41,696 nucleotides of DNA from Clostridia bacterium (GTDB taxonomy: Bacteria > Bacillota > DSM-521 > Neomoorellales > SLTJ01), in NCBI GenBank assembly GCA_004347685.1, contig SLTJ01000042.1, positions 1 to 41,696 of the forward strand. Reading direction: 5' to 3'. Shown here piece by piece: positions 1-41,696 of the stretch. The position numbers and the translations under genes were made by a program. The notes beneath the pieces were generated by a model that worked only from the letters and a program-made list of their open reading frames with translations, searched no databases and was not told the origin of the DNA. How positions within the stretch are numbered: position 1 is the first letter of the stretch; the number at the start of each line of letters is the position of its first letter.

Positions 1-193
1 ATCCCCGTAAGTCCGTGTTTTGCGCCTGTCAATCGCTGTTCTCCCGTCCGGGTGGGATTCCCGGGGCCGAGGTCTCCCTGTCGCAATGCTCATTCCCAGG
101 GGTGGGCAAAACAAAATTCGAAAGGAGCGAGAACCTGGTCAAGGGGAGGCCGGCTGCGCAAGACATGACTGTTGTTATGGATTGTAAGCTTTT

Positions 194-826
194 TTGAACC
201 AGGTCCGAAAGCTCCTGGCCGCCACCGAGGGCACCCCTCTGTACGTCATCGTCTACCTGGCCGTAAATACCGGACTGCGTAGGGGTGAACTTTTGGGATT
301 GAAGTGGGAGGATGTGGACATGGGGGTGGGAGTCGCGTACATAAGAAGGGTTCTGCAAAAGGTAGGTGGTCACGGCTACGTGTTCCGGGAACCGAAGACC
401 CCCAAGAGCCGCAGGTCCGTGGCCCTGGCGCCTTCGGTGGTAGAAGTCCTGAAAAAGCACAGGGCACGACAGGCCGAGGAAAAGCTGCTGATGGGGGAGG
501 ACTACAATGACTTGGGACTGGTTCTGGCCCAGCCTGACGGTAGCCCCATAAATCCGTCAACGCTGAGTGGTCAGTTCCGCCGGCTTGCCGCCAAGGCCGG
601 GCTGCACGGCCTGCGCTTCCACGACCTGAGGCACACGCACGCCACGCTGACGCTGAAAGCCGGGGTGCATCCCAAGATTGTCAGCGAACGCCTGGGACAC
701 TCCAGCGTCGGCATTACCCTTGACACTTACAGCCACGTGCTACCCGGGTTACAAGAAGAAGCCGCCCGAAAGCTGGACGAGCAGCTGTTCGGAACGGCTT
801 CTTCCCGGCCCTGTCGGGCCAACTAA
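194..826 (+). pseudogene. Tyrosine recombinase (phage-type integrase), N-terminally disrupted
   Basis: The 210-residue frame is the catalytic half of a tyrosine site-specific recombinase. The first catalytic arginine is in TGLRRGELLGL (R29), the HxxRH box is HDLRHTHAT, and the last His and nucleophilic Tyr lie in GHSSVGITLDTYSHV. Family members are usually 350-400 residues, so the arm-binding and core-binding domains are missing. The frame opens at a TTG with an in-frame TAA nine bases upstream. The other frame just upstream (about 120-193) reads ENLVKGRPAAQDMTVVMD, which fits the interdomain linker that normally precedes the QVRKLLAA helix. One extra T in the T6 run at 190-195 would join the two frames. 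Further upstream (1-120) nothing integrase-like is visible in any frame. It reads toward a tRNA-Leu gene, the classic integration target. Likely a dead island integrase; the frameshift interpretation is inference. Confidence 0.85.
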
Positions 827-842
827 CTCACATCTATCTATC

Positions 843-871
843 GCGCCGGTTAATTCCCGGCGCTTTTCTTT
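843..871 (+). terminator. Intrinsic terminator after the integrase
   Basis: A perfect 7-bp GC stem (GCGCCGG / CCGGCGC, 843-849 and 857-863) with a TTAATT-centred loop is followed by TTTTCTTT. It sits 16 bases after the integrase stop and fits a rho-independent terminator on the + strand. Confidence 0.8.
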
Positions 872-965
872 TCCAGCTCACGGGTTTGGTTTGCAAAATG
901 TTTGCAGCCGACCTGCTTTTATCCTGTCACCTTCTACCCTCGAAGCCGCAAACCCTTGTCATATC

Positions 966-1052
966 TGGTGCCGAAGGCGGGAGTCGAACCCGCACGTCCT
1001 CGCGGACACCGGATTTTGAGTCCGGCGCGTCTGCCAGTTCCACCACTTCGGC
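966..1052 (-). tRNA. tRNA-Leu (anticodon CAA), CCA encoded
   Basis: Read on the minus strand, the gene starts GCCGAAG and ends CTTCGGC followed by discriminator A and a genomically encoded CCA (966-968). The acceptor stem is 7 bp. The anticodon loop CTCAAAA gives anticodon CAA (codon UUG). The T-loop GGTTCGACTCC is canonical. The long variable arm (TGTCCGCGAGGACG) marks a class II tRNA, so Leu. The 3' end faces the integrase gene, as expected if this tRNA served as an attachment site. I could not find a second copy of the tRNA 3' end in the window. Confidence 0.97.
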
Positions 1053-1487
1053 TCTTAGCTTTATTTAATCTTAACACGAGGCGCATCGCCTGTCAACAGC
1101 CCAAAGTTGATTACGGGCAAGGCGTAAGCTCCGGGATTGTGCCGAACGGAGACGGTGGCCCGGCATAGGACGAGAAGAAATCCCGTCTTAAAGACACCTG
1201 AAGATACCTGCTTTACTCGTGCAGCAGCGCTCCTGCTCCTGGCCGCGCTTCTGACCGCGTTCTCCGGGCGGCTATCCGCGAGCGGGGCTATGACCTACAG
1301 GTGGCGGCAACAATCGCTACACCTTGACGATAAGATTCATCCGTAGTAGTGTATTCTTGGATGGATATGGTTGCCAACTTATTGCCATAGGGTGAGGGCC
1401 CTGGAAGTTGCAGCAGCCCATGAGCTTCCAACCTCTACCTGCACCTCTCCTCCGGTTGGAACCGTTGCCGCACATCCTGCGAACAGA
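1053..1487. other. Intergenic stretch with no recognisable gene
   Basis: About 435 bases with only short open frames and no convincing ribosome site. It includes the upstream side of the tRNA-Leu gene, where the leftward tRNA promoter should lie, and degenerate sequence beyond the res remnants. I see no structured RNA, repeat or insertion-sequence end here. Confidence 0.5.
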
Positions 1488-1735
1488 CTAGCCAAGGAAG
1501 GCACGAACAGCAGCAAAAAAAGTGCGTTGCAATTCCGGTTTCGGGACGGCCTTCAGGAATAATTTCTCCGCAAAAGCTAGAACACCCTTCGCCAGAGCAT
1601 ACGCCCCACTACGGCAGCTCACTCGCCTGGGTCACCACACGAAAGTTCACATCCAGGGCGTCCTGAAAATGCCTGTAACCACAGATAACCTTACGCCGCT
1701 CCTCAGGCGGGAGATCGTTTAACCTTGTAGACTTC
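1488..1735 (-). pseudogene. Unrecognised frameshifted coding remnant
   Basis: On the minus strand, just beyond the inverted res piece, one frame reads LNDLPPEERRKVICGYRHF and on to a TAG at 1609-1611. A frame offset at that point continues from about 1613 as RSGAYALAKGVLAFAEK to a TAG at 1488-1490. Both have the amphipathic composition of real protein and would join by a single frameshift into about 80 residues. I do not recognise the family. It does not look like the normal continuation of a type III Res subunit, so it may belong to another gene brought in by a deletion. Low confidence. Confidence 0.3.
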
Positions 1736-1736
1736 T

Positions 1737-1904
1737 TGGTTTACCGCCTGACACCCTTCGAGGCCTACCGGCATGGGCTGGTCAAGCGCATTGAAGTGGC
1801 CGGCCTGGTTAAAGAAACGGATGCTAATCAGGTATTCATCCAGTTGAACAGCATCACTACCGAGAAGAAAACCATTAGAGCAAACCTTACAGTCCACAAA
1901 ACCA
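1737..1904 (+). pseudogene. Inverted internal segment of the type III res gene
   Basis: The + strand from 1739 encodes VYRLTPFEAYRHGLVKRIEV and runs to LTVHK at about 1900. This is the stretch that in type III Res subunits directly follows the SATHRNPYNLV motif, which here ends on the opposite strand at 1900-1902. The segment is bounded by the 6-bp inverted repeat TGGTTT (1737-1742) / AAACCA (1899-1904). Flipping the bases between the repeats restores an uninterrupted NLVYRLTP reading frame. The direct observation is the two coding pieces on opposite strands meeting at the repeats; inversion is the simplest explanation. Confidence 0.75.
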
Positions 1905-2673
1905 GGTTGTACGGGTTTCTGTGGGTAGCGCTGTAGCGCAAGGCGAAAAGGGGATCCAAGGCCGCAAGGGCGGCCACTCTTTTCTCGCTCTCCATATTCT
2001 GGGGCTCGTCCAGGATAAGCACCGGCCTGGCGGCCTGGACCAGGTGGATGGGGGTTTCTCCCTGCAGGCGGTCGGTGCTCTGCCGGATGACGTTGGCGGC
2101 CTTGTTAAAGGCATCAATGGTCATGACCATAATCTCCACCCCCGCCGACATGGCGAACTGGCGTACCTGGGAAAGCTTTCCGGAATCGTAGACGTAGTAA
2201 CGATATGGAGGGTTGCCGTAAAGCTCCAACAGATGCTGTTCCATTACCTGGAGGGTTTTGAGAACTCCTTCCCGAACGGCCACGCTAGGCACTACTACGA
2301 TAAACTTGCGCAGGCCATAGCGACGGAAAAGTTCCAGGGCGGTGCGCAGGTAGACATAGGTTTTCCCTGTACCTGTTTCCATCTCCACGGAGAAATTGGC
2401 AAAACGGGCCGTCTTTTCACCGGCTGCCGTCTCAATTATCTCCTCGATATATTTCAGGGAATCATCCGGCCCAATCCCATTGCGCCTTTGTACTGCCCGC
2501 AGGTTCTCCAGTAGAGAGATATCGTCCAGGTCCAGCCGGTTGCTGACGGCAAAACCTGTGCCGGAGGCAACGGACAGGGTCGCCTCGATGCGGGGCTGGC
2601 CGTCAAAAAGGTCGGCCACGGCCTCAATGGCCTGGATCTGATATTCCTGATTGGCATCAAATTTCAACTGCAT
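1900..2673 (-). pseudogene. res: Type III restriction enzyme Res (helicase) subunit, broken
   Basis: Res is the ATP-dependent translocase and nuclease subunit of type III restriction systems, acting with Mod. The start is the ATG at 2673 (MQLKFDANQEYQIQAIEAV), preceded by an AGGAAGG-type ribosome site. A longer frame opening at 2826 is less likely because Res proteins begin at this motif. Visible motifs are Walker A METGTGKT, motif II DEPQ within LILDEPQNMES, and motif III SATHRNPYNLV. After that, homology stops on this strand and the frame runs through unrelated residues to a stop at 1828. The C-terminal helicase and PD-(D/E)XK nuclease regions, normally several hundred more residues, are absent. 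The subunit cannot be functional as read. It lies 131 bases downstream of mod in the usual mod-res order. Confidence 0.9.
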
Positions 2674-2804
2674 TATGGATACCTTACCTTCCTTTGCTGG
2701 CGGAAGACTTCTGAGGATTTCTTTGGCGCCGCACTTTGCTTGGCCGGGTTTGGCACTGCGGCACCGGCAATGCCGCCCAAGGGATCGCTCACGAATACTC
2801 GCCT

Positions 2805-4694
2805 TCAAATGGTTTTCAGCCGGCACTGGAGTGCCAGATTGGCCGCTGTAGTGTCGTCGAGAGCGGCGCTGCGGCAGATAAGCAGGTCGTCGTTCCTCAG
2901 GTTCAAACCCTGCAGAGCCCCCAGGGTCAGCGGGGTATCCAGGCAGATGTAAAAGGCCTGGTCCTTATCCGCATCGCTTACCCGCCAGACGACGGCACCG
3001 ACCACGCCTTCTACCCTCTCTATGCTGGAGGTGAGGCTGTATCCTTCTTTAAGGGCTACTTCGTAGATCACGTCTTCCGGTTTCCAACCCTCAAGTAACG
3101 GGTCAACGAACAGCCGCATCTGCCGCACGTATTCCTCGGGACCGGTATCCGGCGGCAGGGGCTCCCACTGGCGGAAATTAGATTCGGCCAGCTTGAAAAC
3201 CTTGAATCCCAGGTCTTCCCGGTTGTTATTAAAGTTTAGCCTGCCCCTGTTCTCCTTTTGCAGGTTGGCGATTACCCGCCGGATACGCTCCTTGCCGATT
3301 TCAGCTACCGTCTCAAAGCCAGCCTGGCGAGCAACAGAACCTTCGGGGGTGGGTTCTGGCAACTGGACCATGATAAAGCGTCGGTGGCCTCCGTCCTCGT
3401 GGTTCAATTCAAGCACTGCCTGGGCAGTGGTACAGGAGCCAGCAAAGAAGTCCATCACCAGATCATCTTCCTCTACCGCCCCGATCCTGAGCAGGTGTTT
3501 AATGAGCGACACTGGCTTGGGAAAGCTAAAAGGGGTTTTTCCATCAAATAGCTCCTTTAACGTGCTGGTACCGTCTGCTACGGTGCCCACATCAGTTAAA
3601 TAAGTGCGGTAAGCTTTATACCGTGGGTCAGTTGCCCGAATCTTCTCATATACAATATAGGTGCCGTCCGGGCGGGGGACAAATAGGGCGTCTCCCCTGG
3701 CGACGATCTCATACATCCGCTTTTTCCCCCAACGCCAGCGCCCCTCGGTACCATCGTTGCGTATGGGATAAACATCTTCTCCGTTTGGGCCTGGGATAGG
3801 GAAAAACATGGTTGGTCGGTCAGCTCGAGATGAACCGACACCCCACTTATTCAGTTCACGACCTCGCCGATAAGGCCCCTTATCATCTTCCTCAACTAGA
3901 GGGTCTGATTCAATTTCTTCTCTACCCACCACTTCGGGAGATTTTTGCTTGGCGTAGATAACAACATACTCGTGGTCCTCTACGATGGTGGCAACGTCCC
4001 CGCCACCGCCCTTCTTGGACTGCCAAACCAACTGGCCTACGAAGTTTTCCTCCCCGAAAATCTCATTCATAACTAACCGGAGGTTATGCAGTTCCGTGTC
4101 ATTGATCGAAACAAAAATTAGCCCATCATCGCTTAGTAGCTGTCGGGAGAAAAACAACCGCGGGTATATCATAGAAAACCAGGTCGAATGATAGCGCCCG
4201 CTCGTCTCAGGATTGCTGGTGAGCAGGTTGCCGTTGCCGTCCTTCTGGCCGGTAAACTTGAGATAGGTATCCAGGGGATCGGCATAGTTATCCGCGTAAA
4301 CGAAGTCGTTCCCGGTATTGTAGGGTGGATCAATATAAATCATTTTTATCTGGCCGGAATATGACCTGTAAAGGAGCTTCAAGACCTCCAGATTGTCGCC
4401 CTCGATAAAGGTGTTCTGGGTATTGTCGAAGTCTACTGATTCCGCCCTATCGGGTTTCAGGGTGGCCCGGCTCGGGGTTTGCAGCAAGCGGATGGCTTCC
4501 CGCTTGCCGGCCCAGGTGAAGGAGTAGCGTTCGGGGCGGTCGTCCACCATATCACCCAGGATGAAGCGCAGCTTGTCAAAATCTACTCTCCCCTCGGTGA
4601 GAACCTCCGGGAAAAGTTCTTTTAGCTTCTCTATCTTTTCCTTAATGATATTCGAAGAGAATACCTCTACCTTTTCTAACTGGTCCCCGCTCAC
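2805..4694 (-). CDS. mod: Type III DNA methyltransferase Mod subunit
   Basis: A 629-residue beta-class adenine methyltransferase that recognises the site and modifies DNA for a type III restriction-modification system. The catalytic motif IV is IYIDPPYNTGNDF (about residue 120). The SAM-binding motif I comes later, DFFAGSCTTAQAVLELN, the beta-class order, with the variable target-recognition region between them. The C terminus ANLALQCRLKTI is typical of type III Mod. The start is GTG at 4694, with a GGGGGTG ribosome site about nine bases upstream. The protein appears complete. Because res is destroyed, this is expected to be an orphan methyltransferase that still marks the genome. Transfer with the neighbouring integrase is possible but not shown. 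Confidence 0.95.
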   Translation of the reverse strand: MSGDQLEKVEVFSSNIIKEKIEKLKELFPEVLTEGRVDFDKLRFILGDMVDDRPERYSFTWAGKREAIRLLQTPSRATLKPDRAESVDFDNTQNTFIEGDNLEVLKLLYRSYSGQIKMIYIDPPYNTGNDFVYADNYADPLDTYLKFTGQKDGNGNLLTSNPETSGRYHSTWFSMIYPRLFFSRQLLSDDGLIFVSINDTELHNLRLVMNEIFGEENFVGQLVWQSKKGGGGDVATIVEDHEYVVIYAKQKSPEVVGREEIESDPLVEEDDKGPYRRGRELNKWGVGSSRADRPTMFFPIPGPNGEDVYPIRNDGTEGRWRWGKKRMYEIVARGDALFVPRPDGTYIVYEKIRATDPRYKAYRTYLTDVGTVADGTSTLKELFDGKTPFSFPKPVSLIKHLLRIGAVEEDDLVMDFFAGSCTTAQAVLELNHEDGGHRRFIMVQLPEPTPEGSVARQAGFETVAEIGKERIRRVIANLQKENRGRLNFNNNREDLGFKVFKLAESNFRQWEPLPPDTGPEEYVRQMRLFVDPLLEGWKPEDVIYEVALKEGYSLTSSIERVEGVVGAVVWRVSDADKDQAFYICLDTPLTLGALQGLNLRNDDLLICRSAALDDTTAANLALQCRLKTI

Positions 4695-4978
4695 TTAACT
4701 TCACCCCCTGTTGTCCTGCTTTCTGGCATACCTGCAGGCGTAGGCACATACGCGGACCCTTAAGTCAGGTGAACCCTCACCTTCGGCACGATACCGGTGG
4801 ATTCGCCATTTGTGGAAGAAAGTCCTTCCAGCCTAGAAGTTGTTGATATGGGGCTGCCAAAGCTGGAGAGCGCATTCCCTCCCTGCGGCAGGTGGGGGCA
4901 CCAGGGCTGCCGTATATCTAACCCGCGCCAGGGCAAAATATAGCTTGACCGCCACTACTAAGAACAGGAGGAAAGAGC

Positions 4979-5347
4979 ATGAAACAAGTGACAGCCATGG
5001 TCATCAAGTACGTAATGATTGCCGTCATCTCGGCCATCCTTTTGCCCCTCATGTCCACCGTAACTATAGGACAGGCCCTGGTGATAGCCCTCCTTATCAC
5101 CCTGGCCGCCTACCTGATCGGCGACCTCCTGGTGCTGGTGAACATGGGCAACCTCTCTGCTACCGTTGGCGACGGAATTATCGCTGCCCTGGTCGTCTGG
5201 CTGTCCACCGTAATTTTCCTGGTCAGCATTCCCTGGTGGGCGATAATAATCACCGGGGCAGCAGTGGCCGCCGGTGAATGGTTCTTCCACCAGTACCTGG
5301 TACGAAATGACGTGTTGGACTTGAAGGTGAGGGAAGAAAACAAGTAA
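4979..5347 (+). CDS. DUF2512 (YndM-like) four-helix membrane protein
   Basis: A 122-residue protein composed of four predicted transmembrane helices (about 8-27, 33-52, 62-80 and 84-104) and a short charged C-terminal tail. The motif AYLIGDLLVL at the second helix is characteristic of DUF2512/YndM, a family confined to spore-forming Firmicutes with no established biochemical function. ATG at 4979 follows AGGAGG with seven-base spacing. It stands alone, converging on the DUF89 gene. Confident for family, no function assigned. Confidence 0.88.
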   Translation: MKQVTAMVIKYVMIAVISAILLPLMSTVTIGQALVIALLITLAAYLIGDLLVLVNMGNLSATVGDGIIAALVVWLSTVIFLVSIPWWAIIITGAAVAAGEWFFHQYLVRNDVLDLKVREENK

Positions 5348-5354
5348 GGAGCGA

Positions 5355-5385
5355 GGGGGCGCAGCCAGAAGGCGGCTGCCGCCCC
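5355..5385. terminator. GC-rich hairpin between convergent genes
   Basis: GGGGGCGCAGCC and GGCTGCCGCCCC form a strong stem in the 38 bases between the DUF2512 and DUF89 stop codons. There is no T-tract on either side, so it may be a bidirectional transcription barrier rather than a classical terminator. Confidence 0.5.
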
Positions 5386-6225
5386 TCACCGCAGCATGGC
5401 TACGAAGCTGCGCAGCGGCACTCCCAGGGAGGCGGCCACCGGCGGGCATTTGGCCATCAGGCAGTAAAATATCCTCCCCTGCGGCGGCAATTCGGACAGG
5501 GATTCGTAATACCCCATGCCCTTGGCCACCACCAGGTCCGCCCGGCCGAATTCCTCCATAAATTCTTCCGAAGCCTGCTCCATGTCAATGCCGGGAGTGG
5601 CCGATCCCGTGGTTATCACCCGCCGGAACGCGGAAGCCAACCCGGCCTCTTCCAGGTCCGCCCGCGTGAGGTCGTTCTGCACCGGCTCCTCTTTAACCGC
5701 ATAGGTTACGGGCGCAAACTGCTCCAGGTACTTTACCAGGGGCAGGTCAAAAAAACACTCCCCGGCATTATCAGCCAAGTAGAGAATTCGCCCGGCCCGG
5801 GGCAGCCGGGAGGCAAAGGCGGCGCTGTCGTCTATGACAAATTCCACCCTGCGCCCCATGTCGGCCTTTACTTCCTCCAGGGGGCGGAAAAAGTCAATGC
5901 TATTCCCCAGAGCGGCGAACTCCAGGCAGGCCCGGAAATCACCTCCCGGCGTGGGGGCCAGTTCGGAGTATATTTCCCTGGCCATGGCTATTTCCTGCTG
6001 TTTCATGGCGCGGTAGGGGTCAGGATTCCCGGCCTTTTTCTTGACCGTCTCGTGCAGTTTGCCTGCAATCACGATTGAAACCCTGTCCAGACTGAAATTA
6101 TCCTCCAGGACCTTGAGGCCAGCGGCCACCGCCCGCTCCCTGGCGGGCATTTCCCCGGTGGCCAGTTCGGCGGCCTGGCGTACCAGCTTCTGCAGGCAGG
6201 GGTAACACTCGGCTACGACCTTCAC
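5386..6225 (-). CDS. DUF89 family metal-dependent damage-control phosphatase
   Basis: A 279-residue DUF89/ARMT1-fold protein. The family comprises Mn2+/Co2+-dependent phosphatases thought to remove damaged or excess phosphometabolites. Visible hallmarks are the N-terminal CxxC pair (ECYPC, C7 and C10) of the stand-alone prokaryotic subfamily, the GNSIDF loop, the DNAGE metal-binding motif, KGMGYYESL and the MAKCPPVA signature near the C terminus. Length is normal. The start is GTG at 6225; a GGAAAGGA site lies about 15 bases upstream, which is rather far, but the family begins at this point. The specific substrate cannot be read from sequence. Monocistronic, convergent with the DUF2512 gene. 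Confidence 0.93.
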   Translation of the reverse strand: MKVVAECYPCLQKLVRQAAELATGEMPARERAVAAGLKVLEDNFSLDRVSIVIAGKLHETVKKKAGNPDPYRAMKQQEIAMAREIYSELAPTPGGDFRACLEFAALGNSIDFFRPLEEVKADMGRRVEFVIDDSAAFASRLPRAGRILYLADNAGECFFDLPLVKYLEQFAPVTYAVKEEPVQNDLTRADLEEAGLASAFRRVITTGSATPGIDMEQASEEFMEEFGRADLVVAKGMGYYESLSELPPQGRIFYCLMAKCPPVAASLGVPLRSFVAMLR

Positions 6226-6289
6226 CCTTGATGCATCACGTCCTTTCCGCCCTCATTCTACGGTTTGCCGCCGGGCATGTCAACATGCT

Positions 6290-7246
6290 CTAACCCACCA
6301 GGCCCCACACCCGCCTGTCCTCCAGCCCCAGCCGCCAGAAGGCCACACCGGGTACCCCGTACTGGCGGGCCAGGTCCAGCTTGACCGCCACCGTATTCAC
6401 GTCTTCAAACCAGACCGTATGGGCCACGCCATCCGCTTGGTAGCTATAGGTGAGTTCCTGGACCATCGCATCATAGAAAATGGCTGCTCCTACCTGGCGG
6501 GCCCGACTTACCGCCTGTTCATAACTCAACGTCTCCGGGGCCCTGGCCCCCTCGGCCCAGTCATAGCCGTAAACCGGCACGCCCAGCCAGTTTTTCTCGC
6601 GCGGGATCACCGAAACGGCGTAAGCGAGAACCGAACGCACAAAACCCAAGGAAGCAATGGGGCCGGGCAGGGTGTAATGTTCATCGTAGGCCAGGACGTA
6701 GACCCGATCGCTCACCGCAGCCAGGGCGGGATAGTTAAAGGCGCCGGAAAAGGGATGCTGCGGGTTGTCCCTGACCTCTGCCGGCACGGAGATGGTCACC
6801 AGAAACCCGGCCGGGTGCAGGGCGGTATAGAGTTCAGTCATGAACTGGGTGAGAAAAGGGCGGTCAGCGGGCGGGACGAACTCAAAATCAATGTTTACTC
6901 CGGCAAAGCCCCATCTTTGCAGCATGTTCAGAATACTGGCCACCAGGGACCGGCGCAGTTCCGGCGTGGTCAACAGCCGGTGGAGCAGGGGACCGTAGTC
7001 CGGGCTGCTGTAATTGTGTACGATGGCCAGAACGGGTAGATTGAGGCGCCGGATCAAGGCCAGGGCGGCTTCTTCCACCTGCTCGGCCAGGCCGCCGGCC
7101 GCCGTGACCCCGAACCAGAAGGGAAGCAGGAAGTCAATCTCTTCCCCGCGCTGTCTAAGGTCGGTCAGTGCTGTGGGATCAGATACATAATACCAGTCAT
7201 TTTCCAGGGGGAGCTGTCGTGTCTGTCGTGCCGGCAAAGGTAACAC
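6290..7246 (-). CDS. Glycoside hydrolase family 18 protein (YaaH/SleL type)
   Basis: A 318-residue GH18 TIM barrel, related to spore cortex-lytic and spore-germination N-acetylglucosaminidases. The active-site strand is FAGVNIDFEF with the catalytic Glu at about 122. Other family features are YVLAYDEHY (about 203), the VWFED element and the terminal GVAFWRLGLED. LysM repeats, which usually precede the barrel in YaaH/SleL, are absent and there is no obvious signal peptide, so it may be delivered into the spore as a cytoplasmic product of the mother cell. The start is a GTG at 7246 next to a GGGGG run; a slightly downstream start cannot be excluded. Confidence 0.9.
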   Translation of the reverse strand: MLPLPARQTRQLPLENDWYYVSDPTALTDLRQRGEEIDFLLPFWFGVTAAGGLAEQVEEAALALIRRLNLPVLAIVHNYSSPDYGPLLHRLLTTPELRRSLVASILNMLQRWGFAGVNIDFEFVPPADRPFLTQFMTELYTALHPAGFLVTISVPAEVRDNPQHPFSGAFNYPALAAVSDRVYVLAYDEHYTLPGPIASLGFVRSVLAYAVSVIPREKNWLGVPVYGYDWAEGARAPETLSYEQAVSRARQVGAAIFYDAMVQELTYSYQADGVAHTVWFEDVNTVAVKLDLARQYGVPGVAFWRLGLEDRRVWGLVG

Positions 7247-7300
7247 CCCCAGCAGGGCTTTTTGGTATAATATGGCTCCCCGGCTGAAGGGTTACCACGT

Positions 7301-7384
7301 CCTAAATAATGGTCTTCACCAACGATACAGTCAGGGTGAAGGCGTGGCCGACAGGGTTAACCCATCCTGAACAACGGTCTTCAC
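7301..7384. repeat. Pair of imperfect 19-bp direct repeats
   Basis: CCTAAATAATGGTCTTCAC (7301-7319) and CCTGAACAACGGTCTTCAC (7366-7384) differ at three positions and are spaced 65 bp start to start. They lie between the GH18 gene and the 3' end of the anti-sigma gene. The role is unknown; they could be relics of a short duplication. Confidence 0.6.
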
Positions 7385-7392
7385 GCAAACCG

Positions 7393-8988
7393 TCATTCAG
7401 GAGCGGGCTGGCCGTCATTACCGTAAACCTCTTGCGGGACACTGCCATTGGCCGGCTGCTCCGGAGGTTTTTCAGACCCTGCCGGCTCAACCCCGAGCGG
7501 GACATCCAGCGACCACGGCTGGCTATCTATGTCCGCCGGCCCGCCCTTTACCACGGCCACCAGGTGCAACCTGCCGGCTGTTGCCGGGGCCGGGTTAAAC
7601 CAGGCACTTATCCGTACGCTCCCGTTACCGACCTCCTGGACTACCTGCCGCGGCGACTCGGCCTGCCCGCCGTCCCAGGCGGCTGTCACCTGGAGATCCA
7701 GGGGAGTATTCAGGCCGGCAGCCTGCACGGCCAGCCTGACCAGGGCGCTATCCGGGGTGAAACTCACCTTCTCCACCGTCACCGTAGCCCCTTCCCGCGA
7801 TGCCCGTACAGCCGGCTGTAACTCACCTGCCGCCCGTATTTTCCCCGGCGGGTAGGGCACGAAGAATTCCATGGGCTGGTTCTGCAGGGGTACGGTATCC
7901 GTAGCCTCCCCACCAATAGCCGTGGCGCTGATCCCTACTACCGAGGCTGTATACCAGCCGGGACGTTCGGGTCCGGGCCACGTGGTGGCCACTGCCACCT
8001 CCTTGCCAGCACCGAGCAGAAAGGGCAGGTTCAAGGCCAGAGCTGCCTTCCAGACGGCCTCTCCGGACCCCACCTCTTTGATAACCAGGATAGGGGTAGG
8101 AAAGGTCAAGGAGAGGCCGCCGGACGTGGTATTTGCCAGCCGCACGGTGAACCGGCCCGGCTGCTGGAGGGCTGCCCTATCCAGGCTGATCTCTACCCGC
8201 AGGCCGGGGGCCTGGATTGCCTTGGTCTCCAGGCTGCGCGAACTTGTCCCGGGCCGCTCCAGTTTTTCCGCCTGCTGGCCCTGGGGCTGGGGCAAAACCA
8301 TGGCTACGGAGCCAAGAGATTTTTGCTCCCGGGGCGAGGGGGTGGCCCTGGTTTCTGGTTCCAGCGCCGCTCCTTCTGCCTGGTTTGCGCCGGCCACCGG
8401 CCCGCCTTCAGCCGGCGTTTCCACCTCCGGGGCCGCAGCTTCCTGTGCCTCCCGCTGCCTGGCCAACCCGCCGCCGGCAACTGTCCCGGCGTCCGCTGTT
8501 CCTTTTCCCTGCGCCGCGGTGGCTTCCCCTCCCTGGGCTTTCACTTCGCCTGCAGGTGCCGGCACCCGGGCCTGGTCATATTCCCGCCCCGCCGGCGGCT
8601 CCCCCTGGCTTCCTGCCTGCAGATTTTCCTGGGCCTGCATGGCCACCCGGGGCGGCTCCCCGAAAGGCCAATTAACCTGGGCCAGCACATGCCACGAAAG
8701 GAGGACGATGGTGATGACGGCCGCGGCTCCGCCCAGCCACCGCCAAGGTCCCCAGATACTCCTGGTATTCTGACCTGGTATGCCCAGGAGCCTGGCCAGC
8801 CTGCCGGCCATCTGCCGGGGAAAGTCAGGCTCCGGCATTACTGGCGGGCGCATACTTTTGGCCAGCCGCGCCGCCGCCAGCAACTCCTGCCAATCTCCCG
8901 GCCCATCTTCCACCGACTGTAGCGGTTTGCGCTCCTGGTTCAAATAATCAATGTAACGGGAAAGATCTTCTTCTCGATCCGGCATCAT
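7393..8988 (-). CDS. Membrane anti-sigma factor-like protein with BsuPI-type domain
   Basis: A 531-residue, single-pass membrane protein. Residues 1-82 are a cytoplasmic, Arg- and acid-rich segment, followed by a transmembrane helix at about 84-106. Then comes a long Ala/Gly/Glu/Pro-rich linker (about 115-265) and a beta-rich extracytoplasmic part. The stretch LRVEISLDRAALQQPG to about 375 resembles the BsuPI immunoglobulin-like domain, and a second beta domain follows. Its ATGATG start overlaps the sigma-factor stop by four bases, so the two are translationally coupled. The position argues that it is the cognate anti-sigma factor, although no zinc-binding HxxxCxxC motif is seen. Function is inferred from context. 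Confidence 0.65.
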   Translation of the reverse strand: MMPDREEDLSRYIDYLNQERKPLQSVEDGPGDWQELLAAARLAKSMRPPVMPEPDFPRQMAGRLARLLGIPGQNTRSIWGPWRWLGGAAAVITIVLLSWHVLAQVNWPFGEPPRVAMQAQENLQAGSQGEPPAGREYDQARVPAPAGEVKAQGGEATAAQGKGTADAGTVAGGGLARQREAQEAAAPEVETPAEGGPVAGANQAEGAALEPETRATPSPREQKSLGSVAMVLPQPQGQQAEKLERPGTSSRSLETKAIQAPGLRVEISLDRAALQQPGRFTVRLANTTSGGLSLTFPTPILVIKEVGSGEAVWKAALALNLPFLLGAGKEVAVATTWPGPERPGWYTASVVGISATAIGGEATDTVPLQNQPMEFFVPYPPGKIRAAGELQPAVRASREGATVTVEKVSFTPDSALVRLAVQAAGLNTPLDLQVTAAWDGGQAESPRQVVQEVGNGSVRISAWFNPAPATAGRLHLVAVVKGGPADIDSQPWSLDVPLGVEPAGSEKPPEQPANGSVPQEVYGNDGQPAPE

Positions 8989-9536
8989 GCATCCCCCCTG
9001 CCGGACAATAATCCTCTGGCCAGCAATACTTCCCTAAAGGCGCTGACGGCCCGGTACTGCAGCGAGCGCACTGCCCCTTCGCTGCGGCTCATGAGGGCTG
9101 CCGTCTGCTTCACCGAATAGCCCTCCATCAACCGCAGGCGGATAACCTCCTGGTGCTGGGGTAAAAGGGAATCCAGGGCTTCCCGAATTTCACCCCGGCG
9201 TTCAGCCACCATCACTGCCTCCTCCGGATCTTCTCCTCCGGCCGCGGCAACCTCCATTTCCGGCAGCTCCTGGGGGGCTCTGGTAGCCAGCCGCCAGCGG
9301 TCAGCCAGCAGGTGGCGGGCTACCGTGTACAGGTATCCCTGAAAGGCCTGGGGATTCAAAATCCCGCCCATGGATTTCAGGGTGCGCAGAAAAACCTCCT
9401 GCGTCAATTCTTCGGCTTCCTCTCTATTCTGCACCCGGTAGTACAAAAACATATATACAGGTTTCCAGTAGGTAAGGCATAATTCTTCCAGGGCCTTTAC
9501 GTTCCCCGCCCGGGCCTGGGCCACCAGATCATCCAC
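8985..9536 (-). CDS. ECF-type RNA polymerase sigma factor
   Basis: A 183-residue ECF (group 4) sigma factor. Region 2 covers about residues 10-85 (YRVQNREEAEELTQEVFLR, then GYLYTVARHLLADRWR). Region 4 is at about 118-175 and includes LPQHQEVIRLRLMEGYSVKQ and the helix-turn-helix AALMSRSEGAVRSLQYRA. The start is GTG at 9536, with AGGTGG nine bases upstream. It is the first gene of a two-gene unit with the membrane protein downstream. A GTGAC-N16-CGTC motif ends 35 bases upstream, which suggests that it transcribes itself. The stimulus is unknown, but the extracytoplasmic partner implies an envelope signal. Confidence 0.95.
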   Translation of the reverse strand: MDDLVAQARAGNVKALEELCLTYWKPVYMFLYYRVQNREEAEELTQEVFLRTLKSMGGILNPQAFQGYLYTVARHLLADRWRLATRAPQELPEMEVAAAGGEDPEEAVMVAERRGEIREALDSLLPQHQEVIRLRLMEGYSVKQTAALMSRSEGAVRSLQYRAVSAFREVLLARGLLSGRGDA

Positions 9537-9570
9537 TTAAAAACCACCTGCTCTGTCTGCTATATGTAAA

Positions 9571-9595
9571 GACGTAAGAAACCAGATTTAGTCAC
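9571..9595 (-). promoter_or_regulatory. Candidate ECF-type promoter for the sigma/anti-sigma pair
   Basis: Minus-strand GTGAC, a 16-base spacer, then CGTCTTTA, 35 bases before the sigma start codon. AAC/GAC-N16-CGTC is the classical ECF architecture, and the same layout recurs at 40202-40226. The rest of 9537-9873 holds no gene, apart from a CCCGG/CCGGG hairpin near 9676 that might end transcription. Confidence 0.5.
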
Positions 9596-9873
9596 ACGCC
9601 AAGGGCAAATTTATTTTCCGGCAACTGCCGGCGTGCCGGCAATCATACCCCTCTACCTGTTTAGACGTAAAAAGACCCGGTTTTGTTCCGGGCCACGGCA
9701 GTTTTTTCACCTCTTACCCTGGAGGCTCAGCCTGGCTCCACCGGGACGGCGAGCGCAGGCGAGGCCCCGGAGAATTTTCCAGGGGCTGTTTCAGGTTCTG
9801 TCTACCAGGGTAAAAGGAAATGAAAACCGGTCGGCGAATAGTTCCCCAAGGCAGAAAATGAGGGGGCAGTCTT

Positions 9874-11028
9874 TTGGCCAGACGGTTATATCTATTCCTG
9901 TGCCTGGCCCTTCTATTCCTCGAATACGTTCCGCCCGAGCCGGAAGTCCCGTTATCCATCCCGGTTACTGGGCCGGCTTTGGCGCCGCCTCCGGAACCGG
10001 TGCAGGTAACAATTGCGGCCGTGGGAGACATCATGATGCATACGCCCCAGATTACTGCCGCATATGATCCTGATAGAAATACACACGACTTCCTTCCGGC
10101 CTTTCAATATGTCCGGCCCTACCTGGCAGATGCCGACCTCACCCTGGGCAACCTGGAAACGCCCCAGGCCGGGCCCGCCAGGGGTTATCCCGGCTACCCC
10201 CGGTTCAATGCCCCGGATGAATTGGCCCCTAACCTGAAGGAAACAGGTTTTGACGTGATTATTACGGCCAACAACCATGCCCTGGACCAGGGGGCAGAGG
10301 GCGTTGCCAAAACCATTGCCACCCTTGAGGCGGCCGGCCTGCACCCGGTGGGCACAGCTCGCTCCGCGGCCGAAAAGGACGAGATAACCATCGAGGAGGT
10401 CAAAGGCCTCAGGGTCGCCGTCCTGGCCTACACCTACGGTACAAACGGCCTGCCCCTCCCCAAGGACCAGCCCTACCTGGTAAATCTCCTGGACAAAGAA
10501 AGGGTAACCCAGGATGTAACCAGGGCCCGGGCCGCCGGCGCCGATATCGTACTTGTTTACCTGCATTTCGGGCAGGAATACGCGCGGGAGCCCGGTCCTG
10601 AAGAACAACAACTGGCGGCAGAAATAGCCGCCGCCGGGGCCGACATCATCCTGGGCAGCCACCCCCACGTTCTGCAGAGGGGGGAGCGTTTGGGGGAGAC
10701 TAGGGAAAAGGTAATCATTTATTCCCTGGGAAACTTTATTTCCGCCCAGAAGGGGCTATACAGGCAGATAGGCGCTATCTGGAAGATCCACCTGGAACAA
10801 GACCCATCGTCACAGGCAGTAACCATCAGGCGCCTTACCTATCTCCCTACGTACACCTGCCGGTACCGCGAAGCAGGCAGACTCAAGTTCACTGTCATAC
10901 CGCTACAAACGGCTGTAGACGCCACTTACCCGTCGCCCTGCCAGATCCAGGACCGCCAGCCGCTAATGCAGGCCTGGCATGAACTGAATGGTACCCTGGG
11001 AAAGCTGGGCGACCTAGAAGAACAGTAG
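9874..11028 (+). CDS. CapA/PgsA-like metallophosphoesterase-fold protein
   Basis: A 384-residue member of the CapA family, membrane-anchored proteins first known from poly-gamma-glutamate capsule synthesis and having a calcineurin-like fold. An N-terminal hydrophobic segment (about 4-18) acts as signal or anchor. The core contains AAVGDIMMHTP, LTLGNLETPQ, DVIITANNHALDQG, VLVYLHFGQEY, IILGSHPHVLQ and VIIYSLGNFIS, the expected set of metal-site motifs in order. TTG at 9874 is chosen because GAGGGGG lies eight bases upstream and it gives the hydrophobic N terminus directly. No other pgs/cap genes are nearby, so a capsule role is not supported by context. The substrate is unknown. Confidence 0.93.
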   Translation: MARRLYLFLCLALLFLEYVPPEPEVPLSIPVTGPALAPPPEPVQVTIAAVGDIMMHTPQITAAYDPDRNTHDFLPAFQYVRPYLADADLTLGNLETPQAGPARGYPGYPRFNAPDELAPNLKETGFDVIITANNHALDQGAEGVAKTIATLEAAGLHPVGTARSAAEKDEITIEEVKGLRVAVLAYTYGTNGLPLPKDQPYLVNLLDKERVTQDVTRARAAGADIVLVYLHFGQEYAREPGPEEQQLAAEIAAAGADIILGSHPHVLQRGERLGETREKVIIYSLGNFISAQKGLYRQIGAIWKIHLEQDPSSQAVTIRRLTYLPTYTCRYREAGRLKFTVIPLQTAVDATYPSPCQIQDRQPLMQAWHELNGTLGKLGDLEEQ

Positions 11029-11102
11029 GGGCGCGGGTGCGACAAGGCCGGGCTAGGCCAGACCCGGAAGCAAAGCTAATATTGAAAGACCTGGAGGGGC
11101 TT

Positions 11103-11131
11103 CCACGAAAAGCTCCACGGCTTTATCGTGG
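11103..11131 (+). other. Stem-loop upstream of the metallo-hydrolase gene
   Basis: CCACGAAAAGC and GCTTTATCGTGG form an 11-bp stem with one bulge around a 6-base loop. It lies in the 292-base gap between the CapA-like and MBL genes, about 190 bases before the MBL start. There is no T-tract. It could be an RNA processing or stability element; otherwise the gap shows nothing. Confidence 0.35.
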
Positions 11132-11320
11132 CCATGGCCGGGTATTTACTTCTGCCGGTTTTCGTGCCACAATGGAAGGGACCCCCGGCCCCGGGTCAGC
11201 AGGCAAGGAGCCAAACCCTGGCCAACCAACCCCTGGAAGAAGTATAGATACAGCGGGAAGCGCGAGAATGCCCGGGCAGGAAAGGGTAAGACGAGTAAAA
11301 AGAACTACAGGAGGAGACAC

Positions 11321-12895
11321 ATGTCCAGGCTACAGTTCATGGGAGCCGCCCGGATGGTGACCGGCTCGTGCTACATACTTGATTGTGGACAGACCCGGAT
11401 CATGGTGGACTGCGGGCTTTTTCAGGGGTCCAAGGAAGTCAAGGAGCATAACTACGGCAATTTCCCCTTTGACCCCACCGGAATCGATTTCCTGCTCCTC
11501 ACCCATGCCCATATTGACCACTGCGGCCTCATCCCCAAGCTTTACCGCCACGGCTTTCGCGGCCCCATCCTGGCCACCGAGCCCACGGCGGATTTATGCA
11601 GCGTGCTCCTGCCCGACAGCGCCAACATCCAGGAAATGGAGGTGGAGCGAAAGAATCGCAAGAACCGGAGGGCGGGGCGGCCCCTGCTGCAGCCCATTTA
11701 TACCGTGGAGGAAGCGCGGCAATGCATGAAGCTGTTCCGGCCGGTGACCTACGACCAGGTCATCGAGCTGGCCCCGGGCCTGCGGGCGAGGTTTTATGAT
11801 GCCGGCCACATCTTGGGCTCGGCCATGCTGAAGATCTGGTACGAGGAAGGGGGCCGGGAGCTGGAGGTGGTCTTCTCCGGCGACATCGGCAACGCCGGCC
11901 AACCCATTGTCAAAGACCCGGCCGTGCTGCCCGGGGCTGACTTTGTGGTCATGGAATCTACCTACGGCAGCCGCCTGCACCAGCCCAACCGGGACAACCT
12001 GGAGCGGCTCCGGCAGGTCATCCAAGAAACCAAGGCCCGGGGCGGCAACTTGCTCATCCCGGCCTTCGCGGTGGAACGTACCCAGGACATCCTCCTGGAC
12101 CTGAACATCCTGTTGCAGCAGGGGGAAATCACCCCAGGGGACATCTACCTGGACAGCCCCCTGGCCGCGGCGGCCACCGACATTTTCTGCCGGTATGTCA
12201 ACTACTTCGACCCACAGGTCCAGGAGATGGCTGCCGCCGGGGATGGGGAGTGCCCACTGATGCTGCCCGGCCTGCACCTGGTAAGGACTCCCGAGGAATC
12301 CATATCCCTGAACCGCCTGCGGGGCGGAGCCATCATCATTGCCGGCAGCGGCATGTGCGACGCCGGGCGGATTAAGCACCACCTCAAGCATAACCTCTGG
12401 CGGCCGGAATGCACGGTCCTCCTGGTGGGCTTCCAGGCCCAGGGGACCCTGGGCCGCCGCCTGCTCGAGGGGGAAAAGGTGGTGCGCATCCACGGGGAGG
12501 AGGTGGCCGTCCGCGCCCGCATCGAGCAGATTGAAGGGTTTTCCGCCCATGCCGACCAGGGGGGGTTGCTAGCGTGGGTAAAGGCTATGCGCCGGCCGCC
12601 GCACCACATCTTCCTGATCCACGGGGAGGAAGAAGCGGCCCGCTCCTTGGCTGAGCTGATTTCCCGGGAAACCGGCATTGCCACCAGCGTGCCCGCCTGG
12701 CTGGACGAAGTGGAACTGCCAGTCGCCTTCCCGGCCAAGCCGGCCCCGGCCGAAGTCATTTCTTTGGCAGAACTGGAGGCCTCATACCGGCAGCTACAGG
12801 AGGAACTGGAGCGGTGGTTCAAAAACCGGGTGGAGAAGGGAGAATTCGCCACGGCCCTGCAGGTCATGGAGACGCTGCAACGGGAACTGGCTTGA
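11321..12895 (+). CDS. MBL-fold/beta-CASP metallo-hydrolase (RNA-processing type)
   Basis: A 524-residue metallo-beta-lactamase with a beta-CASP insert and the RMMBL C-terminal motif, the architecture of CPSF73-like and RNase J-like nucleases. Zinc motif 2 is THAHIDHCG (H62, H64, D66, H67). The motif with AGHILGSAM supplies the next His, FSGDIG the Asp, IIAGSGMC lies at the beta-CASP border, and GFSAHAD and FLIHGE give the final His ligands. An extra 40-residue helical tail follows. ATG at 11321 follows AGGAGG with ideal spacing. It probably acts on RNA in the cytoplasm. Its stop is one base from the convergent L,D-transpeptidase stop. Confidence 0.96.
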   Translation: MSRLQFMGAARMVTGSCYILDCGQTRIMVDCGLFQGSKEVKEHNYGNFPFDPTGIDFLLLTHAHIDHCGLIPKLYRHGFRGPILATEPTADLCSVLLPDSANIQEMEVERKNRKNRRAGRPLLQPIYTVEEARQCMKLFRPVTYDQVIELAPGLRARFYDAGHILGSAMLKIWYEEGGRELEVVFSGDIGNAGQPIVKDPAVLPGADFVVMESTYGSRLHQPNRDNLERLRQVIQETKARGGNLLIPAFAVERTQDILLDLNILLQQGEITPGDIYLDSPLAAAATDIFCRYVNYFDPQVQEMAAAGDGECPLMLPGLHLVRTPEESISLNRLRGGAIIIAGSGMCDAGRIKHHLKHNLWRPECTVLLVGFQAQGTLGRRLLEGEKVVRIHGEEVAVRARIEQIEGFSAHADQGGLLAWVKAMRRPPHHIFLIHGEEEAARSLAELISRETGIATSVPAWLDEVELPVAFPAKPAPAEVISLAELEASYRQLQEELERWFKNRVEKGEFATALQVMETLQRELA

Positions 12896-12896
12896 G

Positions 12897-13628
12897 TTAC
12901 TCGTGGATCTCCACCGGCGTACCCTCGGGCACATTCTCGTATACCCAGCGCGCGTTTTCTACCTCCAGGCGAACACAACCGTGGGAGGCCGGCCGGCCCA
13001 GCTTAGCCGCCTCCTCCGGGATTATTTCCTGGTTTTCATCCATGGCCAGGCTGTGGAACAGGTATACCCCCCAGTCCTTAAAGGAGACCCAGTATTTGGC
13101 CCCCTGCTGGTACTTGGGGTTAAAGAACCACCCGCCCCGGTTCTGGATCTTAAAGCTGCCCAGAGGGGTAGGCTTGTCCTCGATGCCGGTGGAAGCCAGC
13201 ATTTCCTTGATGAGACGGTCACCTTCGTAAATGCGCACCTTTTGCTCACTTATGTTCACGTCAATCCAGAGGCCCTCTTGAGGCTGGATGTTGTTGGCTT
13301 CGAGATATGTAGGGGAAACCTGGCCGTCTTGGCTGGCGGGTGGAGCGGCAGTCAAGCCCTCCTGACCCTCAGGATCTGCCCAGGGCGGTGTCCGGTTAGG
13401 TTCGGTGTCGCCTGTATCTCCCACCGGGGAGCTGGCACGCACCGGTTCGGGCTCACCGCCGGCAGCGGGGCGGCCGGCATCCCCGTCGCCGCCAGCCGGC
13501 CCCGGGTCTAAGGATACGGCGACCTCACCGCCAGCCAAAATTCCCGGCCCGGCCCCTAAGGCCAGGCCTGCCAGGAGCCCGGCAACCAGGGCTACAACCA
13601 CCAGCACCGCAATCCGCACCACTGCCAC
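12897..13628 (-). CDS. L,D-transpeptidase (YkuD domain), membrane-anchored
   Basis: A 243-residue protein with an N-terminal transmembrane helix (about 4-26), a Gly/Pro/Glu-rich extracytoplasmic linker (about 30-108) and a YkuD catalytic domain (about 115-243). The active-site signature is SHGCVRLEVENARWV with nucleophilic Cys at about 218, preceded by the expected LFHSLAM strand. YkuD enzymes form 3-3 crosslinks or attach proteins to peptidoglycan; in spore formers they often act in the cortex or envelope. Monocistronic, convergent with the metallo-hydrolase gene and divergent from the stalk-protein gene. Confidence 0.95.
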   Translation of the reverse strand: MAVVRIAVLVVVALVAGLLAGLALGAGPGILAGGEVAVSLDPGPAGGDGDAGRPAAGGEPEPVRASSPVGDTGDTEPNRTPPWADPEGQEGLTAAPPASQDGQVSPTYLEANNIQPQEGLWIDVNISEQKVRIYEGDRLIKEMLASTGIEDKPTPLGSFKIQNRGGWFFNPKYQQGAKYWVSFKDWGVYLFHSLAMDENQEIIPEEAAKLGRPASHGCVRLEVENARWVYENVPEGTPVEIHE

Positions 13629-13862
13629 CCCCGGTAAAAAATACTTGCCTGTCCCATTTCGACAGGGGAGATGGGGTTTCCTGCCGGTACAGGCCGCAAC
13701 CTGTCAATTTGTTGCCCTGCCATTGGGGACATATTCTGCCGGTTTCCGGGCTCATTACGCCGGGAGAGGCGATTGAACGGTGTGACAAAGTGGCATCTCT
13801 CTCGTCTTAATTATGGAGGATAAAGCCTAAACCAAAACGCGATGGAGGTGGACCTAGTTAAA

Positions 13863-15812
13863 GTGCGCAACCGGAGGTACATAGTGACTCTGGCCGCAGC
13901 CTTAATCTTGCTGGCCGTGATTATCCCGGCCGGTGCGAAAGCGGCCGCAGCCACCGACTCAGGACAAACCCTGCAGGTACAGATGCAGGTGGGACAGGTC
14001 CTGGCCCGGGTTAACGGCCAGGAGGTCTCCCTGGCCGTACCCCCAGTTATCCGGGAGGGAACGACCCTCGTGCCTTTGCGCTTCGTGGCCGAAGCCCTGG
14101 GGGCCCGGGTACAGTGGGACGAGGCCAGCCGCAGTATCACCGTCACCCGCGGCGGGACTACGGTACAGATGGCGGCCGACCAACCGGCGGCCCGAGTCAA
14201 CGGCACCGTTTACTCCCTGGTTGTTCCGCCCCAGATAGTAAACGGAACCACCCTGGTGCCGCTGCGTTTTGTCGGCGAGGCCATGGGGTTTGCGGTGGGC
14301 TTTGCGGCCGAAACTCAGACCATCAGCCTCACCTGGAGCAACCGGCCGCCGGTAGCCAGGATCGAAATCGGCCGGGACACGGTTTATGTGGGGGAGAAAT
14401 TCAGCTATGCCGACGTCAGTCTTGACCCTGACGGCGATGCCCTCGTCGCCCGGGAATGGGAAAACACCCCGCCCTGGCCGCAGCCGGGGAACTACCACTT
14501 GACCCTCAAGGTACAGGACGCATGGGGGGCCTGGAGCGAGCCAGTCAGCCGGACGGTCACAGTCCTGCCGCCGCAGGACAATCAGCCGCCAGTGGCCCGG
14601 TTCCGGGTGGCCAAGAGCACCGTGGCCCAGGGGGAAACAGTAGATTACTTTGATGAAAGCTACGATCCGGACGGTGACGCCCTGGTGGAATACCGCTGGG
14701 AGGGCAACCAACGCGCTTTTTTTGCTGCCGGCCAGTATCCGGTGCGCCTGCAGGTCAGGGATGCCGCCGGGCAGTGGAGCCAGCCCACGGAGAAAATCAT
14801 TACCGTGACGGACGAATTCCTCATGTCAGAGCTGGAATACAACCTCCGCTACCCGCTGCCGGGGGCCAAGATCAATATTGACGGCTCGCGGGTGCTGGAC
14901 TTTCCGGTGGAGAGGGTGACCTGGGAAACCGGGGGGCCTACCCTGCTTCTCAGCAACAGCCCGGAAAACGTCTCCGGGGAAGGCCTCCTTTACGCCGACC
15001 GGGCCCAAGGGCCGGCACGCCTCTATTTTTATCACCAAAACACCGGCACCTCGCCCCTTTACTTTTATGTGGTGGCGGCCAACCGGGGAAAGCAGCCGGT
15101 GAACCTGGAAATAACCCGGCAGGGCTGGGCCGGCCCGAGCCCCGACCCCCTGACTGTGGGGCAGCGGGCTCTCCTGCGTTTTCTCGATTCCCAGGGCGGC
15201 CGGGGGTTCGTCCTACAGCCGGGCCAGAGCGCGGTCGTCAATGCTGCCCACACCCGGGCCGTACCCTCGGGCCAGGTGATCCACGGTATTTATGACGTGA
15301 TTTCGAACGGCGAGCTGGAGTTTGCCTTCGTGGCCCTACCGCCGGGCCGTGACCCCCTTCTGGTCTGGGAGGAACTGCAGCCCCTGGCGCCGGACAATCA
15401 CCCCCGGGGAACATTTACCAGTACCGACCGCTGGGCCGACCTGGAGGCGAAAAACCGCACCCGGCTGGCCCTGGGAGACGGTGATATTGATCCCTATGCC
15501 CAGGGATGGGATGCCCTGGGCAATCGCCCGGCAGTCAACAGGGGGAACTACGGCGTGGGCTACCGGCTAGAAATTTATGCTGGCCGCAGGACGGCCGTTC
15601 TCACCAACCCCCGCGGCGGGGCCTATGCCGGAGCCATCGCCGACAGGGACGATGTCTATCTGGTGCCCCGGAACGGCTTTGTGGCTGCCGGCGCCCAGGC
15701 GGTAATAAACGGGGTGCTGGAGGCAGGGGAAAAAACCAAGATGTTTTTCCTCATCCCGGCTGGCTCCTCCACGCCGGTAAACTTCTTTTTCCTGGGAGAG
15801 CCGGAGGCCTGA
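13863..15812 (+). CDS. Secreted stalk protein: two copper-amine-oxidase-N repeats, PKD-like repeats, C-terminal domain
   Basis: I place the start at GTG 13863, because GGAGGTGG sits 11 bases upstream and the product then begins MRNRRYIVTLAAALILLAV, a proper signal peptide. The ATG at 13842 lacks a ribosome site. The mature protein has two copper-amine-oxidase N-terminal-like repeats, each with the signature GTTLVPLRFV. Two PKD-like repeats follow (PPVARIEIGRDTVYVGE and PPVARFRVAKSTVAQGE, each with DPDGDALV). The last 320 residues are shared with the product of 22619-24079. The cuAO-N repeat does not make it an oxidase: it is a surface-attachment module common in thermophilic Clostridia. Probable cell-surface structural protein. 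Confidence 0.9.
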   Translation: MRNRRYIVTLAAALILLAVIIPAGAKAAAATDSGQTLQVQMQVGQVLARVNGQEVSLAVPPVIREGTTLVPLRFVAEALGARVQWDEASRSITVTRGGTTVQMAADQPAARVNGTVYSLVVPPQIVNGTTLVPLRFVGEAMGFAVGFAAETQTISLTWSNRPPVARIEIGRDTVYVGEKFSYADVSLDPDGDALVAREWENTPPWPQPGNYHLTLKVQDAWGAWSEPVSRTVTVLPPQDNQPPVARFRVAKSTVAQGETVDYFDESYDPDGDALVEYRWEGNQRAFFAAGQYPVRLQVRDAAGQWSQPTEKIITVTDEFLMSELEYNLRYPLPGAKINIDGSRVLDFPVERVTWETGGPTLLLSNSPENVSGEGLLYADRAQGPARLYFYHQNTGTSPLYFYVVAANRGKQPVNLEITRQGWAGPSPDPLTVGQRALLRFLDSQGGRGFVLQPGQSAVVNAAHTRAVPSGQVIHGIYDVISNGELEFAFVALPPGRDPLLVWEELQPLAPDNHPRGTFTSTDRWADLEAKNRTRLALGDGDIDPYAQGWDALGNRPAVNRGNYGVGYRLEIYAGRRTAVLTNPRGGAYAGAIADRDDVYLVPRNGFVAAGAQAVINGVLEAGEKTKMFFLIPAGSSTPVNFFFLGEPEA

Positions 15813-15874
15813 GCAGGGGATGGCCAGCCGGGAATTGCCCCTCTGCAAGCTGGATGCTTGATGCTGGATTTCCT

Positions 15875-15916
15875 TTTCCAGCCTCTAGCCTCTAGCCTCT
15901 AGCTTCCAGCCTCCAG
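15875..15916. repeat. Heptamer tandem repeats overlapping the deacetylase 3' end
   Basis: CCTCTAG occurs three times head to tail (15882-15902), flanked by related heptamers (TTTCCAG, CTTCCAG, CCTCCAG). The minus-strand deacetylase stop codon TAG is one of the repeat units, and its last residues (LEAGS) are encoded by the array. The adjacent GCTGGATGCTTGATGCTGG (about 15849-15867) adds further internal repetition. Confidence 0.75.
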
Positions 15917-16954
15917 ACGCTGCTGGTGCTCTTCGCTGCCTCCCAGGAGCCGCGACACGGGCACCGGCTCGAGTTGCTGCCGCCGGAGGCCGGCAATGAT
16001 TGCTGGCAAAGCCTCGAGAGTGTTTTTATGGCCCTCGTGCAAGATGATGATGGCGCCGTCCCGGGCCTTGGACAGCACCCGTTGCGCTATCCTCTCCGGT
16101 GGCGGATCCTCCCAGTCCCGGGGGTCCACACTCCACAGGATCACCCGCTGGTTCACCTGCCCGGCCGCTGCCAGCAAGGCTTCGGAATGACGGCCGTAGG
16201 GAGGGCGAAAAAGCCTTACCTGCCGGCCGGTGGCCCCTTCTATCTCCCCGGCAGCCGCTTGCAGGTCCGCCAGGACGGCTGCAGCCTCCTCCTGGTCAAG
16301 GCGGGCGTGCTCCTGGGAGTGGCTGCCTATTTCGCTTCCCTGGGCCGTCACCTGACGTGCCAGCTCCGGAAACCACCGCACCCGCTCTCCCACCATGAAG
16401 AAGGTGGCGGTTACCTCATACCGGGTCAGAACCTCCAGGTATTTTCCGGTCAGGCCCGGATAAGGGCCGTCATCAAAGCTCAGGCCCACCTTCCCGGGCA
16501 CGTCTTGACTGTAGACCGGCTCCAAATCCGGTTCGGTTTCAGCGTCGGGCCTTACCGTCACCGCCTCCCTTTCCGCCGCCAGCACCTGTCCGGGGGCCGG
16601 GGAGGTTTCCTCCCCGCCACCACCGGCCGGATGGGAGCCGGGCCCGAAGCCGCCGGGAGGGATCTCGTCCGCCGCGGGGCCACGGTCAGCCGCTCCGGCC
16701 CCGTAGGAATCTATCAGTTGAAGTCCACCTGGCAACGAGACCGGCCCCGGGGCTGAATTACCGGGTTCCGTTGCAACCAAGGTGGAAGGCGATGAAACAG
16801 TGCCGGCCGGCCCGACCTCTAACCCTCCGGATATGCCGGCGGTTTCCTCTGCTCCAGACAAAACAAGCAGCTTGGTACTTACAGGAAACGGGTACAGAAA
16901 AGTTACGAGAAAAACCAGCCCAAAGGCCAGTACCTGCCAGATGCCCCCCACCAC
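15899..16954 (-). CDS. Polysaccharide deacetylase (NodB/CE4), membrane-anchored
   Basis: A 351-residue protein with an N-terminal hydrophobic anchor (about 5-32), a low-complexity Gly/Pro/Glu linker (about 33-150) and a CE4 deacetylase domain. Motif 1 is LSFDDGPYPG, motif 2 HSQEH (metal His pair, with Ser in place of the more usual Thr), motif 3 RPPYGRHS, motif 4 VDPRDWEDP and motif 5 IIILHEGHK. All metal and catalytic residues appear present, so it should de-N-acetylate peptidoglycan or another GlcNAc polymer outside the membrane. The start is GTG at 16954 with a GGGGGG ribosome site. Same anchor-linker-enzyme design as the nearby L,D-transpeptidase. Confidence 0.95.
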   Translation of the reverse strand: MVGGIWQVLAFGLVFLVTFLYPFPVSTKLLVLSGAEETAGISGGLEVGPAGTVSSPSTLVATEPGNSAPGPVSLPGGLQLIDSYGAGAADRGPAADEIPPGGFGPGSHPAGGGGEETSPAPGQVLAAEREAVTVRPDAETEPDLEPVYSQDVPGKVGLSFDDGPYPGLTGKYLEVLTRYEVTATFFMVGERVRWFPELARQVTAQGSEIGSHSQEHARLDQEEAAAVLADLQAAAGEIEGATGRQVRLFRPPYGRHSEALLAAAGQVNQRVILWSVDPRDWEDPPPERIAQRVLSKARDGAIIILHEGHKNTLEALPAIIAGLRRQQLEPVPVSRLLGGSEEHQQRLEAGS

Positions 16955-17407
16955 TAATCCCCCCGGACCAATTCGCCTTCCACAAGATTAGACGAATTTC
17001 TCCCGGTTTTGTTACGCAGCGGGCCGGCCAAAACCATACCGGGTGGCAGGTAAATATTGTGGTTCCAAAAATTAAGATTAAATGGTATGTGATGCACAAT
17101 AAGCAAGAATATGAGAAACAGCAGCGGTTCCGGCCTCCCGGATAGGGCCGCCCTCCGGGGCCGGGGAGCAGGGGCCCGGGCCCGGTCCAACCATTTTCAT
17201 GGCCCTGGTGGTGCGGCGTCAGCCGCGCAGGCGTCTCCCCGGCGGTGGCCGGTAAGGCTGGCGGTCCGCTACACCCTGAGCTTGCGGGCCAGGCGGGCTG
17301 CAGGCCGACTGGGTTTTGGGTGAAGTGGTTGCACCTCAAAGAGGAATAACTATGCCTGTCTATTCTACCATAAATGACCGCTCCTGCCCATAACTTTTTC
17401 ACCATGG
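16955..17407. other. Intergenic region, no confident gene
   Basis: About 450 bases between the fapA stop and the deacetylase start on the same strand. Open frames on both strands are low-complexity Gly/Arg/Pro translations without ribosome sites. Near 17145-17185 there is a dense cluster of GC palindromes (for example GGGCCCGGGCCC), but no stem followed by a T-tract. No riboswitch pattern was recognised. Confidence 0.5.
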
Positions 17408-19219
17408 CTAAATGTAGGTGAGCCGTAGTTCCCCGTCCTTATCCAGATATAAGCGTACATTTCTTTCCTGGCGGTCAAAATGGTGCGCCCGGTCGCCTAC
17501 CTGGACCCTGGTATTCTCCCAGGCCAGATCGAGGGTTACGGTTGCCCTGGCCGGGACCTTCACCGACGTCTTTACCCCGGCCTTGGATCCTAGTTCACCG
17601 ATGCGCACGTTGCTCCCGGCTTCAATCTCCCCGCCCCGGTAACTCCTGACCACCAGCACCTCGCTCCCGGCCTGAATACGGGTATTATAGCAGCCGGCCC
17701 CCATGACCTTGACGCAACCCGTGCTGGCCAGCGTAGAGTTGAGGGCGTACCTGACCACCAGGTCGGCCGCGTCGGCAGAGGGCGGCGTAAATTCCGCTTC
17801 CATGTCGGCGCAAGCCTCGGCCAGAAGTCTGAGGGTATCCCTGCTCTTGACTGCCAGAGGGGCGTGGATCAGGGCCGTTTCCATCTGCCGGCAGAGAGCG
17901 GCAAGCTTATCACTCTGCAGTTCCGCCGGAAGGGGACGGATGGCCTTTTGCAGCCCGCGCACCAGGGAGGGCAGGTCGCGGAACTTCCCCTCCAGTAGAA
18001 GCCTCAACAGGGGGCCCGGGTCGCCCTGCAAATCTGCCTGCCGGAAGGCGGGATGCTGCTGGACCTGGTCAATGGCTGCCAGCAATTCTTCCAGCCGCCT
18101 ACGTAAATTTCCAAAGACCGGAGCGATTTCTTGGGTCAGGGCGGAGGCCCCCCCGGCAACCACCAGCGAAGAAAGGACGTTGCCCGAAATAGAGAGCGGG
18201 CCTCCGGCCTGGACGGTAGCGCCGGCCACATACCCTCCGATGTGGACATATCCGCCGGCCTGCACCGTCATCCGCTCCATAACGTTCCCGGCGATGCGAA
18301 CGTCGCCCTGGAAGGTAATGTTGCCGGACTCCAGGGCGACATCACCGGCGACTTCCAGAACTTCCAGGATCGCCAGGCGCACCTGCCGGCCTTTCCGCTG
18401 GGCTACGGGGCGGCCGGCGCACATGGCGATGGCCTCCATACCGTCAGGGCTCAGGCGGACACCATTTCCTGCGGCCAGCTCCACGTCTTTTGTGGCGGGA
18501 GGCGGAAGCACGTTGCCGAAAACGTCATGTCCGGGATCTCCCGGTACCGGCGGTATTTTACGCGCCAGGACCACGCCCGCCTCTACGGAAGTAAAGTAAA
18601 ACCGCTGGCGGAAGTCCACCTGTTCTTCTTCCCCCGGCCTCACAGGTGTCCTGTCTTCCAGGGAAAAGAATAATTCAACTGTACCCGGATCCCCGGGCCG
18701 TGGTGGAGTACCCCGGGCAATGGTTATCTCTCTTTCTTCTGTGCACTGCGCTGCTTCCTCGCAGGCCTGCCTGTCCACGCCGTACACTATGCCGTAACGA
18801 CTTAAGGCCTCCAGAATATCCTCAAGGGAGGCCGGCGGGAGGCACTCCCGGCTTTCCCGGACGGCAAGCTGCAGAACGGCCGCCGGGGGCATGGGGGTCA
18901 GCTCACGTTTTACGAGTACGTGGGGCTTTATTTTTATCACGGCCTCCAGCCCCCTGTTCCTGACTTCTACTTCCCAGTGGCCGGCACTTCTTTCCTCGGG
19001 AGCGCGCACTTCTATGCTGTCAGCCATGGTTACATGTGTGGGGCCCGTGCTGAGCTTCCCGTTCACATATAACTCAATATACGGGCCGGGCTTCAGCAGG
19101 GGGTAGGGACCGCCAGGCCGGTGCCGTACGTATACGCGCCCGCCGCTCACCCAGGCCAGCGGCTGTCCCATCTGATCAGTATTTTCCACTGCGGTAGAGA
19201 CCGCGACCGGTTCCGGCAT
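17408..19219 (-). CDS. FapA (DUF342) polymer-assembly protein
   Basis: A DUF342/FapA protein of about 603 residues. An N-terminal mixed region has the family signature GHDVFGN (about 245-255). A right-handed beta-helix of short Gly/Val repeats follows (GNITFQGDVRIAGNV, AGGYVHIGGYVAGATVQAGG), then a helical coiled-coil insertion (about 370-480) and a return to beta-helix before the C terminus. ATG at 19219 is preferred over GTG 19228, because GAGGGGGTGG ends five bases before the ATG. It is the last gene of the c-di-GMP riboswitch operon. FapA homologues affect flagellar or pilus assembly, but the molecular activity is poorly defined. Here it is the likely effector end of the switch. Confidence 0.92.
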   Translation of the reverse strand: MPEPVAVSTAVENTDQMGQPLAWVSGGRVYVRHRPGGPYPLLKPGPYIELYVNGKLSTGPTHVTMADSIEVRAPEERSAGHWEVEVRNRGLEAVIKIKPHVLVKRELTPMPPAAVLQLAVRESRECLPPASLEDILEALSRYGIVYGVDRQACEEAAQCTEEREITIARGTPPRPGDPGTVELFFSLEDRTPVRPGEEEQVDFRQRFYFTSVEAGVVLARKIPPVPGDPGHDVFGNVLPPPATKDVELAAGNGVRLSPDGMEAIAMCAGRPVAQRKGRQVRLAILEVLEVAGDVALESGNITFQGDVRIAGNVMERMTVQAGGYVHIGGYVAGATVQAGGPLSISGNVLSSLVVAGGASALTQEIAPVFGNLRRRLEELLAAIDQVQQHPAFRQADLQGDPGPLLRLLLEGKFRDLPSLVRGLQKAIRPLPAELQSDKLAALCRQMETALIHAPLAVKSRDTLRLLAEACADMEAEFTPPSADAADLVVRYALNSTLASTGCVKVMGAGCYNTRIQAGSEVLVVRSYRGGEIEAGSNVRIGELGSKAGVKTSVKVPARATVTLDLAWENTRVQVGDRAHHFDRQERNVRLYLDKDGELRLTYI

Positions 19220-19232
19220 CAGCGCCACCCCC

Positions 19233-19552
19233 TCACTCTGTATCCTCCGGGAAAAGCGCGTCCATCACCTGAAAGAAACCGATTAACTCCATACTCTCCC
19301 GGATTTCCCCGGGGATATTGGTCACCTTTAGGGTACGGCCCTGGGAGGCCAGTTCGCGGGCGCCATTCAGGAGCGCGCCCACCCCGGAGGAATCCAAAAA
19401 GGTGAGATCGGAAAGGTTGACCTCCAGCACGCGCGCCGGCTGGGCGCCATTTCTGCCTCCAGGATGCCGGCGCTGGTGAAATCCAGCTCGCCAGCCACCC
19501 ACAGGGTTGCCCGGTCACCCAGTTGCCTTCTCTTGATCTCCAAAGTCCCCAC
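19233..19552 (-). pseudogene. STAS-domain anti-sigma factor antagonist (second copy), frameshifted
   Basis: Two overlapping frames carry the halves of one STAS protein. From GTG 19552 comes MGTLEIKRRQLGDRATLWVA, on through GELDFTSAGILEAEMA; a +1-offset frame then gives QPARVLEVNLSDLTFLDSSG with the phosphorylatable Ser, and runs to FFQVMDALFPEDTE. Inserting one base near 19441 (a GGCGCCC run) joins them. The distance from ELD to DSSG then becomes 36 residues, identical to the paralogue at 20272-20586. Normally such proteins shuttle between a serine kinase (RsbW-like) and a PP2C phosphatase. The start lies 38 bases inside the phosphatase gene, so translation is coupled. Either a true one-base deletion or a sequencing error. 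Confidence 0.85.
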
Positions 19553-20303
19553 CTTCCCCCTGCACTCTTAAAATGACCAGGGTTACATCGTCCCGCTGTT
19601 CGTACCCGCAGGTAAAATAAGCTAGGCTGGCCAGAATGGTCTCCATGATGCCGGCGGCCGGCAAGGAGGCCGATTTTTTTACCGCCTCCTCGAGCCGGGA
19701 GCGTCCGAACTTTTCTCCGGTGGCGTTTTGGGCCTCCAGCAGACCGTCGGTGTAGAGCACCACCGTATCGCCCGGAACAAGCAGACGGGTCTGGACTGGC
19801 GGTACCGGGCCGTTCGCCAACAGGCCCACAGCCGCTCCCCGGTGGCCAAGGTAAGTAATCCGGCCCCGGCTGTAGATTAAAGGCGGGTAATGTCCGGCAT
19901 TGCTGCAGGCCAGGCAGCCAGAATCCCGCCGGAAACTGAGCAGACAGAAGGTGGCAAAGGAGCCAGCGCAGCGCAAATCCTCCCCGGCTACCAGATTTAG
20001 GTGCTCCATTATCTTACCGTGGTCTTCCTGGTAACGCAGCACCGAGCGGAAAACGCTGCGCAGGCTGAGCATCAGCAGGGCGGCCCGGAGGCCTTTACCC
20101 ATTACGTCGGCTATGGTGAGAAAAAGGGTGTCGGAGGTGATAGCAATGGCATCGAAGTAGTCGCCCCCCATAGCTCCGGCCGGGATACTCTGGCCAGCGA
20201 TGTCCGCGTCCGGCAGGTGTGGCAGGTTCTTGGGGAGCAGGAGGGCCTGGATCTCGCTGGCCGCGGCCAGTTCAGAATTGGGATCTATTTTCACCGGCCC
20301 CAA
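19515..20303 (-). CDS. PP2C-family (RsbU/SpoIIE-type) serine phosphatase
   Basis: A 262-residue stand-alone PP2C SpoIIE-family phosphatase with no sensory domain fused. Motifs include AGAMGGDYFDAI (metal Asp), TIADVMGKGLRAALLM (metal Asp and Gly), LACSNAGHYPPLIY, GDTVVLYTDGLLEAQN and the terminal QRDDVTLVIL Asp. All metal ligands are present. It should dephosphorylate the STAS antagonist(s), releasing them to bind the kinase. The start may be TTG 20303 (GAGGTGA five bases upstream) or GTG 20294. The gene begins inside the first STAS gene and ends inside the second, a tightly overlapped arrangement typical of partner-switching operons. Confidence 0.95.
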   Translation of the reverse strand: MGPVKIDPNSELAAASEIQALLLPKNLPHLPDADIAGQSIPAGAMGGDYFDAIAITSDTLFLTIADVMGKGLRAALLMLSLRSVFRSVLRYQEDHGKIMEHLNLVAGEDLRCAGSFATFCLLSFRRDSGCLACSNAGHYPPLIYSRGRITYLGHRGAAVGLLANGPVPPVQTRLLVPGDTVVLYTDGLLEAQNATGEKFGRSRLEEAVKKSASLPAAGIMETILASLAYFTCGYEQRDDVTLVILRVQGEGGDFGDQEKATG

Positions 20304-20586
20304 TCACCTCTGTCAATCCCACCAGGTAAAAGACTTCGACAATTTCCCCGGAAAGATTTGTAATACTGACCTCCCTGCCCTGCTCCCGCCAGGCCCGGTA
20401 AATCTCAAGCAGCCGATACATGCCGGTCGAATCAACAAAGGTCACCCCGGCAAAATCTAAAATCAGATACTGCTCAGGACCGGGAAGGGTTGCCCGCTAC
20501 AGGACGGTCAAACTCTCCATGTCCAGCTCTCCGGCCAGCACCACTCGGCGGGTGTTTCGTTGAGTTAAGAGTTGCAGGCTTAACAT
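20272..20586 (-). pseudogene. STAS-domain anti-sigma factor antagonist (first copy) with in-frame TAG
   Basis: From ATG 20586 the frame reads MLSLQLLTQRNTRRVVLAGE and on to LTVL, then TAG at 20497-20499 (codon 30). It continues open as RATLPGPEQYLILDFAGVTF and VDSTGMYRLLEIYRAW, to a TGA at 20272. Everything after the TAG is good STAS sequence, with the phosphoacceptor Ser in VDSTG. A single C-to-T change (CAG to TAG) explains the stop. The ATG overlaps the kinase stop by seven bases (ATGTTAA). No tRNA-Pyl machinery is visible here, so read-through is not supported by context. Without suppression the product is a 29-residue stub. Confidence 0.85.
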
Positions 20587-21326
20587 ACCAACTTGCCCTC
20601 CCTGGTTCCCTCCGTGAATTCCAGGATGAGACTGGTACCTCCTTGGCCTGTCGCCAGGTAGATGCGGTCGCTGTAGTAAAGCATCAGGGTGAAACCGCTT
20701 CCCAAGGACTTTTTGGTAGAGTAGTGCTGCATCAGGGTGGCCTTGGGTAGTTCCGCGAGTTTGATCCCCGGCCCAGTGTCTTCCACTGCCAAGCGTAGCC
20801 CGGACGGAACCTGCAAGGCCGCCCATTTCCCGTTTTGCGCATGCTTGACCACATTAGTCAGTGCCTCCGAAAGGCATACCAGTATCCCGTGGCGCCGCCT
20901 CAGGGGGAAGGTCTCGAGAAGGCCGGCCAGTACGGCCCGGGCCAGCTCCTGTACGGAAGGCGGCAGGTGGGCCGTGAGATCCCTGATCAGGTCCCTGTTG
21001 AGGTGTTCCCCCACTTGCTCCCCTCGCTGCACCGAGAGAATGTCGAAGACGTGCTTGTTGTCCCGGCCCCGCATCGGGACAGGCGCCAGTTCCATGGTGA
21101 GGTCTTCCAGGAGCTTCGCCCGGTAGTTCTGCCATAGGGGCGCATTCGTCTCCAGGCCCAGTTCCACCGTGTTCAAGATCAGCACCTGCGCGGGGTACTC
21201 CCTCCCGTCCTGGCCTTCCAGGGTAATATACACCGGCCGCAGCGGTTTCTGGGACAGGGGTCCGCGGCTTAGGAAATCCGGGCAGTCTTCACAATTTGTC
21301 TGCTGGCAGTCACGGCACTTGTTCAT
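20580..21326 (-). CDS. RsbW/SpoIIAB-like kinase with Cys cluster and PilZ-like region
   Basis: A 248-residue protein starting at ATG 21326 (GGGAGGTGAAGGAG directly upstream). Residues 4-17 are a compact cysteine cluster, CRDCQQTNCEDC, a possible metal site. Residues about 30-105 resemble a PilZ beta-barrel, with NTVELG in the place of the D/NxSxxG motif, but the RxxxR c-di-GMP motif is not evident. Residues about 115-240 are a GHKL ATPase: N box LSEALTNVVKHA, G1 VEDTGPGI, G2 GSGFTLML. This is the fold of serine kinases that phosphorylate STAS antagonists and sequester sigma factors. It follows the HD-GYP gene by 36 bases. No sigma factor gene is in the operon, so the final target is open. Confidence 0.85.
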   Translation of the reverse strand: MNKCRDCQQTNCEDCPDFLSRGPLSQKPLRPVYITLEGQDGREYPAQVLILNTVELGLETNAPLWQNYRAKLLEDLTMELAPVPMRGRDNKHVFDILSVQRGEQVGEHLNRDLIRDLTAHLPPSVQELARAVLAGLLETFPLRRRHGILVCLSEALTNVVKHAQNGKWAALQVPSGLRLAVEDTGPGIKLAELPKATLMQHYSTKKSLGSGFTLMLYYSDRIYLATGQGGTSLILEFTEGTREGKLVC

Positions 21327-21362
21327 CTCCTTCACCTCCCCTATGGAACATATCCTCACCCT

Positions 21363-22097
21363 CTATTCAGGTGCCCTGGCTTTAGCGCTTTGCAGGTATG
21401 CGGTTACCAGGCGGTCGAGCCTCCGGCTCTGGGCCTGTACCAGGGGGTGCCGCAGGTCGCCGAACATTTCCACCAGGCGGGCCAGCCACTGCCTTTCCCG
21501 GGCCAGCAGGGATTCTACTACGGCCTCTTCGCCGGTATCCGGTGGCCAGAAGCCGGAGCGCTCCAAGGCGTCCGCCAGGCAAGAGGCAAACTGGCTGCCG
21601 CGGCAGCGCCTTACCTCGGCGCGTACCTGGACAGGCGCCAGGGCCTTACGGTAGGCGCGGTCTACCGACATGGCGTCAATGGCGTCCGCCAGGGCGACGA
21701 TTTGGGCCAGGAACGGGATGCTCTCGCCCCTTACGCTCAGATAGCCTTTCCCGTCCCACCGCTCATGGTGATAGAGAACTATCTCCTGCAAAAGCCCGTC
21801 TAGTTTTCTTTCAGCCAGCAACCGGGCACCCTGTTCAGGGTGGCGGCGCATTACCTCCCACTCCCCGGTGCTCAGGGGCCCCGACTTGTACAGAATAGAC
21901 TTATCTACGTATATCTTGCCCACGTCGTGCAGCATGGCGCCGGGAAAAAGCACCTCGCGGGCTTCGCCCCATTGCAGCCCGAGCAGGGAGCCAAGGTAAA
22001 GGGAGAGGTTGGCTACCCCCAGGCTGTGGTCAAAAAGTCCGGGGTCGTAGGACCTGATGGCCTGGATGAGGTAGTTTACAGCTTCCGCTTGAGACAT
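21363..22097 (-). CDS. HD-GYP-type c-di-GMP phosphodiesterase
   Basis: A 244-residue protein beginning MSQAEAVNYLIQAI at ATG 22097 with AGGTGA at proper spacing; a longer frame to 22157 would run through the terminator. Metal and catalytic motifs are all present: FDHSLGVA, MLHDVGKIYV, RRHPEQGA, HHERWDGKGYL and ADAIDAMSVDRAYR. The canonical GYP tripeptide reads GYL, a modest deviation. The expected reaction is hydrolysis of c-di-GMP to pGpG/GMP. There is no receiver or transmembrane sensor domain. The C-terminal 75 residues form a helical tail that is duplicated, decayed, at 25608-25820. First gene behind a c-di-GMP riboswitch, so feedback is likely. Confidence 0.93.
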   Translation of the reverse strand: MSQAEAVNYLIQAIRSYDPGLFDHSLGVANLSLYLGSLLGLQWGEAREVLFPGAMLHDVGKIYVDKSILYKSGPLSTGEWEVMRRHPEQGARLLAERKLDGLLQEIVLYHHERWDGKGYLSVRGESIPFLAQIVALADAIDAMSVDRAYRKALAPVQVRAEVRRCRGSQFASCLADALERSGFWPPDTGEEAVVESLLARERQWLARLVEMFGDLRHPLVQAQSRRLDRLVTAYLQSAKARAPE

Positions 22098-22114
22098 ACA
22101 TATCACCTGGTGAC

Positions 22115-22139
22115 AAAAAGGACGGCTCGCTGGCCGTCC
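22115..22139 (-). terminator. Intrinsic terminator between riboswitch and operon
   Basis: On the minus strand GGACGGC-CAGCGA-GCCGTCC is followed by TTTTT. The 7-bp perfect stem plus U-tract lies just downstream of the GEMM aptamer and 18 bases before the HD-GYP start codon, the position of a riboswitch expression platform. The aptamer 3' strand (GGCTGCCGCC) could pair with the 5' arm GGACGGC, offering an antiterminator. Confidence 0.88.
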
Positions 22140-22154
22140 AGGGTAAATGATAAC

Positions 22155-22245
22155 CACGGCGGCAGCCTGGCGATCATAGCGCTACGAGCGCCGTAGACCC
22201 ATGGCTTTGCGCCCCCGCCTTTCGACGGGTTTGCCCTTATCGCGA
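22155..22245 (-). ncRNA. Cyclic-di-GMP-I (GEMM) riboswitch aptamer
   Basis: The minus strand reads AGGGCAAACC, then CGTCGAAAGGCG (P1b with GAAA tetraloop), then GGGGGCGCAAAGCCATGGGT, a variable second hairpin, and GCCAGGCTGCCG. These match in order the conserved blocks of the GEMM-I family: AGGGCAAACC, the GAAA loop, GRCGCAAAGCC and the closing GGnUnCCG. The second G of AGGG (equivalent to G20 of the Vc2 aptamer) is G, which favours c-di-GMP over the cGAMP-binding A variant. A terminator follows, so control is probably transcriptional; the on/off direction is not evident. Confidence 0.93.
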
Positions 22246-22412
22246 AAAAATGAGGTGGAGCAAAGTACGGTGCTCCTTACTCACGGCTAGAGAAAGTACA
22301 GGTGGGGAAACAGCAATATGCGATGTCTTAGAGGTAGGACAAATAAAAAACGACCACGCAAATTGCAGTTCAGGTGGGAATTCTCTACCAGGGAATGGGA
22401 GAAATGGTAATA

Positions 22413-22428
22413 CCCCCCCCCCCCCCCC
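22413..22428. repeat. Homopolymer of 16 C
   Basis: An uninterrupted run of 16 cytosines lies in the 370-base region between the divergent riboswitch operon and the second stalk gene. Runs of this length slip readily. It does not overlap the promoter I see for either side. The rest of 22246-22618 contains no gene. Confidence 0.85.
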
Positions 22429-22582
22429 GTGTAAAATTCAGAAATAAACATTGTACCACTCCTCCCATGAGGGGTAACTTAATGGATACTTCGACATAAA
22501 ATGCCAATTTCCTGCCTGTCATATCTTTTTTTTCGTGCTTGTTTTCCCCTGCCCAGTGTCCACGCCTGGCCGAAAATCTCAT

Positions 22583-22612
22583 TTGCCCCCCACAGCCTGG
22601 GCGTGGTAAAAT
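22583..22612 (+). promoter_or_regulatory. Sigma-A-like promoter giving a near-leaderless mRNA
   Basis: TTGCCC (22583-22588), an 18-base spacer and TAAAAT (22607-22612). The predicted start of transcription falls at about 22618-22620, directly at the ATG of the stalk protein gene. No ribosome site is visible between the -10 and the ATG. Confidence 0.45.
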
Positions 22613-22618
22613 AGACCC

Positions 22619-24079
22619 ATGAAAAGATTTAAATTCCCTTCCACTGCCGCCTTGATCTTGGCCATGTTGCTCATCGGCGCAGCCCGGGCGCCCGCAGCCC
22701 CGGAAATACAGCTCTATCTTAACGGGCAGCCGGTGGCCTTTGACGTGGTACCCCAGACGGTGAATAGCCGGGTCCTGGTGCCCCTGCGCGGCATCTTCGA
22801 GGCCCTGGGGGCCAGGGTGGCCTGGTACCCCACCCTGTCCAAGGCTGTCTTCCGCTGGCACCTCCTGGACCTCCACCTGGAAATCGGTAAGAAGGAATTC
22901 GTCCTGGGGGGGCGGCGCTACCAGATGGATGTCGCCCCCTACATAGAAAAGGGCCGCACCATGGTCCCCCTGCGCCTGGTCAGTGAGGTCCTCCTAGACG
23001 CAGACGTCAGGTGGGACAGCCACCGGAAAGCAGTTTTCATTGACCTGCCTCCCGCGCCAGAGGTCCGGGAAATACCGCCTGGCCTGGCCGCGGCCCTGGC
23101 TGCCGCCGGCGCGGGAGACCTGGTCAATATCGAAGACTTCCCCATCATGTTTCTCCCGGAGATAAGGCCCCAACGGCGCGACGGCGGCGGGAGCCTCCTC
23201 TTTTCGGACTCCCCGGAATACGTGGACCGGCCGGGTATCCTGTACAAGGGAACGGCCACCGGCCCCGTTCGTCTTTATTACTACCACGTCAACGAGCTGG
23301 AGCGGCCGGCACGGGTGGCTGTGATTGCCGAGAACACCGGCAGCGAAAGGGCCCGGTTCACCCTCTATCGCCAGGTCACTGCTGCCGGTGGCGACTGGAT
23401 CAGGCTGGGGAGAAAGGTGGTGGCCGGGTACCTGGAGGAGGAGGAAGGGAAACCGGCACCCAAACCCGTTGCCGAATATACCCTGGCCCCCGGGGAGAGG
23501 GTATGGCTTAACCAGGGCCCGGAATTCGCCCCGGCTCCCCCCGGCCAGTTGTTACACGGCATCCTGGAAGGGAAAGCCGGCGGTGCCCTCACCTTTAGCT
23601 TTATCATACTGCCTGAAGGAGAAGATCCCCTGGCTCCGGACCTTCCCCTGGAGTACCTGGAGCCTGTGCGGGTGCACGACCGGGGCACCTTCCCGGCGGA
23701 CAGCCGTCACCTCACGGTAAAGGCCGGTAGCCTGGGCGCGGTAATGCTGGCCGACTGGTTCAGCGACCCCTTTCTCTCCGGGCGGGATGAGGTAAAGGGC
23801 CTGCCGGCCACCCTGATCGGCAACTACGGCCTTACCTACCGCCTTAGGGTGGAGTTCGAGCGCCCGGCGTTCCTGCTCTGGGCCCCGGTGGGCGGGCCGC
23901 ACCAGGGGGCAGTCTGGGTGAACGGCAATGTAATCCAGGCCCCGCGTGAGTACGTGGAGCCTTACCGCCAGGCCGTGTTCCTGGGCCTCTACCCTGCCGG
24001 TGGCCGGGCGGAGATCCGCTGGATGCCCCCGGGCGGCTCCTGGATGCCGGTGGAACTGGTGATAATCCCGGAAAAGTAA
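22619..24079 (+). CDS. Secreted copper-amine-oxidase-N domain protein, paralogue of 13863-15812
   Basis: A 486-residue protein with a signal peptide (KRFKFPSTAALILAMLLIGA, cleavage probably around APAAP), one pair of copper-amine-oxidase-N repeats (RVLVPLRGIFEALGARVAW and TMVPLRLVSEVLLDADVRW) and a 330-residue beta-rich C-terminal region. That region aligns with the other stalk protein in this window: GPVRLYYYHVN versus GPARLYFYHQN, GQLLHGI versus GQVIHGI, GNYGLTYRL versus GNYGVGYRL. It lacks the PKD-like repeats of the paralogue. No Cu ligands or TPQ-forming Tyr are expected, as this module is non-catalytic. Probably exported and surface-bound. The mRNA appears nearly leaderless. Confidence 0.9.
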   Translation: MKRFKFPSTAALILAMLLIGAARAPAAPEIQLYLNGQPVAFDVVPQTVNSRVLVPLRGIFEALGARVAWYPTLSKAVFRWHLLDLHLEIGKKEFVLGGRRYQMDVAPYIEKGRTMVPLRLVSEVLLDADVRWDSHRKAVFIDLPPAPEVREIPPGLAAALAAAGAGDLVNIEDFPIMFLPEIRPQRRDGGGSLLFSDSPEYVDRPGILYKGTATGPVRLYYYHVNELERPARVAVIAENTGSERARFTLYRQVTAAGGDWIRLGRKVVAGYLEEEEGKPAPKPVAEYTLAPGERVWLNQGPEFAPAPPGQLLHGILEGKAGGALTFSFIILPEGEDPLAPDLPLEYLEPVRVHDRGTFPADSRHLTVKAGSLGAVMLADWFSDPFLSGRDEVKGLPATLIGNYGLTYRLRVEFERPAFLLWAPVGGPHQGAVWVNGNVIQAPREYVEPYRQAVFLGLYPAGGRAEIRWMPPGGSWMPVELVIIPEK

Positions 24080-24139
24080 GCAATGACGGGTGGGATAATA
24101 GGCGACTGGCGGACAAGGCCTACCCGGACCAGACCCGGG

Positions 24140-24892
24140 CTAAGCGGCGCCCACTTTTGCCCAACGGCGCTCGGCGACCTCCCAACGGATGTTGCGAAAG
24201 AAGGCTTCGATATACGGGGCGCGATGGGCGCCGTAGTCGAGGAAGTAGGCGTGCTCATAAACGTCCAGGACCAGGATGGGTTTGGTCATGACGACCACGC
24301 CGTGGTCGTGGGAGTCCAGCAGGTAGTTGTGCAGGGCCTGGTCCCGGTCGTCCAAACTTAAGACCGCCCAGCCCCGGGCGGCCAGGCCCACGGCGCGGAA
24401 GTCTTCCTCCCAGCGCTGGTAGGACCCGAAAAAGCGTTCCAGGGCGCGCAGGAGCCGGGGCCCGGGCCGGCCACCGGACCCACCAAGGTTGTTGAAGTAG
24501 TACTCGTGGAGCTTGACCCCGTCCATGGCGTAAGTCTCGCCCTTCTTCAGCCCCCGGAACTCGCTGTAGGTGGGGTTGGCTGCCTGGCGGTTGGCCGTCC
24601 GCAGTTGCTGGCGGATTTCGTTGACCTTGTTTACGTAGCCTACGTAAAGGATCTCGAAGTGCTGCCGGATTTGCTCGGCAGAAATACCATCCAGACGCAA
24701 GAGCCGCGGATCCAGGGGGATGGGGCGGATTTCCCGGGGCACTTCCTGCTCCCAAGGCAGCCATACCACTTCCCCCGCCTCTGCTTCCCGGCCCTCCAGT
24801 TGCGGGTTAGCGGCAAGTAAGGCCTCTTCCCCTTGTCCGTACTTCTGGGCAATGCTGGCCACGGTGTCGCCGGATTTTACGTTGTAGGGCAT
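24140..24892 (-). CDS. LysM-superoxide dismutase (Fe/Mn) fusion
   Basis: A 250-residue protein. Residues 1-46 are a LysM domain (MPYNVKSGDTVASIAQKYG); the rest is an iron/manganese superoxide dismutase fold. The ligands are recognisable: His in IRQHFEILYVGYV, His in GVKLHEYYFNNLGG, and Asp and His in LDVYEHAYFLDYG, with RGWAVLSLDD supplying the core Trp. The second His of the usual HxxxHH element is replaced (FEILY), which is common in this subgroup. LysM suggests attachment to peptidoglycan or spore coat, so it probably protects the envelope or coat from superoxide or makes peroxide for crosslinking. AAAGGAGG precedes the ATG. Convergent with the stalk gene. Confidence 0.93.
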   Translation of the reverse strand: MPYNVKSGDTVASIAQKYGQGEEALLAANPQLEGREAEAGEVVWLPWEQEVPREIRPIPLDPRLLRLDGISAEQIRQHFEILYVGYVNKVNEIRQQLRTANRQAANPTYSEFRGLKKGETYAMDGVKLHEYYFNNLGGSGGRPGPRLLRALERFFGSYQRWEEDFRAVGLAARGWAVLSLDDRDQALHNYLLDSHDHGVVVMTKPILVLDVYEHAYFLDYGAHRAPYIEAFFRNIRWEVAERRWAKVGAA

Positions 24893-25002
24893 GGCCGCTT
24901 CCTCCTTTGCGGTTTCGCTGGGGTGTTAGACCTCCGATGCCAAAATATGCTGGAAGCCCGCTCCAGGTCACCCCACATACCCCGTCCCCAGCCTGATCAG
25001 CC

Positions 25003-25165
25003 CTACCCGCAGGAAAACTTTTGGCTCGTAATCCTGTTCCCGGTGCTACAGCGTTTGTTGTACCAATGCCAGACCTCTTCAGGGGTCAACTCCTCCATGT
25101 TGGTCACCATGGCCTGGTATTTGCAGGTTCTTGCCCGGGTATCACTTTTGGCAGTACAATAGAAT
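25003..25165 (-). mobile_element. Remnant of an IS1380-like transposase
   Basis: A minus-strand frame of about 53 residues, interrupted upstream by TGA, reads KYQAMVTNMEELTPEEVWHW then YNKRCSTGNRI. This matches the C-terminal DDE region of IS1380-type transposases, which have VTN...EVW..YN.R...ENRIKE; here the catalytic E is replaced by G. It ends at a TAG at 25003. The rest of the element and its terminal repeats are gone. It overlaps the promoter region of the protease gene at 25190. The remaining sequence 24893-25002 shows nothing. Confidence 0.75.
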
Positions 25166-25189
25166 CAACCAGCAACAGGGGGTGAACTC

Positions 25190-25561
25190 ATGGGTTTAAC
25201 TTATGTTACAGTCAAAATTGTCCCCCTGGAGGGGGAAAGCGGTAAGAAACAGAGCTATGAGGACAATTTCCTGGTAGATACCGGAGCTACCGATACTATG
25301 GTACCCGCTGATAAGCTGGAGGCAACCGGCCTGCAATCCAAGGGGAAAATGGTCTTTGAACTGGCCGATGGCCGCCTGGAAGAGTACAAATATGGCGTGG
25401 CCCAGATTGAATTTATGGGCGAAATTACTGCCGGCCGGGTAATTTTTGGCCCGCCAGGAAGCGAACCGCTCCTAGGGGTGACAGCCCTGGAGTCGGTAGG
25501 CATACTGGTGGACCCGGTAAATAAAACCCTGAAGCGCTTACCTGCCATACCGCTAAAGTAG
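25190..25561 (+). CDS. Retropepsin-like clan AA aspartic protease
   Basis: A 123-residue single-domain aspartic protease-like protein. The active-site motif is FLVDTGATDTMVP (D30, DTGA); the second half shows LLGVTALESVGILVDPVNKTL, the hydrophobic-hydrophobic-Gly element before the C-terminal strand. Such bacterial proteins act as homodimers; substrates are mostly unknown. ATG at 25190 follows GGGGGTGA. There is no signal peptide, so it is cytoplasmic. The gene is isolated between an IS remnant and a duplicated HD-GYP fragment, in a patch that has clearly been rearranged. Confidence 0.92.
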   Translation: MGLTYVTVKIVPLEGESGKKQSYEDNFLVDTGATDTMVPADKLEATGLQSKGKMVFELADGRLEEYKYGVAQIEFMGEITAGRVIFGPPGSEPLLGVTALESVGILVDPVNKTLKRLPAIPLK

Positions 25562-25607
25562 GTCTGACCCTCGGGCCGCTAAAGCGGCACCAGCAGGAGA
25601 TGGAAAT

Positions 25608-25820
25608 GACGCCTTGGAACTCTCCGGCTTCTGGCCGCCGGACACCGGCGAAGAAGCCGTAGTAGAATACCTGCTGGCCCGGGAAAGGCAGTGGCTGGCC
25701 CGCCTGGCGGAAATGTTTGGCGACCTGCGGCCCCCCTGGTGCAGGCCCAGAGCCGGAGGCTCGACTGCCTGGCGACCGCATACCTGCAAAGTACTAAAGC
25801 CAGGGCGCCCGAATAGAGGG
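25608..25820 (+). pseudogene. Decayed, inverted duplicate of the HD-GYP gene 3' end
   Basis: 213 bases here match 21359-21572 on the opposite strand, with about 17 differences by hand alignment including one deleted base. It encodes SGFWPPDTGEEAVVEYLLAR then AEMFGDLR before the frame shifts at a CCCCCC run. The match begins at GACGCCTTGGA and ends just after the stop codon at GAATAGAGGG. No start codon or catalytic domain is present, so it is a non-functional fragment. Confidence 0.85.
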
Positions 25821-25887
25821 CTTCAGTTTATTCCATAACCACTGGCGCTGGCGCTGCAAATCGGGCTTTTTGCCTGCAGGGAACGCT

Positions 25888-28800
25888 TTAAGTCCTCTCC
25901 TGCCGGCGCCGGGCCAGCACCGCCGATACGGCATGGGTTTCTCCCTCCGGCCCGGGCGGGGCGGATTTCGGCCCCGCCGGCGGGCCTGCCCTCTGAGCCC
26001 GGTCCCGGCCTGCGCCCGTCTCCTCCCGGGAAGGGCTCGCAGCAGCTCCGTGGCGGGCATTCCCGGCCTGGCCAGGCTCGACGGCCATTTTCGCCTTTTC
26101 CTGGCCGGGGATGCTGATACCGCCTCCGGCGGGATGATCTCCCCGGCTAACTGTGCCCTGGCTCTCACCGCGCACCCTGGCCCGCAATTGCTCCACCGCC
26201 TGCCGGGGCTGCCCGGTCCAGGCGGGGGTGGGGGCGGCTTCCCCCGGCCGGCACCGCCGGGTAATAAGGCTCCAGGCCCGGACCGCTGCCTGCCGGGCCA
26301 GCTCTATTTCCTCCCGGCCCAGCACCAGGCGGCGGCCGGCCACGTCCAGGACCCATAGCAGGGCCGCCAGGGCCAGGAGAACAAGGGATAGGTCACGGCT
26401 GGCTCGCACCGGCGGCAAATTCGCCGCAAAGGCCGCGGCCGGGTTCTGCAGCACCTCCCCGCCGCCGGCCCGGGCTACTGCCTCTAGTCCGTCCCGGTCC
26501 AGGCCCGTCTCGCGGTACTCCTGGGGGTAGGGCACCACCAGCCCGGCCTGGGCCAGGAGCCTTCCTTCCCCTTCTCCGCCAGCCACCACGCCGACCGTAT
26601 ATGCTCCCGGGGCGGCCTCCACCGTGGCCGCATACCGGCCGGGGCCGGCCGGAGCCAGGGGGATTCTCCGACCGGCGCCATCCGGCCCGGTTACCACCGC
26701 TTCCAGCCGGCGTACTTCTTCCCAGCGACCGGGGTCGTCAACCTGGATCCGGAGGGCCTGGTCGCCGGCGGCATTTTCTGCCACCTCTGCCTGGGCCTGC
26801 ACGGGGCTGGCGTCCACTGCCGGCAGGATCCAGGAGAGAACCCGGCCCCATAACCGGGGGAAGGACTGGCTGGTCGCCCAGGCGGCACTCCAGCGGCCGC
26901 CGGCGTCCGGGGTCCAGGCCACGGCCCGGCCCAGGCCGTACTGCCAGGCGGCCAGCACCGGATCGCCCCGGGGGGAAACCAGCACCGTCCGGGCCAAATC
27001 CTTGGGAGAAACGGTAATGTATCCTCCCAGGGACGGCACCTCCCCGAGCCCCTGGACGAGCTCGCTCGCGGCCGCCACCCGCGGATAAAACTCCTCGTTC
27101 ACCGCATAGGCCCGGGTAGCCATGACTGTCTCCTTGGTGAAGATCGAGGGGATGCTGGCCGCGTCGGCGGTGGCGTAAAAGCGGCCCCGCCCCAGTTCGG
27201 CCAGGGCCTGGAGCATCCCAGCGTCGGCCCCGGCGCCCACGGCCACCGTGGACAGGGTGATGCCGTCGGCCTTGATGGCAGCCATCAGGTCGAGATAAGG
27301 ACCGCCGCTGGCGGAGATGCCGTCCGTCAGGAGAATAATATGCTTGACCTGGACCGGGGCCCGGCGCAGGGCCTCGTAGGCTCCGGCCAGGGCCGGGTAT
27401 ATTTCCGTGCCGCCGTCAGCATAGAGCCGGCCGATCTGGTCCTTGAGGCCCTCCTTATCTACAACCGGCGCTAGGGGCACTGCCCACCAAGGCTGGCTGT
27501 CAAAGGCCAGCACCCCGGCCTGATCCCGGTCGGTCAGCATTTCCACCGCCCGGGCCGCCGCCTCCTTGGCCAGGCTGATTTTCTCCCCGCCCCCGGCCAC
27601 CTCAGCCATGCTGCCGGATTTGTCAACAACCAACATCAGGCCGAGGGAAGGCATCTCGCCCCGGCCGGAAATCTGCATCTGCACCGGCAGGGCCCGCTCC
27701 ACCGGCGTGCCAGCGTAGCCGCCGGGGCCGAAGGAATCGGGGCCACCAACCATCACCAGACCCCCACCGCCGTCCCGCACAAAGGTTTCCACGGCGGCCA
27801 TGGTCTTTTCCCCCAAGGCGTAGCCCGGGACGTTGACTAGGAAGACGGCCTGGTACGCCGCCAGGCCAGCGGCGTCCTGCGGAACGCCGTCAGGCCCCAC
27901 CACCTGTATTTCCACTTCCCCGGCAGCCTCCAGGGCCGCTACCAGGGGCCTGGCCTCACCCGGGTCCGGGGCCACCACCAGCACCCGGGGCGGGCCGGCC
28001 ACCTGCTGCACGGCCCCCAGCTCGTTGTTGGCGGCGAAGGCATCCTGCCCGGGAGGCGCGGCCAGCGAAAGCCGGTAGCGGTGCAGCCCGGCCGGACCGA
28101 CGGCCACTGGAAAGGTGAGATTGTTCTCCCCAGGTTGCAAAGCGACCTCCCAGGAACCGACCAGCTCGCTGTCCCGCCGGAGGTAAAGGGTGACACGGCC
28201 GGCCTGCCGGGATGAGATGCGGGCCTGTACCGAAGTCGTCTCCCCGGCGCGGGCCCGAGGCGGAAGGGTAAGGGCTTCCAAGCGCATATCATCCTGGCCC
28301 TCGCGGCCTGCTCCTACCACATCCACCCGGATGCCATCCCGGTTTAATTCCCGGGCCACCTGGATTGCATCGCCTTCCGTATCCCGCCCGTCGGTGAGGA
28401 GAACCACCCGGCGGCGCGCCTCGAGGGGCAGGAGGGCCCGGGCCAAACGCATGGCTTCCCCCAGGGAAGTGGCCGCGACGCCGGGATCGGTCTGCACCTG
28501 CCGGAAGGAAGCCCCGGCTCCCACCGGCTCCTCCACCAGGGCGCGGCGGCCGAAGGCCACCACCCCGGCCAGATCTTCCCGGGGTTTGGTTTCCAGAGCC
28601 TGCCGGACCCATTCCTCCGCAGAACTGCGCTCGGGGCCGACGCTGGCCGAGGCATCCAGGGCAAGAATCACCGCCTGGTGGTTCACGGTAGTCACCAGAT
28701 GGGTCCCGCTCAAGACGGCGAGAAGCACGGTTACCAGGACAAGGCGCAACCCGAGGCGCCACCGCTCCCGCCGCAGGCTGGCCGCCCCGGCCCGCCGGGC

Positions 28801-28893
28801 AGCCGCCAGCCAGGGCCGCCGCAGGTAATATACGGCCAGGACCGCCAGGGGCCAGGCCAGCCACCACCAGGGGTGGCTAAAGCTAACGCCCAC
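25888..28893 (-). CDS. Large membrane protein with two von Willebrand factor A domains
   Basis: A 1001-residue protein. N-terminal transmembrane helices (about 9-25 and 48-66) come first, then a first VWA domain with a MIDAS-like DASASVG at D80. Next are a beta-sandwich region, a glutamine-amidotransferase/ThuA-like segment (about 305-405) and a second VWA domain with DKSGSM at about 427. A further amidotransferase-like/beta region, a helix at about 851-870 and a charged, probably disordered tail of 120 residues complete it. The first MIDAS has Ala in place of Gly. The start is GTG 28893 behind GGGGGGTGG, overlapping the upstream VWA gene by 11 bases. Last gene of the MoxR-DUF58-VWA operon; probably a metal-dependent scaffold outside the membrane. 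Confidence 0.9.
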   Translation of the reverse strand: MGVSFSHPWWWLAWPLAVLAVYYLRRPWLAAARRAGAASLRRERWRLGLRLVLVTVLLAVLSGTHLVTTVNHQAVILALDASASVGPERSSAEEWVRQALETKPREDLAGVVAFGRRALVEEPVGAGASFRQVQTDPGVAATSLGEAMRLARALLPLEARRRVVLLTDGRDTEGDAIQVARELNRDGIRVDVVGAGREGQDDMRLEALTLPPRARAGETTSVQARISSRQAGRVTLYLRRDSELVGSWEVALQPGENNLTFPVAVGPAGLHRYRLSLAAPPGQDAFAANNELGAVQQVAGPPRVLVVAPDPGEARPLVAALEAAGEVEIQVVGPDGVPQDAAGLAAYQAVFLVNVPGYALGEKTMAAVETFVRDGGGGLVMVGGPDSFGPGGYAGTPVERALPVQMQISGRGEMPSLGLMLVVDKSGSMAEVAGGGEKISLAKEAAARAVEMLTDRDQAGVLAFDSQPWWAVPLAPVVDKEGLKDQIGRLYADGGTEIYPALAGAYEALRRAPVQVKHIILLTDGISASGGPYLDLMAAIKADGITLSTVAVGAGADAGMLQALAELGRGRFYATADAASIPSIFTKETVMATRAYAVNEEFYPRVAAASELVQGLGEVPSLGGYITVSPKDLARTVLVSPRGDPVLAAWQYGLGRAVAWTPDAGGRWSAAWATSQSFPRLWGRVLSWILPAVDASPVQAQAEVAENAAGDQALRIQVDDPGRWEEVRRLEAVVTGPDGAGRRIPLAPAGPGRYAATVEAAPGAYTVGVVAGGEGEGRLLAQAGLVVPYPQEYRETGLDRDGLEAVARAGGGEVLQNPAAAFAANLPPVRASRDLSLVLLALAALLWVLDVAGRRLVLGREEIELARQAAVRAWSLITRRCRPGEAAPTPAWTGQPRQAVEQLRARVRGESQGTVSRGDHPAGGGISIPGQEKAKMAVEPGQAGNARHGAAASPSREETGAGRDRAQRAGPPAGPKSAPPGPEGETHAVSAVLARRRQERT

Positions 28894-30751
28894 GGCTGGC
28901 CACCCCCCATTCCACCAGGCTCAGGGCCAGGACGGCGGCCGCCAGAGGGGCGGCCAGGGGCCAGGAACGCGGCCTGGGCCGGGGAGGAGCGGCCCCGGTA
29001 GCCTGCCTCTCTCCGGTTTCCCCGGGACGGCGCACGGCCAGGTCTGCCTCCTGCGGGTCATAGCCGTTGACCGCCACCAGCCGGGAAACGCGCGTTTCCG
29101 GCCCGCCGGCCGGCCCTTCCAAGTCCTGCTCCACCCGGTATAATCCCGGGTTACCGGCCACCCAGGGGGCCGGCGGGAAGGGAGGAGCCAACACCTGCCC
29201 GGCCCCGGCCGGTTCCCTTTGCGGTGCCTCCTGCCGCACGGCAACAGCTTCGGCCTGGGGCAGGGGGGCAACCGCCACTTCTTCCCCCGGTGCCACCGCC
29301 GCCGGCAGGCCAAGGTCGGGGGGCTGGAGCCAGCTTACCAAGTTGTGCACCAGAACGGGAAAGGCGGGCCGGAGGGGCAGGTCGGACAGGGCCAGGTCGA
29401 ACCCCAGCACCACTACCGGCCGGCCGCCGGCCAGGCCGTGGGCAGCCAGGACACTGCCCCCGGCGGTTATATCCGCGGTCCAGGTACTGTCTACCTGCAG
29501 TTCCCTCGCAACCGCCACCTGCACCCGCGCCAGGTCCACGTGCTGCATGAGGGGGGTGGCTTCTGCCTGGAGGGACGCCGGCCGGAACACCTCCCCCACC
29601 TTGAGCCCGGGCATAACTTCGCCCGCCGGCGGGTTTACCAGCATGACGGCTCCGGGTGGCACGGGACCGACCAGGCCGTCTATAACGGTTAACTCGTAGC
29701 CGTAGGAACCGCTCAAGAGGGATGTGTACTGCGCCGGGGACACCCGGTAAACCGCAAGGCTGGGCGCCAGTTCCAGGGCCCGCTCCAGGAAAAGGTTGCC
29801 CGGGCTGACCAGCAGGACCTTGGCCTCCCTGGTTTCTTCAGGCACGGCCCAGACCACATCGTCCAGGAAAAGAGTATTGGCCCCCGTATCCACAGAGAGG
29901 CGGGCGGTATAGGAAGGGGCGGCCAGCACCTGAGGCCAGAGGAGGTAGGTTGTCTCGCCGGGGTCCAGACGCCAGGCCTGCGGGGCCAGGAGTTCTCCAC
30001 CGGCCTCAAGCCCCACTCTCCCGGCTGCCGGGGCCCCTCCGTGGTTGACCACCGCCACCTGCACGGCGTTCCCGTTTCCCATTGGGCGCAGGGTCATGCC
30101 CGCCAGGGCCACATTCCCTCCCTGGCCCCCGACCGGGATAAACTCTACATCCGCGGGGATTTCGGCCGCGTAGCCGCCATCTCCCACCAGCACCAGGCGG
30201 GTTTCTCCCTGGCCCTCGGCCAGAGAGCGGGCCAAGGAAAGGGCCGGGACGATATTTCCCCCGAAGGGGGTGGGTGCAATCTCGCGCAGGACCGGCTCCA
30301 CCTCGCCGGGATCCCCGGCCTGCTGCACCACCACCTGCGGCTGCCGGGCAAAGGTGATCAGGGTGAGGGTAGCCCCCCGGTCCAAGCCCCGGGCTAGGGA
30401 AAGCACCTCGTCTTTAGCCCGGTCGAACCGGCTGGGGGCTACGTCCGTGGCCTGCATGCTGGCCGAGGCGTCCAGGAGGACGATCAGGCTGGGCGAAGGC
30501 CGGCCCAGATAGGCTACTGGTCCGGCGGCTCCCAGGGCCAGGAGGGCGGCGGCCGCCAGTTGCAGCCAGAGCAACCACTGCTTTTCCAGTCTCTGCCACG
30601 GACGGCTGGCCGAAAGGTTCACCGCGGCCGGCCGCCAGAGGAGGGTGCTGGGCACCACCCTTTCCCGGCGCCGGGGCTTGAGAAAGTACATGGCCAATAT
30701 GGCCGGGACGGTCAAGCCCAGCCACAGGGCCTGGGGATACAGTAAGTCCAG
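28883..30751 (-). CDS. BatA-like VWA membrane protein, probable CTG start
   Basis: A protein of about 622 residues. The BatA-type N terminus should read (M)DLLYPQALWLGLTVPAILAM, but the only standard start, TTG 30715, removes its first 12 residues. The CTG at 30751 has AGGTGA six bases upstream and restores the full motif; an in-frame TGA lies just beyond. I therefore propose CTG initiation. A second helix (about 60-80) precedes a VWA domain with DASASM and a Ser/Thr-Asp context; a ThuA/amidotransferase-like domain, a Pro-rich linker and a C-terminal helix follow. With the next gene it forms the paired VWA proteins of a MoxR system. The exact start is uncertain. Confidence 0.85.
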   Translation of the reverse strand: MDLLYPQALWLGLTVPAILAMYFLKPRRRERVVPSTLLWRPAAVNLSASRPWQRLEKQWLLWLQLAAAALLALGAAGPVAYLGRPSPSLIVLLDASASMQATDVAPSRFDRAKDEVLSLARGLDRGATLTLITFARQPQVVVQQAGDPGEVEPVLREIAPTPFGGNIVPALSLARSLAEGQGETRLVLVGDGGYAAEIPADVEFIPVGGQGGNVALAGMTLRPMGNGNAVQVAVVNHGGAPAAGRVGLEAGGELLAPQAWRLDPGETTYLLWPQVLAAPSYTARLSVDTGANTLFLDDVVWAVPEETREAKVLLVSPGNLFLERALELAPSLAVYRVSPAQYTSLLSGSYGYELTVIDGLVGPVPPGAVMLVNPPAGEVMPGLKVGEVFRPASLQAEATPLMQHVDLARVQVAVARELQVDSTWTADITAGGSVLAAHGLAGGRPVVVLGFDLALSDLPLRPAFPVLVHNLVSWLQPPDLGLPAAVAPGEEVAVAPLPQAEAVAVRQEAPQREPAGAGQVLAPPFPPAPWVAGNPGLYRVEQDLEGPAGGPETRVSRLVAVNGYDPQEADLAVRRPGETGERQATGAAPPRPRPRSWPLAAPLAAAVLALSLVEWGVASRGR

Positions 30752-30897
30752 AACCAGTCACCTGCCCTTCAACTCTTTGACCTTTCGCTAGCCCTTCGCT
30801 CTACCCCCCTGCTTTTGCTCCGCTTCTCCTCCGCCAAAACGCCACCCCCTTGCTTCCGAAAGGGTAAACATGGTATAGTTACCCTAGGTGAAATGGC

Positions 30898-31074
30898 ATG
30901 GATCTGGACAAGGCCCTGATCGAGTATTTCCGGAGCCTCACTCCTGAAGAAAAAATGAAACTCGTGCCCAGGATTGGTGAACTGGGCCAGAAGCTGCGGC
31001 AAGGGGTGCTGACTAGGGAGCGGGAGAAGGACGAGCATGGACGACCCCATAGTCCGGATAACCGCCCTTCTTGA
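30898..31074 (+). CDS. Small 58-residue protein upstream of a nucleotidyltransferase
   Basis: ATG 30898 opens a 58-residue frame, MDLDKALIEYFRSLTPEEKM and on, ending at TGA 31072-31074. It overlaps the nucleotidyltransferase start (31037) in another frame, a classic two-gene overlap. The AGGTGAAATGGC upstream provides a ribosome site. It is mainly helical and charged. I do not recognise the family; position suggests it partners the nucleotidyltransferase, as in toxin-antitoxin-like pairs. It lies opposite to the surrounding operon, so it came in with an inserted module. Confidence 0.6.
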   Translation: MDLDKALIEYFRSLTPEEKMKLVPRIGELGQKLRQGVLTREREKDEHGRPHSPDNRPS

Positions 31075-31468
31075 CCGCCTAAAGGTTCCTTACTGTCTTA
31101 TCGGCGGGTACGCCGTGGCCGCCCACGGTGTTCCACGCCATACCGCTGACGTTGACCTCCTGGTCATTCTACCCCAGGGAGATATAGCCGCTTTGGCCAG
31201 CTTGCTACAAGAAGCCGGGCTTGAAGTCGAAGTAGCCAGGGCCGACCGCTCCGATCCCCTCGGCGGCGTAATAACCATTCTCCAGGAGGTCCCGGCCCAG
31301 CTCCTGGTCCCTTTCCGCTACCTGGGCCTGATTACCCCGGCCCGGGGCAGGACGGCCAGCATGGTGTCCTCCAGGCTCACGCCGCTATCCAGCTCTACGT
31401 ACTGCGCACCCCACCGGCCGCAACAGGCGCGCACCTCCCCCAGGTATGCCTCCAGGCGCTGCCGGTAG
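31037..31468 (+). pseudogene. Nucleotidyltransferase (MNT/AbiEii-like), C terminus lost
   Basis: The first 95 residues are a nucleotidyltransferase fold: CLIGGYAVAAHGVPRHTADV then DLL, with the GG signature and the DVD metal pair, and later GGVITILQEVPAQLL. From about 31320 onward the frame is simply the antisense of the DUF58 gene and is Ser/Arg-rich nonsense. A full-length family member would have some 50-150 more residues. The gene therefore appears truncated at the junction where the module meets the DUF58 gene. Confidence 0.75.
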
Positions 31469-32229
31469 GCAGCCAGCACGGCCGGAGTCAGCGATACCTG
31501 CACCCTTTGCCCGGTTTCCGCATCCACAAACTGCCATTCCCCTTCCCACTGGGGCTGCCGTTCCTCCGGGGCCAGGACATGGAGCACGGTAACTTCCTGG
31601 GCCCAGGCGGCGGCGCGACGCAAGAAATCCTCCAGCCCTGACAGGTCCCAGAGGTCAGACATGAGGTAAATGCTGTGTATCCTGGCCCTAATCACGCCTA
31701 CAGCCTCCAGGGCCGCGGCCGGGTCGGCCCGTCCTCCCGGGTGACACTGCTCCAGGAAGCGCCGGAACTGGGCCAGGGCCTGGCGCCCGCCCACCGGCGG
31801 GAAAAATGCCCCGGCCCGGTTCCCGGGCGGGGTGCTTACGGCCGCCAGGCGGCCGTGGCCGGCCAGGGCGCACACCCCCAGCCCGGCGGCCAGGCCCAGG
31901 ATATAACGGCCTTTGTGGGCCTCGCCGCCCCAGTCCATGGAGGCACTCATATCCAGGACCAGCAGGCTGGTATCCCGCCGGTCGTCGAGGAACTCCCGCA
32001 CGTACAGCCGTCGCAGGCGGGCATAGGCCTTCCAGTCAATGCGGCGCGGCTCGTCACCCAGCGTGTATTCCCGGAAGTCGGCAAACTCCACCGCCCCTCC
32101 CTTCAACCGGGAGCGCCACATGCCTCCGGGCTCGCCGCGGACCGGGCCGTGGTATACTAGCCGGTAATTCTCCAGCCGGGCCATAAAGGAAGGGTCCGGC
32201 CAATTGGTAGCCGTTACGGGGATGGGCAA
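31318..32229 (-). CDS. DUF58 domain protein (MoxR-associated)
   Basis: A 303-residue DUF58 protein. It contains the family core REYTLGDEPRRIDWKAYARL (about 52-72), then a degenerate VWA-like fold starting LLVLDMSASMDWG with a DxSxS MIDAS at about 93. TTG 32229 is selected because AGAGGTGG lies seven bases upstream. Immediately downstream of moxR (29-base gap), the standard arrangement in which MoxR is thought to remodel or load VWA/DUF58 proteins. Its stop codon lies at the junction with the inserted opposite-strand module, so the last few residues might be altered. Confidence 0.94.
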   Translation of the reverse strand: MPIPVTATNWPDPSFMARLENYRLVYHGPVRGEPGGMWRSRLKGGAVEFADFREYTLGDEPRRIDWKAYARLRRLYVREFLDDRRDTSLLVLDMSASMDWGGEAHKGRYILGLAAGLGVCALAGHGRLAAVSTPPGNRAGAFFPPVGGRQALAQFRRFLEQCHPGGRADPAAALEAVGVIRARIHSIYLMSDLWDLSGLEDFLRRAAAWAQEVTVLHVLAPEERQPQWEGEWQFVDAETGQRVQVSLTPAVLAAYRQRLEAYLGEVRACCGRWGAQYVELDSGVSLEDTMLAVLPRAGVIRPR

Positions 32230-32258
32230 TAAAAGCCACCTCTTAAGGTCAGTACTCT

Positions 32259-33275
32259 TTAGGGTACTATGGCCGCCAGGACTTCCGCGATAAGTTCGTC
32301 TCCGGAGACCCCGGCGGCGGCCGCCTCGTAGCCCAGGAACAGGCGGTGGCGCAAGGCCGGCAGGGCCACCCGGCGGATGTCGTCATAGCCTGCCTGGGAG
32401 CGGCCGGCCCGCAGGGCTTCGGCCCTGGCCCCGAGAACCAGGGCCTGCAGGCCGCGCGGGCTGGCACCGTATCGCACCAGGTGCCTGACCCGCTCCGGGG
32501 CCTCAGGCCGGTCCGGGTGGGTGGCCAACACCAGGCGCACGGCGTAGCCAATCACGTCCTCCACCACGACCACCTGGCGCACTAATTCCTGCCAATGCCG
32601 GATTTCCCCAGCCTGCACCACTGGTCCCGGCTCAGACACCTCGGTGCCGGTGGTGCGGCCCGCAATGAGGGCCAGCTCGCCGGCGGACGGGAAAGGTACG
32701 TGGACCTTGAAAAAGAAGCGGTCCAGTTGGGCCTCCGGCAGGGGGTAGGTACCCTCCATTTCCAGGGGGTTCTGGGTGGCCAAAACGAAGAAAGGCTCCG
32801 GCAAAGGGTAAGTAGTCCCGACCACGGTGACGGTATGCTCCTGCATAGCTTCCAGCAGCGCGCTCTGGGTCTTGGGCGTGGCCCGGTTAATCTCGTCGGC
32901 CAGCACCAGGTTACCAAAGATGGGACCCGGGGCAAAGCGAAAGCCGCCCTGGCCGCCGCGTTCTTCGTACACCTCCGTACCCGTGATGTCGGCCGGCATC
33001 AGGTCCGGGGTGAACTGCAGGCGGCGAAAGACCAGGCCGGTGGCCCCGGCCACGGTGCGTACCAGGACGGTCTTGCCCAGCCCGGGCACCCCTTCCAGGA
33101 GCACGTGCCCGCCGGCCAGGATAGCCAGGATCACCTGGTGCACCACTTCTTCTTGACCCACGATGACCCGCCGGACGGCCTGCTCCATCTGGTCCAGGCG
33201 GCTGGAAACAGCCACCAGGGTTTCCTTTACTTCCGCAGCACTGCCGGCTGCCGCCGTACCGCTGTTATCGTTCAC
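32259..33275 (-). CDS. MoxR-family AAA+ ATPase
   Basis: A 338-residue MoxR ATPase. Walker A is LEGVPGLGKT (about 80), the MoxR-specific segment includes RLQFTPDLMPADITGTEVY, Walker B is LVLADEINRA, and sensor 1 is FVLATQNPLEMEGTYPLPEA; the C-terminal lid helical domain has the Arg-rich sensor 2 region (VRYGASPRGLQALVLGARA). GTG 33275 follows AAGGAGGA. MoxR proteins are chaperone-like ATPases working with DUF58/VWA partners, which are exactly the next genes. Complete and apparently functional. Confidence 0.97.
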   Translation of the reverse strand: MNDNSGTAAAGSAAEVKETLVAVSSRLDQMEQAVRRVIVGQEEVVHQVILAILAGGHVLLEGVPGLGKTVLVRTVAGATGLVFRRLQFTPDLMPADITGTEVYEERGGQGGFRFAPGPIFGNLVLADEINRATPKTQSALLEAMQEHTVTVVGTTYPLPEPFFVLATQNPLEMEGTYPLPEAQLDRFFFKVHVPFPSAGELALIAGRTTGTEVSEPGPVVQAGEIRHWQELVRQVVVVEDVIGYAVRLVLATHPDRPEAPERVRHLVRYGASPRGLQALVLGARAEALRAGRSQAGYDDIRRVALPALRHRLFLGYEAAAAGVSGDELIAEVLAAIVP

Positions 33276-33390
33276 GCGAAAGATCCTCCTTGTTACCTAT
33301 ACCAGGACCAGCCTCGGGCCGGGGTGGCAAAAACTCGATTCACGGGATCCGGGAGGGTGTGGCGAAACCAGGCCCGGCGGGCGCACCTGA

Positions 33391-35244
33391 TCACGGCGAA
33401 GCCTCCGGTCGGCCTGGCTCCAGGGAAGTGAAGTACTTCCATACCAGGTCCTCCATGGCCGGCGGCAGGGGAGCCTGCACCAGGGACTCCTGGGCTTCCT
33501 GCCGGTACTGGGGGTAAACCTCGGTGTACGGGCGTACCTCTCCTAGGGTTACCGGCGATTTCTGCAGGGTAACTTGGCTCCCGGCCTCGCCTTCCCTGAG
33601 TTCACCGGAAACCTGCACCTTCTCCCCCGTGCCGCCAGGCAAGAAAGGGGCATAGATCATCTGTAGTCCGCCGCCGCTGGTACCGGCCCCGTGACCGCCG
33701 CTGGCCGGGCCGCCCGTACCCTTTCCGGCCCCGTCCCCCTGGCCGCTACCGCTGGCGTTGCCCTCACCGTTCCCACCGCCGGACCCGGAACCGCCACTCG
33801 TGGCATTGCCCGCGGTACCGCTGCCGGCCGCGCCGCCTGTGGCGCCGCCGCTGGCACCACCGCCGGTGCTTCCCTGGCCGGCGCTGTTACCGTACCCGCC
33901 GGGATTCCCGCCAGTACCGGCCGGGTTGCCCCCGGCCCCCGCGGCCCCGCCGGAATTGCCATTGCTGGCCCCGGCCGCCGAAGCTACGGCCATGGCGTTC
34001 CCTCCGCCAGCCAAGGCCTGGGCCACAGACCCCAGGGTAGCCGCTCCTTGCGCCAGGCTGTCGGCAGCCGCTGCCTGCCCGGCCAGCGAAGAAAGGGCTT
34101 TGGCCAGACCCTGCACGGCCGACCCGTCTTCACCTCCCGGAGGACCGGCATTCATCAGACCCAGGGCCGCCTCCCGCAATTCCCGCCGCAGGTCGGGATC
34201 CCCCGCTTCCTCGGCCTGCTGCAGCCAGGCCATGGCCGCCTCCTCCCGCGCTCCTTTGCCGCCTGCCTCTAGGCTGACGGCCACCGCCTCCGCAGCTTCC
34301 TCTATGCCCCGGGTGTCGCCACTGCCCAGGGCCTCTCCCAGTTCCTGCCAGCCCGGACCGGACATGTCTTGCAGGGCTGCCGCCAGGCGCAGCCGGTCCT
34401 CCCTCGCCCGGGGCCCGGCTCGCGTCCCGGCTTCCTCCAAAATCTCGGCCGCCTCCTCCAGCGCGGCCGCCGCTTCCTCCCGGGTCCCGGACTGGCGCAG
34501 GTCTTCCACCAGGGATTGCAGTTCTTCCTTTGCCGCTGGGGTCAGCAATTCCCTTTCTCCCACCTCGAGCTTCTCTGCCTGGACGATTACCGCCTGGGCC
34601 TGGCGTGTGGCCTCGGCCAGGGCCTCCCGCGCCTCATAGCGACCCAGCCACAAAGCAAAAAGCGGGTTGGGCAGAAAAGCAAGGACGGCAAAGACGGTGG
34701 CCAGGACGATCACCCCCTGCCAGGGACGCCAGGAGGGCAAAACCGGATAGGAATTCCCCTGCTCCAGGGCCGCACAGGCGGTCAGGCCCTCGCCCACCGC
34801 CACTTCGGCCCAGGGATCGCGGGACGGCCGGTTCAGGAGGCGGAAGGCGGTAACGGCCCGGCCGCCTGCGCCCTGGGCATCAGCAATCCTCACCACATCG
34901 ATGGCCTCCGGCCGGTTAAGGAGGCGCCACCCCGCCACCGAGGCCGCCCCCGCCGCGCCGGCCAGGCCGGCCCAGACCACCGGCGCCGGCAGGAAGGTGA
35001 GGTAAAGGACAGCCAGCGCCCCCGCGGCTGCGGCCAGGCCCCAGACCAGGCCCAGGCGCACGGTTTCCAGCGCGAAGCGGGTACTTACCCGGCGCGCCAG
35101 GGGTCCTAGAGCCGCAGCCAGGCGGGCCTCGGGCCACCCCTGGGGCCTTCGCCGGCGCCACCAGGGGCTGCGGGCCAAAGGTCCCGCCACCAGAGCCCGT
35201 GCCCGAAACAGCTTTACCTTTTTATTCCCCGCCAATTGGCTCAA
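33391..35244 (-). CDS. Membrane protein with Ala/Glu-helical domain and Gly-rich tract
   Basis: About 617 residues from TTG 35244; a TTG nine bases later has better ribosome-site spacing. Two hydrophobic stretches (about 62-108) and a third near 175-198 form the membrane part. Residues 200-395 are Ala/Glu-rich helices that look like coiled coil. Residues about 425-535 are Gly/Ser/Asn/Ala low complexity with no charged residues over long runs. A compact C-terminal domain (PYTEVYPQYRQEAQESLVQA) ends the protein. No catalytic motif is visible. Located between the ABC permease and moxR. Possibly a structural or surface-exposed component; function unknown. Confidence 0.7.
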   Translation of the reverse strand: MSQLAGNKKVKLFRARALVAGPLARSPWWRRRRPQGWPEARLAAALGPLARRVSTRFALETVRLGLVWGLAAAAGALAVLYLTFLPAPVVWAGLAGAAGAASVAGWRLLNRPEAIDVVRIADAQGAGGRAVTAFRLLNRPSRDPWAEVAVGEGLTACAALEQGNSYPVLPSWRPWQGVIVLATVFAVLAFLPNPLFALWLGRYEAREALAEATRQAQAVIVQAEKLEVGERELLTPAAKEELQSLVEDLRQSGTREEAAAALEEAAEILEEAGTRAGPRAREDRLRLAAALQDMSGPGWQELGEALGSGDTRGIEEAAEAVAVSLEAGGKGAREEAAMAWLQQAEEAGDPDLRRELREAALGLMNAGPPGGEDGSAVQGLAKALSSLAGQAAAADSLAQGAATLGSVAQALAGGGNAMAVASAAGASNGNSGGAAGAGGNPAGTGGNPGGYGNSAGQGSTGGGASGGATGGAAGSGTAGNATSGGSGSGGGNGEGNASGSGQGDGAGKGTGGPASGGHGAGTSGGGLQMIYAPFLPGGTGEKVQVSGELREGEAGSQVTLQKSPVTLGEVRPYTEVYPQYRQEAQESLVQAPLPPAMEDLVWKYFTSLEPGRPEASP

Positions 35245-35312
35245 CCCTTTCTTAATCCAGCCCTTACCTTGAGCTTTAGTTGTTCTACAATAAACTACGA
35301 TGATATCCCGGA

Positions 35313-36407
35313 TCAGGCAGGCCGGTGCGCGGCCCGCGCCTTGCGCCTGGCCAGCCAGGCTGTCCAGGGCTTCACCGGCGTGATGGCCAGGACGGCCACG
35401 GCCAGGCAGAGGGCGGTAAGGGCTGCCTGGTACAGGGCAAACCTGGCCCAGGGGGACCAGGCGGCCAGGCCGGTAATTTCCGGCGCCGACCCGGGAAGCC
35501 CCGGATACCCGCCCGGATAGCCGTAAACATACCCCATTTTGTAGGCATATTCCACTCCATATGGCCCGCCCTGGATTCCCCGCAGGAGTTCGTTGAGGAT
35601 AGAACCCAACAAGGGAATGCCGGCACCCACATTCATCCCTTCAGCCGGCAGCACGCTGCCCAGCCCGGTGAGGGGGCTGAGGTAGACGTACCAGGGACTG
35701 CCCGGGGGGCGGTACGGTTCTCCCATGGGAGGGGGGTACGGCAGGGGACGGGCCTGGCTGGTGGAGGCGGCAATCACCGCTATTCCCAGGCTGACAAAGA
35801 TGAGGAGAAAGACCACCACCACGGCGCTGATGGTAGCGGCCTGGGTGCGCTTGAGCACGGCCGAAAGGGCAAGGCCCAGGGCGCCGTAGCCCAGGGCCGT
35901 GAGCAGGGCCACGAGCAGGACCAGGCCCAGGTTCGCCAGGGGCACGCCGCCGAAGAGGAAGACCAGGGCCATGACCGGCAGGGCGGCTATCGCCAAGTAG
36001 ACGAAATAGATCGTCGAGGCCAGCCACTTGCCCAGGATAATGCCAGTGGGCGAGGCATTGGTGACCAGCAACAGGTCGTAGGTCCGCCGCTCCCTTTCCC
36101 CGCTGATGGCCGAGGCCGAGGTGGCCGGGGCGATGAAGGCCAGAAGCATGACCAGGCCCAGCACGAAGAAGCTGTAAAGGTTGAGCCCCACCTGGGGATT
36201 AATAAAGGTGGCGCGGCCCAAGGTAAGCCACAGGTAACCGGTCATCCCGGCGGCCAGCACCCCCAGGTAAACCGTTAACAGGAACACCGGGCGCCAGCCC
36301 CGGGTGCGGCCCCGCATCTCCTTGCCCACCATGGGGGAAAGGCCGTTGACCAGGCCCCGGCCGAAGTAACGCCACCCGGCCAGCCAGCGCGACCATAAGT
36401 TTTTCAT
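35313..36407 (-). CDS. ABC-2 type transporter permease
   Basis: A 364-residue integral membrane protein. The gene starts at ATG 36407 (MKNLWSRWLAGWRYFGRGL) whose ATGA overlaps the ATPase stop; the longer open frame to 36905 is an antisense-like shadow inside the ATPase gene. Six or seven hydrophobic helices are visible, with the family hallmark SAISGERERRTYDLLLVTN after the second. Between the last helices lies a Gly/Pro/Tyr-rich external loop of about 100 residues. Resembles GldF/NosY-type permeases. Partner of the ATPase directly upstream. Confidence 0.92.
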   Translation of the reverse strand: MKNLWSRWLAGWRYFGRGLVNGLSPMVGKEMRGRTRGWRPVFLLTVYLGVLAAGMTGYLWLTLGRATFINPQVGLNLYSFFVLGLVMLLAFIAPATSASAISGERERRTYDLLLVTNASPTGIILGKWLASTIYFVYLAIAALPVMALVFLFGGVPLANLGLVLLVALLTALGYGALGLALSAVLKRTQAATISAVVVVFLLIFVSLGIAVIAASTSQARPLPYPPPMGEPYRPPGSPWYVYLSPLTGLGSVLPAEGMNVGAGIPLLGSILNELLRGIQGGPYGVEYAYKMGYVYGYPGGYPGLPGSAPEITGLAAWSPWARFALYQAALTALCLAVAVLAITPVKPWTAWLARRKARAAHRPA

Positions 36408-37327
36408 GCCCTCGCCTCCCGCACCAGTTGTACAAAGGTATCCTCGAGGCTGCTCTCCGTCTCGGCGAAATGCACCACCTGGACCCCACCGGCCACAATT
36501 TCCGCCAGCAGGGCGGCCACTTCCTCCGGCCCGCCGCTCAGGCGGAACTCCATCTGCTCCTCGCCGGCACTGATTATTTCCGCCCCCGGCCACCCGGCCA
36601 CTATCTTTTCCGCCGGCGCTACCGGCCCGTGGCAGCGCAGGATGATATTCCGCACCTGGGCCACGGCCAGCATCTCGGCCAGGGTCCCCTGGCGCACCAC
36701 CCGGCCGTCCACCACCATGCCGATGTGGGTGCAGAGGTCGGCCAGCTCCGAGAGAATATGGCTGCTGATGACGATGGTCTTGCCCAGATGGCAGAGTTCC
36801 TTGAGGATCTCCCGCATTTCCACCCGGGCCAGGGGGTCCAGGCCGCTGGCCGGCTCGTCTAAAAGCAGTACCTCCGGGTCGTGGATCAGGGCCCGGGCCA
36901 GGCACAGGCGCTGCTGCATGCCCCGGGAGAGGGTGTCCACGAATTCTTCCCTCTTGGCCGCCAGATCCACCAGTTCCAGCAGTTCGTCCCGCAGCCTGGC
37001 CACGGCCGGGCCGCGCAGGCCGTAGGCCGCGGCGTAAAACTCCAGGTATTCCCCCACCCGCAGGTCGTTATATACCCCGAAGAAGTCCGGCATGTAGCCT
37101 ACGGCCCGGCGCAGCTCCCGGGGGTGGCGCACCACGTCCCAGCCGGCCACTTCAGCCGTCCCGGCATCGGGCAGGAGCAACCCGGCCAGGATGCGCAGGG
37201 TGGTGGTCTTGCCGGCGCCATTCTGGCCGATCAGGCCGTAGACCGACCGGGGAGGAACTTCCATGTCCAGGCCTCGCAGGGCCTGCACCCGGCCGTACCG
37301 CTTTATCAGCCCCCGCGTGGAAATCAT
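36404..37327 (-). CDS. ABC transporter ATP-binding protein
   Basis: A 307-residue ABC ATPase: Walker A GQNGAGKTTTLR (about 35), Q-loop region GYMPDFFGVYNDL, signature SRGMQQRLCLARAL (a variant of LSGGQ), Walker B VLLLDEPASGLDP, H-loop IVISSHIL. A C-terminal extension of about 90 residues has DUF4162-like character. The start ATG 37327 overlaps the stop of the preceding large gene by four bases, and its stop overlaps the permease start by four, so the three are translationally coupled. Substrate unknown; the GldA-like architecture suggests involvement in export or assembly rather than nutrient uptake. Confidence 0.97.
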   Translation of the reverse strand: MISTRGLIKRYGRVQALRGLDMEVPPRSVYGLIGQNGAGKTTTLRILAGLLLPDAGTAEVAGWDVVRHPRELRRAVGYMPDFFGVYNDLRVGEYLEFYAAAYGLRGPAVARLRDELLELVDLAAKREEFVDTLSRGMQQRLCLARALIHDPEVLLLDEPASGLDPLARVEMREILKELCHLGKTIVISSHILSELADLCTHIGMVVDGRVVRQGTLAEMLAVAQVRNIILRCHGPVAPAEKIVAGWPGAEIISAGEEQMEFRLSGGPEEVAALLAEIVAGGVQVVHFAETESSLEDTFVQLVREARA

Positions 37328-40029
37328 TCCTTCACCCCCTGGTAGCCAACTCGCGGCGGCAGGAAGTAGAACATGCGGCCGCTCTGCTCCTCAAACCCGT
37401 TCACCCGCAACTGCACCTCGCCCGTGGCCGTGGCGTACGTGCCGGGCAGGGTAAAGCGTTCCCGGCCGGCCAGCTCCTCCCAGGCACCGGTAGCCGGATT
37501 ATAAATCTCCAAGGCCCCTCGCTCGACCGGGGCCGGGTTGGGCGATGGCGGCCCGCCCGGCCCTTTAGGACCTCCTGGCGGCGCCTGTACCGGGTAGTAA
37601 GGCAGGTCCACCGTTATCTCCTCGATTCTCGCCCCCGGCGGCAACTGGGGCCGGAAGGCAAAGGTGACGGAGCCGCCGTTCAGGCCTTGGATGTTGTTCC
37701 AACCGAACATGCCTCTGATGTTGGCCTGCACCACTTCCGGCACCACCAGGCCCTCAGGCAGGGTAAAAGTACCGGAAGAAAGGACTAGTTGCGGCCGCAG
37801 CACCACCATGGTAAGGTAGTGGGGCTCGGCGCGCAAACCCTTTACGCCCACCGGAGCCGCCGGGTCCCGGCTCCAGGCCACCACGGTCAGGGGCCAACCC
37901 GTCATCTCCATCATGGGACCTCGCCGCTGCATGCCGGTCCAATTATCCAGCATGTTGGCCCGGCGCTGCTCCTCCACCGTGAGGGGCCGGGACGGGCCCT
38001 GATCGTAACCCGGCGGATAGGGGCCGGGTGGCAGAGCGATGGCCGGCTGCGCCTGCTGCGTCCGGATGGCCTTCAGCCGGGTAGCCGGGGCCGCCCCTCC
38101 TCCCGCCCCGGCCTGCCCGCCGGCGGTACCGCCCGGCTGCAGGAAGATGCGCCAGGTTTCCGGGTACGGCGGCCCGTAACTGGGCTGGTTCGGGTTGGGC
38201 GGCGGGGAGATCTCCAGCTCCACGGCTCCTTCTTCTCCCGGCGCCAGGTCGCCGAGGCTGCCGTAGTCCCGGCCAAAGAGCAAGGTGACGTGATCCAGGT
38301 GCAATGGTGTGCCGTTTCTTACCCGGGCTTTGACCCGCGGCCCTTCGGTCTGCAGTTCGGCTTTAAGTCCGGCGAGTTCCGGCCCGGCCTCCTGGCGGAA
38401 GGCGAGGCTGCGCATGCCCCACTGGGAGGTCTCGCTAAAGGCGATTTCCAGGTCGCTGCCCCGGGTAATAGTATAGGGAGGGTCCCGTTCCTCTGTCCCA
38501 GGCGTAGGGCCGCCATATGGCGGCCCACCGTAGCCGCCTAACTGTACCTGCACCGGGTGGCCCGGGTCGGCCAGGACAGCGGTAAACTCGGGCCGGGTAG
38601 GGGCGAAAAAGCCCAGGCCGGTGTAGACGTACGGCCGGGCGCCGGAGCCCACTTCCACGGTTTGCACGGCATTGACCAGCACGTTCCTGCCGGTCTGGAG
38701 CATGTACAGGTAGACGGCCCCGGCAAAGGCGACGGCCAGGGCCGGCACCACGATCCAGGCATACTCCGGCCGCCGGCGCCAGCGGAGGATAAAATACGTG
38801 GCCGGCCCGGCCAGGACCAGGAAAACCAGGAGGTAAACCCCGGCTACCCGCCAGTCCGGAAAGGCGTCCTCGGGCAACTGCCCGGTGTACCCGGCCATGT
38901 TGCCCGCCAGGTAGGCACCCGGCGGCGGCCCCCAGCCCCAGGAGGGATCAGAGAGCGGCACCAGCAGCCGCTTCCACAGGGCCTGGCCGGGGTCACCGGC
39001 GTTCCAGGGCGGGCTGTTGGGGTCAAAGGTGAGGACTGTTACCTCACCCAGTCCCAATTTGACCTTCCGGGCCAGGGGGGCCTGGTCAGGACCCCAGTCG
39101 CTGCCGGCCCCGGCAAGCCGCGCCACCGCGGCTGCCACGGGTCCGGGTGGGGCCACGTCCACCCAGGCAGCCATGGCCTGCCAGTCACGGCGGGTGGTTA
39201 TTCCCTTACTTTCTACCTCCAGGGTTCCTGCAGGAAGGGCACCCAGGGAAGTGGCGAGTTCCAGGCCCCCAGCCAGGACCAGGTTTCCCCCCTGCTCCGC
39301 CCACTCCGCCAGGGCCTGGCGCTGCTGCTGGCTCAGGTTACCGGCTTCACCGCCGGCCACCAGGATGGTGCGGAAGGCGCTCAGGTCTTCTCCGGCCTCC
39401 GGGAAAAGCCTGGCCGTCAGCGGGATGATCATGGGCACCCGGGGCACCCCGTCGGGCGCCAGGATGCGCGTCTTTTCCAGGGCCGGCGGGATATCCCCCA
39501 AGACTCCCACCGCCTGGGGCAGCGGCCCGCCACTCAAGAGGCTGGCCCCTGGCAGAGAAGTTTCCAACCTGGCCAGCACTTCATTGCCGGAGCGAAAGCG
39601 GAAGAGCACGCGCTCCGGGGTTACCAGGGGGAACCAAAGGGTGACCTCCTTCTGGCTGCCGGCCGGGAGGCTCACCCGCTCCCCGTAGGCCGACGCCGGC
39701 CAGTAGCGGGCCGGCCCGGGCTTGGCGCCAGGGGGTGAGCCCGGCGGGGGCGGTGGCACTTCCTTATTGTAATTAACTACTTCAATTACGCCCGCCAGAT
39801 CCCGGGAAGTCCTATTCTCCAAGGTGACCACCGCCGGGGTGGTCTGGCCGGGCATGGCCTTGCCGTCCCACCCCACCTCTACGGCCAGCCTTACCGGGCC
39901 GTCTTCTCCCTGAGCCAGGGCCACCGTCCCGGCGGCCAAAAGGATGGTGGTGAGAGCTACTAGCGCCAGGGCCCGCGATGCCCTCCGCCGGCTCCCGGCC
40001 CCCAGAGGATGCATTGACAACCTGACCAT
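37324..40029 (-). CDS. Large exported membrane protein of the ABC/MoxR locus
   Basis: About 901 residues from ATG 40029 (MVRLSMHPLGAGSRRRASRA); the open frame extends to 40188 but that part lacks protein character and a ribosome site. A signal peptide (about 19-40) ends near LAQGEDG. The N-terminal 400 residues are beta-rich and contain a ThuA/amidotransferase-like region (FRTILVAGGEAGNLSQQQRQ). Two transmembrane helices follow (about 417-433 and 448-465). The C-terminal half is beta-rich with many Pro/Gly/Tyr loops. No enzyme motif is seen. It precedes the ABC ATPase gene in a coupled arrangement and is likely the extracytoplasmic partner of the ABC pair, GldG-like in position only. Confidence 0.75.
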   Translation of the reverse strand: MVRLSMHPLGAGSRRRASRALALVALTTILLAAGTVALAQGEDGPVRLAVEVGWDGKAMPGQTTPAVVTLENRTSRDLAGVIEVVNYNKEVPPPPPGSPPGAKPGPARYWPASAYGERVSLPAGSQKEVTLWFPLVTPERVLFRFRSGNEVLARLETSLPGASLLSGGPLPQAVGVLGDIPPALEKTRILAPDGVPRVPMIIPLTARLFPEAGEDLSAFRTILVAGGEAGNLSQQQRQALAEWAEQGGNLVLAGGLELATSLGALPAGTLEVESKGITTRRDWQAMAAWVDVAPPGPVAAAVARLAGAGSDWGPDQAPLARKVKLGLGEVTVLTFDPNSPPWNAGDPGQALWKRLLVPLSDPSWGWGPPPGAYLAGNMAGYTGQLPEDAFPDWRVAGVYLLVFLVLAGPATYFILRWRRRPEYAWIVVPALAVAFAGAVYLYMLQTGRNVLVNAVQTVEVGSGARPYVYTGLGFFAPTRPEFTAVLADPGHPVQVQLGGYGGPPYGGPTPGTEERDPPYTITRGSDLEIAFSETSQWGMRSLAFRQEAGPELAGLKAELQTEGPRVKARVRNGTPLHLDHVTLLFGRDYGSLGDLAPGEEGAVELEISPPPNPNQPSYGPPYPETWRIFLQPGGTAGGQAGAGGGAAPATRLKAIRTQQAQPAIALPPGPYPPGYDQGPSRPLTVEEQRRANMLDNWTGMQRRGPMMEMTGWPLTVVAWSRDPAAPVGVKGLRAEPHYLTMVVLRPQLVLSSGTFTLPEGLVVPEVVQANIRGMFGWNNIQGLNGGSVTFAFRPQLPPGARIEEITVDLPYYPVQAPPGGPKGPGGPPSPNPAPVERGALEIYNPATGAWEELAGRERFTLPGTYATATGEVQLRVNGFEEQSGRMFYFLPPRVGYQGVKE

Positions 40030-40201
40030 TCCTGATGCCCCCTGAAAGTAGTGATGGCAGACAAGATCCTTAACAGAGTTTGACACTTGCAACTTCCGAC
40101 CTCCGCTCTTTTGGGGCGGGCACGTGACCACCGGACGGCTGCCCCACTTCAATACTTCTGGACCCGCCTCCGTATTCCTCCCAACCATGCCCCTTTAGTA
40201 A

Positions 40202-40226
40202 GACGCAATCCGGACCGGTTTGTTAC
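40202..40226 (-). promoter_or_regulatory. Candidate ECF-type promoter upstream of the ABC/MoxR genes
   Basis: Minus-strand GTAAC, 16-base spacer, CGTCTTAC; the same spacing and core as 9571-9595. It lies about 170 bases before the large exported protein start, in the 364-base gap 40030-40393 that otherwise holds no gene. If real, the locus can be transcribed independently of, or by, the upstream sigma factor. Confidence 0.45.
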
Positions 40227-40393
40227 GCGCCGCAAAAATATTTTTGGGTGGACTGGCGTGGCCGTTGCTTCCTGGTTGTTCCTGGTGCTCAGGTGAGGCA
40301 CGGAGAGGAATTTGCTGGAGAGGGAGGAAAGGCGCGCGAAAAAAAGCACCCTTAACGGGCCTATGAGTTGCCATCCTGCCTACTTGGAACCCT

Positions 40394-40723
40394 CTACTTG
40401 GAACTCGATTTTGGGGGTTTCTTGGGGGTCGCAGGTGGGTTCTTTTTGTTTTCCGTCCAGGACACAACTCCTTTCCCGGTTTTTGGGGCGCCGGCATAGG
40501 CCGCCCGCGGCCAAGCCGGCGGTCGCGGCACCGGCAGGTTCAGAGCGGCCGAATGGTAGGGAGAAAGGAGGCGGCCAACCTCTTCCCGGGCCGCGGCCAA
40601 ACCGGCCAAAACATCCCGGCAGCGCGGGCAGGCCGCAAGGTGCGCGCCTACTTCCCGGCTCTCCCGTGGGGAAAGCTGCCCGTCCAGGTAGGCCAGGAGC
40701 CGGCCCTCGTCAAAACAGATCAT
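40394..40723 (-). CDS. Zinc-finger anti-sigma factor (ZAS type), soluble
   Basis: A 109-residue protein with the anti-sigma ZAS domain: LLAYLDGQLSPRESREV followed by HLAACPRC, giving the HxxxCxxC zinc ligands. Unusually there is no transmembrane segment; after a Pro-rich stretch the protein ends in a Lys/Pro/Ser tail. Most such anti-sigmas are membrane-anchored, so this is either a soluble redox/zinc-responsive form or 3' truncated. An 11-base direct repeat (CTACTTGGAAC at 40380 and 40394) sits exactly at its stop. The start overlaps the sigma gene by 14 bases, indicating coupled expression. Confidence 0.88.
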   Translation of the reverse strand: MICFDEGRLLAYLDGQLSPRESREVGAHLAACPRCRDVLAGLAAAREEVGRLLSPYHSAALNLPVPRPPAWPRAAYAGAPKTGKGVVSWTENKKNPPATPKKPPKSSSK

Positions 40724-41252
40724 CCTCGGTGCCTCCTTCCTCTTGGCGGTAGCGGGCCAGAAAACTCTTCTGGGCGCGGACGAGAATGGTGCCCACCGAG
40801 CCCGGCGCTACGCCCAGGGCTTCGGCGATCTCGCGGTAGGTAAAGCCCGCATGGCGCAGGAGCAGGGCCAGGCGCTCGCGCGGCCTGAGGCTTTCCAAAA
40901 CCCGCCGCACCCGCTGAACCGCGGCCTGGCGCATGGCCGCCTCCTCCAGGGGGACGACCTCGGGGTAATGGCGCCACACCCATTGCTCCTCGCGCTGGCG
41001 CCGGCGTTTCTCGCCGCGCAAGGCGTTTAAGGCGAGGCGACTTCCCACCAGGTAGAGCCAGCCCAAAAGGTTCTCTTCCCGCGGCGGGGGCGTGGTGTAA
41101 AGTTTAAGAAAGACGTCCTGGACCACTTCTTCGGCCACCGTCCGCTCGCCCACCAGGTACATGAGGTGGCGCACCACCTGGGCATAATAGCGGCGGTACA
41201 GCTCCTCGAACTCCTGCGTCCGCCTCACCGTTTCCGGCCTGCCGTCGACCAA
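40710..41252 (-). CDS. ECF-type RNA polymerase sigma factor
   Basis: An ECF sigma factor of about 180 residues. Region 2 has FEELYRRYYAQVVRHL and VAEEVVQDVFLKLY then LLGWLYLVGSRLALNALR; region 4 has LRPRERLALLLRHAGFTYRE and the helix-turn-helix IAEALGVAPGSVGTILVRA. The frame is open to 41354, but the first 34 residues do not resemble sigma N termini. TTG 41252 has AAGGGG 11 bases upstream; GTG 41228 is an alternative. First gene of the leftward locus, followed by its zinc-finger anti-sigma, then the exported protein and ABC genes, which are the likely regulon. Confidence 0.95.
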   Translation of the reverse strand: MVDGRPETVRRTQEFEELYRRYYAQVVRHLMYLVGERTVAEEVVQDVFLKLYTTPPPREENLLGWLYLVGSRLALNALRGEKRRRQREEQWVWRHYPEVVPLEEAAMRQAAVQRVRRVLESLRPRERLALLLRHAGFTYREIAEALGVAPGSVGTILVRAQKSFLARYRQEEGGTEDDLF

Positions 41253-41383
41253 CCTTTCTCGCCCCTTCCACTTATACAACACCGCCGCGCAAGGTCTTTG
41301 TGACAAGGGGTTACCCTCTCCGTCAGGATAATCGAATGTAAAAAAATTTAACAACCACCATTAAATGGTAATCTCTACCACAG

Positions 41384-41412
41384 TTGACAATGGCTGTAAT
41401 CCATGATATGGT
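41384..41412 (+). promoter_or_regulatory. Sigma-A promoter for the right-edge gene
   Basis: A perfect -35 TTGACA (41384-41389), a 17-base spacer and TATGGT (41407-41412). The best housekeeping promoter in the window, about 85 bases before the start codon. Confidence 0.75.
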
Positions 41413-41423
41413 TAAATACAAAT

Positions 41424-41451
41424 GGGTGCTTCGTTGTTCGACGAGGCGCCC
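41424..41451 (+). other. Leader hairpin just after the transcription start
   Basis: GGGTGCTTCG and CGAGGCGCCC pair over 10 bp (two G-U), loop of eight, followed by CTTTGCTTTATT. The position, within about 10 bases of the predicted mRNA start, suggests a stabilising or attenuating leader structure. Confidence 0.4.
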
Positions 41452-41502
41452 CTTTGCTTTATTATAAGTCTTTCCATAAAATGGCTTACATGGGGGTATA
41501 AA

Positions 41503-41696
41503 ATGACTAGGGGATTTGAGGTGTCGAAGACCCTCTTCGAAAACCTCGTAAAGCACTTGGTTGAGATAGAGGAACAGAAGGATAAACTTCTCGAGGAATA
41601 TTTCCAGGAACCCTCAAAAGAACGTGACGAACTAGAAAAACTTATTGATAACGTAACTGCTCAGCCACCCTGTGCCAGCTTGAAAAATAGTACTGG
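41503..41696 (+). CDS. Possible GreA-like small protein, partial at window edge
   Basis: ATG 41503 behind GGGGGT opens a frame that is still open at the window end (64 codons). It is strongly helical and acidic: FEVSKTLFENLVKHLVEIEE then KDKLLEEYFQEPSKERDELE. This resembles the N-terminal coiled coil of GreA/GreB-family transcription factors found in related Firmicutes, but the C-terminal domain needed to confirm is outside. Well-supported as a gene, weakly as to family. Confidence 0.5.
   Translation, partial: MTRGFEVSKTLFENLVKHLVEIEEQKDKLLEEYFQEPSKERDELEKLIDNVTAQPPCASLKNST

Follow-up and report, generated by a model that had tools for sequence, protein, structure and literature searches.

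In RsbW/RsbV/RsbU partner switching, a kinase phosphorylates a serine of a STAS-domain protein and a phosphatase reverses the modification (PMC8256260). Such modules can be lost in nature, as in Staphylococcus aureus 8325-4, where rsbU is naturally broken, and in the rsbU mutants described within hosts (PMC6748969). A different form of variable signaling is found in Clostridioides difficile, whose cmrRST operon lies downstream of a c-di-GMP riboswitch and a phase-variable invertible switch (PMC8844915).

We analyzed a 41,696-nucleotide stretch of DNA (the window) from a Clostridia bacterium (contig SLTJ01000042.1), which encodes on its minus strand, in the 5' to 3' direction, a c-di-GMP-I-GGC riboswitch, an HD-domain protein, a kinase, a STAS protein (STAS1), a SpoIIE-type phosphatase, a second STAS protein (STAS2), and a FapA/DUF342 protein. 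The block from riboswitch to FapA is one operon (Table 1). With the RsbU–RsbV–RsbW and SpoIIE–SpoIIAA–SpoIIAB modules of Bacillus, it shares a HATPase_c_2 kinase, STAS proteins with a DS(S/T)G serine, and a SpoIIE-type phosphatase. Unlike those modules, it places two STAS genes around the phosphatase, both of them broken here, is preceded by the riboswitch and followed by FapA, encodes a kinase whose orthologues combine Cys4, PilZ-like, and PAS-like parts, and lacks a cognate sigma factor within the conserved block (there is a sigma-70-like gene ~19 kb off, at 40710-41354). Our literature search returned no described operon of such make-up. The parallel with S. aureus rsbU would be the spontaneous loss of a partner-switch component, although in that species it is the phosphatase that disappears, with a drop in sigma B output, whereas here it is the STAS antagonists. 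Like cmrRST, the locus is a signaling operon with a c-di-GMP riboswitch and a candidate phase-variable element upstream; in cmrRST that element is a proven DNA inversion, whereas here it would be a homopolymeric G tract, and the encoded proteins are unrelated.

Table 1. Features of the partner-switching locus, in window coordinates.
Feature	Position	Strand	Remarks
Poly-G tract in upstream leader	22413..22428	-	16 G on operon strand
c-di-GMP-I-GGC riboswitch aptamer (RF03167)	22157..22244	-	73.3 bits
HD-domain protein, intact	21363..22097	-	mechanical ORF from 22157; likely start ATG ~22097
Kinase: Cys4 motif, PilZ-like N-domain (predicted), HATPase_c_2	20580..21326	-	mechanical ORF from 21359
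STAS1 gene, broken by in-frame TAG	20272..20586	-	
Premature TAG, codon 30 of STAS1	20497..20499	-	
SpoIIE-type PP2C serine phosphatase, intact	19515..20303	-	
STAS2 gene, broken by frameshift	19233..19552	-	
-1 frameshift site in STAS2	19436..19446	-	
FapA/DUF342 family protein, intact	17408..19228	-	final gene of conserved block

Searching with the kinase retrieved nine loci (L008-L016) from Moorella, Thermanaeromonas, Desulfallas, Desulfofundulus, and metagenome-assembled genomes, in which kinase, STAS1, phosphatase, STAS2, and FapA follow one another in identical order (the FapA gene of L008 is cut by a contig end). Of 18 related loci scanned, 14 carry a riboswitch of the same clan ahead of the module. 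Given the shared order and this riboswitch, the operon is a conserved one, from which the window departs. A variant arrangement occurs in L017 and L244 (genome G129), where FapA follows the kinase without STAS or phosphatase genes between; in L017, a STAS gene comes after FapA. Ahead of the riboswitch, four of the eight loci inspected (window ~22495, L008 ~2440, L141, and L237) carry the heptamer TGTCGAA, which resembles a Spo0A box.

The first-pass annotation of this DNA had described a STAS1 gene interrupted by TAG at its thirtieth codon with STAS-like sequence on both sides, and a STAS2 gene in need of one extra base near 19441. Both descriptions hold. Alignment with the nine relatives places STAS sequence on either side of the TAG, and the portion after the stop matches the Pfam STAS model by itself at 46.5 bits. 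In STAS2, a single X inserted where the frame changes yields a column-for-column alignment with the nine intact orthologues. The two genes do share the same distance from ELD to DS(S/T)G, as had been claimed, at 31 residues (counted from the D of ELD to the first S) rather than 36. The comparison with relatives, asked for beforehand, found both STAS genes open in 9/9 loci, the positions of the window's lesions being free of any TAG or shift. Relative to these orthologues, STAS1 and STAS2 are putative pseudogenes by broken frame, and the module is left with no intact STAS antagonist bearing a phosphorylatable serine: the DS(S/T)G motif is kept in both, and both frames are broken.

The phosphatase, HD, and FapA genes have open frames and retain their motifs, so that the phosphatase is intact as first described; its match to PF07228 (155 bits) assigns it to the SpoIIE-type PP2C enzymes of partner-switching modules. 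The kinase, also taken to be intact at first, is not. It still scores as an RsbW/SpoIIAB-type ATPase (PF13581, 34.2 bits against a cut-off of 27.4) with its motifs kept in the alignment, but its ORF spans only 259-260 aa, compared with 423-487 aa (stop-to-stop frames) in all nine relatives, where a middle region that reads by eye as PAS-like separates the N-domain from the ATPase domain. Aligned with these orthologues, the window kinase has lost, in frame each time, ~165 middle residues and, at another site, a stretch of 11 residues. An N-domain search of 398 genomes returned complete orthologues of 377-487 aa, the lower figure being that of an IS-interrupted gene (G004), and the 260-aa frame of the window's genome (G000) was the shortest in which N-domain and ATPase are still joined. 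The same in-frame deletion was not seen in any other genome with the two joined. With both deletions in frame and the ATPase motifs preserved, the short kinase may have remained active. For the N-domain, structure prediction gives a beta barrel with modest confidence (mean pLDDT 65.9), and the known structures closest to it are for the most part PilZ domains, with no match at E < 0.001; it is thus predicted to be PilZ-like, with no clear RxxxR motif and no Pfam match. Within this domain (20901-21326, minus strand), four invariant cysteines precede the PilZ-like barrel, which carries NxTxxG.

Breaks in the module are not confined to the window. Among 25 genomes with a recognizable module (those with an N-domain match in this orthologue group, plus G020, chosen by judgement), seven carry a break, the window's genome included, and each break is of a different kind; setting the window aside leaves 6/24. 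In a genome of the same family but another genus (G002), the HD gene is frameshifted and a deletion has fused the beginning of the kinase gene with the latter portion of STAS2; the ATPase domain, STAS1, and the phosphatase have gone with it, leaving FapA intact. Elsewhere, a transposase-bearing, IS3-like insertion lies inside the kinase ATPase domain (G004; L221 5395-6836), the same domain carries a small frameshift in G288, and the one-contig genome G350 retains ~45 kinase residues together with a STAS2 remnant. STAS2 lacks its 5' part in G055, with only the last 43 residues in frame, and the module FapA gene of the near-complete genome G015 is split by ~2 kb (C1:1377722-1381536). The breaks in other genomes are assembly calls, and those of G055 and G015, like the STAS2 remnant of G350, are known from coordinates only. 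Because the operon has been repeatedly eroded in related genomes, it appears to be dispensable in some lineages.

How far the STAS lesions themselves can be trusted depends on the background of similar lesions. From G000 we took a 1.58-Mb sample; its strand-filtered alignment with proteins encoded by G002, G011, and the named loci covered 353,709 bases. Judged by eye, the STAS1 TAG is the sole clean in-frame stop in these bases, the other flagged stops falling at alignment ends or in weak extensions. Four frameshift candidates emerged, one of which was an artefact of domain architecture; the remaining three, named by eye, lie in a multi-copy transposase-like gene, a gene with a further internal gap, and a crotonase-like paralogue, and two of them affect apparently mobile or foreign genes. 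When lesions were planted, 92% of stops and 50% of frameshifts were recovered. The probability that random lesions would strike each STAS gene is 4e-5 (2.7e-4 at the 95% upper rate), a figure that takes errors as evenly spread and leaves a local problem outside its reach. A large gene on contig 5 of G000 (L111 65-2378), ~90% identical to a copy in Moorella, carries a frameshift and is missing an internal segment.

These data bear on the possibility that the STAS lesions, or one of them, arose in sequencing or assembly and that the genes are intact in the organism. The assembly is a draft of 54 contigs, both lesions are single-base, the STAS2 shift sits within the GC-rich stretch GGCGCCC, and the sequence around the lesions is as conserved as local errors would leave it. 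Outside the lesions, identity to outgroups is similar for the window and its intact sister L008: 47.3 and 47.3% for the kinase, 40.3 and 38.8% for STAS1, 44.4 and 40.0% for STAS2, and 39.5 and 39.6% for the phosphatase. Since the window proteins show no excess divergence over their counterparts in L008, the STAS lesions appear to be either young or errors; a DNA-level search for near relatives gave short matches only. Against error, such lesions are few elsewhere in G000, a substitution that yields TAG would be an unusual mistake, and neither the kinase deletion nor the G002 deletion in the same operon can be a base-call error. We therefore regard error, which had been offered as an alternative from the start, as unlikely. 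Loss of the switch is the better supported of the two, on the strength of the low lesion density, a kinase lesion that no base call can produce, and the independent loss of the core in G002, even though the intact kinase that the original proposal assumed did not survive scrutiny.

Two further readings accept the lesions as real and leave the STAS proteins functional. STAS1 could be read through at its UAG and STAS2 translated by programmed -1 frameshifting, and decoding of this kind would account for the STAS-like character of both parts of each gene. Yet the genome search gave no PylS match above cut-off, and ARAGORN, run on the tRNA loci and on the sampled genome sequence, found tRNA-Sec (TCA) but no tRNA with a CUA anticodon. 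The first 120 nt of STAS2, which contain the shift, hold no slippery X XXY YYZ heptamer, and neither the TAG nor the shift occurs at these places in the nine orthologues. Read-through of UAG, floated earlier as a distant third option, is unsupported on these grounds and would in any case leave the STAS2 frameshift unexplained; the combined decoding scheme is extremely improbable. Scarcely better is the notion that the truncated pieces work as short proteins made from internal starts. The downstream parts do keep DS(S/T)G in open frames of 57-89 aa, but the opening strands and helix of the STAS fold are missing from them, their listed starts are all GTG, and no such form exists in any relative examined.

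We conclude that the window probably holds a recently inactivated partner-switching module and that the lesions probably record a real loss of a dispensable switch. By analogy with the described systems, the kinase would place a phosphate on the DS(S/T)G serine of a STAS protein, the phosphatase would strip it off, and the unphosphorylated STAS protein would hold the kinase or bind an output partner. FapA is a candidate for that partner, solely on account of its place beside the module in every one of these loci. With no complete STAS protein, kinase and phosphatase would have no substrate in the operon, and the output would then stay locked in its STAS-free state. Fixation of a first lesion would relax selection on the other components, which could explain why more than one has been hit. 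The only other STAS gene of the genome adjoins a SpoIIAB-like kinase and is presumably SpoIIAA, and the only other SpoIIE-type phosphatase lies within an 867-aa frame, presumably SpoIIE itself.

Upstream of the operon, a poly-G tract lies on the operon strand ~0.2-0.4 kb ahead of the riboswitch, at a conserved place and with variable length (7-19 G) in several genera (the window; L013 5809; L016 5857; L167 4717; L228, L232-L241, and L250). In some genomes, it is the only long G tract. In 13 module genomes, tracts of at least 12 G occur no more than 1.7 kb ahead of the kinase, against a total of only 0-14 such tracts per whole genome, and the product of chances for this placement is near 1e-22 when one genome per genus is counted. 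In G002, an assembly gap interrupts the tract, which reads on the opposite strand. Six Moorella-group loci have 11, 13, 14, 14, 16, and 18 G between flanks that are 87-91% identical on average, homopolymer lengths in assemblies being error-prone. A long tract at a conserved place whose length differs among close relatives is what a phase-variable homopolymer locus presents, and our limited literature search found no report of such poly-G phase variation for these bacteria. A short ORF that has a good ribosome-binding site (window 22287-22451, minus strand; L016 ~5806-6110) encloses the tract, and in the Moorella group the length of the tract decides the frame that comes after. A coding role is possible for this short ORF, in which the indels downstream of the poly-G are not multiples of three.

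The tract suggests slippage-prone regulation, perhaps a candidate phase variation combined with c-di-GMP control. More tentatively, the locus could be a contingency locus of thermophilic anaerobes, pairing the c-di-GMP riboswitch with a phase-variable poly-G, that is often disadvantageous and so repeatedly inactivated, with the window as one case; we consider this extended reading possible, at rather long odds. For the organism itself, the open kinase and phosphatase frames in G000 do not mean a working switch. More broadly, a conserved, c-di-GMP-linked partner switch of the Moorellales and their relatives that is so often found broken points to fluctuating or lifestyle-dependent selection.
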